Assembly: GCA_024708885.1 (NCBI GenBank)
Contig: JANJXT010000058.1
Coordinates: forward strand, 1-64,000
Direction of reading: 5' to 3'
Origin: Thiobacillus sp.
GTDB taxonomy: Bacteria; Pseudomonadota; Gammaproteobacteria; Burkholderiales; Thiobacillaceae
Length of the DNA stretch: 64,000 bases
Part shown: positions 1 through 64,000 of the stretch, piece after piece
How the letters are laid out: each line of letters starts with the position of its first letter
Numbering within the stretch: the first letter of the stretch is position 1
Notes under the pieces: generated by a model
Database searches by the model: none
What the model was told of the DNA's origin: nothing
What the model saw: only the letters and a program-made list of their open reading frames with translations
Program-made: the position numbers and the translations under genes

Positions 1-325
1 CCTAGAAACCGCAGTTGGACGCACCCGAGGGTGCGTCTGAACGGGTGCCTGCCGCGAAGCAACGACGCCGCGGGCCGGGGCCCGCAAGGAGGCGCGACAA
101 AGGCAGGCGCACGAGCAGGCGTGCCATCGGGTGTGTAGCGGACTCACCCATCAGGTGAACGGCATCGAAGGCACAAAATCTAGTATTCATGCGGCTTTGG
201 TGAGGATGATGAGCGGTCAACTGTGGTTTTTAGGTTCAAAGCAAGCACGGATTTCAGGCACGGCCTGCCGGCGGCGCCGTCAGCGCGCCGAACCGGTCGG
301 CCTCACCCTTTCGGCCGAAGCCGAA
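1..325. other. Gene-poor window edge with small hairpins
   Basis: No convincing gene is seen in the first 325 bases. Two short inverted repeats are visible: nine-base arms GACGCACCC/GGGTGCGTC at 18-37, and GCGGGCC/GGCCCGC at 70-85. Either could form an RNA hairpin, but neither is followed by a clear T-run, so calling them terminators would be a guess. The efflux operon on the minus strand ends at 326 and would read into this stretch. The one short minus-strand reading frame here (2-220) has no recognisable features. Confidence 0.4.
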
Positions 326-1717
326 TCAGCGCCACCCGCCGCCGAGCACCTTGTACAGCGCGACGCGGTTCGCCGTTTCGGCAAGCCGCACGCCGATCAG
401 GTCCTGTTCCGCGGCATACAGCGCGCGCTGGGCGTCGAGCAGACCGAGATAGCTGTCGACGCCGGCGCGATAGCGTGCGTCCGACAACTGGAAGCCGGCT
501 GTCGCCGCATCGACCAGGCGGCGCTGCGCGTCGAGCTGTTCGCTCAGCGTGGCGCGTTCGGCAAGCGCGTCGGCGGCTTCGCGGAACGCGGACTGGATCG
601 CCTTCTCGTACTGGGCGACCTGGATGTCACGCTGCACTTCGGCGACGTCGAGGCTCGCCTGCAAGCGCCCTGCTTCGAAAATGGGGACGCGGAGTTGCGG
701 GATGAAGCTCCAGGTGCCGGAACCGCTGCCGAACAGGTCGCCAAGCGAGGTGCTCGCGGTGCCGGCGGCAGCGGTCAGGGTGATGCGCGGAAAGAAGGCT
801 GCGCGCGCCGCGCCGATGCTGGCGTTGGCGGCGCGCAGCGCGTGCTCTGCCTGGACGATGTCGGGGCGGCGCGTGAGGGTTTCGGAGGGCACGCCGGCCG
901 GCAGTTCGGCGACCGCGGCGAGCCCCTCCGGCAACTGCGACGGCAGCCATTCGGCCGGTACCGCGGCGCCCGCAAGCAGCGCGAGCGCGTGCTCATCCTG
1001 CGCCACCACACTGCGGTAACGCGCCGCGTCGGCGCGCGCGCCTTGCAGCAGGGTGTCCGCCTGGCGCAGGTCGAGCGCGGAGACTGCGCCGGCGTCGAAA
1101 CTGCGCTGCGTGAGATCGAAGGATTTTTGCCGCGTCTCCAGCGTGCGCGTCGCGAGCGCCAGGCGCTCACGGTCGGCCGCGAGCGCGAGCCATGTGCGTG
1201 CAACCTCCGCCACCAGGCTGATCTGTCCGCTGCGGCGGGCTTCCTCGCTGCCGAGGTAGAGCTGCAAGGCCTGCTCGTTGAGGCTGCGGATACGCCCGAA
1301 AAAGTCCAGCTCGTAGGCGGAGAAGCCGACGGTGGCGCTGTAGAGGCGGCTGACGTTGCCATCACCGGAGCCGTCGGGCAAGCGCTGCGCAGTCTGGCCG
1401 GCGTTCGCGCCGATTGCGGGATAGAGATCGGCACGCTGGATGCCGTACTGCGCACGCGCCTTTTCGATGTTGAGCGCGGCGACGCGCAGGTCGCGATTGT
1501 TGGCGAGCGCCAGCGCGATCACTTCGCGCAATTGGGCGTCGGCGAAGTAGTCGCGCCAGGCGATCGCATCGGCCGGCGTGGCGGTGGCCGCTGGCGCTGC
1601 ATCGGGGAAACTGGCCGGCACCGGCGCCGCGGGGCGCAGGTAGTCCGGAATCATGCTGCAGCCGCTGGCCAGGGCGGCGATGAGCACGGCGCTGAGGGTA
1701 CGAAGCGGGATCATCAC
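326..1717 (-). CDS. RND efflux outer-membrane factor lipoprotein (OprM/NodT family)
   Basis: 463 residues, a normal length for the TolC/OprM channel family. The N-terminus is a lipoprotein signal with lipobox LASGC, so the mature protein should be lipid-anchored at that cysteine and form the outer-membrane exit duct of a tripartite pump. The two repeated halves typical of the family are visible, including the late [16 protein letters not shown] segment. Its start overlaps the stop of the RND pump gene by four bases, so it is the last gene of an MFP-RND-OMF operon. The substrate cannot be read from sequence. Family assignment is secure. Confidence 0.95.
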
Positions 1718-4700
1718 TCGATCTCCTGTGGCGCGGCAGACGCCGTGCCTGCGGCCTGCGGCCTGGTCTTGAAAATGCGCTTGATCACCACGTAGAAGAG
1801 CGGGATGAAGAAGATGCCGAGCAGCGTGGCCGCAATCGTGCCGCCGAGCACGCCGGTTCCGACCGCGTGCTGGCTGCCCGAGCCGGCGCCGGTGGCGATT
1901 GCCAGCGGCAGCACGCCGAAGCCGAACGCCAGCGAGGTCATGAGGATGGGCCGCAGCCGGATGCGCACCGCTTCGAGCGTGGCGGTGATCAGGTCCTTGC
2001 CTTCCTGCTCCATCTGCGCCTTGGCGAACTCGACGATGAGGATCGCGTTCTTCGACGCCAGGCCGATGGTGGCGAGCAGGCCGACCTGGAAATAGACGTC
2101 GTTCGACAGGCCGCGCCCGCTCGCGGCGAGCACCGCACCGAGCACGCCGAGCGGCACCACCAGGATGACCGCGAACGGCACCGACCAGCTTTCATAGAGC
2201 GCCGCCAGACACAGGAAGACCACCAGTACCGATAGGGCATACAGCGCCGGCGCCTGGGTGCCGGAGCGCCGTTCCTCGAAGGAGGTGCCGGTCCATTCGT
2301 AGCCGATGCCCGTCGGCAGCTTGGCGATGATCTCCTCGACCGCCGCCATGGCGTCGCCCGAGGACAGGCCGGGTGCCGCCTGTCCGAGCAGCTCGACCGA
2401 AGGCTGGCCGTTGAAGCGTTCCAGGCGAGGTGATCCGTACACCCATTTCGCGCTGGTGAACGCCGCAATCGGTACCATCTCGCCGGCCTTGTTGCGCACG
2501 TACCATTTGCCCATGTCCTCCGGCTTCATGCGCGCTGCGGCGTCGGCCTGCAAGTAGACTTTCTTGATGCGGCCGCGGTCGATGAAGTCGTTGACGTAGG
2601 TGCCGCCCCAGGCGGTGGCAAGGGTGTCGTTGATGTCGGCCACATCCACACCGAGCGCACCGGCCTTGGCGTGGTCGATCTCGAGCTGGTATTCGGCGAC
2701 GTCGTCCTGGCCGTTGGGGCGCACCGCGACCAGGCGCTTGTCCTGCATCGCCATGCCGAGGAACTGGTTGCGCGCCGCGATCAGGGCATCGTGGCCGAGA
2801 CCGGCGCGGTCCTGCAGCTGGACGTTGAAGCCGCTGGACGTGCCGAGCTCGATCACCGCCGGCGGGACGAAGGCGAACACCATCGCTTCCTTGATCTGCG
2901 AGAACGCGCCCATCGCCCGCCCGGCGATCGATTGCACGTCCGCGCCGGGGTCACCGCGCTGATCCCAGGGTTCGAGATTGACGAAGCCGATGCCCATGTT
3001 CTGCCCCTGCCCCGCGAAGCTGAAGCCGGCCGCGGTGAACACCGAGCGCACCTTGCCCTTCTCGTTTTCCAGATACTGGTGCTCGACCTTCTTCAGCACC
3101 TCGACGGTGCGCTCCTGCGAGGCGCCGGCGGGCAGGATGACCTGGGTGAACAGCACGCCCTGATCCTCGTCGGGCAGGAAGGAAGTCGGCATGCGCATGA
3201 GCAGCAGCGCCAGCACGCCGACGATGGCGACGTAGATCGCCAGGAAGCGCAGGCTGCGCGCGAGGATTTTCCCCACCGCCGATTCGTAGCGCTCGGTATT
3301 GCGCGCGAACATGCGGTTGAACCAGCCGAAGAAGCCCGAAAACAGTCCGCCCGCGCCATGATGCTGGCCCTTTTCGACCGGCTTCAGCATGGTCGCGCAC
3401 AAGGCCGGTGTGAACACGATCGCCACCAGCACCGAGAGCGCCATCGCCGAGACCACGGTGATCGAGAACTGGCGGTAGATGACCCCGGTGGAGCCGCCAA
3501 AGAAGGCCATCGGCACGAACACCGCCGACAACACCAGGCCGATGCCGACCAGCGCGCCGGTGATCTGACGCATCGACTTCTTGGTCGCTTCCTTGGGCGA
3601 CAGACCTTCGTCGGTCATGAGGCGCTCGACGTTTTCGACCACCACGATGGCGTCGTCGACCAGAAGGCCGATCGCCAGCACCAGGCCGAACATGGTCAGG
3701 GTGTTGATCGAGAAGCCGGCCGCGGCCATCACGCCGAAAGTGCCGAGCAGCACCACCGGCACTGCGATGGTCGGGATGATCGTCGCGCGGAAGTTCTGCA
3801 GGAACAGGTACATCACCAGGAACACCAGCAGAACCGCTTCGACCAGCGTCTGCACCACGTTCATGATGGAGATCCGCACGAAGGGCGTGGTGTCGTACGG
3901 CACCACCACCTCGATGCCGGCGGGGAAATAGGGCTTCATCTCCTCGACCTTGGCCTTGACCGCCGCGGCGGTGTCGAGCGCGTTGGCGCCGGCGGCCAGC
4001 TTGATGCCGATGCCCGAGGCCGGCTGGCCGTTGTAGCGGCCGACGATGCCGTAGTTCTCGGTGCCGATCTCGATGCGCGCGACGTCCTTCAGACGCACCT
4101 CGCCGCCCTGCGCCGAACTGTGCAGGAGGATGCGCTCGAATTCCTCGACCGTCTGCAGCCGGCTCTGCGCGGTGATCGAGGCGGTGAAGCCCTGCCCCGC
4201 CACCGCCGGCGTGCCACCGAGCTGGCCCGCGGACACCTGGGCGTTCTGCGCGAGGATCGCCTCCTGCACGTCGCCGGGGGTGAGCCGGAAGTTGTTCAGC
4301 TTGTCCGGATCGAGCCAGATGCGCATCGCGTATTGCGCGCCGAACACCTGTACCTCACCCACACCGGTGACCCGCGACAGCGGCTCCTGCACGGTCGAGT
4401 TGAGGAAGTCGGCGAGGTCGGTGCGGCTCATGCTGCCGTCCTTGGAGACGAAGCCGACGATCATCACGAAGTTGCGCGTCGACTTCACCACCTGCACACC
4501 CTGCTGCTGCACCGCCAGTGGCAGCAGCGGCAGTGCGAGCTGGAACTTGTTCTGCGTCTGCACCTGGGCGATATCCGGGTCGGTGCCGGCGTCGAAGGTG
4601 AGCGTCACCGTCGCGCGACCATAGGAGTCCGACTGCGAGCTCATGTAAAGCAGCCCGTCGAGGCCGGTGAGTTTCTGCTCGATCACCTGGGTGACCGAAT

Positions 4701-4875
4701 CCTCCACCGTCTTTGCCGAAGCGCCGGGATAGTAGGCGTTGATGGCGATGGTCGGCGGCGCGATCGCCGGGTACTGCGACACCGGCAACGTCAGGATGGA
4801 CAGCGCACCGGCAAGCATGATGACGATGGCGATGACCCACGCGAAGATGGGCCGGTCGATAAAGAAGCGGGCCAT
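1714..4875 (-). CDS. RND multidrug efflux permease, HAE1 family (AcrB/MexB-like)
   Basis: 1053 residues, the full length of AcrB-type pumps. The start [17 protein letters not shown] is the classic first transmembrane helix. The proton-relay pair of aspartates lies in [15 protein letters not shown] in the fourth helix region, and two large periplasmic loops alternate with twelve predicted helices. Homotrimers of this family use proton motive force to take drugs, solvents or bile-like compounds from the periplasm or membrane into the outer-membrane channel. It lies six bases after the adaptor gene and overlaps the channel gene, so the three are co-transcribed. HAE1 is preferred over the metal (CusA) family because of the DD pair and overall sequence. 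Confidence 0.97.
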
Positions 4876-4881
4876 GGTTGC

Positions 4882-6075
4882 TTACCCTTTTGCCGGGGCG
4901 GTGGCAGCGGGTTGCGGCGCCGCGGCATCCTGCGCCTGGACCGGTGCGCCCGGTCTGATCCGCTGCAGGCCTTCGACGATGACGCGGTCGCCTGCGGCGA
5001 GTCCTTCGGTCACCATCCAGGTGCCGCCGACCGACTGCGCCACCTTGATCACGCGCGCTTCGACCTGACTCTGGGCGTTCACCAGCATGACCGAGGCATT
5101 GCCCTTGGGGTCGTGCGTCACCGCTGCGTGCGGCAGCAGAAACACCGCGTCACGGGTGCCCTGCGCCAGGCGCGCACGCACGTACATGCCCGGCAGCAGT
5201 TCGCCCTTGGGGTTGGGGAACACCGCGCGCAGGGTCACACTGCCGGTACCCGGATCGACCGTCACTTCGGAAAACGCCAGCCTGCCTTCGAGCCCGTAGA
5301 CGCTGCCGTCTTCCAGCACGAGCTGCACCGGCACGCCGTTGCCGCCGGTTCGCCGCATCGCGCCGGACTCGAAATCGCGTTTCATGCGCAACAGATCGAC
5401 GCTGGACTGGGTGACGTCGACATGGATCGGGTCGAGCTGCTGCACGGTGGCGAGCGCGTCGTCCTGGTTGGCGGTGACGAGTGCCCCCGGCGTCACCATC
5501 GAGCGGCCGATGCGTCCGGAAATCGGTGAGGTCACGCGGGTGTAGGCAAGGTCGATGCGCGCGCGCTCGAGCGCCGCGCGCGCGGCGGCGACCTCGGCCT
5601 GGCCCTGCTTCATCGCCGCGGCGGCATCGTCGTTGGCCTGCTTGCTCACCGCCTCGATTTTCACCAGTTCGGCATAGCGTTCGGCCTTGATGCGCGCAGC
5701 ATCGAGGTTCGCTTCGGCGCGCGCGAGGTTGGCGCGTGCGCTCTCGAATGTCGCCTGATACGTCGCCGGATCGATCTGGTAGAGCACCTCGCCGGCCTTC
5801 ACCGTGCCGCCTTCCTTGAACAGGCGTGCCTTGACGATGCCGCTCACCTGCGGGCGCAGCTCGGCGACGAGATAGGGCGTGGTGCGGCCGGGCAGTTCAG
5901 TCGTCACCGGCACGGATTCCGGCGTCACCGTCACGACCGTGACCGCCGGGGCGCCCGGTGCGCCGCCGGGGCCGCCCGGCGGCGGCTGCTGCGACTTGCC
6001 GCAGGCTGTGGTCAGCAACGCGCCCGTCAGCGCCAGTGCCAGGGAAACAGTATGCAATCGACGATGGGTCTGCAT
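4882..6075 (-). CDS. RND efflux periplasmic adaptor (membrane fusion protein, AcrA/MexA-like)
   Basis: 397 residues with a lipoprotein signal ending in a LLTTAC lipobox, followed by a Gly/Pro-rich linker. The split lipoyl motif is visible (EVLYQIDPATYQ and later SPISGRIGRS), separated by a coiled-coil hairpin of about 70 residues rich in Ala, Glu and Arg. A beta-barrel domain follows. Such adaptors bridge the RND pump and the outer-membrane channel. It is the first gene of the operon and is divergent from the TetR gene at 6218, so its promoter must lie in the 142-base gap that holds the palindrome at 6140-6155. Confidence 0.96.
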   Translation of the reverse strand: MQTHRRLHTVSLALALTGALLTTACGKSQQPPPGGPGGAPGAPAVTVVTVTPESVPVTTELPGRTTPYLVAELRPQVSGIVKARLFKEGGTVKAGEVLYQIDPATYQATFESARANLARAEANLDAARIKAERYAELVKIEAVSKQANDDAAAAMKQGQAEVAAARAALERARIDLAYTRVTSPISGRIGRSMVTPGALVTANQDDALATVQQLDPIHVDVTQSSVDLLRMKRDFESGAMRRTGGNGVPVQLVLEDGSVYGLEGRLAFSEVTVDPGTGSVTLRAVFPNPKGELLPGMYVRARLAQGTRDAVFLLPHAAVTHDPKGNASVMLVNAQSQVEARVIKVAQSVGGTWMVTEGLAAGDRVIVEGLQRIRPGAPVQAQDAAAPQPAATAPAKG

Positions 6076-6139
6076 GAAAAGCTCTCGATGTGCGCGCGTG
6101 CCGGTGGCCGCGCTATTGAACCGGAAGGAAAAACGGATT

Positions 6140-6155
6140 TTGAATGAACGTTCAA
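6140..6155. promoter_or_regulatory. Palindromic operator candidate between efflux operon and tetR gene
   Basis: The sequence TTGAATGAACGTTCAA contains inverted arms TTGAA/TTCAA around a perfect TGAACGTTCA core. It sits midway between the divergent starts of the adaptor gene (6075) and the TetR regulator (6218), where a repressor could block both promoters. TATATT at 6158-6163 could be a -10 element toward the regulator, but no well-spaced -35 was found. The location fits TetR-type autoregulation; the assignment is inference. Confidence 0.6.
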
Positions 6156-6217
6156 TCTATATTACAATTCAATGCAACGCAAGCCCCCCGTTCTTGTCGT
6201 GCTTCTGGAGATGTCCC

Positions 6218-6841
6218 ATGGTCCCCGCCTCGTCCCCGACCCAGCCACTCGCCTCACCCCGTGCCGACGCCCGGCGCGCCCAGGTTCGCGCCGCCGCTGC
6301 GGAGTGTTTTCGCGAATACGGCTTCCACCGCACCAGCATCGCGCAGATTTCGAAGCGCGCGGGGATGAGCACCGGCCACATCTACCATTACTTCGAAAAC
6401 AAGGAAGCGATTATCGCCGATATCGTCGCCGATGACATGGAGCGCCTGACCCGACTGACCGCGGAACTGCGGCGCGCCAGCGACATGAAGGCCGCGATGG
6501 TCGAGCGCGCAGTGGAAGGCGTGGACGACAACCTCGACCCGGGCGCCGCCGGCCTGCAACTGGAAATCGTTGCCGAAGCCGCGCGCAATGCGCACATCGC
6601 GACCATCGTGCAAGCCGCCGACCGGCAATGCCGCGAGAGCCTCGCCGCGACGCTGCGCGCCCATCGCCAGAGCGCCGGCCATCAGAACGACGAGGCGGCG
6701 ATCGCCGGCATGGTCGAGGCCATCGCGGCCATGTTCGAGGGCCTGAAGATTCGCGCCATCCGCAACCCGGACATCGATCGCGATGCCGTGGTGCGGGTTT
6801 TCAGGCGCATGCTCGGCGACCTGCTCGGGCAGCCGGACTGA
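6218..6841 (+). CDS. TetR/AcrR family transcriptional repressor of the efflux operon
   Basis: 207 residues. The N-terminal helix-turn-helix is clear: the segment FREYGFHRTSIAQISKRAG followed by STGHIYHYFENKEAII is the standard TetR recognition region. The C-terminal ligand and dimer domain is variable. The ATG at 6218 is chosen because GGAG lies seven bases upstream and translation begins just before the conserved domain; the frame is open further upstream but that would run into the operator. It is divergent from the RND operon, the normal arrangement for a local drug-responsive repressor such as TtgR or AcrR. Confidence 0.92.
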   Translation: MVPASSPTQPLASPRADARRAQVRAAAAECFREYGFHRTSIAQISKRAGMSTGHIYHYFENKEAIIADIVADDMERLTRLTAELRRASDMKAAMVERAVEGVDDNLDPGAAGLQLEIVAEAARNAHIATIVQAADRQCRESLAATLRAHRQSAGHQNDEAAIAGMVEAIAAMFEGLKIRAIRNPDIDRDAVVRVFRRMLGDLLGQPD

Positions 6842-6855
6842 GCGCATGCCGCGTT

Positions 6856-7515
6856 TCAACGACGTGCCGGCCCGCGTCCCCCGTCACGCCCTCCCTCGCG
6901 CGGCCCGTCGCCGGGGCGCTGCCGTTCCTCGTAGCGGCGCGTGAACGCCTCGCGCGGCTGGTAGCGGTAACGCTCGGTGCGAATCTCGCGCTGGCGCTCG
7001 AATTCGCCCGGATAACGGTCACCCGAGTAGTGTTTCTGGTAGGACGGCAGCGGGGCGCGCGGCGGCCGGGGGGTGTGGCGATCCTGACGCTCCCATCCGC
7101 TGCGGCGCGCCTGCCAGTCGCGGCCCCAGTGCTCATGCCAGCGCGGTGGCGCATCGGCGTGCCAGCCACGGAAATACGGCGGCGGCACGCGGTAATACCG
7201 CACCGGCACGCGCAACACGTAGACCGGCACGTCGAAGGGATCGACCCAGTCCCACGGCCCGTTGTACCAGGCGCTGACGTACCACTTGTCGTCCTGGAAC
7301 ACCCAGTACAGGCCGTCGTAGAAAAACAGGTTCACACGCAGGTAGGGATCGTAGTACACGGGGTAGTTGGGTACGCGCACGAGCTTCGGGTAGGCGGGAA
7401 TGTTGATGCCGATGGACACGCCCGGTACGTGGATGCCGACGCCGACACTCACCTCCGCGCGGGCGGGTGCGAACGGGACGAACAACAAGGACACGACGAT
7501 CAACAGATGGCGCAC
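6856..7515 (-). CDS. Exported Tyr/Trp/Pro/Arg-rich protein of unknown function
   Basis: 219 residues with a clear Sec signal peptide (hydrophobic LLIVVSLLFVPF, then APARA) and a mature part very rich in Tyr, Trp, Pro and Arg. The segment YVSAWYNGPWDWVDP and the VPVYVLRVPVRYYR repeat-like stretch recall small periplasmic YXWGXW-type proteins. The C-terminal third is low-complexity, basic and probably disordered. No catalytic motif is visible. It converges on the tetR gene with a 14-base gap. The function is unknown; a periplasmic or envelope location follows from the signal peptide. Confidence 0.8.
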   Translation of the reverse strand: MRHLLIVVSLLFVPFAPARAEVSVGVGIHVPGVSIGINIPAYPKLVRVPNYPVYYDPYLRVNLFFYDGLYWVFQDDKWYVSAWYNGPWDWVDPFDVPVYVLRVPVRYYRVPPPYFRGWHADAPPRWHEHWGRDWQARRSGWERQDRHTPRPPRAPLPSYQKHYSGDRYPGEFERQREIRTERYRYQPREAFTRRYEERQRPGDGPREGGRDGGRGPARR

Positions 7516-7560
7516 GGATCATTCTCCTTCATGATCGGGGGTGGCAATACACCATGCCCG

Positions 7561-7833
7561 TTAGCTTCCCTGACCGCTGTCCGACCCGCGCCGTGCGCTT
7601 GGGGTTCCCACCAGCCAGCGCCGCTTCGTCAGATTGCCTTCCCACTGGCACTCGAACTGCTGGCAACGAAAGCGGTACACGCTGACGAACAGGCTCAGCA
7701 GGCGATCGATGGGGCGGCGGTGGATGCGGATGAGACCGCGACATCCATACAGGGGGCATCCAGGCACATCGGCGCCGATCTCCGCGTGTTCCGGGCGGAG
7801 GATTGCGCGACGCGGCACGCTGCTGGCTGCCAT
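7561..7833 (-). CDS. Small zinc-ribbon-like protein
   Basis: 90 residues. Two cysteine pairs are visible, CPLYGC near residue 25 and CQQFEC near residue 57, separated by a basic stretch with RRPIDRLLSLF and VSVYRFR. The spacing of two knuckles around an Arg-rich helix resembles small zinc-ribbon proteins found in betaproteobacteria, often near signalling genes. The N-terminus is not certain. It lies divergent from the molybdoenzyme gene, with a gap of about 105 bases. The role is unknown; nucleic-acid or protein binding would be a guess. Confidence 0.6.
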   Translation of the reverse strand: MAASSVPRRAILRPEHAEIGADVPGCPLYGCRGLIRIHRRPIDRLLSLFVSVYRFRCQQFECQWEGNLTKRRWLVGTPSARRGSDSGQGS

Positions 7834-7939
7834 GGTGTGAATCCTTCCTTCCCCTCCTTCGCCATGCCGTCCCTTTCATTTTCTGCCCTCTATGCATAGC
7901 AGAAAACGTGCGTGCCCGCAGTACACTGGAACAGCGCCC

Positions 7940-10003
7940 ATGCATCAAACCATTCCCACCTATTGCGCGCTGTGCATTTCGCGCTGCGGCTGCCTCGCCA
8001 CCGTCGAGGAGGGGCGCTTGCTGCGCATCGATCCAGACCCGCAGCATCCGACCGGCAAGGCGGTGTGCATCAAGGCACGCGCGGCGCCGGAACTGACGGC
8101 GCACCCGCAACGCCTGACCACGCCGCTGCGCCGCACGCGGCCCAAGGGCGAGGCCGACCCGGGCTGGGCGCCGATATCCTGGGACGCGGCGCTGGCGCTG
8201 GCGGGCGAACGTCTCACCGCGGCCGGTCCGCAGGCGACGGCGTTCGCGGTGGCGACGCCGAGCGGTACGGCGATTGCGGACAGCTTCGCCTGGATTCATC
8301 GCCTGGTGCATCGGTGGGGCAGCCCTAACCTGGTGTTCGCCACCGAGAACTGCAACTGGCATCGCGATTTCACCCCGCGCCTGACCTGGGGCAACACGCT
8401 CGGCACGCCGGACCTCGATGCGGCCGCCACCATCGTGCTGTGGGGCTGCAATCCGGCGACGACCTGGCTCGCCCAGGCCGAGCGTGTGCGCACGGCGCAA
8501 CGGCGCGGGGCGCGGCTGATCGTGATCGACCCGCGCCAGGGCGGCCTTGCACGCAGTGCCGACCTGTGGCTGCCGGTGCGTCCGGGCAGCGACGCGGCGC
8601 TCGCGCTCGGTCTCGTTCATCTGCTGCTCGAAGGCGGCGGCGCCGATGTCGAATTCCTGCGCCGGCATTCCGACGCCTTCGATCCCGCACCCGGCGGCGG
8701 AGGGACGGTTCTGGATCGCCTCGCCGCGGCCGCGGCGGCATGGGACGCGGCGCGTGTGGAAGCCGTCACCGGCATCGACGCGGCGCGCTTGCAGCACGCC
8801 GCCGCATTGCTCTCCGATGCGCGCCCGGTCAGCCTCGCCACCTGGACCGGCACCGGCCAGCAGGCGCAGGCCACCGCCGCCACGCGTGCCATCAATATCC
8901 TCTACGCGCTCACCGGCAGCCTGGGCCGACCGGGCGGCAACCGCTGGTTCCCCCGTCCGCACCTCAACGACATCGCCGCGTTCGACGCCCGCAGCGGCGT
9001 GGCCGCGGCCACCCTGGGCCTCACCGAGCGTCCCTTGGGCCCGCCGACGCGTGGCTGGATCACCAGCCGCGACCTGTTCCGTGCGGTGGTCGAGGGCGAG
9101 CCCTATCCGATCCGCGCCCTGGCCGCGTTCGGCAGCAATTTTCTGGTGTCCAAGCCAGCCACCCGCCATGCCGAGGCGGCGCTGGCGAAACTCGATTTCT
9201 TCGTGCAGACCGAGTTGTTCGAGACGCCGACCGCGCGCTGGGCCGACCTCCTGCTGCCGGCGGCGTCCTGCTGGGAACGCGAGGGCCTGCAGGCCGGCTT
9301 CATGGTGAGCGCGCCGGCCGAGGCCCACCTGCAACTGCGACCGGCCGTGGTGGCGCCGCCCGGCGAGGCGTGGTCCGACACACGCATCGTGTTCGCGCTG
9401 GCACGCGCGCTGGGACTCGCCGACGGTTTTTTCGGCGGCGACCCCGAAGCCGGGCTCGCCCACGTGCTGGCGCCGTCCGGCGTCAGCGCGGCAGATCTGC
9501 GCGCGGCGCGCCGCGGGCTGCGCGCCCCGAACCTGACGGCGGAACCGCCGCTGCCGCGCGTCACCCTGTGGTCGGAGGCCCTCGCCGCAGCCGGGGCAGG
9601 CCCCCTGCCCGACTATGCGCCAGCGGCGCCCGATGCTGAATTTCCCTACCTGCTCACCTGCGGCAAGACGGTCGCCTATTGCCACAGCCAGTTCCGCCAA
9701 CTGGCTGGCCTGCGGCGCAGGCAGCCACGTCCGGAAGCCGAATTGGCGCCGGATGTCGCGGCCACGTGCGGCATTGCGCCGGGTGACGCCATCGCGCTGC
9801 ACACACGCGAAGGCACCCTGCACTGCCACGCCCGGGTCAACCCGCAGCTCGCCGCCGGTACGGTATGGGCCGAATATGGCTGGTGGGACGCACAGGCGCC
9901 GATCAACTACAACGCCTGCATGGACGGCGAGACCTTCGATGCGGTTTCCGGCAGCAACGCCCTGCGCGGGGTGGCGTGCGCGGTCGCGCGCCGCAGCGGG
10001 TGA
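7940..10003 (+). CDS. Molybdopterin-dependent oxidoreductase (DMSO reductase superfamily), single subunit
   Basis: 687 residues from the ATG at 7940, where MHQTIPTYC begins just before the Fe-S motif. The N-terminus carries a CxxC-xxx-C pattern (CALCISRC) with a later cysteine in AVCIKA, fitting a [4Fe-4S] cluster. Next come the molybdopterin domains (VLWGCNPATTWLAQAERV; GTGQQAQATAATRAINILYALTG) and a C-terminal dinucleotide-binding domain ending around NALRGV. No Tat signal is visible, so a cytoplasmic location is likely. No electron-transfer or membrane subunit gene is adjacent; an MFS transporter follows after 63 bases. The substrate is unknown. An in-frame ATG at 7892 would add 16 unlikely residues. 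Confidence 0.9.
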   Translation: MHQTIPTYCALCISRCGCLATVEEGRLLRIDPDPQHPTGKAVCIKARAAPELTAHPQRLTTPLRRTRPKGEADPGWAPISWDAALALAGERLTAAGPQATAFAVATPSGTAIADSFAWIHRLVHRWGSPNLVFATENCNWHRDFTPRLTWGNTLGTPDLDAAATIVLWGCNPATTWLAQAERVRTAQRRGARLIVIDPRQGGLARSADLWLPVRPGSDAALALGLVHLLLEGGGADVEFLRRHSDAFDPAPGGGGTVLDRLAAAAAAWDAARVEAVTGIDAARLQHAAALLSDARPVSLATWTGTGQQAQATAATRAINILYALTGSLGRPGGNRWFPRPHLNDIAAFDARSGVAAATLGLTERPLGPPTRGWITSRDLFRAVVEGEPYPIRALAAFGSNFLVSKPATRHAEAALAKLDFFVQTELFETPTARWADLLLPAASCWEREGLQAGFMVSAPAEAHLQLRPAVVAPPGEAWSDTRIVFALARALGLADGFFGGDPEAGLAHVLAPSGVSAADLRAARRGLRAPNLTAEPPLPRVTLWSEALAAAGAGPLPDYAPAAPDAEFPYLLTCGKTVAYCHSQFRQLAGLRRRQPRPEAELAPDVAATCGIAPGDAIALHTREGTLHCHARVNPQLAAGTVWAEYGWWDAQAPINYNACMDGETFDAVSGSNALRGVACAVARRSG

Positions 10004-10066
10004 GCATCGGGCGGCGGCCGCAACGGGTACCATGCGGCATTTGCCCGACGTTTGCCAAGCCGCTCC

Positions 10067-11257
10067 ATGCCGTCCGCCCCCGCTTCCGCCCGCAGCAATG
10101 TCGCAATCCTGGCGCTGAGCCAGGCGCTGATGCTGTCCGTCATCGTGCTGTCGATGACCCTTGCCGCCATCCTCGGCAGCATGCTCGCCACCGACAAGAG
10201 TCTGGCGACGCTGCCGGTCGCTGCCATGGTGATCGGCACCGCGCTGGCTTCGCTGCCCGCGGCGCGGCTGATGCGCCGGCTGGGGCGCCGCCCCGGCTTC
10301 CTGCTCGGTGCCCTGCTCGGCGTCGCCGGTAGCGCCGCGAGTGCGCTGGCCCTGCACCGGGCCGATTTCGCGCTGTTCGTCCTCGGCCATTTCCTGCTCG
10401 GCAGCTATCAGGGGTTCGCCAACTACTATCGCTTTGCCGCGGTCGATGCGGCGGGGCCCCAGCACGCGAGCCAGGCGATCGCGCTGGTCGTCGCGGGCGG
10501 TGTCGTGGCGGCCTTCGTCGGGCCGCAGCTCGCGCTGTGGGGGCGCGACTGGGTCGCGGGGGAAGCGTTCGTCGGTTCGTATGTCGCGCAAAGCGTTCTG
10601 AGTCTTGCCGCCCTGGTGCTGCTCGCCTTCCTGCGCCTGCCGCGGCTCGATACCGCCCATGTCGGCCCTGCGAGACCGCTGGCGGAGCTCGTGCGTCAGC
10701 CCGCCCTGCGCGTCGCCGTGTTCGGTGCCGCCGTCGGTTATGCGGTGATGATCATGGTGATGACGGCGACGCCGCTGGCGATTCTCGGTTGCGATCTGCC
10801 CGGGGAAAGCGTGACGCCGGTGATCCAGTGGCACGTGGTGGGCATGTTCGCGCCGTCGTTCTTCACCGGCACGCTGGTCCGGCGCTACGGTGCGCCACGC
10901 ATCATGCAGGCCGGGTTCGTCCTGCTGCTTGGTCACGTGGGCCTGGCGCTCTCCGGCGTCGAGCTCGTGCATTTCCTGTCGGCGCTGATCCTGCTTGGCG
11001 TCGGCTGGAACTTCGCCTTCATCGGCGGCACCGCGCTGCTCACGCAGACCTATCGCCCTGCCGAACAGGCGAAGGTGCAGGCGGCCAACGAGTTCACGGT
11101 GTTCGGCCTGGTCGCCCTGGCCACGCTGTCGGCGGGCTGGCTCTACGACCGCTTCGGCTGGTTCGCACTGAATCTCGCAGTGGTGCCCCTGCTGGTGGCG
11201 GCGCTCCTCGCGGCCATCGCCATCGAGCGCCACCTGCGGCGTCACGCTACGGGATAA
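10067..11257 (+). CDS. Major facilitator superfamily transporter
   Basis: 396 residues, about twelve hydrophobic helices. Between helices 2 and 3 lies the MFS loop signature LMRRLGRRPGF, with a matching short cytoplasmic loop in the second half (VRRYGAPRIM). The ATG at 10067 is preferred; a TTG at 10052 is in frame. Immediately downstream of the molybdopterin oxidoreductase it may move that enzyme's substrate or product, but this is only positional inference. It ends one base before the convergent stop of the next gene. The substrate cannot be deduced. Confidence 0.88.
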   Translation: MPSAPASARSNVAILALSQALMLSVIVLSMTLAAILGSMLATDKSLATLPVAAMVIGTALASLPAARLMRRLGRRPGFLLGALLGVAGSAASALALHRADFALFVLGHFLLGSYQGFANYYRFAAVDAAGPQHASQAIALVVAGGVVAAFVGPQLALWGRDWVAGEAFVGSYVAQSVLSLAALVLLAFLRLPRLDTAHVGPARPLAELVRQPALRVAVFGAAVGYAVMIMVMTATPLAILGCDLPGESVTPVIQWHVVGMFAPSFFTGTLVRRYGAPRIMQAGFVLLLGHVGLALSGVELVHFLSALILLGVGWNFAFIGGTALLTQTYRPAEQAKVQAANEFTVFGLVALATLSAGWLYDRFGWFALNLAVVPLLVAALLAAIAIERHLRRHATG

Positions 11258-11509
11258 TCAGGCCTGGGCTGCATCCTGCCAGTCGAAGTTGAATTTCGAT
11301 TTCAGCTCCGACATGCGTTTGCGCCATTCCTTCAGGTCTTCGTCCTCGATTTCGAGTTGCAGCGCGACGACTTCCATGGGAGTCAGTTTCTCCTCTTCCA
11401 GTCGGCGCATCAGCTTGCCGCGCATCCGCGACAGCAAACGCTCGGCTTCCTGCCCGGACAGGTGTCGAGCTCTTTCCAGATAGGCGTCTTTCGGGTTTCG
11501 TGTCATCAC
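11258..11509 (-). CDS. Small conserved charged alpha-helical protein
   Basis: 83 residues, mostly charged and predicted helical: EAERLLSRMRGKLMRRLEEEKL, then a hydrophobic-acidic stretch VVALQLEIEDEDLKEW. No cysteine pair, membrane segment or enzyme motif is present. It has the look of small cytoplasmic regulators or adaptors. Its coding strand opposes the MFS gene, with abutting stops. The clean start, typical length and biased codon use support a real gene; the function is not known. Confidence 0.65.
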   Translation of the reverse strand: MMTRNPKDAYLERARHLSGQEAERLLSRMRGKLMRRLEEEKLTPMEVVALQLEIEDEDLKEWRKRMSELKSKFNFDWQDAAQA

Positions 11510-11845
11510 AACGTGCTCCTGGCTTGTCGTATTCGTTTCACTGCCGCCACTCCGGGGCCGGCCTCGGTACGGGGTGAAATCATACCTGCGTATCCGATTT
11601 GTGTGTTGTTGCGATGTGCGGTTCGTCCTTGCGGAACCTATCGTGCTCTGCCATAACTAACCCCAAGGCGTTCACAAACCGGTAACAATTCCGGGTGACG
11701 CCAGCAGAGAAGCAACTCGAACACCACGCGGCAAGCCCCGCGCCTGAAACAAAAAATGACTTCGGTGTTCATGCAGGCTTCACGTTCCGGGCGCAGGATT
11801 GCCGCGCGGGACGGGTACCCGAATGCAACGTTTATGGAGGTCACC
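11510..11845. other. 336-base divergent intergenic region
   Basis: This gap separates the divergent small gene at 11509 and the PAS gene at 11846 and should contain both promoters. It is noticeably less GC-rich than its neighbours around 11580-11760 (for example the AACAAAAAATGAC stretch). GGAGG at 11836-11840 is the ribosome-binding site of the PAS gene. No gene, tRNA or strong inverted repeat was found in it. Confidence 0.4.
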
Positions 11846-12247
11846 ATGGCGACGGCCGGCAATGTGCAGTGGAAATGTTCTAATGACGCGAATTCTTCTC
11901 ATTCTCCTTTCTTCACCCACCCGGGTGACGACAATCTGGCCGTAATCGCACTCAACGACACGGGTGAAATCCGTGATTGCAGCCGCGGTTGCGAAGAGAT
12001 TTTCGGGTATCGTCCCAACGAACTGGCCGGCCGCCACGTGTCCACCCTGCTGCCGCAACTGGGCGGCACCGAACTGGTCCTCGACGACCGCGTTCATCCC
12101 CGCCTCGCGTTTCTCTGCCGCTGTGCCATGCCGTTCGAGGCACGCCACCGCAACGGTACGCGCTTCAACAGCGAACTCTTCATCAACCGCCTCGACCGTC
12201 ACAAGGTCGTGGTGCTGGTGCGCAGCCTGGAGCACGCGGCCAGCTGA
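11846..12247 (+). CDS. Stand-alone PAS-domain protein
   Basis: 133 residues. From about residue 30 a single PAS domain is readable: VIALNDTGEIRDCSRGCEEI followed by FGYRPNELAGRHVSTLLP, then the core beta strands with HRNGTRFNSELFINRL. No output domain follows, so the protein may sense a ligand or redox state and act through a partner. The ATG at 11846 is chosen because GGAGG lies five bases upstream; the frame is open upstream but without a ribosome-binding site. The cofactor and partner are unknown. Confidence 0.78.
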   Translation: MATAGNVQWKCSNDANSSHSPFFTHPGDDNLAVIALNDTGEIRDCSRGCEEIFGYRPNELAGRHVSTLLPQLGGTELVLDDRVHPRLAFLCRCAMPFEARHRNGTRFNSELFINRLDRHKVVVLVRSLEHAAS

Positions 12248-12303
12248 GCATCGACGGCAAGCCCTTGCCGTGAAATTCGCGAAGCGAAGCGCGGCCCCAC
12301 GTG

Positions 12304-12395
12304 GCGTAGCCCGGATGCAGCGCAGCGAAATCCGGGAGGGCAGCGAACCAACTTGCACCCGCCCCGGATTCCGTTTCATTCCATCCGGGCTACGC
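12304..12395. repeat. REP-like palindromic element
   Basis: Perfect 14-base terminal inverted repeats GCGTAGCCCGGATG and CATCCGGGCTACGC enclose a further partly complementary interior (AATCCGGGAG versus CCCCGGATTCC). The whole 92-base unit would fold into a long hairpin. The sequence resembles palindromic intergenic elements scattered in many proteobacterial genomes, typically between genes. It lies between the PAS gene and the acidic repeat protein and fills most of that 300-base gap. Confidence 0.75.
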
Positions 12396-12548
12396 TGGCT
12401 GGAGCGTGCGGCGCGGCCGTCCGCCCCCAGGATGCGGCAACTCGCACCCTCGGGCCATGCCGAGCAAACCGCGCGTCTGCTGCTATATATGAAGACATAG
12501 CCGTCGAAAATCGGACCCGTTCTCGTGCCCGGCCAGTGGGAGGATGCC

Positions 12549-13049
12549 ATGACGAACAACCCCATCGATGTCGCCAGTCTGGTGAGCCCACGGCTTTCCG
12601 CTCTCCTTCTGAGCCGTATCAACGATCCGGAAACGGAGCAGCCGGTCACCCTGGTGATGGTGCGGCGGTTTCTCGCCGATCTGCTGCCGGATGATTTTCG
12701 CGAAGCCGAGCGGCTGCACCATTTCGATGTCGATGCCTCGGTGCTCGACGAACTGGATGCGCTGCTCGAGGAATATGGCCCGGCGGCGCTCGCCATCGAC
12801 TTTGCGCAGGCCTCTGCCAGCGAGGCCTTGAGTTGCGTGATCGAGGCGCTGCTCGACGACGACAATCGGGAAAACCTGATCACGCTGGGCAGCGTGCGCG
12901 AGGCGATCCTGAGCGGGCTGGCGGCACGTCTGGTGGGTGATGGCGCGCTGGAAGACGACGAGGACGACACCCTGCTGGGCGAAGTGGAGGCACTGATCGA
13001 GCAGTATGGGGTCGATGCACCCGCCGAGGCCCGTCTTTACAACGAATGA
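12549..13049 (+). CDS. Acidic protein with internal duplication, unknown function
   Basis: 166 residues, strongly acidic. GGGAGG sits five bases before the ATG at 12549. Two halves look duplicated: VTLVMVRRFLADLL followed by LDELDALLEEYG in the first, and ITLGSVREAILSGL followed by LGEVEALIEQYG in the second, about 100 residues apart. Both contain runs of Asp/Glu. No signal, membrane helix or enzyme motif is present. A small membrane-protein gene starts 16 bases after its stop and may be co-transcribed. The role is unknown. Confidence 0.68.
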   Translation: MTNNPIDVASLVSPRLSALLLSRINDPETEQPVTLVMVRRFLADLLPDDFREAERLHHFDVDASVLDELDALLEEYGPAALAIDFAQASASEALSCVIEALLDDDNRENLITLGSVREAILSGLAARLVGDGALEDDEDDTLLGEVEALIEQYGVDAPAEARLYNE

Positions 13050-13065
13050 GAGGAGCGCACCGGAC

Positions 13066-13233
13066 ATGCCGAGATCGCGTACCGCACGACGCATCACGTC
13101 TGGCGCATGTGTTGTTTCAGGCGGCGTGCTGATCTTTCTTGCGCCGGAAATGTGGCTGGGCGTGGTGCTGCTCGTCATCGGCCTTGTACTCGAAGTGGCC
13201 GGAATCGCCCTGGAACGCCGGCCCCCCGCGTAA
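13066..13233 (+). CDS. Small single- or double-span membrane protein
   Basis: 55 residues: a basic N-terminus (PRSRTARRITSG) and a long hydrophobic stretch from VVSGGVLIFLAPEMW through LGVVLLVIGLVLEVAGIAL, ending in ERRPPA. This looks like one or two membrane helices with a cytoplasmic basic tail. AGGAG at 13051-13055 is ten bases upstream of the ATG. It probably belongs to the same transcript as the preceding acidic protein. No function can be assigned. Confidence 0.55.
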   Translation: MPRSRTARRITSGACVVSGGVLIFLAPEMWLGVVLLVIGLVLEVAGIALERRPPA

Positions 13234-13318
13234 AAGATCACATTTTTTGGTTCCCAACGTTCATGACGGTTCGCCGCTCCGGAATATGAAACGACGCTCG
13301 CCCTGAACGCTTCCCTCT

Positions 13319-13346
13319 CCCCCTCCCCCGCAAGCGAGGGAGGGGG
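13319..13346. repeat. Strong intergenic hairpin
   Basis: Nine-base perfect arms CCCCCTCCC and GGGAGGGGG enclose a ten-base loop (CCGCAAGCGA). The right arm is followed by AAAA rather than a T-run, so on the plus strand it is not a classic terminator. Read on the minus strand it would be preceded by TTTT. The pattern is common as a dispersed intergenic palindrome in GC-rich proteobacteria. It separates the small membrane protein from the zinc-ribbon protein gene. Confidence 0.6.
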
Positions 13347-13390
13347 AAAATCTCGCCCCGCGAGTTTTACCTTGACGACAAGGAGCATCC

Positions 13391-13885
13391 ATGAAAAGCC
13401 GATTTGCCGGTTTCCAGCCCGCTCGGCGCGATCGCCTGCTGCAGGATTCGCGTCACGATCCCTACCAGGCGAAGCGCAAACTACCCGAACCTGCCGTATG
13501 TCCGGACTGTGGCGCAGTATTTCACGGCGGGCGGTGGCAATGGCTCACCGTCTCCGCCGACGCGCACAAGGCGTGCTGCCCCGCCTGCCAGCGCCAGCGG
13601 GAAAGGATGCCTGCCGGATACGTCAGCGTCTCGGGTGATTTTTTCAATAGCCATCGCGAGGAACTGCTGCAACTCATCCAGAACGAGGAAAAGCATGCGA
13701 AGATCGCAGGTCCGCTCAAGCGCATCCTCGACATGACCGACGAGAACGGCGGCGTGCTCGTCACGACCACCGACATCCACCTTGCGCGCACCATCGGTGA
13801 TGCGCTGCATCGCGCCTATCAGGGCGAACTGGAATATCACTACAACGAACAGGAACATCTGCTGCGTGTCGCCTGGCAACGCTGA
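13391..13885 (+). CDS. Zinc-ribbon protein, BCAM0308-like family
   Basis: 164 residues. A CPDC knuckle near residue 37 and a CPAC knuckle near residue 62, about 20 residues apart, form an NMD3-like zinc ribbon. A helical region follows (REELLQLIQNEEKHA) and then a compact alpha/beta part with GGVLVTTTDIHLARTIGDAL. AAGGAG precedes the ATG by seven bases. The overall design matches the BCAM0308-type conserved hypothetical proteins of betaproteobacteria, recalled from memory. The biochemical role is unknown; RNA or protein binding is plausible from the ribbon. Confidence 0.75.
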   Translation: MKSRFAGFQPARRDRLLQDSRHDPYQAKRKLPEPAVCPDCGAVFHGGRWQWLTVSADAHKACCPACQRQRERMPAGYVSVSGDFFNSHREELLQLIQNEEKHAKIAGPLKRILDMTDENGGVLVTTTDIHLARTIGDALHRAYQGELEYHYNEQEHLLRVAWQR

Positions 13886-14005
13886 AGGTCCGGCACGCCG
13901 CGCCCCCTCCGCGGCACAGCCTCGGCAACAGAGGTAAAGCCCCTGATTTCCGAGTTGGTTACGGGTTGCCGTGCGGAGCAGTTCTTCTCCGGCTAGAATC
14001 GCCGC

Positions 14006-15229
14006 ATGTCAATCCGCCCGGCCCATCTGGTGCTGCCTTTTGCCCTGCTGCTTCTGCTCGGGCTCTGGCTGCGGCATTCGAGTGAGCCCCCACCGATCCG
14101 CATCGGGGTCCTGCATTCACTGAGCGGCACGATGGCGGCAAGCGAACGCCCGCTGGTCGATGCGGTGCGCCTGGCGGTCGAGGAGATCAATGCGGACGGC
14201 GGCCTGCTTGGCCGTCCGGTCGAAATGGTCATCGCCGACGGCAAGTCGGACGCGAGCGTCTTCGCCGCCGAAGCGGAACGGCTCATCGCCGGGGAGCGCG
14301 TCAGCGCCTTGTTCGCCTGCTGGACCTCGGCCTGCCGCAAGGCGGTGAAGCCGGTGGTGGAACGGCACCGCCACCTGTTCTTCTATCCGCTGCAATACGA
14401 AGGCCTGGAGCAGTCCCCATATATTTATTATATGGGCTCGGCACCCAACCAGCAGATCATCCCCGGCACCCGCTGGGCACTCGACACGCTGGGTAAACGC
14501 GTCTATCTGGTGGGTTCGGACTACGTGTTCCCGCGCACCGCAAACCTCATCGTCCGTGATCTCGTGCGAGCCAACCATGGCAACGTGCTCGCGGAACGCT
14601 ACCGTCCCCTGGGCGACGCCGATTTCAGCGGCATCGTCGCCGAACTACGCGCGCTGCGGCCGGACGTGGTGTTGAACACGATCAATGGCGACAGCAACGG
14701 TCATTTCTTCCGCGCGCTGCACGCCGCCGGACTCGGCGGCATCCCGGTGATGTCGTTCAGCCTTGCCGAGGATGGCCTCCGGACGATCGGCCCCGACGCC
14801 TTTCACGCCAAGCATTATGCGGTGTGGAACTATTTCCAGAGCCTGCCGGGTGGAACCAACCAGCGTTTTGTCGAGGCCTTCCGAAAACGCTACGGCGCCG
14901 ACCGCGTGACCAGCGATCCCATCGAGGCCACGTATGTCAGTGTCCAGTTGTGGGCGCAGGCCGTGCGCGACGCCCGCACCGACGAGGCGGAAACGGTCAA
15001 CCTGGCCATGGCGGTGCAGAGCATGGCCGCGCCCTCGGGGATTGCCGCGGTTGACCGGCGCACGCGTCATCTGTGGAAGCATGTGCGCATCGGCAAGGCG
15101 CGTTCCGACTATCAGTTCGAGCCGGTGTGGGAAGCGGGCGACGCATTGCGCCCGGAACCTTTCCCGGGCTACCGGTCGCGTGCCGAATGGCAAGACCTGG
15201 TCGCAGATCTGCCGGAGGCCGCTCCGTGA
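14006..15229 (+). CDS. Periplasmic amide/urea-type substrate-binding protein paired with a c-di-GMP enzyme
   Basis: 407 residues. An N-terminal hydrophobic helix (LVLPFALLLLLGLWL) serves as signal or anchor, then a type-1 periplasmic-binding fold: IRIGVLHSLSGTMAASERPL and EEINADGGLLGRPVEM are hallmarks of the UrtA/AmiC branch of ABC binding proteins. FACWTSACRKAVKPV and FFYPLQYEGLEQSPYIYYMG match the urea/short-amide group. No ABC permease or ATPase gene is near. Instead its stop codon overlaps the GTG start of the next gene, a membrane GGDEF-EAL protein, so it probably serves as that sensor's ligand-binding subunit. The ligand is a guess. Confidence 0.87.
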   Translation: MSIRPAHLVLPFALLLLLGLWLRHSSEPPPIRIGVLHSLSGTMAASERPLVDAVRLAVEEINADGGLLGRPVEMVIADGKSDASVFAAEAERLIAGERVSALFACWTSACRKAVKPVVERHRHLFFYPLQYEGLEQSPYIYYMGSAPNQQIIPGTRWALDTLGKRVYLVGSDYVFPRTANLIVRDLVRANHGNVLAERYRPLGDADFSGIVAELRALRPDVVLNTINGDSNGHFFRALHAAGLGGIPVMSFSLAEDGLRTIGPDAFHAKHYAVWNYFQSLPGGTNQRFVEAFRKRYGADRVTSDPIEATYVSVQLWAQAVRDARTDEAETVNLAMAVQSMAAPSGIAAVDRRTRHLWKHVRIGKARSDYQFEPVWEAGDALRPEPFPGYRSRAEWQDLVADLPEAAP

Positions 15230-18200
15230 ATACGCGCCGCATCGCCACGCGTCTCCTGCTGAGTTACCTGCTGGTGGCCGTGCTGCCGCTCGCCGGCCTC
15301 GCCGCGTTCTTTCTCGCTTCGTTCGAGACTTCGCTGCGCGAGACCGTGCTGGCGAACATGGCAGCCATCGCCGACAAGAAGGCCGAGCAGATCGACACCT
15401 ACGTGGCCGGGCGGCTGAACGACGCCCGGCTGTTCAGCGAGCGCCCCAGCCTGCGCCAACACATGGCCGCGCTCACGCGGGCCTACCGCGCGGGCGGCCT
15501 TCAAGGGGCGGCATACCGCGCCGCCGCCGCCGAGGCCCATGGCAACTTCCGTCGCACCTTCGAATCGGACAGCTTTCACGACCTGCTGCTGATCGATCCG
15601 GCCGGGAACGTCGTGTTTTCCATGGCGAAGGAGGCGGACCTGGGCGCCCATCTCAGGGATGGCGCTCACCGCGGCAGCGAACTCGCGCGCGGATTCGAAC
15701 TGACCATACGCGCCCTGCAGACCCATGTCAGCCGCTTCGCGCCGTATGCCCCCTCGGGCAACCGGCCGGCCGCGTTCCTCCTGGCGCCGGTCATGGAAGA
15801 CGGACTGGCTATCGGCGTGCTGGCCCTGCAGCTGGACGTGAAGAAACTGGAGGCGGTGACGTCCGACCGCACCGGCCTGGGCCGCAGCGGCGAGACCCTG
15901 CTGGCGCAGGAGATCGACGGCGAAGCGCTCTTCATGGGGCCGCTCAGGCACGTTTCGCAGGCAGCGTTCCGCTACCGGGTTCCGCTGCGCTCGACGGCCT
16001 TGCCGATCCAGCAGGTGCTGCGGGGTGAACACGGCAGCGGTTTCGTGCGCGATTATGCCGATGTGGACGTGGTCGCCGCCTGGCGCTACCTGCCTGCGCT
16101 GGCCTGGGGCATGGTGGTGAAGATCGACGCCGACGAGGCTCTGGCGCCTGTGGTACGGCTGCGCCACATCACCTATTCGGCCGTGCTCACCTTCCTGGTG
16201 CTGTCCGCGCTCGCCGCGCTGTATCTCGGGCGGGGGTTGTCACGTCCCATCCAGGCGCTGACCGCGGTCGCCGACCGCATCTCGACGGGAGATCTCGGCC
16301 AGCGCGCCGAACTCGGCGACATCGAGGAATTGAACCGGCTCGCGTTGGCGTTCAATCACATGACGACGGCCCTGTCCGAGTCCCGCCAGAATCTTGAAGC
16401 CCGGGTCGAGGCGCGTTCGCAGGAATTGCGCGCGCTCACCACGCTGCAGAATGCGATTCTCGACAACGCCAGCGCGCTGGTGGCGCTGCTCGACCGCGAC
16501 GGCCGCATCTGCCGGTTCAACCGTGCATGCGAGACGCTGAGCCAGTATTCCTTCGCCGAGGTCGAAGGACGGTTCGTCTGGGATTTCCTGCTGCCGCCCG
16601 AGGAGTGCGACGACATGCGCGACAAGGCGTTCCGCGCACTCGTGGAGCATCCGGAGCGGGTGCACGGCGTCCACACCAACCACTGGGTCGCGCGCGACGG
16701 CACGCGGCGGCTGATCGAATGGTCGAACAGCCTGCTGCTCGACGAGCAGGGGCGGGTCCAGTTCCTGATCGGCATCGGCATCGACGTCACCGACAAGGCG
16801 CTTGCCGCCGCAGCGCTCGCGGAAAGCGAAAAAAACCTGCATCATGCCCAGCGTATCGCCCAGGTCGGCAGCTGGGAGCTCGACCTTGTCAGTGGCAAGC
16901 TCGACTGGTCGGACGAAATCTATCGCCTGTTCGAAATCGACAGGACGCGTTTTGGCGCCACTTACGACGCTTTTCTCGCAGGCATCCATCCGGACGACCG
17001 CGAGCGGGTGAACCGCGCCTATTCCGAATCGGTGGCCTCCCGCACCCCTTACGAGATCACCCACCGCCTGCGCATGGCGGATGGTCGTATCAAGTGGGTG
17101 AACGAGCGCTGCGAGACACAGTACGACGAAACCGGCCGCGCGCTGCGTTCCAGCGGCACCATCCAGGACATTACCGCGCGCAAACTCGCCGACGAAACCC
17201 TGCGCCTCTACGCCAATGTTTTCGAGCACAGCGGCGAGGCCATCCTCATCACCGACAGCGCAGGCCGCATTCTGGCGGTGAATCCCGCCTTCACGCAGTT
17301 GACCGGATACACGCTTGCGGACATCGCGGGCAAGAACCCCAAAATCCTGTCCTCCGGGCAGACGTCCGCCGAGCTCTACCGGGCCATGTGGACGTCGCTC
17401 GACGAGACCGGCTACTGGCAGGGCGAGATCGTAGACCGTCGCAAGGATGGCTCGCTGTACCCGAAATGGCTGACGATTTCCGCCGTGCGCCAGCCCGATG
17501 GCAGCGTTACGCATTACGTCGGCAGCTTCACCGATATTTCCGAGCGCAAGCAGGTCGAGGCGCAGATCACCCAGATGGCCTACCACGACGGACTGACCGG
17601 CATGCTCAACCGCATCGGGCTGCAAAGCCAGCTGGACCAGGCGCTCGCCATGGCCGGCCGGGAGCGGCGCGAATTGGCCGTGATTTTCCTTGACGTGGAC
17701 CGTTTCAAGACCATCAACGACACCATGGGGCACGCGGTCGGCGACGAGCTGCTCGTCGAGGTGGCGTATCGCCTGCGCAACAGCCTGCGCGCCAGCGACA
17801 TCGTCGCGCGCTTCGGCGGCGACGAATTCGTGGCGGTGCTGACCGAGGTGGACGATGCCCCCGCGGCGGCTCGCGTGGCCGAGAAGATCCTGCACGCGCT
17901 GGGCGCACCCTACCTCATCGACGAACACGAACTGCATTCGAGCGCAAGCATCGGCATCGCCTTCTATCCGGGCGACGGCAATGACGCGGACACGCTGATG
18001 AAGAACGCCGACACCGCGATGTACCATGCCAAGGCGCAGGGGCGGAACAACCTGCAGTTCTTCACCGCGGAAATGAACCAGGCGGCAGTGAGGCGTCTGA
18101 CGCTCGAGCAGGATCTGCGGGCTGCCATGGAAGCCCGCCAGTTCGTGCTGCATTACCAGCCGCAGTTCGATGGTGCCGCCGGCCGGCCCGTTGGCGTCGA

Positions 18201-18867
18201 AGCGCTGGTGCGTTGGCAGCACCCGCGCAAGGGGCTCTTGGCGCCGGCTGACTTCATCTCGGTCGCCGAGGAAACCGGGCTGATCCTGCAACTTGGCGAC
18301 TGGGTCCTGGACGAGGCCTGCCGCCAGTTGCGCGACTGGCGCGAAGCCGGCTTGACCGATCTCGTCATGGCGGTCAACCTGTCGGCGCATCAGTTGCGCG
18401 CGCCCGGTCTGCTGGCCAGCGTTGCGGACGCCCTCGACAGATATGCCCTGCAAGGCCCCGAACTCGAACTGGAAGTCACCGAATCCGTGGCGATGCACGA
18501 CCCCGACACCAGCGTCCGCAAGCTGAAGGCGCTGCGCGACCTCGGCGTGCGGCTGACGATCGACGACTTCGGTACCGGCTATTCCTCGCTCAGTTATCTC
18601 AAGCTGCTGCCAATCCAGGCCCTCAAGCTCGACAAATCCTTCGTGCGCGACATCGAGACCGACAGCAACGACGTCGCCATCTGCACCGCCACCATCGCCC
18701 TGGCACACAGTCTCGGCCTTGCCGTGGTGGCCGAAGGCGTCGAGAGCGAGGCGCAGCGCCTGCTGCTCGCCTCGCACCAATGCGATTTCATGCAAGGCTA
18801 CCTGTTCAGCCGGCCGCTCCCGTCGGACGCCGCGCAGGAATTCATCCGCGCGTGGCTTGCCAGGTGA
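15226..18867 (+). CDS. Membrane-bound sensor with HAMP, three PAS, GGDEF and EAL domains
   Basis: 1213 residues from the GTG at 15226, with GGAGG seven bases upstream and four-base overlap with the binding-protein gene. Order: helix ~8-30; periplasmic sensor ~31-308 (Cache-like); helix ~315-336; HAMP ~337-390; short coiled coil; PAS ~405-525; PAS ~540-655; PAS ~660-780; GGDEF ~785-950; EAL ~965-1205. The GGDEF signature is intact at ~864-868 with an inhibitory RxxD site five residues upstream. EALVRW and DDFGTGYSSL show an intact phosphodiesterase. It can in principle both make and degrade c-di-GMP in response to an extracellular signal. Confidence 0.94.
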   Translation: MNTRRIATRLLLSYLLVAVLPLAGLAAFFLASFETSLRETVLANMAAIADKKAEQIDTYVAGRLNDARLFSERPSLRQHMAALTRAYRAGGLQGAAYRAAAAEAHGNFRRTFESDSFHDLLLIDPAGNVVFSMAKEADLGAHLRDGAHRGSELARGFELTIRALQTHVSRFAPYAPSGNRPAAFLLAPVMEDGLAIGVLALQLDVKKLEAVTSDRTGLGRSGETLLAQEIDGEALFMGPLRHVSQAAFRYRVPLRSTALPIQQVLRGEHGSGFVRDYADVDVVAAWRYLPALAWGMVVKIDADEALAPVVRLRHITYSAVLTFLVLSALAALYLGRGLSRPIQALTAVADRISTGDLGQRAELGDIEELNRLALAFNHMTTALSESRQNLEARVEARSQELRALTTLQNAILDNASALVALLDRDGRICRFNRACETLSQYSFAEVEGRFVWDFLLPPEECDDMRDKAFRALVEHPERVHGVHTNHWVARDGTRRLIEWSNSLLLDEQGRVQFLIGIGIDVTDKALAAAALAESEKNLHHAQRIAQVGSWELDLVSGKLDWSDEIYRLFEIDRTRFGATYDAFLAGIHPDDRERVNRAYSESVASRTPYEITHRLRMADGRIKWVNERCETQYDETGRALRSSGTIQDITARKLADETLRLYANVFEHSGEAILITDSAGRILAVNPAFTQLTGYTLADIAGKNPKILSSGQTSAELYRAMWTSLDETGYWQGEIVDRRKDGSLYPKWLTISAVRQPDGSVTHYVGSFTDISERKQVEAQITQMAYHDGLTGMLNRIGLQSQLDQALAMAGRERRELAVIFLDVDRFKTINDTMGHAVGDELLVEVAYRLRNSLRASDIVARFGGDEFVAVLTEVDDAPAAARVAEKILHALGAPYLIDEHELHSSASIGIAFYPGDGNDADTLMKNADTAMYHAKAQGRNNLQFFTAEMNQAAVRRLTLEQDLRAAMEARQFVLHYQPQFDGAAGRPVGVEALVRWQHPRKGLLAPADFISVAEETGLILQLGDWVLDEACRQLRDWREAGLTDLVMAVNLSAHQLRAPGLLASVADALDRYALQGPELELEVTESVAMHDPDTSVRKLKALRDLGVRLTIDDFGTGYSSLSYLKLLPIQALKLDKSFVRDIETDSNDVAICTATIALAHSLGLAVVAEGVESEAQRLLLASHQCDFMQGYLFSRPLPSDAAQEFIRAWLAR

Positions 18868-19019
18868 CGGCTGCGTGCCTCGCTGGCCGAAGACGCCGCT
18901 TGTGGCGCGAACCGGGCGGCGGCGCCAGGCTCGCATCGGATTGCCCCCAAATGGACAATCCGGCTTGAAATCGCCGCGACAATCCGCAATTGAAGGATAA
19001 TCACCCAAAAGGATCTTTC

Positions 19020-19418
19020 ATGCCCGCCCTCGCCCCGCAGCAACTCGATCAACTGAACCAGCAACTGAAACAGGCCTATCAGGATCTCTTGCGGGAAATC
19101 CGTGGCGAACTGGACAACAGCGGCGATCAGCATCGCATCGACCTGCTCAACCGCGAGCCGGGCGACAGCGGCGACGAATCGCTGGCCAACGCGCTCGCGG
19201 ACTTCAACGTGCTGCGCTTCGATCGCCACATCCGCGATCTGCGCGACATCGAAGCCGCGTTCGGGCGCATCAAGGCCGGCGAGTATGGCGTATGCACCGG
19301 CTGCGGCGACGACATCGTCTTCGAGCGCCTGCGCGCCTACCCGACCGCCAAACGCTGCATCGTCTGCCAGCAGCGGCACGAAAAGCAATTCGCCCATGAA
19401 GGGCACCCCAAACTCTGA
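19020..19418 (+). CDS. DksA/TraR family zinc-finger protein
   Basis: 132 residues. An N-terminal helical hairpin (QQLDQLNQQLKQAYQDLL) is followed by a C4 zinc finger with CTGC and CIVC knuckles 17 residues apart, the DksA/TraR signature. Members bind the RNA polymerase secondary channel and modulate transcription, often with ppGpp. It is shorter than main DksA (about 150 residues) and lacks the usual DxxDxA hairpin tip, having GDSGDESLANA instead, so it is a paralogue of uncertain potency. AAAGGA lies seven bases upstream of the ATG. The hpf gene follows 15 bases later. Confidence 0.88.
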   Translation: MPALAPQQLDQLNQQLKQAYQDLLREIRGELDNSGDQHRIDLLNREPGDSGDESLANALADFNVLRFDRHIRDLRDIEAAFGRIKAGEYGVCTGCGDDIVFERLRAYPTAKRCIVCQQRHEKQFAHEGHPKL

Positions 19419-19433
19419 CCAAAGGGACTCAAA

Positions 19434-19739
19434 ATGAAAACACCGCTGCAGATCACTTTCCGCGACATGGAACGCTCGGACGCGCTGGAAACCCACATCC
19501 GCGAAAAGGCCGACAAGCTCGAACAGTTCTTCGCCGAGATCGTCAGCTGCCGCGTCGTCGTCGAACAGGCGGCGAAGCATCAACAGCAGGGCAAACCTTT
19601 CAACGTGCGCATCGACCTCGGCGTTCCGGGCAAGGAACTCATCGTCGACAAACAGGCGCACGAAGACGTCTACGTCGCCCTGCGCGATGCCTTCGACGCC
19701 GCCAAACGCCAGCTGGAAGACTACGCACGCCAGTTGTGA
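19434..19739 (+). CDS. hpf: HPF/RaiA-family ribosome hibernation factor
   Basis: 101 residues covering one S30AE domain: LQITFRDMERSDALETHIREKADKL starts the first strand and helix, and a central VRIDLGVPGKELIV with DVYVALRDAFDAAKRQLE forms the second helix. The short form binds the 30S decoding region and helps make inactive ribosomes in stationary phase. It sits directly after the DksA-like gene, so two growth-arrest regulators may be co-expressed. AAGGGA is found upstream of the ATG. It could be a paralogue of the main HPF linked to rpoN. Confidence 0.88.
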   Translation: MKTPLQITFRDMERSDALETHIREKADKLEQFFAEIVSCRVVVEQAAKHQQQGKPFNVRIDLGVPGKELIVDKQAHEDVYVALRDAFDAAKRQLEDYARQL

Positions 19740-19758
19740 GCGCGACTCGCAGGCGATC

Positions 19759-21282
19759 ATGGACGAGACACCGGAACTGATCCGCCGCCTGTTCGATCCG
19801 GCCTGCTACGACCACGCGGCGGATCCCGTGCGGCTGATCGAGACGCACATTTCCTGGGTGCTGCTCACGGGTGAGATTGCCTACAAGCTGAAAAAGCCGC
19901 TCGACCTCGGCTTTCTCGACTTCAGCAGCCTCGCCAAGCGGCTCGCTGCCTGCCGCGAGGAAGTGCGTCTCAACCGGCGGCTGGCGCCGGACATCTATCT
20001 CGGCGTCGTCCCCATCACCGGCGGAGCCGACGCGCCCCGCGTCAACGGCGACGGTGAAGCGTTCGAATACGCGGTGAAAATGCGCCAGTTTCCGGCCGAC
20101 ACGACGCTCGACCGCCTCGATGCAGCCGGCGCGTTGCACGCCGCGCAGATCGAGGCCATCGCCGCCACTGTGGCGCGTTTTCATGAAAACGATTGCGCGC
20201 GTGCCGCCGCCGACAGCGCCTGGGGCAGCCCCGACGCCGTCTGGCAGCCGGTTGCGCAGAACTTCGCGCAGATCGCGCCGCGGCTCGACACCGATGCCGA
20301 CCGCGAACGGCTCGCGGCGCTGGAACGCTGGAGCACCGCCGAACACGCCCGCCTCGCGCCGCTCATGGCGACCCGCAAGCGCGACGGCTGGATACGCGAA
20401 TGCCACGGCGATCTGCATCTGGGCAACCTCGCATGGGTCGACGGCCGCCCGCTGGTGTTCGACTGCATCGAATTCAACCCGGCGCTGCGCTGGATCGACG
20501 TGCAGTCGGAAATCGCCTTCTGCTACATGGATCTGCTGCAGCGTGGCCACCCGGAATGGGCGTGGCTGTTCCTCAACGTCTGGCTGGAATACAGCGGCGA
20601 TTTCGCCGGACTGGCGCTGCTGCGCTATTACGCCGTCTACCGCGCGATGGTGCGCGCCAAGGTCGCCGTGCTGCGCGCCGGGCAGCTCGACGGCGCCGCA
20701 CGCCTCGCCGCCTTCGACGCCGTGCGCGCCCAGCTCGACCTCGCGCTGGCATTCACCCAACCGCCGCCTGCGCGCCTCGACATCACCCACGGCCTGTCCG
20801 GATCGGGCAAGAGCACCGTGACGCGCCGCCTGATGCAGGCGCCTGGCGCGATCCGGGTGCGCTCCGACGTCGAACGCAAGCGCCTGGCCGGCCTCGACGC
20901 ACTGGCGAAAAGCGGCTCGGGCGTGGGCGGCGGCCTGTACGCCGGCGACGCCACCCGGCGCACCTACGCCCGTCTCGCGGCCGTTGCCGGCCAGGTGCTC
21001 GAGGCGTGCTGGCCGGTCGTCGTCGACGCCACCTTCATTGCGCGCTGGCAGCGCGACCTGTTGCGCGATACCGCGCGCAGCCACGGCGTGCCCTTCCGCA
21101 TCCTCGATTTCCCGCTGGACATTCCCACCCTGCGCGCGCGCATCGTCGAGCGCGCGCGTGCCGGCGGCGACGCTTCCGAGGCCGATCTGGACGTGCTGCA
21201 GCACCAGCTCGACAGCGAGGAACCGCTTGCAGCAGAGGAACAGGCCCTGTGCGTGGGCGCCGAGGACGTGGGCCGGGCTTAA
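19759..21282 (+). CDS. Fusion of an aminoglycoside-phosphotransferase-like domain and a P-loop kinase
   Basis: 507 residues. The N-terminal ~330 residues resemble the APH/choline-kinase fold: YKLKKPLDLGFLDFSS carries the ATP-lysine region, and HGDLHLGN plus VFDCIEFNPALRWIDV carry the catalytic loop and the metal-binding acid. A zeta-toxin/AAA-type kinase follows with P-loop GLSGSGKST near residue 355. This two-domain arrangement is a known conserved family, often called bifunctional aminoglycoside phosphotransferase/ATP-binding protein. Its natural substrate is unknown and resistance should not be assumed. The start is the ATG at 19759, just after hpf. Confidence 0.86.
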   Translation: MDETPELIRRLFDPACYDHAADPVRLIETHISWVLLTGEIAYKLKKPLDLGFLDFSSLAKRLAACREEVRLNRRLAPDIYLGVVPITGGADAPRVNGDGEAFEYAVKMRQFPADTTLDRLDAAGALHAAQIEAIAATVARFHENDCARAAADSAWGSPDAVWQPVAQNFAQIAPRLDTDADRERLAALERWSTAEHARLAPLMATRKRDGWIRECHGDLHLGNLAWVDGRPLVFDCIEFNPALRWIDVQSEIAFCYMDLLQRGHPEWAWLFLNVWLEYSGDFAGLALLRYYAVYRAMVRAKVAVLRAGQLDGAARLAAFDAVRAQLDLALAFTQPPPARLDITHGLSGSGKSTVTRRLMQAPGAIRVRSDVERKRLAGLDALAKSGSGVGGGLYAGDATRRTYARLAAVAGQVLEACWPVVVDATFIARWQRDLLRDTARSHGVPFRILDFPLDIPTLRARIVERARAGGDASEADLDVLQHQLDSEEPLAAEEQALCVGAEDVGRA

Positions 21283-21421
21283 GCGGATCATTGCGCACCG
21301 GCTTGGCAACACGCGACGCAGGGCGCCGCGGTTCGTGCCGTGCGGGCGGGGTTGTCTATACTGGGATGCGTCCCCGCCTTCGCGTACGGCGGGTTTCGCA
21401 GCTCTCGAAGGAGAAATCATC

Positions 21422-21928
21422 ATGCGTCAGCCATTCGCCCGACTGCTCCTGCTCACCCTCGCCATGGGTCTTTCCGTATCGGCCTCGGGTAAGGAACCGG
21501 CCACGTTCACCTCGCCCAGCCTTACCCCCGAGGCCGCGCTGAAGGTGGCGCAGGCTGCGCTCCAGGCATGTCAGAAAGCCGGTTTCAATGCGGCGGTGGC
21601 CGTGGCCGACCGTGGCGGCGTAACCCAGGTGATGATTCGCGACCGCTTCGCCGGCGCCCACACGCCGCACGCCGCGATGGGCAAGGCATGGACCGCGGCC
21701 AGCTTCCGTACCAATACTTCCGAACTCATGGAGCGGACGCAACCTGGCAGCGCCTCCTACGGCATCCGCGACCTGCCGGGCGTGGTGATGCTGGGCGGCG
21801 GCCTGATCATCGAGTCACACGGTGCGCTGGTCGGCGCGATCGGCGTGTCCGGCGCGCCCTCCGGCGCCGACGACGATCGCTGCGCCAAGGCCGGCATCGA
21901 CGCCATTCACGACGCGCTGGAGTTCTAG
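21422..21928 (+). CDS. Exported GlcG/HbpS-family protein
   Basis: 168 residues. A Sec signal peptide (LLLLTLAMGLSVSASG) precedes a GlcG/HbpS fold: SLTPEAALKVAQAALQACQK, VAVADRGGVTQVMIRDRFAGA, and a central GVVMLGGGLIIESHGALVGAIGVSG strand-loop region. Relatives bind haem or are linked to glycolate metabolism or stress sensing. AAGGAG lies eight bases before the ATG. Its TAG stop overlaps the stop of the opposing fusion gene by four bases (CTAG), so transcription converges here. The ligand is not known. Confidence 0.88.
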   Translation: MRQPFARLLLLTLAMGLSVSASGKEPATFTSPSLTPEAALKVAQAALQACQKAGFNAAVAVADRGGVTQVMIRDRFAGAHTPHAAMGKAWTAASFRTNTSELMERTQPGSASYGIRDLPGVVMLGGGLIIESHGALVGAIGVSGAPSGADDDRCAKAGIDAIHDALEF

Positions 21929-24351
21929 CCTGCGTTCGCCTGCGCCGGCCAGGCGCGGGTGATGGTGGTGCGCAGCAGCACTTCCGCCTCCGTCGCCGGC
22001 ACCGGCCGGCTGAACAGGAAACCCTGCATGTCCGTGCAGCCGACATCGCAGAGGAAGGCGTGCTGCGCCGCCGTTTCGACACCTTCGGCGATGATGCCCA
22101 GGCGCAGGCTTTTGGCGAGCTGGACGATGGCCTGGACGATGGCGGCCTGATCGGGGTCGCGGGTGACGTCGCGCACGAATGACTGGTCGATCTTCAGGCG
22201 GTCGACGGCGAAGCGCTTGAGGTAGCTGAGCGAGGAATAGCCGGTGCCGAAGTCGTCGAGCGACAGGCGCACGCCCAGCGCCTTGAGCCGCTGCACGGTG
22301 TCGAGCGTGTTCTCGACATCCTGCAGAAGGATCGACTCGGTCAGCTCGAGTTCGAGCAGATGGGGCGGCAGGCCAGTGCGCGCCAGTGCGCCCGCCACCG
22401 TCTCGACGAGGCCTTCGCGGCGAAACTGCATGGCCGAAAGATTCACCGACATGACGAGATCGGCAAGGCCGGCGTGGCGCCAGGCCTGCGCCTGACGGCA
22501 TGCCTGCTCCAGCACCCAGGCACCGATCGGCACGATGAGGCCGCAGTCCTCCGCCACTGGAATGAAACGGCTCGGCGGCACGTCGCCCAGATCCGGATTG
22601 CGCCAGCGCAGCAAGGCCTCGACACCCATCGCACGCCCGCTGGCGACATCGAACTGCGGCTGGTAATGCAGATGCAACTCGGCGCGGAAAAGCGCCTGAT
22701 GCAGGCCGTTTTGCAGCAGCAGGTGTTCCTGCGCCTGGAGGTTCATCTGCTCGTCGAAAAAACGATAGGTGTTGCGCCCGGCATTCTTGGCGTTGTACAT
22801 CGCCGTGTCGGCCTTCTGCAGCAAGCGGTCGAAATCGCTGCCGTCTTCCGGGTAGACCACGACACCGATGCTGCACGAGACAGTCAGTTCGCGTCCGCCA
22901 ATCAGCACCGGCTCGGCGAGACGTTCGAGGATTTCTCCGGCGACCCGCTCGACCGCCTCCATGTCCGGCACGTTGTCGAGCAGCACGATGAATTCGTCGC
23001 CCCCCTGGCGGCTGATGGTGTCGCTGTCGCGTGCGCAGCGCGCCAGGCGGGCGACCACGGACATCAGCAGCTCATCGCCTGCCGCGTGGCCGAGGGTGTC
23101 GTTGACCACCTTGAAGTTGTCCAGATCGAGAAACAGCAGGCCTACCCTGGCATGCGTCCGTCTCGCCTGCGCCACCGCGTGCTCGAAGCGATCGCGCAGC
23201 AGCACGCGGTTGGGCAGACCGGTCAATACGTCGTGGTGCGCCAGATATTCGATTTGCGCCTCGGTCTGCAAACGCTCCGTGACGTCACGATCGACGCCCT
23301 GGTAGGCGATCAGGCGCCCGCTCTCGTCGAACAGGGGCGCAGCGTTCGATTCGAAGATCCGCACACTGCCGTTGCGATGACGAAAGCGCAGGGTCACGTT
23401 GGACCAGCCGCGCTGTCCGGCGACCGCCTCGGCAAAGGTCGCCCGGTACAGGGACAGGTCATCCGGATGGATCAGGCTTTCCGGATCCATGGCTAAAAAT
23501 TCGTCGGTCGTATAGCCGAGCGCCTTTTGTGCGCATGAATTGCTGTAGAGGTATCGGCCATTGATGTCGACCGACCAGATCCAGTCCACCGAATTCTCGG
23601 CCATGGCACGGAAGCGTGCCTCGCTCTCGCGCAGCGCCTGTTCCATGCGCTTGCGCTCGCTGACGTCGGCGAAGGTGACGGTGGTTCCGATCAGCGTGCC
23701 ATTGCGGTAAAGCGGCTGCGAACGGTATTCCACCGGGAAGCTGGTGCCATCCTTGCGCCAATGCACTTCGTCGTCGACATGCGCCGCCTCGCCCGCCTCG
23801 GTGGCCAGACGCACGCGGCATTGCTCCCTGGGATAGGGGCGGCCGTCCGGATGCGAATGGTGGATCAGGGGATGCACGGGCTGGCCCAGCATTTCATCGC
23901 GCGTGTAGCCCAGCATGTCGAGGCAGGCGTGGTTGACGAAGGTACAGACCCCGTTCGTGTCGATTCCAAAAATGCCCTGTGGCGAGGAATCGAGCAGCAG
24001 GCGAAAGCGCGCCTCGCTTTCCCGCAGCGCCGCGACGGCGCCAGCCGGCACTTCGAAGGCCGACGGTGGAAGGGCCGCCTTGCGTGCCGCGGCGGGGTCC
24101 TGCCCCGACTTCAACCGCGCGCGCGCAGCTTCGCGCCGGCGTCGCGCCTCCCGCAGCCCCACGTCCGGGTACACCCCCAGCGCCAGCGTCTTGCGCTTGC
24201 CGCCGAAGCGGTAATCCAGCCGCCAGTAGCGCGAGCCATCCGGCTTGAGCAGCAGATACATGCCGCCACCATCGGCAAGCTTGAGCGGCTTGTCGGCGGG
24301 CATCGCCTGACGGATGCGCTGGACGGTAAGGGGGGCAGCAATGCGTGTCAC
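21925..24351 (-). CDS. Integrase arm-type DNA-binding domain fused to PAS-PAS-GGDEF-EAL
   Basis: 808 residues. Residues ~8-92 are a DUF4102 domain, the arm-site DNA-binding module of P4-type tyrosine integrases: KLADGGGMYLLLKPDGSRYW, KTLALGVYPDVGLREARRRR and SGQDPAAARK match it closely. No tyrosine-recombinase catalytic domain follows. Instead come PAS (~110-232), PAS (~240-360), GGDEF (~370-535) and EAL (~550-795). GGDEF is intact (~450-454) with an RxxD site at ~441; EAL is intact (~578) with DDFGTGYSS. It has no signal or membrane segment. The protein could be a DNA-tethered, dual-function c-di-GMP enzyme; this is inference. Confidence 0.93.
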   Translation of the reverse strand: MTRIAAPLTVQRIRQAMPADKPLKLADGGGMYLLLKPDGSRYWRLDYRFGGKRKTLALGVYPDVGLREARRRREAARARLKSGQDPAAARKAALPPSAFEVPAGAVAALRESEARFRLLLDSSPQGIFGIDTNGVCTFVNHACLDMLGYTRDEMLGQPVHPLIHHSHPDGRPYPREQCRVRLATEAGEAAHVDDEVHWRKDGTSFPVEYRSQPLYRNGTLIGTTVTFADVSERKRMEQALRESEARFRAMAENSVDWIWSVDINGRYLYSNSCAQKALGYTTDEFLAMDPESLIHPDDLSLYRATFAEAVAGQRGWSNVTLRFRHRNGSVRIFESNAAPLFDESGRLIAYQGVDRDVTERLQTEAQIEYLAHHDVLTGLPNRVLLRDRFEHAVAQARRTHARVGLLFLDLDNFKVVNDTLGHAAGDELLMSVVARLARCARDSDTISRQGGDEFIVLLDNVPDMEAVERVAGEILERLAEPVLIGGRELTVSCSIGVVVYPEDGSDFDRLLQKADTAMYNAKNAGRNTYRFFDEQMNLQAQEHLLLQNGLHQALFRAELHLHYQPQFDVASGRAMGVEALLRWRNPDLGDVPPSRFIPVAEDCGLIVPIGAWVLEQACRQAQAWRHAGLADLVMSVNLSAMQFRREGLVETVAGALARTGLPPHLLELELTESILLQDVENTLDTVQRLKALGVRLSLDDFGTGYSSLSYLKRFAVDRLKIDQSFVRDVTRDPDQAAIVQAIVQLAKSLRLGIIAEGVETAAQHAFLCDVGCTDMQGFLFSRPVPATEAEVLLRTTITRAWPAQANAG

Positions 24352-24424
24352 GGGAGAAGGTTGCTCTGGCCAGCCTGTGGCAAGGTTTTCATGATACCGT
24401 CAACGATACCGTCAATCGTGTACT

Positions 24425-24447
24425 TGGTAATTGGTATGCAATTACCA
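24425..24447. promoter_or_regulatory. Inverted repeat upstream of the DUF4102-GGDEF-EAL gene
   Basis: TGGTAATTG and CAATTACCA are perfect nine-base arms around GTATG, 74 bases upstream of the fusion gene's ATG in an AT-richer 166-base gap. A second feature nearer the gene (about 24394-24417) is a 12-base tandem repeat, GATACCGTCAAC then GATACCGTCAAT. The palindrome could be an operator or the arm-type site bound by the protein's own DUF4102 domain. Both ideas are untested. Confidence 0.55.
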
Positions 24448-24517
24448 GGGAAGCGCTGAATGATCTTGAAAACCTCAGTTGACCGCTGCGGCGATCGGGC
24501 AGCGGCCGCGTGTGGTG

Positions 24518-25993
24518 TCAGGCCACCAGATACTTGATCCCGACGGCCTGCCAGTGTGCCGTTTCCTCATCCAGCGCGTGGCGGGTGAGCGGGCGGCGGT
24601 CGAGCCAGCCTTGCGGCAGCACGAGGCCGAAACGCTTGCCGTTGGCGTCCACTTTCAGTTCGCCCAGGCGCGGCGCGGCGCGGCTGCGGCACAGGATCAC
24701 CGCCTGACGCAGCAGCCAGACGAGCAGGCGCTCCTGCTCCGGCACCGTGCCGGCAGCGAAGGCCGGCAGCTTGGTGAGCGCGCCGCGCTGCGCGCGCGCG
24801 AGCAGCGCCAGGCGCGCCTGCTCGGTACGCGAGAAACCGGGCATGTCGGCATGCTCCAGGATGTAGCCGGAATGGCGGTGGTAACCGCTGTGCGAAACCG
24901 ACAGGCCGATTTCATGCAGGCGCGCGGCCCAGTCGAGAACGCGTGCGTCGTGTTCATCCGGGCTGCCCGCGGCCGCCCACAGCTGCAGGACCACGCGCTT
25001 CACGCGCGTGGCCTGTTGCGTGTCGATGTGATAGCGACGCATGAATTCGTCGACCGTCGCCTCGCGCATGTCCTGTTTGTGAAAGCGCCCCAGCAGGTCG
25101 TAGAGGATACCTTCGCGCATCGCGGTCTCGGCGACGTCCATCTGCTCGATCCCGAGCTCGCCAAAAATGCCGGCCATGATCGCGAAACCGCCGGCGATGA
25201 CGGGACGGCGGTCCCGCGCGAGTCCCGCCAGTTGCAGCGCGTCGACGTGGCCCGCCTTGGCGAGCTGCATCCGCAGACGTGCGAGGCCGTCGGCGGTGAT
25301 GCCGTGCGCGGACCAGCCGTTCTGTTCGAGGATCTCGCGCAGCGCGCGCGCGGTACCGCTCGATCCGACCGCCTCCTGCCAGTTGGCCTGGGAGAATTCG
25401 CGCGCGACGCGCTCGACCTCGATGCGTGCGGCCATCTCCGCCGCCTTCAGTGCCGTCTTGCTGACGGTGCCGCCGGAGAAGAAACGGCGCGAGAAATTGA
25501 TGCAGCCCATGTGCAGGCTCTCGCGTTCGTGCGGCTTCAGGCCGTGGCCGATGATGAGTTCCGTGGAGCCGCCACCGATGTCGATCACCAGGCGGCGCCC
25601 CGACGAGGCCGGCAGCGAATGGGCGACGCCCAGGTAGATGAGGCGTGCTTCTTCGCGTCCGGCGACGACCTCGATCGGGTGGCCCAGCGCGCGCTCGGCT
25701 TTGGCGATGAATTCCACGGCGTTCCGGGCGATCCGCAGTGTGGACGTGCCGATGCAGCGCACCGCGTGCGGCGGCATGCCGCGCAGCCGCTCGCCGAAGC
25801 GGCGCAGGCAGGCCAGCGCACGCACCTGGGTCACATCGTCGAGCGATTTGTCCGCCGTGAGTCCCGCGGCAAGGCGCACGGTTTCCTTCAGCGCGTCGAG
25901 CGGATAGATCTGGCCGCCCACCACGCGCGCGACTTCCAGCCGGAACGAGTTGGAGCCCAGATCGACCGCAGCAAGGGTGTCGTGGCTTTTCAT
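24518..25993 (-). CDS. ppx: Exopolyphosphatase / pppGpp phosphohydrolase (Ppx/GppA family)
   Basis: 491 residues. AAVDLGSNSFRLEVARV and VIDIGGGSTELIIG are the two phosphate-binding motifs of the ASKHA-fold Ppx/GppA proteins, and a C-terminal HD-like helical domain has HDARVLDWAARLHEIG. It hydrolyses polyphosphate or pppGpp. The ATG at 25993 overlaps the TGA of the upstream SpmAB-like gene, so they are co-transcribed. The frame is open upstream but that belongs to the neighbouring gene. Ppx versus GppA cannot be separated by eye. Confidence 0.93.
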   Translation of the reverse strand: MKSHDTLAAVDLGSNSFRLEVARVVGGQIYPLDALKETVRLAAGLTADKSLDDVTQVRALACLRRFGERLRGMPPHAVRCIGTSTLRIARNAVEFIAKAERALGHPIEVVAGREEARLIYLGVAHSLPASSGRRLVIDIGGGSTELIIGHGLKPHERESLHMGCINFSRRFFSGGTVSKTALKAAEMAARIEVERVAREFSQANWQEAVGSSGTARALREILEQNGWSAHGITADGLARLRMQLAKAGHVDALQLAGLARDRRPVIAGGFAIMAGIFGELGIEQMDVAETAMREGILYDLLGRFHKQDMREATVDEFMRRYHIDTQQATRVKRVVLQLWAAAGSPDEHDARVLDWAARLHEIGLSVSHSGYHRHSGYILEHADMPGFSRTEQARLALLARAQRGALTKLPAFAAGTVPEQERLLVWLLRQAVILCRSRAAPRLGELKVDANGKRFGLVLPQGWLDRRPLTRHALDEETAHWQAVGIKYLVA

Positions 25994-27228
25994 GCGCTGG
26001 CGCCGAAGAAGAGATAGGCCATGCCGATCGCCGCGAGGATGCCCGCGACGTCGGCGATCAGTCCGCAGGCGACGGCATGGCGCACGCGCCGGATGCCGAC
26101 CGCGCCGAAATACACCGCCAGCACGTAGAAGGTCGTCTCGGTGCTGCCCTGCACGATCGACGCCAGCCGTCCGGCGAAGGAATCGGCGCCGTGCGCCTGC
26201 ATGGTGTCGATCATCATGGCGCGCGCGCCGCTGCCGGAAAACGGCTTCATCAGTGCGGTCGGCAAGCCGTCGACCCAGCGTGCGTCGAACCCCAGTGCCA
26301 GCACCGCGCCGCGCACGCCGCCCATCAGCAGGTCGAGCGCGCCGCTGGCGCGGAACACGCCGATCGCCACGAGCATGGCGACGAGATACGGAATGATGGT
26401 GACGGCGGTGTGAAACCCTTCCTTCGCGCCTTCGACGAACGCTTCGTACGCGTTGATGCGCCGGCGCACCGCCATGAGCAGGAAGGCCACGATGATGCCG
26501 AACAGCACCACGTTGCTCAGTATCGTCGACTCGCGCGTCATGGCGGCGGCGTCGAGACTGGAAAAATAAAATGCGAGCCCCCCCACCAGCGCCGTGGCAG
26601 CGCCCAGGTAGGCCAGCGTGACGCGATTCCACAGGTGCAGCTTCTGGAAGAATCCGGTGACGAAAAGACCGACCAGGGTGCCGATGTAGGTGGTCATCAG
26701 GAGCGGCACGAATACGTCGGTGGGATCGGCGGCGCCGAGCTGCGCGCGGTAGGTGAAAATGGTCACCGGCAGGAGCGTCACCGACGCGGTGTTGATGACC
26801 AGAAACAGCACCTGCGCATCGCTCGCGGTGTCCTGCGACGGATTGAGCGTCTGCAGTTCCTGCATCGCCTTGATGCCGAGCGGCGTCGCGGCGTTGTCCA
26901 GCCCCAGCATGTTCGCCCCCATGTTCATGGTCATCGCGCCCAATGCGGGATGGTTGGCGGGCACCTCGGGAAACAGGCGGCGGAACAGCGGCGCAAGTCC
27001 GCGCGTCAGCAGGTCGAGCATGCCGGCACGCTCGCCGATTTTCATCACGCCCAGCCACAGCGCCATCACGCCGGTCAGTCCCAGCGCGATCTCGAAGGCG
27101 CTCCTGCTGCTGTCGAACAGCGCCTTCACCAGTGCGGCGAGGACTCCCGCATCACCGAGAAAGACGAGCTTGCCCAGCGCGATCAGAAAGGCGACGAGGA
27201 AGAACCCGACCCAGAGCGCGTTGAGCAT
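25990..27228 (-). CDS. SpmA-SpmB-like fused membrane protein with nucleoside-recognition (Gate) domains
   Basis: 412 residues with about ten hydrophobic helices. Two Gate/nucleoside-recognition halves are visible: GAMTMNMGANMLGLDNAATPLG in the first (SpmA-like) and MKPFSGSGARAMMIDTM in the second (SpmB-like). These are the conserved polar loops of the family, here fused in one chain as usual in proteobacteria. The ATG at 27228 is preferred because it directly precedes the first helix; an upstream in-frame start adds 19 basic residues. The transported molecule is unknown. It is first in a pair with ppx. Confidence 0.88.
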   Translation of the reverse strand: MLNALWVGFFLVAFLIALGKLVFLGDAGVLAALVKALFDSSRSAFEIALGLTGVMALWLGVMKIGERAGMLDLLTRGLAPLFRRLFPEVPANHPALGAMTMNMGANMLGLDNAATPLGIKAMQELQTLNPSQDTASDAQVLFLVINTASVTLLPVTIFTYRAQLGAADPTDVFVPLLMTTYIGTLVGLFVTGFFQKLHLWNRVTLAYLGAATALVGGLAFYFSSLDAAAMTRESTILSNVVLFGIIVAFLLMAVRRRINAYEAFVEGAKEGFHTAVTIIPYLVAMLVAIGVFRASGALDLLMGGVRGAVLALGFDARWVDGLPTALMKPFSGSGARAMMIDTMQAHGADSFAGRLASIVQGSTETTFYVLAVYFGAVGIRRVRHAVACGLIADVAGILAAIGMAYLFFGASA

Positions 27229-27241
27229 CGGCGCCGCGCGT

Positions 27242-28159
27242 TTACGCGACCCAGCCGGCAATGACGGTAAGGAGACCGGCGGCAAGCCAGATCACCAGGC
27301 CGCGCCAGATCATGCTGACGGCGCTGTCGATGCAGTCGGCATCCGGTTCCTGGCCGGTGCCCAGTTCCGGACGCCACACCACTTCGCCCGCGACAGTCAC
27401 GGCCTGTCCGAGCTTCAGGCCCATCGCCCCCGCGCCGGCGGCGACCACCACGCCCTCTTGCGGATCCGGCCAGCGTTCCGCCTGGGTGCGCCAGCAATAG
27501 GTGGCGTCCTCGAAGTTGCCGGCGATGGCGTAGGTCAGCGCGGTGAGCCGTACCGGCAGCCAGTTGAGCACGACAAAGGCGCGTTCGGTGAACCCGCCGA
27601 ACAGGCCGCGGCTCGTCGCCCAGCGTCGCGACAGGATCGACGCGGCACGGAACAGCACGGCACCGACCGGGCCGAGCGGCGCCAGCAGCACGAACCAGAA
27701 CAGCACGCCGAACATTTGCCGATGACTCGCCGCCAGAGTCTGCTCGATGGTGATGCGCGTGATGTCTTCCACGGAAAAATCGCCGGTATCGCCCCCGCGC
27801 CAGCCGGCGAGCACCGCGCGCGCGCCGTCGAGGTCACCCGCGCGCAGCAGGCGCGCGATGCGTTCGGCGTCGCCGCTGTAATATTTGAAGCCGAGGGTCG
27901 CATACAGCACGGCGACGTTCCAGGCCCAGCCAAGCAGCGGGCTGACGCCGTCAAGGATGGCAAAAATTGCCCATACCGCCGCGAGCAGCGGCAGCACCGC
28001 CAGTGCCCAGGCGATTGCACCGTGGCTGTACTCGCCCGCGTTGAAGCGGCGTTCGATGTAGCGCAGCAGGCGCGAATAATGCTGGTAGTGCGGCAGCGGT
28101 CGCCGCAGCGGGCGCAGATGTTCGAGGGCGACGGCGGCGAGTACCGAGAAGAAGGCCAT
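27242..28159 (-). CDS. CobD/CbiB-family membrane protein
   Basis: 305 residues, at least four membrane helices (for example AIAWALAVLPLLAAVWAIFAILDGV and a C-terminal GLVIWLAAGLLTVIAGWV). The family motifs include ALGFKYYSGDAERIARLLRAGD-like text and the cytosolic loop SVEDITRITIEQTLAASHRQMF. Such proteins are related to adenosylcobinamide synthase but are found without other cobalamin genes, as here, so the annotated name may not reflect activity. The start codon overlaps the stop of the GyrI-like gene by one base, which implies coupling. Confidence 0.78.
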   Translation of the reverse strand: MAFFSVLAAVALEHLRPLRRPLPHYQHYSRLLRYIERRFNAGEYSHGAIAWALAVLPLLAAVWAIFAILDGVSPLLGWAWNVAVLYATLGFKYYSGDAERIARLLRAGDLDGARAVLAGWRGGDTGDFSVEDITRITIEQTLAASHRQMFGVLFWFVLLAPLGPVGAVLFRAASILSRRWATSRGLFGGFTERAFVVLNWLPVRLTALTYAIAGNFEDATYCWRTQAERWPDPQEGVVVAAGAGAMGLKLGQAVTVAGEVVWRPELGTGQEPDADCIDSAVSMIWRGLVIWLAAGLLTVIAGWVA

Positions 28160-28686
28160 CAGCGGTTCATCTCCAGGGTGAAGGTGCCGATGCGGTTGGC
28201 CTCGCCCGCCGGGCGATACAGTTCGACCGTCGGCATGACGATCGCCTGTCCGCGCGCGGCCAGGGCGTCGGCCAGCGCCTGGTAGGCTTTCGACGGCGCC
28301 AGGATCACCGCCGCCTGCACCTGCGCCCGCCACACGGCACGGCGTTCGACGCGGCCTTCCGTGAGGCCTTCGGGCACGCTGGCCGCGTCGGCGAGCGTGT
28401 ACCCCAGTTGCGCGCGCACGCGGCCGTTGTCCGCGCGCGGATCGGTGAGGATCACGCCGATGGTGTCGCCGGCTGCCACGCCCGCGCGCTCGAACTTGTC
28501 CAGCGCGGCGCGCTGGGTCTTGCCGACATTGGACAGCGGCCCCTCGTAATCGAGGTAGGCGAAGCGATAGGGCCCCGCCACGGCCTCGGTCACGTCGACC
28601 GCACGAAAGCCGCCCCACCACCAGTACACCGCCACGAGCGGCAACACGAATGCCAGCAAGAATGCCGGCCACTGTCTCCTCAACAC
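28159..28686 (-). CDS. Membrane-anchored GyrI-like small-molecule-binding protein
   Basis: 175 residues from a GTG at 28686, chosen because GAAGGAG lies eight bases upstream; a longer frame starts at 28767. A single N-terminal helix (WPAFLLAFVLPLVAVYWWWGG) is followed by a GyrI-like/SOUL-type domain: YEGPLSNVGKTQRAALDKFERAG, GVILTDPRAD, and RAQLGYTLAD. The fold binds hydrophobic ligands or DNA gyrase in relatives. Its stop is immediately coupled to the CobD-like gene. The function here is unknown. Confidence 0.75.
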   Translation of the reverse strand: MLRRQWPAFLLAFVLPLVAVYWWWGGFRAVDVTEAVAGPYRFAYLDYEGPLSNVGKTQRAALDKFERAGVAAGDTIGVILTDPRADNGRVRAQLGYTLADAASVPEGLTEGRVERRAVWRAQVQAAVILAPSKAYQALADALAARGQAIVMPTVELYRPAGEANRIGTFTLEMNR

Positions 28687-28920
28687 GCGCCTGACTCCTT
28701 CATACAGGCCCGAAGATATCACAGGCGCCGCACCCTCGCGTGGCGCACGTTGCGGCCACGCAGCCACGCTTTGAATTCACGGACTTTATCGGTACGATTG
28801 AGCCCTCGGAACCAGCAAAAAACAGACGCGTTCGTCCGAATTCCAATGCCCTGTCGCCAGTCCCGCGTGTCGCACCCGCCGCCGCGCGCAGCTCTTTTCA
28901 TTCCTGCGCGCTGAACGCAC

Positions 28921-30525
28921 ATGCTCTGCTCGCCCGAGGAACTCGTCCAGAAGAACCAGGCCGTAACCGAGGCCTGGGCGCGCTATCGTGCCGTGCCGAG
29001 CTTCGAGAGCTTCGTCGAACTGGCGGTGTCGATCAACAGCTTCACCGAATTCCTCATCGACAAGGGTGTGGCCGCCCTCCATCACGCCAGCCACCAGCTC
29101 GAACAGGTGGCGCTGGCGCGCTTCAACGAAGAAGTCGCGCACCCCCTGCCGCAGCACGAACTGGATGATCTCGATCAGCGCATCGCCACGCTGGCGCAGA
29201 TGACCCGCAGCCACGCGGACGCAACCGCCGGCCGTGTCGAACGGCGCATGGAAACCACGCTGGGAACGCGCAACACGCTCGAAGTCGTCCATACCTGGCT
29301 GATCGGACACGACGCCGAGCCGTGGCAGGCATTGCTCGCGCAGCTGGGCTACTTCGGCATCGGCGCCGAATTCCTCACCTGGGACAGCGCGCTGCCGGAG
29401 GACAACGGTGGCGCGCCGCTGCTGCTGCTCGATCTCAACAGCCTGCCGGTGGCGGAATGGAGCGAGCGCATCCAGGTCCTGCGCCAGCGCTATGCCATGG
29501 GACAGATCATCTGCATCGGCGTGCCTTCGGAATTCGAACCCCTGCAGCAGGCATTGCGCGGCGGCTGCGACGGCTGCCTGCTCGAAGGCACCTCGCTGCA
29601 CGGCATCGTCGAGCGCATCATGGAACTCAACGAGCGGCAGGAACAGGAAGCCTATCGCGTGCTCATCGTCGAGGACTCCAAGACCGCCAGCCATCTGATC
29701 CAGCGCACCCTCGAGGAAAACCAGATCGTCTCGGAAATCGTCAACGATCCGCGCCAGGTGCTCAGCGCCCTGCGCCAGTTCAATCCGGACCTGATCCTGA
29801 TGGACATGTACATGCCGAACTGCACCGGCGTGGAGGCTGCGCGCATCATCCGCCAGCACGGCGAATTCCTCAGTACACCGATCGTCTATCTGTCGGGCGA
29901 GACCAACGTCGCGCTGCAGGTCGACGCCATGCGCCTGGGTGGCGATCATTTCCTCACCAAGCCGTTCAACCCGGTGTTCCTCAACGCCATCGTCAAGAGC
30001 AAGATCGAGCGTTACCGCGCCCTGCGGCGCACCATGTACCACGACAGCCTCACCGGCCTGCTCAACCATTCCAGCGGCAAGCACACCCTGGACATGCTGC
30101 TCTCGAGCGTCGGCCATGAAGGCGGGCTTTTGTCCGTGGTGATGATGGACATCGACCACTTCAAGAAGGTGAACGACAGCTACGGCCACCCCGTCGGTGA
30201 TCAGGTCATCCGCAGCCTGTCATGGCTGCTGAAGCAGCGCCTGCGCAAGCACGACGTGCTGTGTCGCTACGGCGGCGAGGAGTTCCTCATCGCCCTGCCG
30301 CACACCGACGCCGACCAGGCTTTCGTCATCATGGATCGCATCCGCCAGGACTTCAGCCAGATCCGCCACCCCTTCGGCAACAGCCATTTTCTCGCCACCG
30401 GCAGCGGCGGCATCGCCACGTATTCGCTGTATCGGACCGGCGATGCGCTCATCAAGGCGGCCGACGAGGCGCTCTACCAGGCCAAGCGCAGCGGCCGCAA
30501 CCGCATCGAGATCAGCGGCACGTAA
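28921..30525 (+). CDS. Diguanylate cyclase response regulator with tandem receiver domains
   Basis: 534 residues. After a helical N-terminus (~1-115), a first receiver-like domain at ~120-235 lacks a clear phospho-acceptor and probably plays a structural role. The second receiver (~240-360) is complete: VLIVEDSKTASHL, LILMDMYMPN with the acceptor aspartate, and FLTKPFNP. A GGDEF domain follows with intact GGEEF and an RxxD inhibitory site (RKHD) five residues upstream, so it should make c-di-GMP when phosphorylated. The start ATG at 28921 sits 235 bases after the divergent GyrI-like gene. The cognate kinase is not in the window. Confidence 0.93.
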   Translation: MLCSPEELVQKNQAVTEAWARYRAVPSFESFVELAVSINSFTEFLIDKGVAALHHASHQLEQVALARFNEEVAHPLPQHELDDLDQRIATLAQMTRSHADATAGRVERRMETTLGTRNTLEVVHTWLIGHDAEPWQALLAQLGYFGIGAEFLTWDSALPEDNGGAPLLLLDLNSLPVAEWSERIQVLRQRYAMGQIICIGVPSEFEPLQQALRGGCDGCLLEGTSLHGIVERIMELNERQEQEAYRVLIVEDSKTASHLIQRTLEENQIVSEIVNDPRQVLSALRQFNPDLILMDMYMPNCTGVEAARIIRQHGEFLSTPIVYLSGETNVALQVDAMRLGGDHFLTKPFNPVFLNAIVKSKIERYRALRRTMYHDSLTGLLNHSSGKHTLDMLLSSVGHEGGLLSVVMMDIDHFKKVNDSYGHPVGDQVIRSLSWLLKQRLRKHDVLCRYGGEEFLIALPHTDADQAFVIMDRIRQDFSQIRHPFGNSHFLATGSGGIATYSLYRTGDALIKAADEALYQAKRSGRNRIEISGT

Positions 30526-30603
30526 CGTCGGTCCCTCGTGTCGGGCTGGAACCTGAACTGCGATCCGTGCGGGTCCTGCGCATGGACGGTCCCGGACAGG
30601 CTG

Positions 30604-31248
30604 CTACAGCAACCCGAGTTCCTTCGCCTGCACCACCGCCTCGGTGCGGTTCACCACATCCAGCACGCGGAAGATGCTGGCGATGTGCGCCTTCACCGTG
30701 CCCGCTTCGATGTCGAGTTCGCGACAGATGAGCTTGTTGGGCTTGCCCTGCGCCATCAGGCGCAGCACCTGCATCTGGCGTTCGGTGAGCATGGACGCGG
30801 CGCGTTCCCGCGTGCCTGCGTGAGCGGGTGCGGATGGCGTGCCGGACGGCATCCCCGCAAGCATCTGCGGTGGAATATAGGTGCCGCCCGCGAGCACGAG
30901 GCGGATCGCGGAGAGCATCACCGCCGGGGTCGAGCTTTTGGGGATGAAGCCGCTGGCACCGGCGCCGAGCACCTGCTGGATTTGCTGCGGCGCCTCGGCA
31001 CCGGTCAGTACGACCACAGGCACGCACGGGTACTGGTTCGCAAAGCGCCGGATGCCCTCGACCCCGTCCATTCCAGGCATGTTGAGATCGAGCAGAGCCA
31101 GCTGCACGCCCGGCACGGCCGCCACCTGCGCCAGCGCCGCATCGACGCTGTCACCCTCCAGCACCTCGCAATCGGTCACCTGGCTTTTCAGCAGGAGCGC
31201 GAGCCCGTTGCGGAACAAGGTGTGGTCATCGGCAATGACAAGCTTCAT
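30604..31248 (-). CDS. NarL/FixJ-family response regulator with LuxR DNA-binding domain
   Basis: 214 residues. Receiver domain ~1-120: VIADDHTLFRNGLALLL, ALLDLNMPGMDGV with the acceptor aspartate, and FIPKSSTP with the conserved lysine. C-terminal LuxR helix-turn-helix ~150-210: LTERQMQVLRLMAQGKPNKLICRELDIEAGTVKAHIASIFR. It is opposite to the GGDEF response regulator and 50 bases after the pseudouridine synthase gene on the same strand. No histidine kinase gene is adjacent. The targets are unknown. Confidence 0.92.
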   Translation of the reverse strand: MKLVIADDHTLFRNGLALLLKSQVTDCEVLEGDSVDAALAQVAAVPGVQLALLDLNMPGMDGVEGIRRFANQYPCVPVVVLTGAEAPQQIQQVLGAGASGFIPKSSTPAVMLSAIRLVLAGGTYIPPQMLAGMPSGTPSAPAHAGTRERAASMLTERQMQVLRLMAQGKPNKLICRELDIEAGTVKAHIASIFRVLDVVNRTEAVVQAKELGLL

Positions 31249-31300
31249 CCCGCTCTCCTCGTGCGCCCTGCCGGATGCGTTCCGCCGCGCGAGTTTCGCG

Positions 31301-32173
31301 TTAACGCGGCTTGGCCCCGGGGACGCCGCGCATACGCCGGCGCGGCCCGGGCGGCAGGCCCGCCCACTCCAGCACCCGTGCGACGAGATCGTCGTCCAGT
31401 TCCGTCTTTTGCCCGCGCCGCAACTGCGGCGGCAGTGCGATGGGGCCGAAACGCACGCGCGTCAGGCGCGACACCGTCAGGCCGAAATGCTCGAACAGCC
31501 GGCGCACCTCGCGCTTGCGTCCTTCCTTGATGACCACGCGATACCAGCGGTTGGCCCCTTCGCCACCCGCCCGGAAGCAGCTCTGCAACTGCGCCGGCCC
31601 GTCTTCCAGTTCGATGCCGTCGAGCAGTTCCTGAATCTGCGCGTCGCTCAGTTCGCCCAGCACGCGCACGGCATATTCGCGCTCGACCTCGAAGCGCGGG
31701 TGCATCAGCTTGTTGGCGAGCTCGCCCGAAGTGGTGAAGATCATCAGGCCGTCGGTGTTGTAGTCGAGCCGGCCGATCGAAATCCACTTCGCGCCGCGCA
31801 GCTTCGGCAGCGCGTCGAACACCGTGGCGCGCCCGCCCGGGTCGTCGCGCGTGACGATCTCGCCCTCGGATTTATGATAGATGAGAATCCGCGTGCGCTT
31901 GTCCTCGAAGCGCAGGTAGATGCGCCGGCCGCTCACCTTCACCACGTCGCGCGAGCCGACCTTGCTGCCCAGCGTCGCCGTTTCGCCGTTGACCTGCACC
32001 CGGCCTTCGACGATCCACTGCTCCATTTCCCGGCGTGAGCCGAGGCCGGCGGCGGCGAGCGCCTTGTGCAGGCGTTCCGCTGCCGCGTCCGGCGCGGTGG
32101 CGTGCTGCAGGCGGGCTGCGGCGCGTCCCTTGGGTGCGCTCGGCGCGCGTCGGATGGGAGAAGGTCGGGCCAT
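31301..32173 (-). CDS. rluB: 23S rRNA pseudouridine synthase (RluB type)
   Basis: 290 residues. An S4 RNA-binding domain (ERLHKALAAAGLGSRREMEQWI) is followed by the RsuA/RluB catalytic domain with the signature GRLDYNTDG, where the aspartate is catalytic, and the EGRKREVRRLFEHFG motif. It modifies a uridine in 23S rRNA. Short basic tails on both ends are usual. Its start lies one base after the scpB stop, and the order scpA-scpB-rluB is conserved widely in betaproteobacteria, supporting rluB rather than rsuA. Confidence 0.93.
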   Translation of the reverse strand: MARPSPIRRAPSAPKGRAAARLQHATAPDAAAERLHKALAAAGLGSRREMEQWIVEGRVQVNGETATLGSKVGSRDVVKVSGRRIYLRFEDKRTRILIYHKSEGEIVTRDDPGGRATVFDALPKLRGAKWISIGRLDYNTDGLMIFTTSGELANKLMHPRFEVEREYAVRVLGELSDAQIQELLDGIELEDGPAQLQSCFRAGGEGANRWYRVVIKEGRKREVRRLFEHFGLTVSRLTRVRFGPIALPPQLRRGQKTELDDDLVARVLEWAGLPPGPRRRMRGVPGAKPR

Positions 32174-32174
32174 G

Positions 32175-32871
<697 letters not shown>

Positions 32872-32891
<20 letters not shown>

Positions 32892-33699
32892 GGAGCTTCA
32901 CATAGATGGGGGCGAACGGCTCGGCCTGCGAGACATCGAGCAGGGTTTCCTTGGCGAGTTCCAGCACGGCGAGAAAGGTCACCACCAGCTCGTGCACGCT
33001 GGCCGATTCCGGAAACAGCGCCTTGAATTCGAGAAATTCGCCGGGCGACAGCTGCTTGAGGATACGCGTCATGACCTCGCGAATCGACAGGTCCTGGCGC
33101 GTGATACGGTGGTGCGTGCGCGTCTTCGCGCGCGACAGGATCGCCAGCCACGCCGCCGCGAGTTCCTCTGGATGCAGGCTCGGCAGGCGTTTCGCCGCCG
33201 CCGGCAGGAACACGCTGACTGTGTCGAAATCGCGTCCCGCCTGCGGCAGCGCATCGAGGTGCCGCCCGGCGAGCTTCATCTGCTCGTATTCCATCAGCCG
33301 GCGCACCAGTTCGGCGCGCGGATCCTCGCCCTCCCCCGCCTCCTCGGCCTGCTCGCGGCGCGGCAGCAGCATGCGCGACTTGATGTCGATCAGCATCGCC
33401 GCCATCAGCAGATACTCCGCCGCCAGTTCCAGCCGGGTGGCGCGCGCCGCCTCGACGTAGGCCATGTACTGCTTGGTCAGCGCCGCCATCGGGATGTCGA
33501 GCACGTCGAGGTTCTGGCGGCGGATCAGGTACAAGAGCAGGTCGAGCGGACCCTCGAAGGCTTCGAGGAAGACTTCCAGGGCGTCGGGCGGAATGTAGAG
33601 ATCCTGCGGCAGCTCGGTCAGCGGCTCGCCGCGCACCTTGATGACAGGTACGGGGGGCGCTTCCAGGGGCGGCGGAGCGAGCAGATCGGCTTCGGTCAT
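32872..33699 (-). CDS. scpA: Chromosome segregation and condensation protein ScpA
   Basis: 275 residues. The kleisin N-terminal motif is plain: [35 protein letters not shown], then [23 protein letters not shown]-terminal winged helix that contacts the SMC head follows near residues 200-265. ScpA closes the SMC ring together with ScpB, encoded next. A proline-rich 30-residue leader precedes the domain. The ATG at 33699 is the upstream end of the scpA-scpB-rluB transcript. Confidence 0.95.
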
Positions 33700-33730
33700 G
33701 GCGGCATTCTACCCCGGAGGTGGCTACCGC

Positions 33731-34051
33731 CTAACGTTCAGCTTTTTTCTCGCGCTTCGCGATTTTCGAGGGGCGCAGCAGTTGCTCCGACCGCATCACA
33801 TGCAGGATATAGACCCGCTCGCCGTCGTAACGGTAGAACACTCGGCACGGTGGTTCGACAATCTGCCGGTAACGCGACCGCTTTAACTCCGGCGGGCGGC
33901 TGCCGCTCTCGGGGTAGGTCTGAAGATGCCCGACATGCTCGAACATCCGTTTGACCAGCGCCGAAGCCGCATCGGGTTTGTCGAGTGCAATGTAATCGGC
34001 GATAGCGTCCAGATCGGCGAGCGCCGGTTCGGTCCAGATTACTTCAGCCAT
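33731..34051 (-). CDS. ParE/RelE-type toxin
   Basis: 106 residues. VIWTEPALADLDAIADYI is the opening of ParE-type toxins, with RQIVEPPCRVFYRYDGERVYILHVM forming the beta sheet and the conserved Arg/Tyr pocket. A basic C-terminal tail (RPSKIAKREKKAER) is present. ParE poisons gyrase, RelE cleaves mRNA; the sequence looks nearer ParE. It overlaps the upstream antitoxin stop by 13 bases, as expected for a toxin-antitoxin pair. Confidence 0.9.
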   Translation of the reverse strand: MAEVIWTEPALADLDAIADYIALDKPDAASALVKRMFEHVGHLQTYPESGSRPPELKRSRYRQIVEPPCRVFYRYDGERVYILHVMRSEQLLRPSKIAKREKKAER

Positions 34052-34296
34052 CGGGCCATGCGGGACTTGGCCTCGGCATGCGCCACCACCCTGCCCTCGG
34101 CCACCGCCATTTCGCCGCGCGCGATGCCTTCCAGTACCGCCATCCGCCGCTGAAGCAGTTCGAAGGTTTCGACGTCAACCAGATAGGCGCTCGGCAGCCC
34201 GTGCTGCGTAATCAGAATGGGCTGCTTGTCCCGCTCGATGTCCGAGAGGAGTTCGGTCGCCTGGCGTTTGAGGGTGGTGACGAGTTCGGTGCGCAT
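34039..34296 (-). CDS. Phd/YefM-type antitoxin
   Basis: 85 residues from the ATG at 34296. TELVTTLKRQATELLSDIERDKQPILITQHGLPSAYLVDVETFELLQRR is the Phd/YefM DNA-binding and dimerisation fold. The C-terminus (MAVAEGRVVAHAEAKSRMARWLK) should wrap the toxin. Upstream an operator-like GTGGCAC repeat is present, compatible with autorepression. It is the first gene of the pair. Confidence 0.9.
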   Translation of the reverse strand: MRTELVTTLKRQATELLSDIERDKQPILITQHGLPSAYLVDVETFELLQRRMAVLEGIARGEMAVAEGRVVAHAEAKSRMARWLK

Positions 34297-34298
34297 GG

Positions 34299-34316
34299 GT
34301 GGCACTATAGTGGCAC
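34299..34316. promoter_or_regulatory. Operator candidate of the Phd/ParE pair
   Basis: Two copies of GTGGCAC (34299-34305 and 34310-34316) flank TATA, and the centre CACTATAG reads as the palindrome CACTATAGTG at 34303-34312. It is three bases upstream of the antitoxin start. Toxin-antitoxin promoters usually hold such sites and are autorepressed. Whether the TATA is also the -10 box is unclear. Confidence 0.5.
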
Positions 34317-34589
34317 TCATGGCGTGGGGCAAGATAGATATAGTGAAGCTGGCCCATTATCGCAGCCTGTTCGGGCGGCGGAGATCAAGTAGATCGTTTC
34401 GGGCATGGACGGCATTTTGCCCCAGGATACCCGATCGATGAAGTCGATGGCCTCCTGAAACCGCGCACGATAACGATCGGTCAACGCAGGATCATTGGCT
34501 GCTTCGACGTTCATCTTCTTCACGTAGTTGAAGATGAACTCGGAAGGACGGTCCTTGTACCACCGCGAAGCGCCTATGCGGCACCTAGC
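34317..34589 (-). pseudogene. Internal fragment of an unidentified protein gene
   Basis: A minus-strand frame reads ASRWYKDRPSEFIFNYVKK, then MNVEAANDPALTDRYRARFQ and EAIDFIDRVSWGK before drifting. It looks like a piece of a real protein, with ordinary amino-acid usage, but there is an in-frame stop just upstream of the open stretch (34590-34592), and only a GTG at 34523 inside it could start translation. It is likely the middle of a longer gene truncated at both ends. The parent family was not identified. Confidence 0.45.
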
Positions 34590-34686
34590 TCAAAAGGCGG
34601 CAAGAGCAAGCAACGGCCGAAATCTGGCCTAACCTGTTGCGCCATAAGACCTTTCGCCTCGCTGCATGTCTGCATGAAAGACTTGA

Positions 34687-34779
34687 CAGCGGACATTTTT
34701 CATTGCCCTTGTTTTTGCGGCTTTGTTGTATGCAGCTATTTGGGTTATCAAGGGGTTCTTTCGCAAGCAGCGCCCCTAA
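34687..34779 (+). pseudogene. 5'-truncated end of a small membrane protein, last cassette gene before attC1
   Basis: Thirty codons after an in-frame TGA read a membrane helix and a basic tail: IALVFAALLYAAIWVIKG followed by FFRKQRP, with the TAA lying inside the CCTAAC core of the downstream attC-like site. That is the typical end of an integron cassette gene. No start codon with a ribosome-binding site precedes it, so the 5' part is missing. It suggests a decayed cassette upstream of the TA cassette. Confidence 0.45.
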
Positions 34780-34832
34780 CATTTCGTCGCAGCCGATCGC
34801 CTTCGGCGGTGGCTGAACTCATGGCGTTAGCA
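34774..34832 (+). other. attC-like site 1
   Basis: The left core CCTAAC (34775-34780) and right core GCGTTAG (to 34830) bracket an imperfect hairpin: CAGCC-GAT-CGCC, loop TTCG, then GGCG-GT-GGCTG. Unpaired extrahelical bases in one arm are the usual mark of attC sites and set strand choice for integron integrase. Length is about 57 bases, normal for short attC sites. Confidence 0.75.
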
Positions 34833-34849
34833 GTCATAGGGCACATCAC

Positions 34850-34878
34850 TTGACCAACGGTACGATTTAACGTACGCT
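34850..34878 (+). promoter_or_regulatory. Promoter/operator candidate of the cassette toxin-antitoxin pair
   Basis: TTGACC at 34850-34855 and TACGCT at 34873-34878 are separated by 17 bases, giving a plausible sigma-70 promoter. Between them lies GTACG-ATTTAA-CGTAC (34860-34875), an inverted repeat that could be the antitoxin's own operator. A cassette carrying its own promoter would be expressed independently of position in the array. Confidence 0.55.
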
Positions 34879-34902
34879 CCGGTATCAATGAAGGAGCACA
34901 AC

Positions 34903-35145
34903 ATGACTATTCTTACTGCAAGTGAAGCGCGCGCCAGTCTCTACCGCCTGATCGACGAGACGGCTGCGAGTCATCAACCCATCGTTATCACTGGAAAACG
35001 TCACAACGCGGTGCTTGTGTCGGCTGACGACTGGGCATCGGTTCAAGAAACCATATACCTTCTGTCGATACCTGGTATGCGCGAGTCAATAGTCGAGGGT
35101 TTGTCGACTCCAACCGAGGAATGTGGCAAGGAGCTTGACTGGTGA
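34903..35145 (+). CDS. Phd/YefM-family antitoxin in a cassette
   Basis: 80 residues. ILTASEARASLYRLIDETAASHQPIVITGKRHNAVLVSADDW is the YefM/Phd fold; the C-terminal part, rich in acidic residues, should neutralise the toxin. The ATG at 34903 is chosen because GGAG lies six bases upstream; an ATG at 34888 is in frame but has the ribosome-binding site inside it. The stop overlaps the toxin's start by four bases. The pair is framed by attC-like sites, which stabilise large arrays in other integrons. Confidence 0.93.
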   Translation: MTILTASEARASLYRLIDETAASHQPIVITGKRHNAVLVSADDWASVQETIYLLSIPGMRESIVEGLSTPTEECGKELDW

Positions 35146-35405
35146 GTTGGCAACTCGTTTATGCAAAACATGCGCAAAAGGACGCTCAAAAGCTTGTATC
35201 CGCAGGGCTGAAAGAAAAAGCCAAATCGTTGCTCGAAATCTTGAGCAAAAACCCATTCCAGAATCCACCGGCTTACGAAAAATTGGTTGGTGACTTGGCA
35301 GGGGCCTACTCACGGCGTATCAATATTCAACACCGTTTGGTCTATCAAGTATCGGAGGATCAACGCGTCGTCAAAATACTCAGGATGTGGTCGCATTATG
35401 AGTAA
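35142..35405 (+). CDS. YoeB/Txe-family mRNA-cleaving toxin in a cassette
   Basis: 87 residues. WQLVYAKHAQKDAQKLVSAGLKEKAKSLLEIL, then NPPAYEKLVGDLAGAYSRRINIQHRLVYQV and a final ILRMWSHYE match YoeB/Txe, ribosome-dependent endoribonucleases. The terminal HY and upstream Glu/Arg residues are the usual active-site set. It is translationally coupled to the antitoxin, and the attC2 left core follows five bases after the stop. Confidence 0.93.
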   Translation: MSWQLVYAKHAQKDAQKLVSAGLKEKAKSLLEILSKNPFQNPPAYEKLVGDLAGAYSRRINIQHRLVYQVSEDQRVVKILRMWSHYE

Positions 35406-35408
35406 TAC

Positions 35409-35480
35409 CGCTAACACGTCCGTCAACCGGACGTCAAAAAGCTGCGCTTTTCGCCGTCCGGTTACGTCCAATGTTAGACC
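35409..35480 (+). other. attC-like site 2
   Basis: GCTAAC (35410-35415) and GTTAG (35473-35477) are the core sites. Between them CAACCGGACG pairs with CGTCCGGTTACG and AAAAAGC pairs with GCTTTTC around a small loop, again with unpaired bases in one arm. The site is about 68 bases and starts only a few bases after the toxin's stop codon, the normal cassette arrangement. It is the best-formed attC of the cluster. Confidence 0.8.
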
Positions 35481-35490
35481 TTTCCACGCC

Positions 35491-36069
35491 ATGGCCCACC
35501 AACAAAAGAAGCCGTTACAAGTGTTACTTGGCATTATTCTTCTCGCCTTCCTCGTTTGGGGCGGGTGGAAGTTACTTCAACTTTTGTGGGAAGTTTTTTC
35601 ACAGGTTAATCCTGCTGTTGGCGCAGGTATGCTTGCCGCATCTGCCACAGTATTTGTTTCTGTAATCTCCGTCCTTGTCGCCAAGCGCCTTGAGTACAAG
35701 GCCACCCTAGCGAAGGAGCACAGGGAAAAGAAAATTCCATTTTACGAAGAGTTTGTGGACTTTGTCTTTCGAATTGCCCTTTCCGAAAAGCTCGGGCTTG
35801 AGCCGCTCACCGAGAGAGAGATGATTCAACAAGCGGCGAAGTTCACTCAAAACCTCATCGTCTGGGGAGCAGACGATGTAATTGACGCTTGGTTCCGTTT
35901 TAGAAACAAGAGCGTCAATTCTGATGGCTCTGGTGTCGCAGTTATGTTCGAGATAGAAAATCTACTGCTTGCCATCCGAAAAGATCTTGGCCACGAGAAC
36001 AAGGGGCTAGCCCCAGGCAAGGTTCTGGGTCTGTTCGTCAACGACATTCATGAGCACATCAAGGTCTAA
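35491..36069 (+). CDS. Cassette-encoded two-helix membrane protein of unknown function
   Basis: 192 residues from the ATG at 35491, 10 bases after attC2. Two membrane helices are evident (LQVLLGIILLAFLVWGGWK and VGAGMLAASATVFVSVISVLVA), followed by a cytosolic alpha-helical part with KEHREKKIPFYEEFVDFVFRIALSEKLG and QNLIVWGADDVIDAWFRF. The text is reminiscent of a conserved hypothetical family common in cassettes and defence-like loci, but no function is known to me. No strong ribosome-binding site is present, as is typical of cassettes. Its stop lies in the left core of attC3. Confidence 0.8.
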   Translation: MAHQQKKPLQVLLGIILLAFLVWGGWKLLQLLWEVFSQVNPAVGAGMLAASATVFVSVISVLVAKRLEYKATLAKEHREKKIPFYEEFVDFVFRIALSEKLGLEPLTEREMIQQAAKFTQNLIVWGADDVIDAWFRFRNKSVNSDGSGVAVMFEIENLLLAIRKDLGHENKGLAPGKVLGLFVNDIHEHIKV

Positions 36070-36130
36070 CCTCTCGGTCAACACGGACCGCCTGCAAGCT
36101 GTGCTTGCAGGTTCCCTCCGCGGCTATGAC
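36064..36130 (+). other. Broken attC-like site 3
   Basis: The left half is intact: GTCTAACC at 36064-36071, GGTCAACACGGACCG, and stem CCTGCAAG-CTGTG-CTTGCAGG. The right half departs from the pattern: TTCCCTCCGCGGCTATGACC follows and no GTTRRRY core is seen. The site was probably truncated or damaged, marking the present end of the cassette cluster. The next 110 bases before the lipoprotein gene hold nothing recognisable. Confidence 0.6.
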
Positions 36131-36241
36131 CTGCCTCTTTCCTTGCCCATCCGACACCTCCAAGTGAATTGTGACTCCACATTAAAAATGTCCGAAATAC
36201 ACGGGGCAGTTCAGACACGATATTTGCACAGGAGTGTGTTA

Positions 36242-36796
36242 TCAACGCCACTTTTCGGCTTCCGCCTTGATGTCGACCTGATCGTTGTTGAAAGTGATGA
36301 TCAACTTGAGTTTAGTGTTTTGGCGGTCGGCGCGCACCCGCTCAACGAGGTCCGGGGTGATGATCGGTGTGAGGTCAATGCGCTTGGTATGGTGCGGTGC
36401 TCGTTGGTTTGTCCGTGTTGAGTCTTGCATCCACTGTTTTGAGTATCGATCGCTTCTTGAGTCAAGAGCCTCACGTTTCTTTCGGTACTCCGCTGTTGAA
36501 ACCATCCACTCTACGTCGACAAACTGCGGCACGGCACGCTTGCTGTCCCCCGGCATAAAGGACATTATCGCCCCTCCCCGCGGATACATCTCTCCGACTG
36601 CGCCCGGCACCGGCCCGCGCAGGCCATCCGGGTCGAAGCGCAACACGCCTACGCCCATGCCGGCACTCTGAAACAACAAGGTCATGCCCACCGGCCGCTC
36701 GTCCCCGGTGTGCACGCAAGCAATCAAACCCATCACCATCAGACCCATGATCACGGTCCGACAGCAATATCCAAACCATAATTTGCCTTGAGCCAT
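36242..36796 (-). CDS. Lipoprotein, candidate immunity protein B (second after the RHS toxin)
   Basis: 184 residues with a lipoprotein signal: basic CCRT, hydrophobic VIMGLMVMG, lipobox LIAC with Cys 27. The mature part contains VPQFVDVEWM and a C-terminal strand-rich segment (KLKLIITFNNDQVDI). The start at 36796 has a strong ribosome-binding site GGAGGAG eight bases upstream; that site and the first 46 bases overlap the toxin-tail remnant 36751-36864. It is the distal gene of the RHS locus. Layout resembles DUF2931-type lipoproteins, but the family is uncertain. Confidence 0.7.
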   Translation of the reverse strand: MAQGKLWFGYCCRTVIMGLMVMGLIACVHTGDERPVGMTLLFQSAGMGVGVLRFDPDGLRGPVPGAVGEMYPRGGAIMSFMPGDSKRAVPQFVDVEWMVSTAEYRKKREALDSRSDRYSKQWMQDSTRTNQRAPHHTKRIDLTPIITPDLVERVRADRQNTKLKLIITFNNDQVDIKAEAEKWR

Positions 36797-36864
36797 TTCG
36801 CGTACTCCTCCATGTTGACATTAGTCGGGAAAATGGTCTGGAAAATGGGGTCGACATTGAACTG
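36751..36864 (-). pseudogene. Remnant of a second DUF2235-toxin C-terminus
   Basis: Reading the minus strand, the frame ending at TGA (36751-36753) gives VNMEEYAKWLKANYGLDI. It aligns with the end of the intact RHS protein, VDMSAYGAWLKNNYGINL (37564 end). The preceding residues QFNVDPIFQTIFPTNVN also have the look of coding sequence. No start, RHS core or hydrolase motif is upstream, because the stretch runs into the end of the first lipoprotein gene. It appears to be the displaced tail of another toxin next to its own immunity gene. Confidence 0.7.
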
Positions 36865-36950
36865 ACCCGGCTTTGCGGCTTTGTGACCCCGGCTTTGTGC
36901 CGCCGCCGTAGTAGCGCGTGCGTCGCAACAGCCGAGGATGTCTGCCGTTA

Positions 36951-37550
36951 TTATGGCTTTTCCGGAAACCAGACCCTGGGTTTACGCCAGTCTATGTCCG
37001 AGCGCCAAGCCACATCGTCTGGGTTGCATTGGCCACCGGCCATGATGGTGCTTCGGCCCCGTTTGTCGCTTTTATCCCCAACCACCCCCCAGCACAGCAG
37101 GACCGGGGCCTTGCCCACGGAGAACTCGATTCCAAGGCTGTAGCCGTCGCGGCTTGCAAGTTTCAGTGCTTCTTGGGGAATGCGCGAACGGACCTTCACA
37201 TGATAAGGCCCCATGGGTTCACCCATGTAGGGCTTCCCGCCGGGAAGCGGCATTTTGCGCCAGCTTACTTCCACTTCTTCGGGGACTCTGTGGCCGGTGT
37301 CAGACATATATTGGCTACCGCCAACAAACCAACGGGTATTCCAGCCTGCCGCCTTCGCGATGGAAGAGGAAATCAAATATTTCTTCCTAGCCTGATAGAT
37401 GCCCGCAATCTCGACTTTCTCCACATCTTCATCTGAGTTGTTCCAGAACGAATAGGCTGCATTTTCCCCCTGGCTGAACAACCCAGCGGAGGCACACCCG
37501 GATAACCATGCTGAACCAAGCACTATGATCGCCACCCATCGTTCAACCAT
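36951..37550 (-). CDS. Lipoprotein, candidate immunity protein A for the RHS-DUF2235 toxin
   Basis: 199 residues: signal VAIIVLGSAWLSGC with lipobox LSGC, Cys 19. The mature part has SFWNNSDEDVEKVEIAG, a strand VPEEVEVSWRKMPLPGG, and a C-terminal PYHVKVRSRIPQEALKLAS with SLGIEFSVG. It starts only 13 bases after the RHS stop codon, so they are co-transcribed. Small lipoproteins in this position next to Tle1-like phospholipases are usually immunity proteins acting in the periplasm. Family: probably DUF2931-like, by eye. It shares a loose layout with the protein at 36242-36796. Confidence 0.75.
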   Translation of the reverse strand: MVERWVAIIVLGSAWLSGCASAGLFSQGENAAYSFWNNSDEDVEKVEIAGIYQARKKYLISSSIAKAAGWNTRWFVGGSQYMSDTGHRVPEEVEVSWRKMPLPGGKPYMGEPMGPYHVKVRSRIPQEALKLASRDGYSLGIEFSVGKAPVLLCWGVVGDKSDKRGRSTIMAGGQCNPDDVAWRSDIDWRKPRVWFPEKP

Positions 37551-37563
37551 TTACAGTTCCCCC

Positions 37564-40500
37564 CTATTGAAGATTGATGCCGTAGTTGTTCTTGAGCCAG
37601 GCTCCGTAGGCTGACATGTCCACCACTCCCTCGCGGTTGCCCGATGGCGCCGCGTCCTGGGTAATCCATGCGAGACTTTCCGAATAGGTCAACCCTTCTA
37701 TCGGGGCATCGCGCTGTTTGGGCAAAGTATTCGGCGCATCCGCCGCCACTGGATAGTGCACCTCGCGATCCTGCCCCTTGCCCCGCAAGTTGAACGGAAC
37801 GCTATGTGTTTCGTTGTGGAGGATGGGATTTGTGATCGTCTGCAAATCAGCAGGAAGCGGCGCGATATTGACTCCGGCGCGTTCGGCCTCCACAACCATC
37901 CAGTTCAACGCCACATCCGACAGGTCGCCACCATCACAGCCGGCAGGGGCGCCGCCGGTGCAATTGTAGCCGCCGCCGATATCCGAATGCGCGCCCACGA
38001 AGCCCTTCTCAGTCCGGTTGGGAGACAAGCCCCGGTCAGCGTAGCTCGGCTCGATCGATTCCAGCGGGAAATCCTGGCGGTGTTCATTCACCGCCACGGC
38101 TTGCGAGGCGTATTCCACCGCTTCCGGAATGCCCATGTTGAACGATCCCATGGCATAGCTGAGAACGGTATCGAACAGGCCCATGAAGCGAATGTTTACT
38201 TGGACACACGCGCCATTCACGCCTTCGAGATTCCGGTAGTAACCACTGTTAGCTCGGGTGACGACAGTATTGGCGAAATCGCGCGCCGACGCCGCTCCGC
38301 GCGAGAAACCAACGATATCAAGGGTGATTTCCAGTGGATTTTCTGGGCTGATTGTCTGGTGCTTGACGTTCATAACGTCTTCCACCTTGGCCTTGACATA
38401 ATCGTCCAGCCGTTGCAATTGTTTGTTGATGCGGCCCCCCATAGTGAAAGCAATGGCCCCATCCATCTTTGGAAGGATTGGACCCGTACCTGGGCCTTCG
38501 ATGTAGTAAGGCGCCCCGGCACCTGCAATATTGTCTGGGTCGTTATCCAGATAGTGTTCGCGAAACCAATACACATTCGTTCTCGATTCCTCGGTATTCC
38601 CCGTCCCATCAAACGCAAACAATATCAACCCCCACGGGTCGATATAGCTTGCCGGGTTGTTGTTGACGTAGGCATACGCATTGGGACTGCCGAGGACTTC
38701 TGCCAGCCTGCCCAGCGGGTCGGGGCTCAAGTATCGCCCGGCGTGCGGGTCGTAGTAGCGCGCGTCATTGTAGTAGAGGCCGGACTCTTCGTCTTCCCAC
38801 TGGCCGGGCAGACGCAGGGCGAGCGTGTAGCGTGCTTTGCCGGCGGAGGTTGAAGTCTTAATCAGCTTGCCATAGGGGGCGTAGTCGGCTTGCCAGATGG
38901 CTTGGCCGGATTCGTCGGTGGCAGCGATTGGGGCGCCGAGGTGGTTGGCGTGGACGAAGGCCAAGCGGTCAGCGTTGCCGACGAAGCTGTTCCGCACGGC
39001 GTCAAGGCTCTGGCGCAGTGCCTGCCAGAAACCATCGGCCGGTGCTTGCAGCGGTTTGGGCCGGGCCGGGTCGAGGGTGGCGATGAGCTGCTCGCCGAGC
39101 CAGAGGTATTGGCGGGTGATTTTTCCGTCGGCGTCGAGCTCGGCGATGCGCTGGCGCGCTGTGTTGTAGAGGGTGTGGGTGGTGCGGGTTTTGCCGCCCT
39201 CGCCCGCTGGCGCGAAGGCCGTCTTGCTCACGCGCAGACCCTGGTGGTTGTAGCGGTAGCGGGCAAGTTCGCTCTGCTGCTGACGGATGGCGGCAAGGCG
39301 GCCCTGGGCATCCCACACGTATTCGCGGCCGGACTGCGGCGCGGTCATGGCGTCGCTGACAGCGTCGTAGGTGGCCTTGCGGGTGTGGCCCATTTCGCTG
39401 ACGGCGACGTTCTCCTGGGCGAGCACGCGGTTGCCGCGGGCGTCGTAGTGGTAGCGCCACACGCTGGCGGCGTCGCCGGCGGCGGTCTTGCGCACAGGAT
39501 GCCGGGGGGCGCTTTGCGCGGCGACGAGCTGCGAGCGGCGGTCGTAGGCATAGGCCAGCGTTCGCTGCGGGCCGCGGCCCTGCTGCCGTTGCAGGATGAC
39601 GTTGCCGGCGCCGTCGTAGAGCAGGCGGGCGTCGAACAGGGCCAGCGGGTTGGTGGGCAGGCCGAGCGCGCCGGGCAGTTTGTCCGGCGCGCTCGGTGGC
39701 GTTTGCGCATGGGCGGCGGGCAGCAGGCGGTCGAGAATGCCGCCGGCCAGGCTCTGGCGCACGGCCGCCTGCGCGGCGGCGGCTACGTGCCTGGCATCGG
39801 GTGCACCGCCTGCGGGCCTCGTATACACGATGCGCGCGAGCACGCCTTCGCGGCTGCGCTGCCACTGGCCCTGGATGCCGTTGCCGTAGGTGAGGCTGCG
39901 CAGGCCGACGAGGTCGCGTTCAAGATCCTTGACGAGCGTGGTTCGTCCCCAGCCGAAGACGGTCCATGGATTGGTTTGGCGATGCACCGCGACGACTTGT
40001 CCCTGGCCGTTGCGTTCGTACAGGATTTTGCTGCCATCGGGCAGGCTCTCGCCGATCAGCCGCCCGTCGGCGTCGTGGACGTAGCGGGTGACGTGGATGG
40101 CCTCGGCGCCATTGGCGAGCTTGAGGGTAACGGTCCGGGTCGCGGGCAGGCCGCGCGCGTCGTAGCGGATGTGCTCGCTCTGCGCCGGGTCGCTGACTTC
40201 GGCAAGACGCCCCGAAACGTAGCGCCAGGTCGTGGTCTGCTCCGTCCCGCTGCCGGATACGCTGGTGTGACGCACGCGGCGGCCGGCAAGGTCGTAGGCG
40301 TAGCGCTGGGCATTTCCGTCCTGTCCGGTCTGCTCGACCAGCCGGTCTGCAGCGTCGTATTGCCTGACCAGGATGCCGTGGCTGGCGCTGGCTACAAGCA
40401 CTTCGCGACCGAAGTCGTCGACGAGCGAGCGGAACGCCGAGGCGCGTCCCTGACCGATACCTGGCCGCTCTGCGTGGACGATGTTGTGCACCGCGTCGGT

Positions 40501-42624
40501 GCTGTCGGCCACCTGGACGAGGCGGTTTTGCGCGTCGTAGCGGTAGCGCTCGGTTTGCGCGAAGCTCCGCGTCTGCACGGTGCTGGCGAGCAGTTTGCCT
40601 TCGCTGTCGTAGCTGGCGCGCTTCAAGATGCCCAGCGCTTCGGCCTGCCACAGCAAGCGGCCGGCCACGTCGAAGGCCTGGCGTGTTCGCGGGCGGGAGG
40701 GCGCACCGCCGGCGCCCCCCGAGCCGCTTTCGATCCGATTGCCCAGTACGTCGTAGCGGTAGCTTTCGACGACGGGCGCAAGGCCCTGCCGCGCCCAATC
40801 TTCACCGGCGCTCTCCGTGCTCGCCAGGCGGCCCGCGCGGTCGTAGCGGAAGGCCGTGGCGAACCCCTCGGCGTTGCGCACGCGGATGATCCGTCCCGCC
40901 GTATCGTACGTCAGGGCGGCAGCACTTTCGCCCGGCCGCGACATGCCGACGATGCGCTCGCCGCGTGCATCCCACTCGATGCGCGTCACGTCCGAATCCG
41001 CGGGGTCGCTGCTCGGCCCGTTGGGCAGGGGGCCGTCGATCGCGGCGAGCACGGAGCGGCGGTTGAGGGTGCGGTAGGTGTAGACAGTGACGCGGACAAG
41101 CGGGGTGGCGGCGGACTCACCGGCCTTGTCCAGCGGACTGAAGCCGGTTTCGGTGACGCGGGTGATCTGGCCCGCGTCGTTGTAGGCGACCCTGATCTGG
41201 TGTTCCTTGCCGGGGACGACGCTGGGGCGGGCGATGAGGACGGGCTGTTCGGCGTCGCCCGCGTATTCGTAGCGGGCGATGAGGCGCGCCGGCTGGGGTT
41301 TGCCGTCACGCCAGGCGATGCGGCTCAGCTTGACTGCCCTGCCCTGCCCGTCGTATTCGGTCTTGAGGGTGTGACGGGGACGGCCCTCTTCGTCGAGTCC
41401 GGTTTTTTCCGTCAAGCGGCCCAGACGGTCGTAGTCGTAGCGGACGTCGGCTTCGCCGCAGCTCGCGCAGCCGGCGCCTCTGGCTTCCAGCAGACGGTAT
41501 TCGCCGCCGACGATGGCGTGAGTGTAGGCGGTCTTCTGCCCGAGGCTGTTGGTGAGCACGGTCTTGCCGGCACTGACGAAGTCGAGCCCGACCTGTTCGA
41601 TGCCGGTGCCGGGAACGGGTTGGCCATCCTTGCCGAGACGTTCGGGCTCGCCGCGCACGGAGAGGATGCCGCGGCCCTGGCTATCGTAGCCGTAGGTGGA
41701 AAGGCGCTGCATCGGGCTGTCTGCCGCCGCGACGCTGATGCCGGTGAGGAAGGCGGGATGCGCCGCATCCTCATAGTGATAGCGGCGGCTCGTGCCGCCG
41801 GGGAAGACGGCGCCGACGAGATTGGCGAGCCGCGCGCGCGGGTTGCCGCGGTAGCCCCTGGGCGCATCGTTGCCGTGGCGGTAGGCGAAACGCCCGACGG
41901 GGCTGTCGATGTGGGTGACGCCGTTGAAGTGCTCCGGGCTTCTGCGCTGCGGATAGCCGAGCACGAGACTGCGCCCCTGCGGATCGGTGACCTTGACCAG
42001 GAGACCGGCCGGGTCGCGGGTGAGCGCAACGAATTCTCCGCTGGGCGCCTTGATCTGCACCAGCTTGCCGCGGTGGTCGAAGTGAAGGACGCGGCCGTTT
42101 CGCCAGCGCCACACGTATTCCTCGCCGCGCGCGCTCCGGGTGATGGCGAGCGTGCCGCGGGCGGGGTCGCTGGTCGCGCACTGGCTGGGGTTTTTGGGGT
42201 CGCGGATGAAGATGACGCGGGTACCGTCGGCCTGCACGATCTGCAGGGTGTTGCCGATGGCGTACAGATCGGTCTCGTAGGAAAGGCGCCAGCCGCGGCC
42301 GAGGATGCCGGGGCTGGCGTCGGGGCCGGCGAGCGCGCTGTTGTAGTGGCGCACGATCTCCAGGCCCAGCACGCCGGGCAGCGCGGGAAGATCGGTCTCC
42401 TGCTGGTATTTGTTGCCGGTGATGACGTGGATCGGATTGCCCGCGCCCTGGTCGGTGCCGCTGCTGTTGCCCTGGCTTGCCGGGCCGCTGCCGTCGCACG
42501 GCGCGCCGGCGGGACCGGGGCCGCATTGCGTGGGCTTGATCGGATCGAGGGGCGCGCTATCGGCGGCGAAGGCCGCGACAGGGCCAAGGAACGCGATCGC
42601 AAGAAGGCAGGCAAACAGGCGCAT
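37564..42624 (-). CDS. Sec-exported RHS-repeat protein with C-terminal DUF2235 (Tle1-like) hydrolase toxin
   Basis: 1686 residues. A Sec signal (LFACLLAIAFLGPVAAFAA) precedes many YD repeats of the form RYDYDRLGRL, the RHS core ending about residue 1332 with DARYYDPHAGRYLSPDPLG and a PASYIDPWGL hallmark where toxin domains begin. The C-terminal ~354 residues form a DUF2235 alpha/beta hydrolase: FAFDGTGN, nucleophile elbow GFSRGAAS (Ser ~1441), FMGLFDTV and GAHSDIGGGY (His ~1546), as in Tle1 phospholipases. It lies 3 bases after the TadE gene and before two lipoprotein genes, so it may be a secreted toxin with dedicated immunity. Confidence 0.93.
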   Translation of the reverse strand: MRLFACLLAIAFLGPVAAFAADSAPLDPIKPTQCGPGPAGAPCDGSGPASQGNSSGTDQGAGNPIHVITGNKYQQETDLPALPGVLGLEIVRHYNSALAGPDASPGILGRGWRLSYETDLYAIGNTLQIVQADGTRVIFIRDPKNPSQCATSDPARGTLAITRSARGEEYVWRWRNGRVLHFDHRGKLVQIKAPSGEFVALTRDPAGLLVKVTDPQGRSLVLGYPQRRSPEHFNGVTHIDSPVGRFAYRHGNDAPRGYRGNPRARLANLVGAVFPGGTSRRYHYEDAAHPAFLTGISVAAADSPMQRLSTYGYDSQGRGILSVRGEPERLGKDGQPVPGTGIEQVGLDFVSAGKTVLTNSLGQKTAYTHAIVGGEYRLLEARGAGCASCGEADVRYDYDRLGRLTEKTGLDEEGRPRHTLKTEYDGQGRAVKLSRIAWRDGKPQPARLIARYEYAGDAEQPVLIARPSVVPGKEHQIRVAYNDAGQITRVTETGFSPLDKAGESAATPLVRVTVYTYRTLNRRSVLAAIDGPLPNGPSSDPADSDVTRIEWDARGERIVGMSRPGESAAALTYDTAGRIIRVRNAEGFATAFRYDRAGRLASTESAGEDWARQGLAPVVESYRYDVLGNRIESGSGGAGGAPSRPRTRQAFDVAGRLLWQAEALGILKRASYDSEGKLLASTVQTRSFAQTERYRYDAQNRLVQVADSTDAVHNIVHAERPGIGQGRASAFRSLVDDFGREVLVASASHGILVRQYDAADRLVEQTGQDGNAQRYAYDLAGRRVRHTSVSGSGTEQTTTWRYVSGRLAEVSDPAQSEHIRYDARGLPATRTVTLKLANGAEAIHVTRYVHDADGRLIGESLPDGSKILYERNGQGQVVAVHRQTNPWTVFGWGRTTLVKDLERDLVGLRSLTYGNGIQGQWQRSREGVLARIVYTRPAGGAPDARHVAAAAQAAVRQSLAGGILDRLLPAAHAQTPPSAPDKLPGALGLPTNPLALFDARLLYDGAGNVILQRQQGRGPQRTLAYAYDRRSQLVAAQSAPRHPVRKTAAGDAASVWRYHYDARGNRVLAQENVAVSEMGHTRKATYDAVSDAMTAPQSGREYVWDAQGRLAAIRQQQSELARYRYNHQGLRVSKTAFAPAGEGGKTRTTHTLYNTARQRIAELDADGKITRQYLWLGEQLIATLDPARPKPLQAPADGFWQALRQSLDAVRNSFVGNADRLAFVHANHLGAPIAATDESGQAIWQADYAPYGKLIKTSTSAGKARYTLALRLPGQWEDEESGLYYNDARYYDPHAGRYLSPDPLGRLAEVLGSPNAYAYVNNNPASYIDPWGLILFAFDGTGNTEESRTNVYWFREHYLDNDPDNIAGAGAPYYIEGPGTGPILPKMDGAIAFTMGGRINKQLQRLDDYVKAKVEDVMNVKHQTISPENPLEITLDIVGFSRGAASARDFANTVVTRANSGYYRNLEGVNGACVQVNIRFMGLFDTVLSYAMGSFNMGIPEAVEYASQAVAVNEHRQDFPLESIEPSYADRGLSPNRTEKGFVGAHSDIGGGYNCTGGAPAGCDGGDLSDVALNWMVVEAERAGVNIAPLPADLQTITNPILHNETHSVPFNLRGKGQDREVHYPVAADAPNTLPKQRDAPIEGLTYSESLAWITQDAAPSGNREGVVDMSAYGAWLKNNYGINLQ

Positions 42625-42627
42625 GGC

Positions 42628-43740
42628 TTACGGCCTTTCGTTGATGGAAGGCAAACCGGAGGGCGCCGGTTCGCCCGAGACGGGGCTTCCGTCGGCATGG
42701 ATGAAGCCCTTTTCGAGCAGACAGCAATAGTTCTTGCCGCAGCCGGGGTCACAACTGGCGTCGCCCTGTTCGCAGCCGGGTGGGCGGCAGCCGTCCGGAT
42801 CGCTGGCGGGGTCGCATACGGGTTTTGCGGTACACATCGGATCGCTCAACGGACACTCCGGCAGCGGCTCGCTCTTGGGCGGCGGGCCGGGGTCTGCGGG
42901 TGTGCCTTCGTTGCCGGGGCCGGGCAGGCTCGCGTTGCCGGCTTCGATGGCGGGGGACTGCATGCGCATGACGATGTGGGTGACGACCGGGATGCGTCCG
43001 GCCTTGACAAGCCCCTGGCGGAAGGCGTCGGCGTCGGCCTTGTTCAATTCGCCCAGCGCCCAGGTCATGAAGCGGCCGACAAGCGGGATCTGCTTGTTCG
43101 GGGGGATACCCCAGGTGATCCGCAGCTTCAGAAGGTTGGCGTCGGCGAGCGTCTGGCCGCTGGCGTTGCTCCTGGGGTCGTGCTTGCAGCCGGGGACGTC
43201 GCTTGGGCAGGTGATGAAGGCGAGGTTGGCGTTGGGCAGGACGCGCGCGCCGGTCTTGAGCTTTTTGGCAAGCGCGGGGGAGTGGTAGTCGTCGAAGCTC
43301 TCTTTGGTGGGGGAGAGGATTTCGATGCGCGCGCCGGCGGTGTCGGTGACGGCGCGGGCGTGGGATTTGGCCAGTTCTGCGGTACTCGTGCCGCCGCCGT
43401 AGTAGCCGGTCATGGCGCGGGCGAACGCGGTGCGGATGGCGCCGGGGTCGGCGTTCTGGACGGTGCCGGCGCGCGCGGCTTCGAACGCGGCGTAGTTGAG
43501 CTGGCTCTTGGCGTGGTAGAGCAGGCCGTACTGGATGAGGGCAAGCAGCAGGAAGAGGACGGTGGGAACGGCGACGACGAATTCGACGAGGGTGGCGCCG
43601 CGCTGGCTTGCGTGGTGGGGATGCACGTTTGGGCGGTGCGGGGCGATGCGGCCTGCACGGCAGGCCCCCGCCCCAACCCTTGCCCGCAAACGGGAGAGCG
43701 GGCTGGTTGAGAGGGAAAGATACGCGGGCAGGCGGCGCAT
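42628..43740 (-). CDS. TadE-like pilus assembly protein with Cys-rich C-terminus
   Basis: 370 residues. The TadE helix is QRGATLVEFVVAVPTVLFLLLALIQYGLL, then a periplasmic region with KSQLNYAAFEAARAGTVQNAD. The last 80 residues are cysteine-rich, with at least nine cysteines between about 290 and 345 (for example VCDPASDPDGCRPPGC, CGKNYCC), not normal for TadE. A glutaredoxin-like gene lies just upstream. The ATG at 43740 lacks a ribosome-binding site and its first 35 residues are translated from a palindrome-rich stretch; a GTG at 43626 directly before QRGATLVEF may be the true start. Confidence 0.82.
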   Translation of the reverse strand: MRRLPAYLSLSTSPLSRLRARVGAGACRAGRIAPHRPNVHPHHASQRGATLVEFVVAVPTVLFLLLALIQYGLLYHAKSQLNYAAFEAARAGTVQNADPGAIRTAFARAMTGYYGGGTSTAELAKSHARAVTDTAGARIEILSPTKESFDDYHSPALAKKLKTGARVLPNANLAFITCPSDVPGCKHDPRSNASGQTLADANLLKLRITWGIPPNKQIPLVGRFMTWALGELNKADADAFRQGLVKAGRIPVVTHIVMRMQSPAIEAGNASLPGPGNEGTPADPGPPPKSEPLPECPLSDPMCTAKPVCDPASDPDGCRPPGCEQGDASCDPGCGKNYCCLLEKGFIHADGSPVSGEPAPSGLPSINERP

Positions 43741-43751
43741 GAGGGCTTCGG

Positions 43752-44087
43752 TCAGAGTTTGCCGAGCAGGGCTGCGTCGGCCCAGCCTTCGAGCTCGGCG
43801 CTTTCCAGGAAGGGAATGGCGCGCTGGCCCAGGTAGGCGCGCGCCTGGATGCAGTAGCCGCAGGTGGGGGTGGTGTAGAGGACGACTTCGCCGGGACGCG
43901 CTTCGCGGATTTCGACCCCGGCGGGACGGTTGCCGACGCTGGGGGTGGCGATGCTGCGGAAGGCTTCGGTGACGCCGCGCCGGATCTGCTGGTCGACCTG
44001 GCCCTGGACGGCGCCGTTGAGTACGGACAGGGGATCCCAGGCGTGGGCGGCCGGGGCGAAGACAAGGAGAAGAAGCAGGCGTTTCAT
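43752..44087 (-). CDS. Exported glutaredoxin-like protein in the Tad operon
   Basis: 111 residues with a Sec signal (LLLLLVFAPAAHA). The C-terminal half has LYTTPTCGYCIQARAYLGQR, where CGYC is a redox-active motif, and PFLESAELEG as the second thioredoxin-fold element. The start overlaps the DUF192 gene stop by four bases. The gene directly downstream encodes a Cys-rich TadE protein; a role in its disulfide handling is inference. Glutaredoxins are usually cytosolic, so export is unusual. Confidence 0.82.
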   Translation of the reverse strand: MKRLLLLLVFAPAAHAWDPLSVLNGAVQGQVDQQIRRGVTEAFRSIATPSVGNRPAGVEIREARPGEVVLYTTPTCGYCIQARAYLGQRAIPFLESAELEGWADAALLGKL

Positions 44088-44434
44088 GCGCAGGGCTCCA
44101 TGCGGCAGGGTGTGAGGCACTCGGCAAGGCTTGCGCCTTCGAGAAGACCCAGGCGCGCGCTCTCGCCGGCGGCAAGTTCGAGGGTCTGGTGCGCAGCGAG
44201 GCACGCGGCGATGCGCCAGGGGGCAAGATGCGGGACGATTCGGCGGATGCGCCCGTGGCGGTCGAGAAACACGACGTCGATGGAGGTGCGCAGGAAGGCG
44301 GTGTGCACAGCGTTGCACGGCACGAGCAGGAGCCCTTCGCCGGGGACGAGCGGCGGGCCTGCGAGCAGGCCGACGAGCCGGCTGGCGAAGCGGTCGGCGC
44401 GGCGTATGAGCAGCGAGCGCGGGGCTGCGTACAT
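44084..44434 (-). CDS. DUF192-family protein
   Basis: 116 residues. The family signature is PLVPGEGLLLVPCNAVHTAFLRTSIDVVFLDRHG, with a C-terminal LAAGESARLGLLEGASL. DUF192 proteins are small, usually secreted or periplasmic beta-rich proteins; this copy has no obvious signal peptide. Its presence inside the Tad gene set, coupled to a glutaredoxin-like gene, is unusual but recurs in some Tad loci by memory. The function is unknown. Confidence 0.88.
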   Translation of the reverse strand: MYAAPRSLLIRRADRFASRLVGLLAGPPLVPGEGLLLVPCNAVHTAFLRTSIDVVFLDRHGRIRRIVPHLAPWRIAACLAAHQTLELAAGESARLGLLEGASLAECLTPCRMEPCA

Positions 44435-44436
44435 GG

Positions 44437-45330
44437 CTAGAAACCCGCGGCCATGAACTTCATGACGATGGGGAACATGAGGATGGCGAACACGCACGGG
44501 AAGATGAAGAAGAGCAGCGGAAACAGGAGCTTGACCGGGGCCTGCATGGCGAGCTTCTCGGCGCGGGCGAAGCGTTCGATGCGGCGCTGGTCGGCCTGGG
44601 ACCGCAGGATGGGACCGAGACTCATGCCGCTGGCTTCGGCCTGGACGAGGCTGGCGACGAAGCTGGTGACGGGCGCCAGATCCATGCGTGCGGCGAGCTC
44701 GCGCAGGGCTTCGGCGCGCGGACGACCGGCGCGCACGTCGCGCAGCAGGCGCGCGAATTCGTCCTTCAGGGCGCCGGCGGGGCCCTTGTCGACGGCCTGC
44801 TGGATCGCGCCGGTGAGGTTGAGCCCGGATTCGACGCACAGGGTGATGAGGTCGAGCATGAAGGGCAGCGCCTTGAGGCTGTCGCGGCGGCGCAGCTCGA
44901 TGCGGTCGCGCAGCCAGATCGCAGGATAGAGAAAGCCAAAGGCGGCGCCGGCAACGGCAGGCCACCCGATCGGCAGGCGCAGGCTGTCGGCGATCCAGGC
45001 AGCGACGAGGCCGGCCAACAGCGCCCACACCAGGCGCCCGGCAAGAAACTGCGCGGGGTTCACGGCAAAGTCGAGCCCGGCGCTGCGCAGACGCGCAAGC
45101 TCCGCGCCGTGACGCGCACTGGAAAGCCACGGCGCGAGGTAGTGGGCGAGCCACTGCACCGGCCACCACACGATCCGCAAGCCCGGCGGCGGCGCGTCGA
45201 ACCAGGTGCGATCCTGTTCGGGCACGGCGGCGGCCAGACGCGAGACCAGCCAGGCGAAAAGCCCGAACGAAGCCCCCGCAGCCAGCGCGAACCCGGCAAC
45301 AATCCACTGCGCATCAATTTGCATCCCCAT
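44437..45330 (-). CDS. tadC: Tad inner-membrane platform protein TadC
   Basis: 297 residues, T2SF family. An N-terminal helix (IVAGFALAAGASFGLFAWLV), a central helix pair around GLVAAWIADSLRLPIGWPAVAGAAFGFLYPAI, and a C-terminal helix (LLFPLLFFIFPCVFAILMFPIVMKF) flank a cytosolic domain with LITLCVESGLNLTGAIQQAV and EASGMSLGPILRSQADQ. It works with TadB as the platform that transmits the TadA motor force. DUF192 follows after 2 bases. It lies 51 bases after tadB. Confidence 0.93.
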   Translation of the reverse strand: MGMQIDAQWIVAGFALAAGASFGLFAWLVSRLAAAVPEQDRTWFDAPPPGLRIVWWPVQWLAHYLAPWLSSARHGAELARLRSAGLDFAVNPAQFLAGRLVWALLAGLVAAWIADSLRLPIGWPAVAGAAFGFLYPAIWLRDRIELRRRDSLKALPFMLDLITLCVESGLNLTGAIQQAVDKGPAGALKDEFARLLRDVRAGRPRAEALRELAARMDLAPVTSFVASLVQAEASGMSLGPILRSQADQRRIERFARAEKLAMQAPVKLLFPLLFFIFPCVFAILMFPIVMKFMAAGF

Positions 45331-45347
45331 CTCCGTTTACCGTCCCC

Positions 45348-45375
45348 TGATCCCTGATCCCTGATCCCTGATCCC
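45348..45375. repeat. Seven-base tandem repeat (TGATCCC x4)
   Basis: Four exact copies of TGATCCC fill the short gap between tadC and tadB. Such micro-repeats can vary in copy number by slippage. They sit upstream of the tadC start codon on the minus strand (18 bases away), so expansion could change tadC translation. No function is known. Confidence 0.8.
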
Positions 45376-45381
45376 CGACCC

Positions 45382-46239
45382 TCATACGTCGATGGCGACG
45401 ATGCGGCGGATGAGGAGGACGCCGAAAAATTCCATGATGGCGACGGCGGCGAGCACGCCCCAGCCCATGCGGGTGGTCCATAACAGCGCCATGGCGTCGG
45501 GTTCCATCCGCGTGAGCACCCACAGGAGGAAAAGCGGCAGCAGGCCGACGACCCAGGCCTGCAATTTGCCCTGTGCGGTGAGGGCGCGGATTTTCAGTTC
45601 CATGGCGTGCTGCGCGCGCAAGGTGGCGGCGGTGCGTTCGAGTGTTTCGGCCAGCCCGCCGCCGGTCTCGGAAGCGATGCGCATGGCGGAGACGGTGAGC
45701 TTTACCGGGGCGATGGGGACGCGGTGGGAGAGATTTTCGAGTGCATCGTCCAGGCTAACGCCAAGGCGCTGTTCGTGCTGCAGGAGGTGGAATTCCTGGC
45801 TCAGGGGCGGCGCCAGTTCGACGCTCGTCTGGCGCAGTGCGGACGCGAGCGACAGACCCGCGCGCGCGGCGCCGGCGACCATCTGCAAGGCGTCGGGAAG
45901 CTGTGCTTCGATACGCTGGATGCGCCGCCGGCGCAGCCAGCCGAAGATGAGACGCGGCGCGGCGGTGAGCAGCGCGGCGACGAGAAAGGCGGCGACAAGG
46001 CTGCGGGTGGCGACCCACATGGCGGCCGCGGCCAGGATCATGAAGCCGAGGTTCAATGCGTACAGCCGGGCGGGGTCGGCGGACAGGAAGAGTTCGCGCA
46101 GGCCGACATGGGTGTCGCGGGTGAAGCGCGTGCGCCAGGCGGCGAGCACTCTGCTGCCCAGGTCGGCGCCCGCCCACACCAGCAGGGCCACCGCGCCAGC
46201 GATGGCAAGGCTGAAGACGGCGATGAGAGTGGCGCTCAT
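45382..46239 (-). CDS. tadB: Tad inner-membrane platform protein TadB
   Basis: 285 residues, T2SF family. Start ATG at 46239 overlaps the tadA stop by four bases. Helices: LIAVFSLAIAGAVALLVWAG, LNLGFMILAAAAMWVATRS, and C-terminal WVVGLLPLFLLWVLTR. The cytosolic part has LPDALQMVAGAARAGLSLASALRQT and ETGGGLAETLERTAATLR, typical for TadB. It partners with TadC. Confidence 0.93.
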   Translation of the reverse strand: MSATLIAVFSLAIAGAVALLVWAGADLGSRVLAAWRTRFTRDTHVGLRELFLSADPARLYALNLGFMILAAAAMWVATRSLVAAFLVAALLTAAPRLIFGWLRRRRIQRIEAQLPDALQMVAGAARAGLSLASALRQTSVELAPPLSQEFHLLQHEQRLGVSLDDALENLSHRVPIAPVKLTVSAMRIASETGGGLAETLERTAATLRAQHAMELKIRALTAQGKLQAWVVGLLPLFLLWVLTRMEPDAMALLWTTRMGWGVLAAVAIMEFFGVLLIRRIVAIDV

Positions 46240-47879
46240 ACTTCGCCTGCCTGGTCGAAGATGGACAGGTCGAGCGCGATGCCGGCGTCGCGCAGGGCGT
46301 CGTAGAAGGCGGGAATGGCGTTGCAGCCGGTGAACCGGCCCAGCACGCGGCCGTCGCGGTCGCGCCCAAGCGGTGCGAAGCGGAACAGTTCCTGCAGCTG
46401 GATGGTGCCGGATTCGATACCGGTGACTTCGGCGATGCCGGTAACGATGCGCCGCCCGTCGGCCAGGCGCGCCTGCTGGATGATGAGGTCGACGGCGGCG
46501 GCGATCTGGTCGCGGATGGCGGCCAGCGGCAGATCCATGCCGGCCATGAGGACGAGGTTTTCCAGGCGCGCGAGTGCGTCGCGCGGGCTGTTGGCGTGCA
46601 GGGTGGTGAGCGAGCCTTCGTGGCCGGTGTTCATCGCCTGCAGCATGTCGAGCGCTTCGCCACCCCGGCATTCGCCGACGACGATGCGGTCGGGGCGCAT
46701 GCGCAGCGCGTTCTTGACGAGGTCGCGGATGGCGATCTGGCCGCGGCCCTCGGCGTTGGCGGGGCGCGCTTCGAGGCTGACGAGGTGCGAGTGCGCCAGG
46801 CGCAGCTCGGCGGCGTCCTCGATGGTGATGATGCGCTCGCCGTCGGGGATGTGGTTGGACAGGACGTTCAGCAGCGTGGTCTTGCCGGAGCCGGTGCCGC
46901 CGGAAATGACGATGTTCTTGCGCTGTTCGACCGCCAGTTTCATGAACCCTGCCATCTCCCGGCTCATGGCGCCGAAGCCGACGAGGTCTGCGGCACTCAA
47001 CGCGCGGCGCGCGAACTTGCGGATGGTGAGTGCCGGGCCCTTGAGCGCGAGCGGCGGGATGACGGCGTTGACGCGCGAGCCGTCCTTCAGGCGCGCATCG
47101 ACCATGGGCGAGGCTTCGTCGATGCGCCGTCCGAGCGGGGCGACGATGCGCTCGATGACGCCGAGCACGGCGCGCTCGCTGGTGAAGACCACAGGATGCC
47201 GCTCGATGCGCCCGGCGCGCTCGATGTAGATCTCGTCGGAGCGGTTGACCATGATTTCGGTGATGGATTCGTCGGCGAGCAGGTCTTCGAGCGGCCCCAG
47301 ACCGACGGCTTCGTTGAGCACGTCGCGCAGCAGACGTTCGCGGTCGACGGTGTCGGGCAAGGCGGCTTCGGCGGCGATGATTTCGCGGATCAAGGCCTCG
47401 GTTTCGGTGCGCAGCTGGGCGTCTTCCATGCGCATGAGGTCGCGCCGGCGCAGGTCGATGGTGTCGAGCAGCTGTTCGTGGACGCGGCGGCGCCAGAACT
47501 GGAGCGCAGCGGCGACGGGGAGCGCAGCGGCGGGTTGCGGCGCGGGCGCGGCGGGGTGCGCCTGTGCAGATACGGCGGCGCTTGCGTCGAGGCGGTCTTC
47601 GAGCTTGATACGGTACGGCCCGATGACGATTTCGTCGCTGCAGGAGATGGGGCCGTGCTGCTCGACGCGCACGCCGTTGACCAGGGTGCCCGCGAACTGG
47701 CCGAGATCCTGGATGAAGAGCCCGCTGCGAGTGCGGAAGATGCGCGCGTGCTCGCGGCCGATGCGCCAGCCGGCAAGGCGCACGGCACACTCGCGGCTCT
47801 TGCCGATCATGGCGGCGGTGTCCTCGACGAGTTCGGCGCGCTGCCGGTTGTCGGGCTCGGTGATGTGGACCTGGAACAT
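46236..47879 (-). CDS. tadA: Tad pilus ATPase TadA/CpaF with an N-terminal FHA domain
   Basis: 547 residues. Residues 1-100 look like a forkhead-associated domain: GKSRECAVRLAG, IGREHARIF, LFIQDLGQFAGTLVNGVRV. Linker rich in Ala/Pro, then the secretion ATPase: Walker A GGTGSGKTT (~327-335), Asp box IITIEDAAELRL, His box GHEGSLTTLHANSPRDAL. FHA domains bind phosphothreonine; here it probably couples to a regulatory protein in place of a separate scaffold. GGAAGG precedes the ATG at 47879 by seven bases. It drives pilus polymerisation. Confidence 0.94.
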   Translation of the reverse strand: MFQVHITEPDNRQRAELVEDTAAMIGKSRECAVRLAGWRIGREHARIFRTRSGLFIQDLGQFAGTLVNGVRVEQHGPISCSDEIVIGPYRIKLEDRLDASAAVSAQAHPAAPAPQPAAALPVAAALQFWRRRVHEQLLDTIDLRRRDLMRMEDAQLRTETEALIREIIAAEAALPDTVDRERLLRDVLNEAVGLGPLEDLLADESITEIMVNRSDEIYIERAGRIERHPVVFTSERAVLGVIERIVAPLGRRIDEASPMVDARLKDGSRVNAVIPPLALKGPALTIRKFARRALSAADLVGFGAMSREMAGFMKLAVEQRKNIVISGGTGSGKTTLLNVLSNHIPDGERIITIEDAAELRLAHSHLVSLEARPANAEGRGQIAIRDLVKNALRMRPDRIVVGECRGGEALDMLQAMNTGHEGSLTTLHANSPRDALARLENLVLMAGMDLPLAAIRDQIAAAVDLIIQQARLADGRRIVTGIAEVTGIESGTIQLQELFRFAPLGRDRDGRVLGRFTGCNAIPAFYDALRDAGIALDLSIFDQAGEV

Positions 47880-47892
47880 GCGTGGGCCTTCC

Positions 47893-49356
47893 TCAGTATT
47901 CGGAGTCGGTCCACGCCGAGGGCCGTGTTTTGGGGACGGGCACGGCGTCAAGATCGGGCCTGGCGGCGCGCGGCGTGGCGTCCAGGTGCGCTTGCGCATC
48001 GGCGAGCGCCTGGGACTGTTCGAAGCTGTGGCGGTCGACCGCCACCGGCGTGACGAACACCACCAGTTCGGTTTCGTTGTTCTGGAAGCGCTTGGAGCGG
48101 AACAGCGCGCCGAGCACGGGGATGTCGCCGAGGAACGGCACCTTGTCGAGCGAGGCGCTGGTGTCCCGCCTGAGCAGGCCGGACAGCACGATGGTGCCGC
48201 CTTGCATGACGTTGAACTCGGTCTCGGTCTTGCGCGTGCGCAGCGCGGGGCCGGCCACGGTGCTGACCGAGGTGTCGATGTCGCTCACTTCGCTCATGAT
48301 CTTCGCGCGGATCACCCCGCTGTGGTCGACCTGCGGCTCGATGTCGAGGCGGATCCCGTAGGGCTTGAAGAGGATGGTGGTGCCGTTGACGTTGCTGACG
48401 CTGTAGGGGAATTCGCCCCCGGCGAGGAAGGTAGCCTTGCTGCCGCTGCGGGTGGAGAGCGTGGGCTGGGCGAGGATGGTCGCGCTGCCGTTCTGCTCCA
48501 TGAGGTTCAGCTGCGCGTTCAGGCCCATGTTGAGCACCGACAGGATGTTGAGGCTGGAGAACAGCGGCACGCCGGTTCCCGTCCCGGCCGGGTTGACGAT
48601 GGGCGCGGCATTGGCGGCACCGGTGTGGAGATCGATCTGATACGGGCCGTCGTTGCCGCGCCGGATCGGCATCCAGATGCCGCCGACTGCCATGCCGCCG
48701 GTCGAATTCCATTTGAGGCCGATTTCCTTCAGCGCGCTGGTGGGAAATTCGACGACCTTGACGTCCATCACGATCATCTTTTCCCAGCCGATGCGGTTGG
48801 TGAAGTTGACGACCTGCGGATAGCGCCTGGCGATTTCGTCGATCTTAGCAAGGTCGCGGTCGGACAGGCCGTCACCCTCGACGATGACCTTGTCGCCGAC
48901 GACCGATGTTCTTGCGTTGGGGATCCCGGCAAGGAAGGCACTGACTTCACGGTTCACACGCGGCGTGTCGCCGGGAATGACGGTGACCTTGACGCGGCGG
49001 TTGCGTCCGTTGCGCGTCCAGATGTGCAGCGAGGAGACGCCGGCCTCGTTGGCGATGAGAAGGATCTCCCGGTCGTCGAGCACGGCCGCCGACAGCGCCT
49101 TGCCATTGCCGACGGCGAGGCGCCCGGCGTTGGGCTCGGCGATGACCCGGGTCTCGCCGACGAACATCTCGATTTCGGCGGCGAAGCCGTTGCGCGCCGG
49201 CGCAGCGGCCGCCGGCTTGTCCCCTTGCGGCGCGGGCGCGGCGGAGGCTGCTGCAATGGCGGGATTGCCCTGCTGGGCAGGGACGTTTCCCGCCAGAACG
49301 GCGAGGATCAGTCCAGCGCCGATTGTTTGTACGGTGCGATGTGTGATGAACTTCAA
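47893..49356 (-). CDS. cpaC: Tad pilus secretin CpaC/RcpA
   Basis: 487 residues with a Sec signal (AGLILAVLAGNVPAQ). A BON-like/N-terminal region (FVGETRVIAEPNAGRLAVGN) is followed by the secretin domain (LSSLNILSVLNMGLNAQLNLMEQNG, ATILAQPTLSTRSG, and VMQGGTIVLSGLLRRD). It forms the outer-membrane pore for the Flp pilus. CpaF follows 13 bases later. The upstream 49357-49674 gap carries a strong hairpin. Confidence 0.94.
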   Translation of the reverse strand: MKFITHRTVQTIGAGLILAVLAGNVPAQQGNPAIAAASAAPAPQGDKPAAAAPARNGFAAEIEMFVGETRVIAEPNAGRLAVGNGKALSAAVLDDREILLIANEAGVSSLHIWTRNGRNRRVKVTVIPGDTPRVNREVSAFLAGIPNARTSVVGDKVIVEGDGLSDRDLAKIDEIARRYPQVVNFTNRIGWEKMIVMDVKVVEFPTSALKEIGLKWNSTGGMAVGGIWMPIRRGNDGPYQIDLHTGAANAAPIVNPAGTGTGVPLFSSLNILSVLNMGLNAQLNLMEQNGSATILAQPTLSTRSGSKATFLAGGEFPYSVSNVNGTTILFKPYGIRLDIEPQVDHSGVIRAKIMSEVSDIDTSVSTVAGPALRTRKTETEFNVMQGGTIVLSGLLRRDTSASLDKVPFLGDIPVLGALFRSKRFQNNETELVVFVTPVAVDRHSFEQSQALADAQAHLDATPRAARPDLDAVPVPKTRPSAWTDSEY

Positions 49357-49674
49357 CTGCCAACTCCCTCATGGTCGGTGGCCCGTCTTGCCGGCATCGG
49401 GCATCGATGCCGGCAAACCGGACGCCGCTTGTTGTTGTCGCAGACGCGCCATGTAGGCCGTCTGTACTGCCGGGGAAATGATCCTGCGGCCCTTCCCCCT
49501 CGCGGGACTTTGATCTCGCCGCAAGACCGCCTCGGTGGCACCCATGGCCATGTGCCATGGACGCTTCTCCCCTCCTCCTCCTGCTGCTCCTCCTCTTGCT
49601 CCTGCGTTGCTCCCGCCCCTGCTTCGTTTTCGTTCGTCGCGATGCGAGCGGGACGATTCCATTCCAGGCCAGGT
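49357..49674. other. 318-base gap between cpaB and cpaC with a perfect hairpin
   Basis: This is the largest gap inside the Tad locus. TTGCCGGCATCG and CGATGCCGGCAA (49388-49416) are perfect 12-base arms around a five-base loop, 32 bases upstream of the cpaC start. A low-complexity CTC/CTG-rich stretch lies at 49560-49610. A minus-strand reading frame at 49369-49662 (97 codons) runs through the gap, but the amino acids are low-complexity and no ribosome-binding site precedes it. The hairpin may tune expression of the downstream genes. Confidence 0.6.
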
Positions 49675-50529
49675 TCAATCGCTGTTGTCCACGTCGGACC
49701 CCTTCCCCCTGCGGTGCATGGCGATGTTTTGTCCCTCGCCGATCGGCCCGCCGCCGTAGATCACCGGCACCGAGCTTGCCGCCCCCGCTACACCGTCCGC
49801 CAGGCCGAGCAGCGCGAGCGCATCCGAGCGCTTTTGCGAGACGCTGCCGGTGTCGTTCGGCGCGCGCAGCAGAGCGGTGACGCGGCCGACGTCGCGCGCG
49901 GCGATGATCCGCCGTGCGTCTTCCGGCGTGGTGTCGAGCGTGATGGTGGTGAATGACCGCGCCCGCCCGTCGGCATCGTTCTCCTGCTGCGAGGCCCGGG
50001 TGCCGGTGGCGAGCACGAGGACGCTTTGCAGCAGGGTGAAGGTGAAACTGCGGCTGTCCTTCTTCGCCGATACGACGATGTCGATGAGGTCGCCCGGTTC
50101 GACCATGCCGGAAAGCGAGCTGATCTCGTCGACCGGCACGGTGACCGCGCGCCGCCCTTGCGCGAGCCGCGCCGAGAAGGTCGGCGCGCGCTGGCCTTCG
50201 AGCTGGGCCCAGAGGACGGGCTCGCCGGCGTTGGCGGGATACGCCAGCAGCGCGCCCTCGGCGCGGCCGAACTGCTCGGGCGTGAGCGAGCCCGAATGCG
50301 CCCACTCCGCGGGAACCGGCCTCACGGCGACGGTGTCGGCGGAAATCCGCGCGCCCTTTTCCAGGTTGGCCTTGGCGACGACGACCTGCACCGTGGCCTT
50401 GTTGCGTTCGCGCGCCTCGATCTCGGCGACCTGGCCGCTGAGGTAGTTTCTGGCGCCGAAGGCCGCGAGCGCACCGATGCCAAGCGCGGCGGCAAGGACG
50501 ATCCAGTTCTTGTTGATCTTGGTTGCCAT
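49675..50529 (-). CDS. cpaB: Flp pilus assembly protein CpaB (RcpC)
   Basis: 284 residues. N-terminal helix IVLAAALGIGALAAFGARN anchors it in the inner membrane; a SAF domain follows (VVVAKANLEKGARISADTVAVRPVP, YPANAGEPVLWAQL), then RAVTVPVDEISSLSGMVEPGDLIDIV, the RcpC/CpaB signature. It stabilises the secretin and pilus passage. The gene lies between a Flp-like peptide and the secretin gene. Confidence 0.93.
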   Translation of the reverse strand: MATKINKNWIVLAAALGIGALAAFGARNYLSGQVAEIEARERNKATVQVVVAKANLEKGARISADTVAVRPVPAEWAHSGSLTPEQFGRAEGALLAYPANAGEPVLWAQLEGQRAPTFSARLAQGRRAVTVPVDEISSLSGMVEPGDLIDIVVSAKKDSRSFTFTLLQSVLVLATGTRASQQENDADGRARSFTTITLDTTPEDARRIIAARDVGRVTALLRAPNDTGSVSQKRSDALALLGLADGVAGAASSVPVIYGGGPIGEGQNIAMHRRGKGSDVDNSD

Positions 50530-50540
50530 GGGTCGGGTAT

Positions 50541-50729
50541 CTACAGGGGAATGGACAGGAAACCGCTCAAACGCTCGAAGGCGCTTCGCACGGACTCGCG
50601 GAAGAGATCGATGACCGACGCCTCGCCGGAAAAACTGACCCCGACCATCATCATGACGACGAGCAGCGCAACCAGGTATTCGGTCATCGATTGACCGCGT
50701 TGCCGGAAAGGCAGGTGGCGGGTTTTCAT
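50541..50729 (-). CDS. Second Flp-like prepilin peptide
   Basis: 62 residues. The segment RQRGQSMTEYLVALLVVMMMVG has the Flp prepilin cleavage motif G-x4-EY (G-QSMT-EY) followed by a hydrophobic helix. After cleavage it would leave a ~50-residue pilin or pseudopilin, shorter than the main Flp at 54530. It could be a minor pilin. The start overlaps the upstream gene's stop by four bases. Confidence 0.8.
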   Translation of the reverse strand: MKTRHLPFRQRGQSMTEYLVALLVVMMMVGVSFSGEASVIDLFRESVRSAFERLSGFLSIPL

Positions 50730-51385
50730 GGCGTCTCCACGATGGTCAGGACGGCCTGGGTTGCGCCTTCGCGGCGCACCAGCGTGAGGCGGGCCTCGCG
50801 CCGCGCGCCGGCGAAGAACTGGACGAAATCCGCTGCGTCCTGCCGCACCGGTGGCCCGTCGGGGCGCATGCCGCGCGCGGCGAGTTCGCGTTCGAGTGCA
50901 TCGCGGTTGGCGGCGATGCTGTGGGCGTTGCTCAGCACCAATTGCCGTGAGCGCTTGCCGGCGTCGACCGATTCCATGTCGGAGAGCACGGCGGAGTCGG
51001 CGGGCAGACGCAAGCCCCGCGGCCGGTCGGCGGCCAGCCTGGCCTCGCGGGCGTCGGCCACCGAGACGAGCGCTTCGGTCACGCCCGGCGCGAGCGGACG
51101 GATGCTGACGGTGATGAAATGTTCGTCACGCCCCTGCGCGAGCACCAGCCTGCCGCCCATCCGCTGCGCAGCGTGCCGCGCACCCAGCGCGGCACGGTAA
51201 TGGCGCGCCACCGCCTGCGGCGGCTGCGCCACCAGCACCCGCTGGATGCGCATGGGAACCCCGTTCAGACGCAACTGTTCGCCGACAGGCTCGACGCGGG
51301 CCGCTTCCGGCGCGGGCAGCTGCGGCCACGCGGCGGCCGCGCACAGTGTCGGCAGCAGACCGAGAAACGCGCAGGCACGGATCAT
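50726..51385 (-). CDS. Exported Tad-locus protein of unknown function
   Basis: 219 residues with a Sec signal (FLGLLPTLCAAAAW). The mature part has a ferredoxin-like pattern of short strands and helices (MRIQRVLVAQPPQAVARHYRAAL; EHFITVSIRPLAPGVTEALVSV) and a C-terminal FVQFFAGARREARLTLVR. Its start overlaps the TadE gene stop by four bases. A periplasmic role in pilus assembly is inferred from position; no family is recognised. Confidence 0.72.
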   Translation of the reverse strand: MIRACAFLGLLPTLCAAAAWPQLPAPEAARVEPVGEQLRLNGVPMRIQRVLVAQPPQAVARHYRAALGARHAAQRMGGRLVLAQGRDEHFITVSIRPLAPGVTEALVSVADAREARLAADRPRGLRLPADSAVLSDMESVDAGKRSRQLVLSNAHSIAANRDALERELAARGMRPDGPPVRQDAADFVQFFAGARREARLTLVRREGATQAVLTIVETP

Positions 51386-52164
51386 TTCTTGAGCCTGTCC
51401 GCAGGGACACGGTCGGGATCGACGCGGCCGATGTCGGGAGGCGGCGCGCCGTATTCGAACAAGGTCAGCGCCAGTTCGACGACGGGATTGCCGCCCAGGA
51501 CTTCGAGTGCCTTCCAGGGGAACGGACCCGCCGGGTTCCAGCCGTCGTTGCGGATTCTCTTCTCGACCATGGCCGCTCCACTCGCCGCCCAGGGATCGAC
51601 GAGCAGGCTGGTCGAGCGTGCGATCGACAGCCCCAGCGTGTCGAAAGGCTGCAAGCCCGCGATGTCGGCGACGTCGACCTGCACCCGGCCGGTGTAGAGG
51701 GTGTCGTCGGGCAGACCGAGGGACGCGGCATACAGCGCGCCGAACGGCTGCGCCAGCGATTCGCGCGTCGTGCTCACGCCGACGTGGTCGGCGAACTCGG
51801 GCAGCAGCGGATCGCCGCGGTGATCGAACCACAGCGTATTGCGATCGGCGTTGAAGTCGCCTGCCGCGTCGCCGCTCTTGAGCGGCGCATCGCTGTTGCT
51901 GAAAAAGCGCCGGCGGACCTCCTGCGCCAGGGTGGCGTCGTCCTTCCAGCCGCCGTTGCTGGTCGAATGCCGCACGCTGCCCTCGAAGGCCACGTAACGG
52001 CTCGCCACCGCGGCGGTCTGGGCGATGTCCATGTACTTGCCGAGAAGCGGCACGATGAGCAGCAGGGGCACCAGCACCATGGCCAGCACGACGAACTCGA
52101 CCGTGGACTGCCCCCGCTGGCGCGCCGTGCCGGATGCGCTGGCGTGCGTGCTATTCGTCGTCAT
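51382..52164 (-). CDS. tadE: TadE-like pilus assembly protein
   Basis: 260 residues from the ATG at 52164. The TadE helix QRGQSTVEFVVLAMVLVPLLLIVPLLG is followed by the usual DIAQTAAVASRYVAFEGSV. TadE-like pseudopilins are cleaved after the G in RG-QSTVEF and help initiate the pilus. The C-terminal region is soluble and periplasmic. The first 13 bases overlap the end of the preceding gene. Confidence 0.86.
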   Translation of the reverse strand: MTTNSTHASASGTARQRGQSTVEFVVLAMVLVPLLLIVPLLGKYMDIAQTAAVASRYVAFEGSVRHSTSNGGWKDDATLAQEVRRRFFSNSDAPLKSGDAAGDFNADRNTLWFDHRGDPLLPEFADHVGVSTTRESLAQPFGALYAASLGLPDDTLYTGRVQVDVADIAGLQPFDTLGLSIARSTSLLVDPWAASGAAMVEKRIRNDGWNPAGPFPWKALEVLGGNPVVELALTLFEYGAPPPDIGRVDPDRVPADRLKK

Positions 52165-53149
52165 CGTCGTCGTTCTCGCAGAGGTCGGTACCGGTGCGGG
52201 CCTTTTCGGCGGCACACCGTTGGCTCCTCTCGTTTCTGGAAACGGCCTGGATATTCTTTGGCGTCAGCAATTCTTCCTTGGGGTCTGGAAAAAACAGGTC
52301 GTGCGGCAACACGGCATCGTATGCAAAGGAAACGAACGCCTCGGTGTTGACGGCCTTGCCGTCGGCGAGCCACTTGCTTTCGAACTCGATGTGCGAGGGA
52401 AATGGGAGCCCGGTCGCGTAGAGGCACGAGGCGATTTCCGAACCGCCTGCGCTGACCCGGGAGATTTCGCACGGACGCGCGGGTACGAGCGTCTTGTGGC
52501 CGAACGCCTTCGAAACCGACACTTTCCCGCTCAGCTTTGTCGCAGCGAGCCCCTTGAGCGCGCCGCCCAGACCGGGGCGGTACGGAAGTTCGTGGGGGGC
52601 CCAGTACCCATTCCCGGACTTGTCTTTCTTGCGTTCGTATCGGGTGTGCCCGTCGGGACGAACGTGCAGGATTTCGCGTTTTTCTTCCGGTTCGATCCTG
52701 ATCTCGCACGGGCCGTAGGACTTCGCCACGAATGTCGTGATGATTCGGGCGGCTCTGCCGAGCGCCGGCACGAAATATTCGTGAATCTCGCTTTGTCCGA
52801 TGTTGGCCGGATTACCCAGAATCTTCGCGTGGGACATCATCTGCGCGCAGTAGGCTTTGGTTTTCGACGTCACGCCCGGTTCGGAAAGTTTCATCTTGCA
52901 CATCTGCTGCATCGGCCCCGAACCGCACTGAGCCTGCTTCGCCTTGAGCAGCATGTTCCAGTCGTCTCTGGCGGCGGGCCAGTCACCCTGGCGCTGCACG
53001 TGGATGCCCTGCACGGTGCTCCCTGCCTTGGGCTTGTTCTGCGCGACTGCAGCCGGCGCAACGCAAAACCCTATGCCTGCCGCCACGAGCAACGCCGCCA
53101 ACAGCCCTCCATTCCGCGGCAAGAAAAGGCGATCGGAAAGCCTCCTCAT
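52151..53149 (-). CDS. Exported protein of unknown function in the Tad locus
   Basis: 332 residues with a Sec signal (LLVAAGIGFCVAPAAVAQ), several cysteines (AQCGSG, QMCKM, AYCAQM, GPCEIR, ARPCEIS, ASCLYATG) that may form disulfides, and an extremely acidic tail ending NDDDDDE. It overlaps the TadG-like gene by four bases at its start and TadE by 14 at its end, so it is firmly inside the operon. No domain is recognised. Confidence 0.72.
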   Translation of the reverse strand: MRRLSDRLFLPRNGGLLAALLVAAGIGFCVAPAAVAQNKPKAGSTVQGIHVQRQGDWPAARDDWNMLLKAKQAQCGSGPMQQMCKMKLSEPGVTSKTKAYCAQMMSHAKILGNPANIGQSEIHEYFVPALGRAARIITTFVAKSYGPCEIRIEPEEKREILHVRPDGHTRYERKKDKSGNGYWAPHELPYRPGLGGALKGLAATKLSGKVSVSKAFGHKTLVPARPCEISRVSAGGSEIASCLYATGLPFPSHIEFESKWLADGKAVNTEAFVSFAYDAVLPHDLFFPDPKEELLTPKNIQAVSRNERSQRCAAEKARTGTDLCENDDDDDE

Positions 53150-54489
53150 GGCAGGTGCAATCCCTGTTTGAGTTGCGCCAGTGCCCGCTGTCCCGCGCTG
53201 ACGGGCGCCAGATGCGCCTGCCAGTAGGGATTGAACAAACTGCCGTTTTCCTGCTTCGCAAAGAGCGGATTGCTGCCGTCCGGCCGCTCGAAAAACACCT
53301 CGACCCGCGCGACCGCGGCGCTTTCATTCCCGGCCAGGGCGCCCTGATACAGATCCAGGGTACCGGCCGGCTTGATGATGCTGTTGCCGCCCGAGAAGCG
53401 TTGTTTCGTGCCGCTCTTGCTCACCCGGACCGCCAGCGTGGTGCGCGGATCGTCCATTTTCAGCGCGTCTTTCGACAGCTCGTGGTACGCCGGAATGGCC
53501 CCGCCGGTCAGGGTCGACGGCGCAAAACCACTGGCCACGCTCGTCTCGGCCATGTAGCTCGCCTGCGGGTTGGTGGTGTACGAACCGGCATAGGTGTAGG
53601 CGGAATCGTCCAGGTCATCGTCGGAGAACGCGCTGCCGTAGCCGACGGGCGTCTCGCTGTGCCTGCACCGGAGCCACTTGCTCCAATACTTATGGAACGA
53701 CAGCGTATCCATCGATTTCCAGCCTTCGGTCAGATCGATCAGTTCCGTGCTGCCCCGCTTTCTGAGCGCAATGCCGTACCTGCATTTGCCGATCTTGAAG
53801 ACCAGGTCGTCGAAATCCCAGTTGCGGCTTTTCAGGAAGGCATCCCGGCCGTCGTGCACGAGCTGCCCCATGCGCTTGCGTTCCTCCTGGCTGGCGTAGC
53901 GCTGCGTGAAGCCGAAAAAATCGTCGGCGATGGGCAGCACGTCGACTTTCGCGTCGGGATCATTCCGCAGTGCCACCTCGTCCATCACCACCTTGCGGCT
54001 GGCGAGTACGATGGCGTTCCCGGGCCCGTGCACCGCCAATTGAGAAAGCGCGAGCCCGTTGATTGCGGCATCATGCACGCTCACGCTCGCGGCAAGCGCC
54101 GGGGTGTACATTTCCATTGCCGATTCCACTTTTTCCAGCGCTGCTGCGATCGCCGGGCCGGCGTAGGGGATGAGATACATGTAGGGCGCGATCCTGTCTG
54201 CCGTGACGCCGGCGTACTGCGCCCACGAGGCCAGTCCGACCGCCTGCCCGATGGCGATCTCGTTGGCGATGATGGCGCGGTTGGTGTAGGCATCGTAGTT
54301 GAGCACGCGCGCTTCGAAGACGCCGGCGCTGTAGGCGACGGCGTCCGCGGTGTTGGTGAGCCGGATCTTTTCCTGCACCAGCTGACCGCTGTTGAACATG
54401 AAGAACACCGTCGCGGCGACCGCGACCAGCATCGCCATGGCCAAGGGAAGCGCCTGCCCGCGCTGGGCCGGCTTGCAATGTACGCTCAT
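53146..54489 (-). CDS. TadG-like putative pilus-assembly protein
   Basis: 447 residues. The N-terminal QRGQALPLAMAMLVAVAATVFFMFNSGQLVQEKI is a Flp/TadG-type leader, then RLTNTADAVAYSAGVFEARVLNYDAYTNRAI, the TadG family's conserved region. A periplasmic body of ~380 residues follows, with no von Willebrand MIDAS motif seen. It stands between the major Flp gene and the rest of the pilus genes and probably seats on the pilus base. Confidence 0.86.
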   Translation of the reverse strand: MSVHCKPAQRGQALPLAMAMLVAVAATVFFMFNSGQLVQEKIRLTNTADAVAYSAGVFEARVLNYDAYTNRAIIANEIAIGQAVGLASWAQYAGVTADRIAPYMYLIPYAGPAIAAALEKVESAMEMYTPALAASVSVHDAAINGLALSQLAVHGPGNAIVLASRKVVMDEVALRNDPDAKVDVLPIADDFFGFTQRYASQEERKRMGQLVHDGRDAFLKSRNWDFDDLVFKIGKCRYGIALRKRGSTELIDLTEGWKSMDTLSFHKYWSKWLRCRHSETPVGYGSAFSDDDLDDSAYTYAGSYTTNPQASYMAETSVASGFAPSTLTGGAIPAYHELSKDALKMDDPRTTLAVRVSKSGTKQRFSGGNSIIKPAGTLDLYQGALAGNESAAVARVEVFFERPDGSNPLFAKQENGSLFNPYWQAHLAPVSAGQRALAQLKQGLHLP

Positions 54490-54529
54490 TGGCAGTGCCC
54501 CAGCCCACTCGGGGCTGGGGCCGTTCCGC

Positions 54530-54793
54530 TCATTTGCCCTTCTGGTTGACGTAATCGTCGAGCGTGTTCCGGGTGTCGCCGACGGTAACCGCCTGACCGG
54601 AAGCGGTCTGGGCAGCCGTTTTGGCGCCGGTGCCGTCGTTGCCGGCCAGTTCCTGGGCGATGGCCGCGGTCTGGTTGCGGACCGTCTGCCCGAAATACTG
54701 GTACACGGCGATCGCGGCGATGGCGATCATGGCGACGATGATGATGTATTCGGTCATGCCCTGACCGCGTTGCAGATGACGCATGGACTTCAT
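54530..54793 (-). CDS. flp: Major Flp pilin precursor
   Basis: 87 residues. Prepilin leader with cleavage motif G-QGMT-EY (LQRGQGMTEYIIIVAMIAIAAIAV) and a helix followed by a soluble tail of about 45 residues (QTVRNQTAAIAQELAGNDG). GGGGAG precedes the ATG at 54793. The stop is 40 bases before the TadG-like gene. It is the first gene of the Tad cluster on the minus strand, so its promoter is in the 54794-55056 gap with the palindromes. Confidence 0.92.
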   Translation of the reverse strand: MKSMRHLQRGQGMTEYIIIVAMIAIAAIAVYQYFGQTVRNQTAAIAQELAGNDGTGAKTAAQTASGQAVTVGDTRNTLDDYVNQKGK

Positions 54794-54908
54794 GTCTACT
54801 CCCCCTGTTTCCGTTGTTTTGCTTGCATTCGCGCACTCGACGCGCGAAAGGTCCCGCACAGCGCCCGAATACAGGCACCGCGCGAATGGGAGATTAGCCA
54901 TTCGAAAA

Positions 54909-54952
54909 ATGGAATTCCATAGAGCAACTGCTCTACGACTAAAGTATTAGTC
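54909..54952. promoter_or_regulatory. Palindromes in the flp promoter region
   Basis: ATGGAATTCCAT at 54909-54920 is a perfect 12-base palindrome; GACTAA-AGTA-TTAGTC at 54937-54952 is a perfect inverted repeat with an AT-rich loop. Both lie 115-160 bases upstream of flp, between it and the LuxR-type regulator gene, where a regulator binding site is expected. Whether either binds that regulator is unknown. Confidence 0.55.
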
Positions 54953-55056
54953 GGACGCTGCCCCTACTAATCGCCGCGCGTGCGGGGGGCGCGTCGCCTC
55001 TGGCCTGGTTCCGGTTTTCAGACTGAATCCGCAGCAGGTGAAGACCGCATCGCCGG

Positions 55057-55809
55057 CTACGCGCGGCCGAATACTGAATCGGGATTTCGTGGTGTGACCA
55101 GCCCCTTGCGGATGGCTTTGGCGGCGGCCTGGGCTCGGGTGTTCACGCGCAATTTGACCAGGATGCTCTGGGTCTGATTGCGCACGGTGCTGCGCGCCGC
55201 CCCGAGGATGGCGGCGATCTCCGCGCTGGTCTTGCCTTCGCAAACCCAGCTCAGGACTTCGAGCTCGCGCGCGGTCAGCGCCGACCTGTGCGGAGCCGGC
55301 CCCGTTGCGGCGCGCAACCCGTGCACCGCGTGCTGGAGCGTGACATGCATGGGAGGGACGACGAAGCGGAGCACACGCCGGCAGGATTCGTCGAGCGGCC
55401 CGGCGAGCCGATGGAAGCCGAAGTAGCTCGTGTAACGCCGCGAATAGTCCTCGACCCCATGCACCGCAGCATTGGTGAAGCCATGCTGTTTGCAATGCAG
55501 AAGCCAGGGACTGCCGGCGCATTCCGCTTCCAGCTGCCGCGCGTCGACCAGCAAGGCGTCGCCATGATCGCGCCAGCGCTGGATCGCATCGGGAAAGACA
55601 TTGCCGTCGGTCTGTTTGAGCGTGCGCAGGAAGTCGGCAGGCATGTTCGCCGACAGCAGCTTGACCGGTGTCACACCCGAGTCGTTCCGGCGCGCGATGC
55701 CGCACAGGAAGGCACCGTGCGGCAGGATGCTTGCAAGATCGTTCTGCACCCAGGCGAGAAGCGACGCGGCGTCGCGAGCGCCCTGCAGCCGCTCGATCAG
55801 GCCGATCAT
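55057..55809 (-). CDS. LuxR-family transcriptional regulator (EpsA-like)
   Basis: 250 residues from the ATG at 55809, with GGGAG eight bases upstream. The N-terminal ~170 residues resemble the sensing part of XrtB/PEP-CTERM-associated EpsA regulators. The C-terminal LuxR helix-turn-helix is TARELEVLSWVCEGKTSAEIAAILGAARSTVRNQTQSIL. The gene is next to, and on the same strand as, the flp-tad operon, so it may control pilus production. An in-frame GTG at 55860 is an alternative start. Confidence 0.87.
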   Translation of the reverse strand: MIGLIERLQGARDAASLLAWVQNDLASILPHGAFLCGIARRNDSGVTPVKLLSANMPADFLRTLKQTDGNVFPDAIQRWRDHGDALLVDARQLEAECAGSPWLLHCKQHGFTNAAVHGVEDYSRRYTSYFGFHRLAGPLDESCRRVLRFVVPPMHVTLQHAVHGLRAATGPAPHRSALTARELEVLSWVCEGKTSAEIAAILGAARSTVRNQTQSILVKLRVNTRAQAAAKAIRKGLVTPRNPDSVFGRA

Positions 55810-55856
55810 GGGAACATCTCCCGGTTTCCCGGCATGGGCCGGCGCTATCTTGTTCC

Positions 55857-56282
55857 TCACGGCTCAAGCATCTGGAGAAACCGTTCGCCTGAAATGATGG
55901 GACAGTGAATCCGGCCATCAAGGCTCAACAAATCACGATCCCCGCTGATGAGGCAGTCGCTCTGGCCAGCGACGGCGAGCTGTAGAAAAGGCTGGTCGCA
56001 GGGGTCGCGACATTCGGGCGTCGCAGGCGGCGGATTGGGGATGTGCACGCTGATACACCAGGGCAGATAGTCTGCCAGCAATTCCTGCCGGGCCGCTTCA
56101 TCGAGCTTGAATTTGGGGTAAGCCAACACACGAATCAGTTCGGCAGCCGTGATCCTTGAGACGAGCGGCACGCACTGCCGGGTTTGCCACGCACAGCGCA
56201 GCGCGGCCAGCCGGCCGTTGGTGAAAACCAGCGTCGAGAGCACCAGGTTGGTGTCGATGACCACCCGCGGCGAGCGGCTCAT
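55857..56282 (-). CDS. PIN-domain ribonuclease toxin
   Basis: 141 residues. VVIDTNLVLSTLVFTNG carries the first metal-binding Asp, ELIRVLAYPKF the second acid and SDCLISGDRDLL the third. PIN toxins cleave RNA. The start overlaps the AbrB-type gene's stop by four bases. Family: PIN toxins with an AbrB-type antitoxin rather than VapB proper. Confidence 0.9.
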   Translation of the reverse strand: MSRSPRVVIDTNLVLSTLVFTNGRLAALRCAWQTRQCVPLVSRITAAELIRVLAYPKFKLDEAARQELLADYLPWCISVHIPNPPPATPECRDPCDQPFLQLAVAGQSDCLISGDRDLLSLDGRIHCPIISGERFLQMLEP

Positions 56283-56518
56283 TTCTTGCGCTTGCCCGCA
56301 GACTGGCGCGCCCATGCGACGGCATCGGTGATGTCCTGCTCAGTCAGATCGAGTTCCGCGAGCTTGGCCCGCACGGCGTCGGCGCGCTGAATGCGCACGG
56401 GGGTGAGGATGATTTGACCGTCGCGGGTCTGAACGTCGAAGTACTCGACTTCACCCAGTGCCTTGGTGATCTGCCTGGGCAAGGTGAGCTGGTTTTTGGT
56501 GGTGATCTTGGCAAGCAT
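56279..56518 (-). CDS. AbrB/MazE-type antitoxin
   Basis: 79 residues from the ATG at 56518. AKITTKNQLTLPRQITKALG is the swapped-hairpin AbrB DNA-binding fold, then DGQIILTPVRIQRAD, and a C-terminal helix (EQDITDAVAWARQSAG) that should bind the PIN toxin. A 15-base palindrome lies upstream for autorepression. The unit faces away from the pilus operon but shares its strand. Confidence 0.9.
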   Translation of the reverse strand: MLAKITTKNQLTLPRQITKALGEVEYFDVQTRDGQIILTPVRIQRADAVRAKLAELDLTEQDITDAVAWARQSAGKRKK

Positions 56519-56535
56519 GGCGCCCATCCGGATAA

Positions 56536-56550
56536 GTAAGGATTCCTTAC
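56536..56550. promoter_or_regulatory. Operator candidate of the AbrB/PIN pair
   Basis: GTAAGGA-T-TCCTTAC is a perfect inverted repeat with a single centre base, 17 bases upstream of the antitoxin start. Toxin-antitoxin promoters are usually covered by such sites. Confidence 0.6.
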
Positions 56551-56598
56551 ATTAACCAGAGGGCTGAAAAAACACAAGCCGGACCCTGGCAGCCTGAT

Positions 56599-58974
56599 TC
56601 ACCCGAACACCACCCCCGCCACATCCCGATACCGCTTCGCGAAATGCACGGTCATGCCGGCGCGGATGTGCTCGGGCAGCTTGTCGAAGTCGCGCCGGTT
56701 GGCTTCGGGCAGGATGAGTTCGAAGATGCCGATGCGGCGCGCGGCGATGACTTTTTCGCGGATGCCGCCGACCGGCAGCACCTGGCCGGTGAGTGTGAGT
56801 TCGCCGGTCATGGCGAGCGGGCGGGCAATTTTTTTGTTTTTGGCCAGCGACAGGAGCGCGGTGGCCATGGTGACGCCGGCGCTGGGGCCGTCCTTGGGGG
56901 TGGCGCCTTCGGGCACGTGCAGGTGCACGAAGCTCTTGTCGAAGAAGGTGTTGTCGGCGCCGTAGGCCTTGAGGTGTGAGGCGACGTAGCTGTAGGCGAT
57001 CTCGGCGGATTCCTTCATCACGTCGCCAAGCTTGCCGGTGAGCTTGAAGCCGCGGTTGAGCGTATGTACGCGCGTGGCTTCGACCGGCAGTGTGGCGCCA
57101 CCCATTGCGGTCCAGGCAAGCCCGGTGACGACGCCGACGCCGGTGAGCGGTTTTTCTTTCGTGAACACGGGTTTGTCGAGGTAGGCCTCGATTTCCTTCG
57201 CACCGATTTTGATGGGCGTGGCCGCACCGCCAAGAATCTTCACCACGGCTTTTCTGGCCACGCGGCCGAGCTGCTTTTCCAGATTGCGCACGCCGGCCTC
57301 GCGGGCGTAGCCCTCGATGACGTGGCGGATCGCGCCTTCGGTGATGGTGAGCTGGTTCTTCCTGAGGCCCGAGCGTTCGAGCACGCGCGGCCACAGGTGA
57401 TGCTTCGCGATGGCGAGCTTTTCCTCGGTGATGTAGCCCGACAGGCGGATGACTTCCATGCGGTCGAGCAGCGCCGAGGGAATGGAGAAATCATTCGCGG
57501 TGCAGATGAACAGCGTTTTCGACAGATCGAAGCGCACGTCGAGATAGTGGTCGAGAAAGTCGGCGTTCTGCTCGGGATCGAGCACTTCGAGCAGCGCGCT
57601 CGCGGGGTCGCCCTGGTAGCTGGCGCCGATCTTGTCGACTTCGTCGAGCATGATGACGGGGTTGGCGCTGCCTGCCTCCTTCAGCGCCTGTGCGAACTTG
57701 CCGGGCATGGCGCCGATGTAGGTGCGGCGGTGGCCCTTGATCTCGGCCTCGTCGCGCATGCCGCCGACCGAGAAGCGGTAGAACTTGCGTCCCAGCGCTT
57801 CCGCCACGGATTTGCCGATCGAGGTCTTGCCCACCCCGGGCGGGCCGACCAGGAGCAGGATCGAGCCGGCCATCTCGCCTTTCATCGCACCGACGGCGAG
57901 GAATTCGATGATGCGGTCCTTGACGTCGTCCAGCCCGTCGTGGTCGCGGTCGAGAATCTTGCGCGCGCGCGCAAGGTCGATCTTGTCCTGCGTGTAAACA
58001 CCCCACGGCAGCACGGTCAGCCAGTCGAGATAGTTGCGGGTGACGGTGTATTCGGGCGAGCCGGTTTCCAGCAAGGAGAGCTTGTGCATCTCTTCGTCGA
58101 TGCGCTTCCGTGCCTGTTCCGGCAGCGTCAGTTTGGCGATGCGCTCGCGGAAGGTATCCAGCTCGGCCGTCTTGTCGTCCTTGGCGATGCCCAGTTCTTT
58201 CTGGATCGCGCGCAACTGCTGGCGCAGGAAGAACTCACGCTGCTGCTCGCTCATTTTCTCGTCGACGCGTTCGCGGATCTGCGATTGCAGGCGTGCGACG
58301 TCGAGCTCTTTTTTCAGGAGCACGAGCACTTTTTCCATGCGCTTTTTCAGCCCCAGCGATTCCAGCACCTCCTGCAGTTCCTGCTTCGATGCGGTGGTGA
58401 GGCTGGCGGCGAAGTCGGTCAGCTGCGACGGTTCGTTGGGCCCGAAGCGGTTGAGGAAGAACTTCAGTTCTTCGGAATACAGCGGATTGAGCGGCAGCAG
58501 TTCCTTGATGGTGTTGATGATGGCGATGGAATAGGCGCGGATTTCCTCCGATTCGACTTTGCCCGGCTCGCTGGGGTATTCCACGCGCACGCGGTACGGC
58601 GGTTTGTCCGAGAGCCATTCGAGGATGCGAAACCGGCGCATGCCTTCGGCGATGAACTGCATCTTGCCGTCGGCGCGCACCGGGTGGTGGATACGCACGG
58701 CGGTGCCGATGCTGCGGAAGTCGCTGCGCTTGATGTCGTCGGTGCTGTCGGGCTTGACGACAACGAGGCCGACCAGGTGGTGCGGCGTTTCGCCGATGGC
58801 CTCGACGGTCTCGAGCCAGGGCGCCTCGTTCATCAGGAGGGGCAGGGTCTGCGCTGGAAAGAAGGGCTTTTCGGTAAGCGGCAGCAGATGCAGTTCGGTC
58901 GGCAGGGTCGGTGCGACCGGCAACTGGCGGTTTTCAGGCAGAACTTCGCCTTCAAGTGGGGTGTCGTTCGGCAT
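56599..58974 (-). CDS. lon: ATP-dependent Lon protease
   Basis: 791 residues. LON substrate-binding N-domain with [17 protein letters not shown], coiled coil ~190-280 ([19 protein letters not shown]), AAA+ module with Walker [12 protein letters not shown] and Walker [12 protein letters not shown], and the protease with Ser ~698 in KDGPSAGVT and Lys ~741 in [10 protein letters not shown], at the 43-residue separation known for Lon. It degrades misfolded and regulatory proteins, including many antitoxins. Its neighbours give no hint of clpX-hupB, so it may be a second Lon copy. Confidence 0.96.
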
Positions 58975-59028
58975 GGGATGGTCGATTTCTACATTCGAAT
59001 CACCAGTATCGGGCCGATCCCACAGTTT

Positions 59029-59796
59029 TCAAGGGGCGCGGCGGACCGGCAGTTCCTCCAGCGTGTCCGGCAAGCCGGACAGGATCATCAGTTCGACGCG
59101 GCGGTTGCGCGCGCGTCCTTCCGGCGTATTGTTCGGCGCCACCGGGCGTGTCGCCTCGCGCCCGATCGCCTGCATCCGTTCCGGTGCGATGCCGTTGGCC
59201 GTCAGATGCCGCACCACACTGGTGGCGCGCACCGCCGACAGTTCCCAGTTCGACGCGAAGCTCGAATTGCTGATCGGCAGCAGATCGGTGTGCCCGGTGA
59301 CTTCCACGTTGAAGGGCTCGTCACGCAGGCGTTCCGCGACGGCACGCAGCACTTCGAGCGAGCCCGGCTCCAGATCGGCCTTGCCGGGCTGGAACAGGAC
59401 ATTGGCGTTGATCTCGATGCTCACCCCGCGGCGGCCCTGGGTGATGCGCACCTTGCCTTCCTGCACCAGCGGCCCCAGGACGTCGAGCAGGCTGCTCGCC
59501 ACGCTGTTCATGTGTGCGGCCTCTTCCTGCACCAGCCGGTTGCGCTCCAGCTGCGCGCGCACCTCGGGCGGCACTTCGGTTGCAGGAGGCGCGGGTGGCG
59601 CCTGGCCGCCGACCGTAACCTTGCCGAATGCGCCGCCGAGCGATTCGGCGACGACGCGATATTTTTGCTCGTTCACTGCCGACACGGCGTACATCACCAC
59701 GAAGAAGGCAAACAGCAGGGTGATGAAATCGGCGTAGGAGATCAGCCAGCGGTCGCGGTTCTCATGATCGCTGTGGAGGCGGCGGCGGCGGCGCAT
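59029..59796 (-). CDS. motD: Flagellar motor stator protein MotD (MotB-like)
   Basis: 255 residues. A single N-terminal helix (DRWLISYADFITLLFAFFVVMYAVS) carries the proton-binding Asp of MotB proteins; after a linker an OmpA-like peptidoglycan-binding domain has VEVTGHTDLLPISN, SNWELSAVRATSVVRHL and GRARNRRVELMI. It pairs with MotC, encoded six bases upstream. The linkage to fliA and flhFG makes this the second, MotCD stator of the pseudomonad type. Confidence 0.92.
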   Translation of the reverse strand: MRRRRRLHSDHENRDRWLISYADFITLLFAFFVVMYAVSAVNEQKYRVVAESLGGAFGKVTVGGQAPPAPPATEVPPEVRAQLERNRLVQEEAAHMNSVASSLLDVLGPLVQEGKVRITQGRRGVSIEINANVLFQPGKADLEPGSLEVLRAVAERLRDEPFNVEVTGHTDLLPISNSSFASNWELSAVRATSVVRHLTANGIAPERMQAIGREATRPVAPNNTPEGRARNRRVELMILSGLPDTLEELPVRRAP

Positions 59797-59801
59797 GATG
59801 C

Positions 59802-60539
59802 TTACAGATAGCCCTTGAGGCGCGTTTCGATGATGCGCGGGTTGTCGCCCTGCGCGATGCCGATGAGGCCGTCGCAGATCATTTCGCGCTCGGCGACACG
59901 GCGCGCGATGGAGAACTTGATCTTGTTGGCGATGGGCAGCAGCACCAGGTTGGCGAGCCCGACCCCGTAGATGGTGGCGACGAAGGCCACGGCGATGCCG
60001 GTGCCGAGCTTGCTCGGGTCGGCAAGGTTTTCCATGACGTGGATGAGCCCGATCACCGCACCGAGGATGCCGAGCGTCGGGGCGTAGCCGCCTGCGACTT
60101 CCCACACGCGCGCGGCCTGGCGTTCCGCCGTTTCGAAGCCGACGATCTGCACTTCGAGGATCTCGCGCAGCCGGTTGGCGTCGGCCCCGTCGATGAGCAG
60201 CTTCAGGCCGTCGCGAAGATAGGGGTCGTTGGTGAGATCGACGTGCCGCTCCAGCGCCAGCACGCCATCCTGGCGCGCGCTGTGTGCCCACTGGACGATG
60301 CGGCGGATCAGCGTCATGCCTTCCGGTTCGGGCGGGCGAAACGCCCATTTGCCCATGCGCACGCCCTGGACGAACACCGGCAACGGGTAATGCAGCAGGA
60401 CCGCAGCCAGCGTGCCCAGCACTACGATGACGAATGCCGCAGGCTGAAGAAAGAGGCCGATTTCGCCGCCCTCGATCGCCTGGCCGCCGAGGATGGCGAC
60501 ACCGGCCAGAGCAAGGCCAATCAGGCTTCCGCGATCCAT
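59802..60539 (-). CDS. motC: Flagellar motor stator protein MotC (MotA-like)
   Basis: 245 residues with four helices (LIGLALAGVAILGGQAI; FVIVVLGTLAAVLLHYP; APTLGILGAVIGLIHVM; GVGLANLVLLPIANKIK), and the ExbB/TolQ-MotA signature GGYAPTLGILGAVIGLI. Part of the proton-driven stator around the MotD partner. Its start overlaps fliA's stop by 19 bases, which couples stator and sigma-factor production. Confidence 0.93.
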   Translation of the reverse strand: MDRGSLIGLALAGVAILGGQAIEGGEIGLFLQPAAFVIVVLGTLAAVLLHYPLPVFVQGVRMGKWAFRPPEPEGMTLIRRIVQWAHSARQDGVLALERHVDLTNDPYLRDGLKLLIDGADANRLREILEVQIVGFETAERQAARVWEVAGGYAPTLGILGAVIGLIHVMENLADPSKLGTGIAVAFVATIYGVGLANLVLLPIANKIKFSIARRVAEREMICDGLIGIAQGDNPRIIETRLKGYL

Positions 60540-61261
60540 GCATCTTCCTTGAGCTTGGCGCGCAGACGTGCGATCGCCTGGCCATGCAGCTGGCAGATGC
60601 GCGATTCACTGACGCCGAAGACTTCGCTGATCTCGCGCAGGTTGAGCTCCTGCTCGTAATAGAGCGACATCAGCAGCTGTTCGCGCTCCGGCAGGTTCTC
60701 GATGCCGGCGATGATGCAGGCGCGCAGGTTGGCGTCGAGCAACTGCGGCAAGGGCATGCTGTCTTCACCCGCCGCCTGCTTGTCGAGGAAGGATTCATCC
60801 TCGTCGGTTTCGCCGAAGTCCTCGAAATACAGCAACTGGTGGCCGCGTGCGTCGCCCAGCGTAGCCTGGTATTCCGCCAGCGGCAGCTTCATGTGCTCGG
60901 CAATCTCGCTCTCGCTGGGCTGCCGTCCCAAGCGGTGCTGCAGGGTGTTGATCGCCTGTTCGATCTTGCGCATCGACTGGCGCGTGCTGCGCGGCATCCA
61001 GTCGAGCTGGCGCAATTCGTCGATCATCGAGCCGCGGATGCGCTGGATGGCGTAGGCCTCGAACTGCGCGCTTTGTGCCTCGTCGTAGCGGCTGATGGCG
61101 TCGAGCAGGCCGATCATGCCCGCCTGCACGAGGTCGTCCTCCTCCACGCTGGGCGGCAGACGGCCCATCATGTGGTGAGCCAGCCGCTTCACCATGGGCA
61201 TGTACTGTTCCAGCAGTTCGTTCTTCTCGCTTTTCGCGCTCTTGCCGGTTGCGGTATACAT
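60521..61261 (-). CDS. fliA: RNA polymerase sigma factor FliA (sigma-28)
   Basis: 246 residues. Region 2 with DDLVQAGMIGLLDAISRYD and FEAYAIQRIRGSMIDELRQLDWMPRS, region 3, then region 4 with LNLREISEVFGVSESRICQLHGQAI, the sigma-28 signature. It transcribes late flagellar and chemotaxis genes and is inhibited by FlgM. The gene sits between flhG and motC in one operon. Confidence 0.95.
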   Translation of the reverse strand: MYTATGKSAKSEKNELLEQYMPMVKRLAHHMMGRLPPSVEEDDLVQAGMIGLLDAISRYDEAQSAQFEAYAIQRIRGSMIDELRQLDWMPRSTRQSMRKIEQAINTLQHRLGRQPSESEIAEHMKLPLAEYQATLGDARGHQLLYFEDFGETDEDESFLDKQAAGEDSMPLPQLLDANLRACIIAGIENLPEREQLLMSLYYEQELNLREISEVFGVSESRICQLHGQAIARLRAKLKEDAWIAEA

Positions 61262-61263
61262 GG

Positions 61264-62145
61264 TCAGCCCCGTTTATAGGCATCCATCAGTTGCGCGCCT
61301 TCCACCAGACGCTGCATGAAGCCCCCTACCCCGCCGAGGCCCGTTGCGCTCGGCCAGCGCAGCAGGCCGTCGGCCAGCTTGCGGAACTGCGAGCTCGACG
61401 GCGTTGCCGCGAGGTTCTCGAGCGATGGCGCGCACCGGCGTCCCCCCAGGGCGATACCCTCGTCCACGGGAATATAACCCAGATAATCGACCGCGACGCC
61501 CAGGTAGCGCTCGGCGGTGTCGGCAAAATTGTGCGCCACGGCCTGTGCCTGCTGCGGCGAATTCATGCGGTTGAGCAGCAGGCGAAACTGGCGCTTGCCG
61601 AAATTCTGCGCCAGGCGCTTCACCAGCCCGTAATTCTGCGTGATCGCGGCATTGCCGGGCGGCAGCACCACCATGATCTCGGAGGCGGCCAGTCCCAGCG
61701 GCAAGGCGTCGGGGTCGGTGGCTTCCTCCATGTCGACCAGCACCACGTCGACACCGCACTGCAGGCGTTCGAAGGCCTGTGCGAGGCGCGCCTGGTCGCG
61801 TGCCGACAATTGGCCGAGTCCGCTCAGGCCACCGCCGAGCGGCAGCACCTGGATGTTGTCGGGGCCTGTCAGCAAGGTCGATTCGAGCGAGCAGCAGCCG
61901 GCCAGCACGTCGGCCACACCGCCACGCGGCTTCAAGCCGAGCGCGGCGGCGGCGCCGCGCCCATGGCGGTCCTGGTCGACGATCAGCACGTCGCGCCCGG
62001 AACGCGAGAGTGCGGCGGCGAGATTGACCGTGGCGGTCGTCTTGCCGGCACCCTGCTGTCCCGACATCACGGTGATGACCTGGAAGCCGCCCTGCCCCAG
62101 CAGACGGCGCAGGCCCGCGGCCTGGTCGGTGACGAACTTATCCAA
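61264..62145 (-). CDS. flhG: Flagellar number regulator FlhG/FleN (MinD-like ATPase)
   Basis: 293 residues from a TTG at 62145, giving MDKFVTDQAAGLRRLLG, the family's usual N-terminus; a GTG at 62172 is in frame and would add nine residues. Deviant Walker A is GQQGAGKTTATVNLA; then VLIVDQDRHGRG and VDVVLVDMEEA. It counters FlhF to set flagellar number. Its start overlaps flhF's stop by eight bases, and fliA follows after two bases. Confidence 0.9.
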   Translation of the reverse strand: MDKFVTDQAAGLRRLLGQGGFQVITVMSGQQGAGKTTATVNLAAALSRSGRDVLIVDQDRHGRGAAAALGLKPRGGVADVLAGCCSLESTLLTGPDNIQVLPLGGGLSGLGQLSARDQARLAQAFERLQCGVDVVLVDMEEATDPDALPLGLAASEIMVVLPPGNAAITQNYGLVKRLAQNFGKRQFRLLLNRMNSPQQAQAVAHNFADTAERYLGVAVDYLGYIPVDEGIALGGRRCAPSLENLAATPSSSQFRKLADGLLRWPSATGLGGVGGFMQRLVEGAQLMDAYKRG

Positions 62146-63385
62146 GCGACACCGCGCTTTCTGCGGCGACACCCTGCGCGCCGCTCAGCATGAAGGGCAG
62201 CTCGCTGTCGTCGAGCTGCCAGGGCGAGGCCAGCGTGCGCGTCTTGAACGCGCGATGGATCAGGTACTGGCGGTTCGCGAGGTGCAGGTCTTCCGGCACG
62301 CGCTGTCCGGTGGCGAGATAATGCACCATGAGCCGATGGCGGATCGCGCAGTCGAGCGCGGGGCCGAGACTGGCCGCCTCGTCGACCTTGCTCAGAATGC
62401 AGCCGTCGAGGCCGCGCGCCTGATACGCCTGCACCACTTCGTTCAGTGTCTCGCCGTGACTGGTGGCGTTGAGCAGCAGCAGGCGCTTGATCGGCTTGCC
62501 CGCCTGGTAGAGCATTTCGACCTGCTCGGCGACCGCGCGGTCGCGCTGGCTCATGCCCACGGTGTCGATCAGCACGGTGTGCTTGTTGCGCAGCTCGGAC
62601 AGGGCGAGGCGCAGGTCGGCAGCGTCACGCACCGCGTGCACGGACACGCCCAGAATCTTGCCGTAGATGCGCAACTGCTCGTGGCCGCCGATGCGGTAGC
62701 TGTCGGTGGTGAGCAGCGCGAGTTTGTCGGCACCGTGGCGCACCACGAAGCGCGCGGCGAGCTTTGCCGTGGTGGTGGTTTTTCCGGCGCCGGTCGGCCC
62801 CATCAGCGCGAACACGCCGCCCCCGTCGAGCAGGTCGGTCTCGCTCTGCATGATGTCCAGGCGTTTGATCAGGGTGTTGCGCATCCAGGCCTGCGCGTGT
62901 TCGACGTCGCTTTTCGGCAGGCTTTCCATGAATTCACGCGCCAGCGCGGCGCTGAACCCCGCGCCCAGCATGTCGCGCATCACCGCCGCGGCACCCGGGT
63001 CGCGGCCCGGCAGGTCGCGCCAGACGATGTCGGCAAGCTGGCTTTCCAGTTTTGCCTGCATGGACTTGATTTCACCGATCACGCTCTGCGCCAGCTGCGC
63101 ACTGTCGGCGCTCGGCACGGCGACGCGTTCGACCAGGCGACGCTTGAAGGCGACGGCGGGCGCCGTGTCCGGTTCAGGTCGCGGCGCGGCGGCCGGGGAC
63201 GGCGCCTTCGGCAGATCCGTGGCCGGCGGCGCCATCGACGCGATGTCTTCGGCCGGCATGGCCAGCACCTCGATCCCGTCTTCGACCTGCCGGTTGGAGA
63301 GGATCACGGCGTCCGGGCCGAGCGCATCGCGCAGTTGGCGCATGGCCTCACGGGATGTCTTGGCGACGATACGTGTCACGTTCAT
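62138..63385 (-). CDS. flhF: SRP-like GTPase FlhF, flagellar placement
   Basis: 415 residues: an N-terminal basic part, a Pro/Ala-rich linker, N domain, then the GTPase domain with GPTGAGKTTTTAKLAARF, TDSYRIGGHEQLRIY, DTVGMSQRD and SKVDEAASLGP. It places flagella at the pole in polar flagellates. The start overlaps the flhA stop by four bases, showing an flhA-flhF-flhG-fliA operon. Confidence 0.94.
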   Translation of the reverse strand: MNVTRIVAKTSREAMRQLRDALGPDAVILSNRQVEDGIEVLAMPAEDIASMAPPATDLPKAPSPAAAPRPEPDTAPAVAFKRRLVERVAVPSADSAQLAQSVIGEIKSMQAKLESQLADIVWRDLPGRDPGAAAVMRDMLGAGFSAALAREFMESLPKSDVEHAQAWMRNTLIKRLDIMQSETDLLDGGGVFALMGPTGAGKTTTTAKLAARFVVRHGADKLALLTTDSYRIGGHEQLRIYGKILGVSVHAVRDAADLRLALSELRNKHTVLIDTVGMSQRDRAVAEQVEMLYQAGKPIKRLLLLNATSHGETLNEVVQAYQARGLDGCILSKVDEAASLGPALDCAIRHRLMVHYLATGQRVPEDLHLANRQYLIHRAFKTRTLASPWQLDDSELPFMLSGAQGVAAESAVSLG

Positions 63386-64000
63386 GCTGTTCCTCCTACC
63401 AGGGAAGTCACTCTGATCTGTTTGCCTTCGGGCACTTCAGCGTGCGAAAGCACCTTGAGTTGCGGCACGGCGCGCCGCAGGAATCGGGCGAGCAGCGGGC
63501 GCAGCACCGCCGGCGTGAGCAGCACCGCCGGGTGGCCGAGTGCCTCCTGGCGCTGTGCCGAGGACTGCGCACGCTCCAGCAAGGTATCGGCGAGACCGGG
63601 TTCGAGCGCGGCGTCCTGGCCGGCCTGCAGGGTCTGCATCAGCAGGCGTTCGAGACTCTGTTCCAGCGCGATCACCGGCAGCTCGTTGGCAGGGCCGTAG
63701 ATCTGCTGCACGATGGAACGGCCCAGTCCGACGCGCACCAGCGCGGTGAGTTCGTTCGGATCCTGCACGCGGCCGGCGTGTTCGAGCAGGATGTCGAGGA
63801 TGGTGCGCATGTCGCGGATCGCCACGCCTTCGGCGAGCAGCGTCTGCAATACCTTCTGCACCGTCGATACCGGCAGCATCTTCGGCACCAGGTCTTCCAC
63901 CAGTTTGGGCGCGCTCTTGCCCAGGTGGTCGAGCAGGGCCTGCGTTTCCTGGCGGCCAAGCAGCTCGGCGGCATGCAGGGTCACCAGATGATTGAGATGG
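63382..64000 (-). CDS. flhA: Flagellar export protein FlhA, C-terminal part (cut by the window edge)
   Basis: The last ~205 residues of FlhA. HLNHLVTLHAAELLGRQETQALLDHL is the conserved C-terminal segment start, then KLVEDLVPKMLPVSTVQKVLQTLL and EGVAIRDMRTILDILLEHA. FlhA is the gate of the flagellar export apparatus. The N-terminal membrane half lies outside the window. The gene leads the flhA-flhF-flhG-fliA-motC-motD operon. Confidence 0.93.
   Translation of the reverse strand, partial: HLNHLVTLHAAELLGRQETQALLDHLGKSAPKLVEDLVPKMLPVSTVQKVLQTLLAEGVAIRDMRTILDILLEHAGRVQDPNELTALVRVGLGRSIVQQIYGPANELPVIALEQSLERLLMQTLQAGQDAALEPGLADTLLERAQSSAQRQEALGHPAVLLTPAVLRPLLARFLRRAVPQLKVLSHAEVPEGKQIRVTSLVGGTA

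Follow-up and report, generated by a model that had tools for sequence, protein, structure and literature searches.

An Integrase Arm DNA-Binding Domain Joined to a PAS-GGDEF-EAL Enzyme in Thiobacillus, with Candidate Arm-Type Half-Sites Upstream of the Gene

Architecture of the fusion gene

The window, a 64,000-nucleotide stretch of a contig from Thiobacillus sp., a member of a genus of sulfur bacteria, carries on its minus strand an open reading frame (21925..24351) that starts with GTG and runs unbroken for 808 aa, with the Pfam domain order Arm-DNA-bind_3 - PAS - PAS - GGDEF - EAL. The initial annotation read its N-terminus as the arm-binding module of P4-type integrases, and this was borne out by a strong profile match to DUF4102: residues 8-93 (24073..24330, minus strand) matched PF13356 (Arm-DNA-bind_3) with an E-value of 2.4e-24 and a score of 85.7 bits, where the cut-off is 27. 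This domain includes the residues D46, R48 and R53, which belong to the TGACGG class described below. Its AlphaFold model resembles the solved P4-type arm domains 3ju0, 3jtz and 3rmp, with a TM score of 0.82 and 52% identity for 3ju0. The entry title of 3rmp refers to the basis of attP recognition. P4-type integrases of the IntSXT subgroup are described as carrying a DUF4102 arm-binding domain (PMC8138268), and the fusion has this domain at the same N-terminal place.

Further Pfam matches on the minus strand were PAS domain 1 (residues 115-230, 23662..24009), PAS domain 2 (residues 252-360, 23272..23598), a GGDEF domain (residues 371-527, 22771..23241, E-value 5e-53) and an EAL domain (residues 550-783, 22003..22704, E-value 6.7e-73), as had been proposed. 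The recombinase part was likewise said to be missing, and no phage-integrase catalytic domain was present among the 9 Pfam families listed for the window protein; no core-binding or catalytic recombinase family was found in this protein or in 8 further fusions, in which respect the fusion differs from the P4-type/IntSXT integrases. The catalytic signatures, called intact at the outset, proved invariant across 21 aligned fusions: GGDEF (450-454), R441 and D444 of RxxD, and EAL (578-580). Further GGDEF and EAL active-site residues, whose roles we assume from general knowledge, were also unchanged in this alignment. These intact GGDEF, RxxD and EAL motifs, the ones looked for in a bifunctional GGDEF-EAL enzyme, mark the fusion protein as a candidate c-di-GMP synthase/phosphodiesterase. 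Similar C-terminal PAS, GGDEF and EAL domains with intact motifs occur in PA0861, MorA, MucR and DosP, which were matched by Foldseek. To our knowledge, none of these four has an arm DNA-binding domain, and DNA-binding domains seem rare on c-di-GMP enzymes.

The fusion is conserved within the genus

The initial annotation proposed conservation in related genomes as a check, and this arm type was indeed present in 34 of 56 Thiobacillus genomes, the other 22 having no such arm match; a score gap separated the fusion arm type (146.1 bits) from the best integrase (134.8 bits). In 33 of the 56 genomes the open frame around it spans 824-1244 aa, and in one more, G008, it sits in a separate frame of 127 aa. 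Arm and GGDEF-EAL share one frame in 28 of the 34 (the 21 fusions of alignment A2 and 7 more). A single-genome artefact or frame break, which had been considered at first, is ruled out by the intact reading frame and the genus-wide conservation.

The arm alignment of the fusions had a mean column identity of 82%. For 21 of the 34 fusions (pairs with dS 0.1-1.5), the median dN/dS of the arm was 0.245, close to that of GGDEF (0.200) and PAS2 (0.266), indicating that purifying selection acts on the arm domain. In a tree of arms scoring at least 95 bits, the 34 fusion arms grouped as a single clade apart from 102 integrase arms (SH-aLRT 90, not starred). Outside Thiobacillus, no arm match past the cut-offs lay in a frame longer than 601 aa among 399 genomes of the order, 369 of the class and 398 of the phylum; this search used arm alignment A1 with cut-offs of 1e-26, 1e-30 and 1e-26, respectively, on partly overlapping samples, and weaker arm domains would escape it because scoring was limited to the top 12-13 candidates of each genome.

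Paired half-sites upstream of the fusion gene

Upstream of the window's fusion gene there are two direct copies of TGACGGTA on the minus strand, one starting at -63 from the GTG (24407..24414) and the other at -51 (24395..24402), with a 12-bp period. These candidate sites, at 24393-24415, fall within the region 24352-24517 that had been suggested earlier for binding work. Upstream of the half-sites, the sequence contains a perfect inverted repeat with 9-bp arms and a 5-bp loop (24425..24447); it overlaps a TTcGTACca-like box, which many of the aligned fusion genes have near the same position.

Of the 34 fusion genes, 28 have an upstream direct pair TGACGG-N6-TGACGG with no more than one mismatch, compared with a fraction of 0.00044 of 6800 mononucleotide shuffles, when the start codon of each fusion was chosen by rule as the one nearest to the arm start. 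The same upstream block appeared in a multiple alignment made without anchoring; the column information, from 33 of the 34 fusions, was anchored on the best motif match, which in part accounts for its high value at the motif. Judged by sequence, arm-type half-sites adjoin most fusion genes, and the P4-type/IntSXT integrases share the arm domain and, in those with D46/R48/R53, the half-site motif adjoining the gene. The upstream pair and the residue-site match reported below are new in this analysis.

Six upstream regions exceeded one mismatch. In L137, L139 and L144 the arm is intact and the second half-site is degraded, in L150 (R48G, K52Q) the second half-site is degraded, in L190 (R48G, K52Q) both are degraded, and L189 (K52T) has no half-sites. 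Since L150 and L190 are sisters on the tree and close to L137, L139 and L144, the correspondence of altered residues with site decay is a thin one. A promoter scan of 24300-24560 found no sigma-70 promoter; many fusions have a TAxxAT-like box on the downstream side of the half-sites, and none is evident at the window's gene. Part of the upstream conservation could be promoter conservation.

These data bear on the reading that the arm domain is passive, or a mere folding or dimerization appendage, and that the repeats are kept as promoter parts and not for protein binding. The similarity of TTGACGG to a -35 element and the degraded second half-sites beside intact arms in L137, L139 and L144 are consistent with it, but the arm is under purifying selection, and 28 of the 34 upstream regions have two copies with a 12-bp period instead of a single -35-like element. 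The fusions changed at residue 48 or 52 (L150, L190 and L189), two of them sisters, also have degraded or no sites, and we consider this reading unlikely.

Arm residues track the site type in true integrases

We first recognized TGACGG and the residue classes in L151-L201, before the held-out set was drawn. The training set kept 85 of the 101 arm matches once arms with at least 92 identical positions had been removed; frames longer than 700 aa and matches with less than 120 nt of upstream sequence had been excluded earlier. In this set, TGACGG adjoined the int gene in 15/15 arm integrases with D46/R48/R53 (D/R/R) versus 1/70 of the others. The held-out set, all 40 regions of which were used, gave 4/5 D/R/R integrases versus 1/35 others (p 2.7e-4), the exceptions being a D/R/R integrase without TGACGG (L273) and a K/E integrase with one (L278). 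In a tree built from the catalytic part (at least 80 bits and 330 aa, 106 rows), an average of 6.9 of 8 independent pairs went the same way and 0 the opposite way (median p 0.016), which supports a residue-site association independent of kinship; the arm-only tree (at least 80 bits, 118 rows) yielded 2 pairs and no such support. The 12-bp direct pair with at most one mismatch occurred in 8 of 20 D/R/R integrases, in all 8 oriented as at the fusions, and 12 of the 20 were without it.

All three residues are kept in 32 of the 34 fusions: D46 and R53 in 34/34 and R48 in 32/34. The agreement of half-site and residue class with the code of true integrases speaks further against a passive arm. It bears as well on the idea that the arm domain localizes the enzyme through a protein, RNA or membrane partner, its DNA binding having been lost. 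A beta-sheet domain could in general be repurposed in this way, but the residues that track the site type in integrases are retained, and we judge a partner-binding role very improbable.

Genomic context and further pairs

No tRNA gene was found in the window. A tRNA or tmRNA gene occurred at 13/13 TGACGG-type integrase loci scanned, versus none at 13 of the 15 fusion loci scanned; the comparison of synteny covered 15 of the 34 fusion loci and the window. Of the two fusion-locus hits, L322 has a tmRNA 3′ of the gene and L326 is doubtful; setting aside the doubtful L326 hit, no tRNA or tmRNA lay upstream of the gene in the 15 loci, so that the arrangement expected of integration at an att site was not seen.

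A single copy of the pair turned up in the window's genome, an 84% complete assembly, at 24393-24415. If c-di-GMP turnover is tethered to particular DNA sites, as first suggested, these narrow in this genome to the one site found, the gene's own upstream region. With at most three mismatches allowed, the full double site was matched 25 times across 12 fusion genomes, 11 times at own promoters and 14 times elsewhere; G035 was the only one of the 12 without a match. Eight of the 14 other matches were inspected, and each of them overlaps an open frame of 120 aa or more, which is weak evidence because the DNA is GC-rich. Three of these we take to be in hisA, and the L333 match presumably lies at the start of a gene. 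A small regulon beyond the own promoter may therefore exist.

One further match, G023:1800814, is the island pair of L107, and such pairs raise the question of whether the arm domain chiefly targets the arm sites of resident integrative islands, where it would compete with the island integrases and couple excision or island expression to c-di-GMP. Exact TTGACGGTAnnnnTGACGG pairs do occur elsewhere in six fusion-bearing genomes (G023, G015, G010, G019, G006 and G025), and four of them (L107, L108, L111 and L112) adjoin a short sequence that we take to be the end of guaA. However, the window's genome showed no second pair in its 84% complete assembly, its five other PF13356 matches lack D/R/R in the frames read, pairs are also present in the fusion-free genomes G013, G007 and G020, and the own-promoter pair is the commonest feature. 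An island-directed function is, in our view, distinctly unlikely.

Proposed origin and function

The combination of an arm domain with integrase-type half-sites, partly in the same geometry and orientation, in one clade supports the view that a signalling gene took over the promoter region and the N-terminus of an integrase, and selection together with cognate-type sites suggests that DNA recognition was retained afterwards. The initial annotation had offered DNA tethering and capture as alternatives; with capture supported and recognition apparently retained, they look like stages of one history. The reading that we favour, and regard as fairly probable, is a single such capture, the product of which persisted as a DNA-binding c-di-GMP enzyme controlling its own gene in the manner of PdeL.

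In such a history, a PAS-GGDEF-EAL gene in an ancestor of a Thiobacillus clade would have acquired, from a P4-type (IntSXT/DUF4102) integrase, both its N-terminal arm domain and the arm sites near its promoter, and neither would have been lost. The arm domain, with its TGACGG-class residues, would bind the two direct half-sites, which lie some 50-67 bp upstream of the start codon of the fusion gene, and would in this way bring the enzyme to its own promoter region. PAS/GAF signals and c-di-GMP at GGDEF/EAL may alter the dimer and hence, we propose, the DNA occupancy. We infer from this a self-regulating c-di-GMP switch resembling E. coli PdeL, in which net autorepression would be expected by descent (P4 Int, IntS) and activation is also possible. 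Autoregulation by Int is known where arm sites overlap the int promoter, e.g., in IntS (PMC2951348).

A wider reading, which we hold to be evenly balanced, is that an integrase was dismantled, its arm-binding domain and cognate arm sites being kept as a self-contained protein-DNA address that a host enzyme re-used as a c-di-GMP-responsive, self-addressed switch, fixed in the Thiobacillus clade. The address would be readable from three arm residues, and the code would therefore predict the arm sites of P4-type integrases in general. If this is true, an arm module can travel together with its sites as a functional whole. The residue-to-site correspondence allows arm-site specificity to be tested directly and cheaply across a large integrase family. 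Among the open-access matches listed, judged by title and the start of the abstract, none described an integrase arm domain that had been turned to regulatory DNA binding, and no open-access paper joining DUF4102 with GGDEF was found.

The nearest described likeness is E. coli PdeL (YahA), an EAL enzyme with an N-terminal DNA-binding domain, which binds in the region of its own promoter and is autoregulated, with c-di-GMP as both ligand and substrate; the same 2016 paper names PdeL as the one known trigger phosphodiesterase that binds DNA (PMC5052742). PdeL combines a LuxR-like HTH with EAL, whereas the fusion has an integrase arm domain of beta-sheet fold, PAS/GAF sensors and GGDEF in addition, and its candidate sites are, unlike those of PdeL, direct repeats of the integrase arm type. 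For the direct target contact expected of a trigger phosphodiesterase of the PdeR/PdeL kind, the fusion offers, at the level of sequence, cognate-type candidate sites at its own promoter region and matching arm residues.

Results

The open reading frame at 21925-24351 (minus strand, GTG start) runs without a break and encodes an 808-aa product. The initial annotation had described a DUF4102 arm domain on a PAS-PAS-GGDEF-EAL enzyme with the recombinase part missing, and this was confirmed by Pfam, which assigned residues 8-93 to Arm-DNA-bind_3 (PF13356, E 2.4e-24; named DUF4102 in older papers) and the rest to two PAS domains, GGDEF and EAL, with no recombinase domain in the protein. The motifs GGDEF, RxxD and EAL, likewise described as intact, showed no variation across 21 aligned genes of this type (fusions), and further residues known to belong to EAL active sites were also invariant. 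The draft genome from which the contig comes measures 2.56 Mb and is 84% complete, and the top match among named genomes was Thiobacillus sp. 65-29, with 87% identity across residues 1-802.

A search with the complete protein against 60 relatives returned full-length matches at 86% and 70% identity, together with many same-genus matches starting only near residue 104. The frames of the latter, when read, also opened with the arm domain, after which Pfam, run on eight fusions, placed additional PAS and in many cases GAF domains; an insertion had thus truncated these matches. An alignment of 21 arm domains (A1), used as a search profile, matched 34 of 56 Thiobacillus genomes at 146 to 179 bits, so the fusion is not confined to a single genome, a point that the initial annotation had marked for checking; the top integrase of the genus reached 134.8 bits, in a 420-aa frame. 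All but one of the matches lay in frames of 824-1244 aa, the remaining one (genome G008) in a frame of 127 aa. Of the 27 genomes with completeness of 90% or more and contamination of no more than 5%, 17 carried the fusion arm by our count. Arm and GGDEF-EAL shared a single frame in 28/34 (21 plus 7 more), five others are known from their frame length, and the G008 arm stands apart; in genome G032 the gene body lies close to a contig end and no arm was matched. Outside the genus, no match past strict cut-offs was found in a frame longer than 601 aa among 399 genomes of the order, 369 of the class and 398 of the phylum. In the arm tree, which was built from few columns, an unstarred branch (SH-aLRT 90) separated the 34 fusion arms from 102 integrase arms, a topology consistent with a single capture of the arm.

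The median pairwise dN/dS of the arm in 21 fusions was 0.245, and in the same fusions 0.171 and 0.266 for the two PAS domains, 0.200 for GGDEF and 0.172 for EAL. The sensor region that separates the arm from GGDEF differs in composition among fusions, which leaves arm and enzyme as the constant parts. In a synteny sample of 15 fusion loci plus the window, a formate dehydrogenase-type block, identified by Pfam on one locus (L316), lay downstream of the fusion gene at nine loci, and a SelA-like frame (SelA in L316) followed in six of these nine. A different common block was present at five loci, including the window, and two of these (L323 and L325) had the same 5′ neighbours as the first group. 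Judged from these shared surroundings, the gene seems to occupy a host locus and to be inherited vertically. No tRNA or tmRNA gene was found upstream of the fusion at 15 scanned loci, apart from one doubtful call at L326; fusion locus L322 has one tmRNA, on the 3′ side. At the nine loci of the first group (L313-L321 of the 15 sampled), the fusion gene precedes an operon of formate dehydrogenase N type, and in L316, L317 and L318 one stop interrupts the alpha-subunit frame, as in a selenoprotein. The window fusion has a Ppx/GppA phosphatase gene upstream and an HbpS-like gene downstream, and two further c-di-GMP genes lie near it in the window, a Cache-HAMP-PAS-GGDEF-EAL gene (15073-18867; Cache match just below the Pfam cut-off) and a REC-GGDEF gene (28921-30525).

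The arm as modelled by AlphaFold (mean pLDDT 84.9) matched three solved arm domains of P4-type integrases, 3ju0 (TM 0.82, rmsd 0.9), 3jtz and 3rmp, the last titled for attP recognition by P4-like integrases. The whole-protein model had a pTM of 0.41, and its domain arrangement was therefore left unused. Residues 46, 48 and 53 lie on adjacent strands (41-49 and 52-61) of the arm model, and a beta-sheet of this kind would read the major groove. These residues are D46, R48 and R53 (D/R/R) in 32 of 34 fusions and D, G and R in the other two.

Alignment of the 34 upstream regions revealed TGACGG repeated in direct orientation at a 12-bp period, some 50-67 bp ahead of the start codon; we regard the copies as candidate arm-type half-sites. 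When one mismatch was allowed over the 12 positions, the pair was present in 28/34 upstream regions and in a fraction of 0.00044 of 6800 mononucleotide shuffles. Information was highest at the motif, with several columns at 2.0 bits and little in the inter-copy bases and most flanks; anchoring on the motif favours this outcome, but the unanchored alignment has the same block. A search of the window's genome for TTGACGGTANNNNTGACGG, allowing one mismatch, gave a single match, at 24397-24415, upstream of the fusion gene. A longer pattern with at most three mismatches, run on 12 fusion genomes, recovered the site at the fusion gene itself in 11 of them (all but G035) and matched 14 other places in these genomes; the eight of them that were fetched all overlap open frames, and one of the 14 is the island pair of genome G023. 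Sites were degraded or absent at L150 and L190 (both R48G) and at L189 (K52T). However, the second half-site is also lost at L137, L139 and L144, where the arm is intact, and L150 and L190 group as sisters on the tree; both points weaken the match between residue and site decay. More TGACGGTAnnnnTGACGG pairs, some with one mismatch, were seen at L107 (the island locus), L108, L109, L111, L112, L116 and L118, where by our reading they adjoin the apparent 3′ end of guaA (L118 has a full guaA-like frame); the fusion arm profile had no match in the fetched stretches around these pairs.

The D/R/R integrases closest to the fusion arm, from Thiobacillus and other genera, carry TGACGGTA in either direct or inverted orientation within the 100 bp preceding the integrase start codon. 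In contrast to the upstream sides of the fusion loci, all 13 scanned loci of such integrases include a gene for tRNA or tmRNA, which fits integrated elements. Other arm types go with other motifs. Among 85 non-redundant integrase arms, TGACGG within 130 nt upstream was found for 15/15 D/R/R arms versus 1/70 others, and GGGG-type sites for 40 of 41 arms with K46 and E53 (K/E). The 40 regions fetched later gave TGACGG in 4/5 D/R/R versus 1/35 others (Fisher 2.7e-4) and GGGG-type sites in 22/22 K/E arms. On the catalytic-part tree the residue-site association held: D/R/R gave eight independent pairs, of which on average 6.9 agreed with it and 0 opposed it (median p 0.016), and K/E gave 11, of which 9.7 agreed and 0 opposed (median p 0.002). 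The arm-domain tree alone gave two such pairs and did not resolve the association. The direct 12-bp pair was present in 8 of 20 D/R/R integrases, each time oriented as at fusion genes, and was not found in the other 12. The relation of residues 46, 48 and 53 to the arm-site motif may represent a general specificity code in P4-type integrases, which merits its own study. Among P4-type integrases (L151-L206, L207-L271 and L272-L311), an A, N or S at position 46 combined with Q53 frequently goes with TTGGTA beside the gene, and three integrases with DYT..KRKT arms have GTTACTG. Another integrase of the window's genome, L003 (G000:C37:73796-74065 and onward), has a 677-aa open frame against about 400-480 aa for most others listed, and perhaps carries a C-terminal extension.

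Discussion

DNA-binding c-di-GMP enzymes are already known as a kind: PMC5052742 describes E. coli PdeL, a LuxR-like DNA-binding domain with EAL that switches on its own gene when c-di-GMP is low. For the present parts and their origin we found no description in the open-access literature, the scope of our search, in which no paper joined DUF4102 with GGDEF and, more widely, no listed match named an arm-domain fusion in its title or abstract start.

According to PMC2951348, the promoter of IntS of KplE1 overlaps arm sites and its own product can repress the integrase gene, with P4 Int cited alongside for self-repression. The fusion would share the integrase address with IntS and P4 Int, and a c-di-GMP enzyme with a DNA-binding part with PdeL. 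Combining both precedents, we propose that the fusion protein regulates its own gene through the arm and the upstream half-sites, and that PAS/GAF signals and c-di-GMP modulate this autoregulation. Many fusions have a TAxxAT-like box some 10 bp downstream of the half-sites, which would place the half-sites across the -35 region and fits repression or activation; by descent from the integrases, we lean towards repression. Such a box is not evident at the window's own gene, and a sigma-70 scan upstream of it found no promoter. Just upstream of the window's half-sites lies a perfect inverted repeat (tggtaattg-gtatg-caattacca, 24425-24447), and a TTcGTACca box occupies a comparable position in many of the other fusions.
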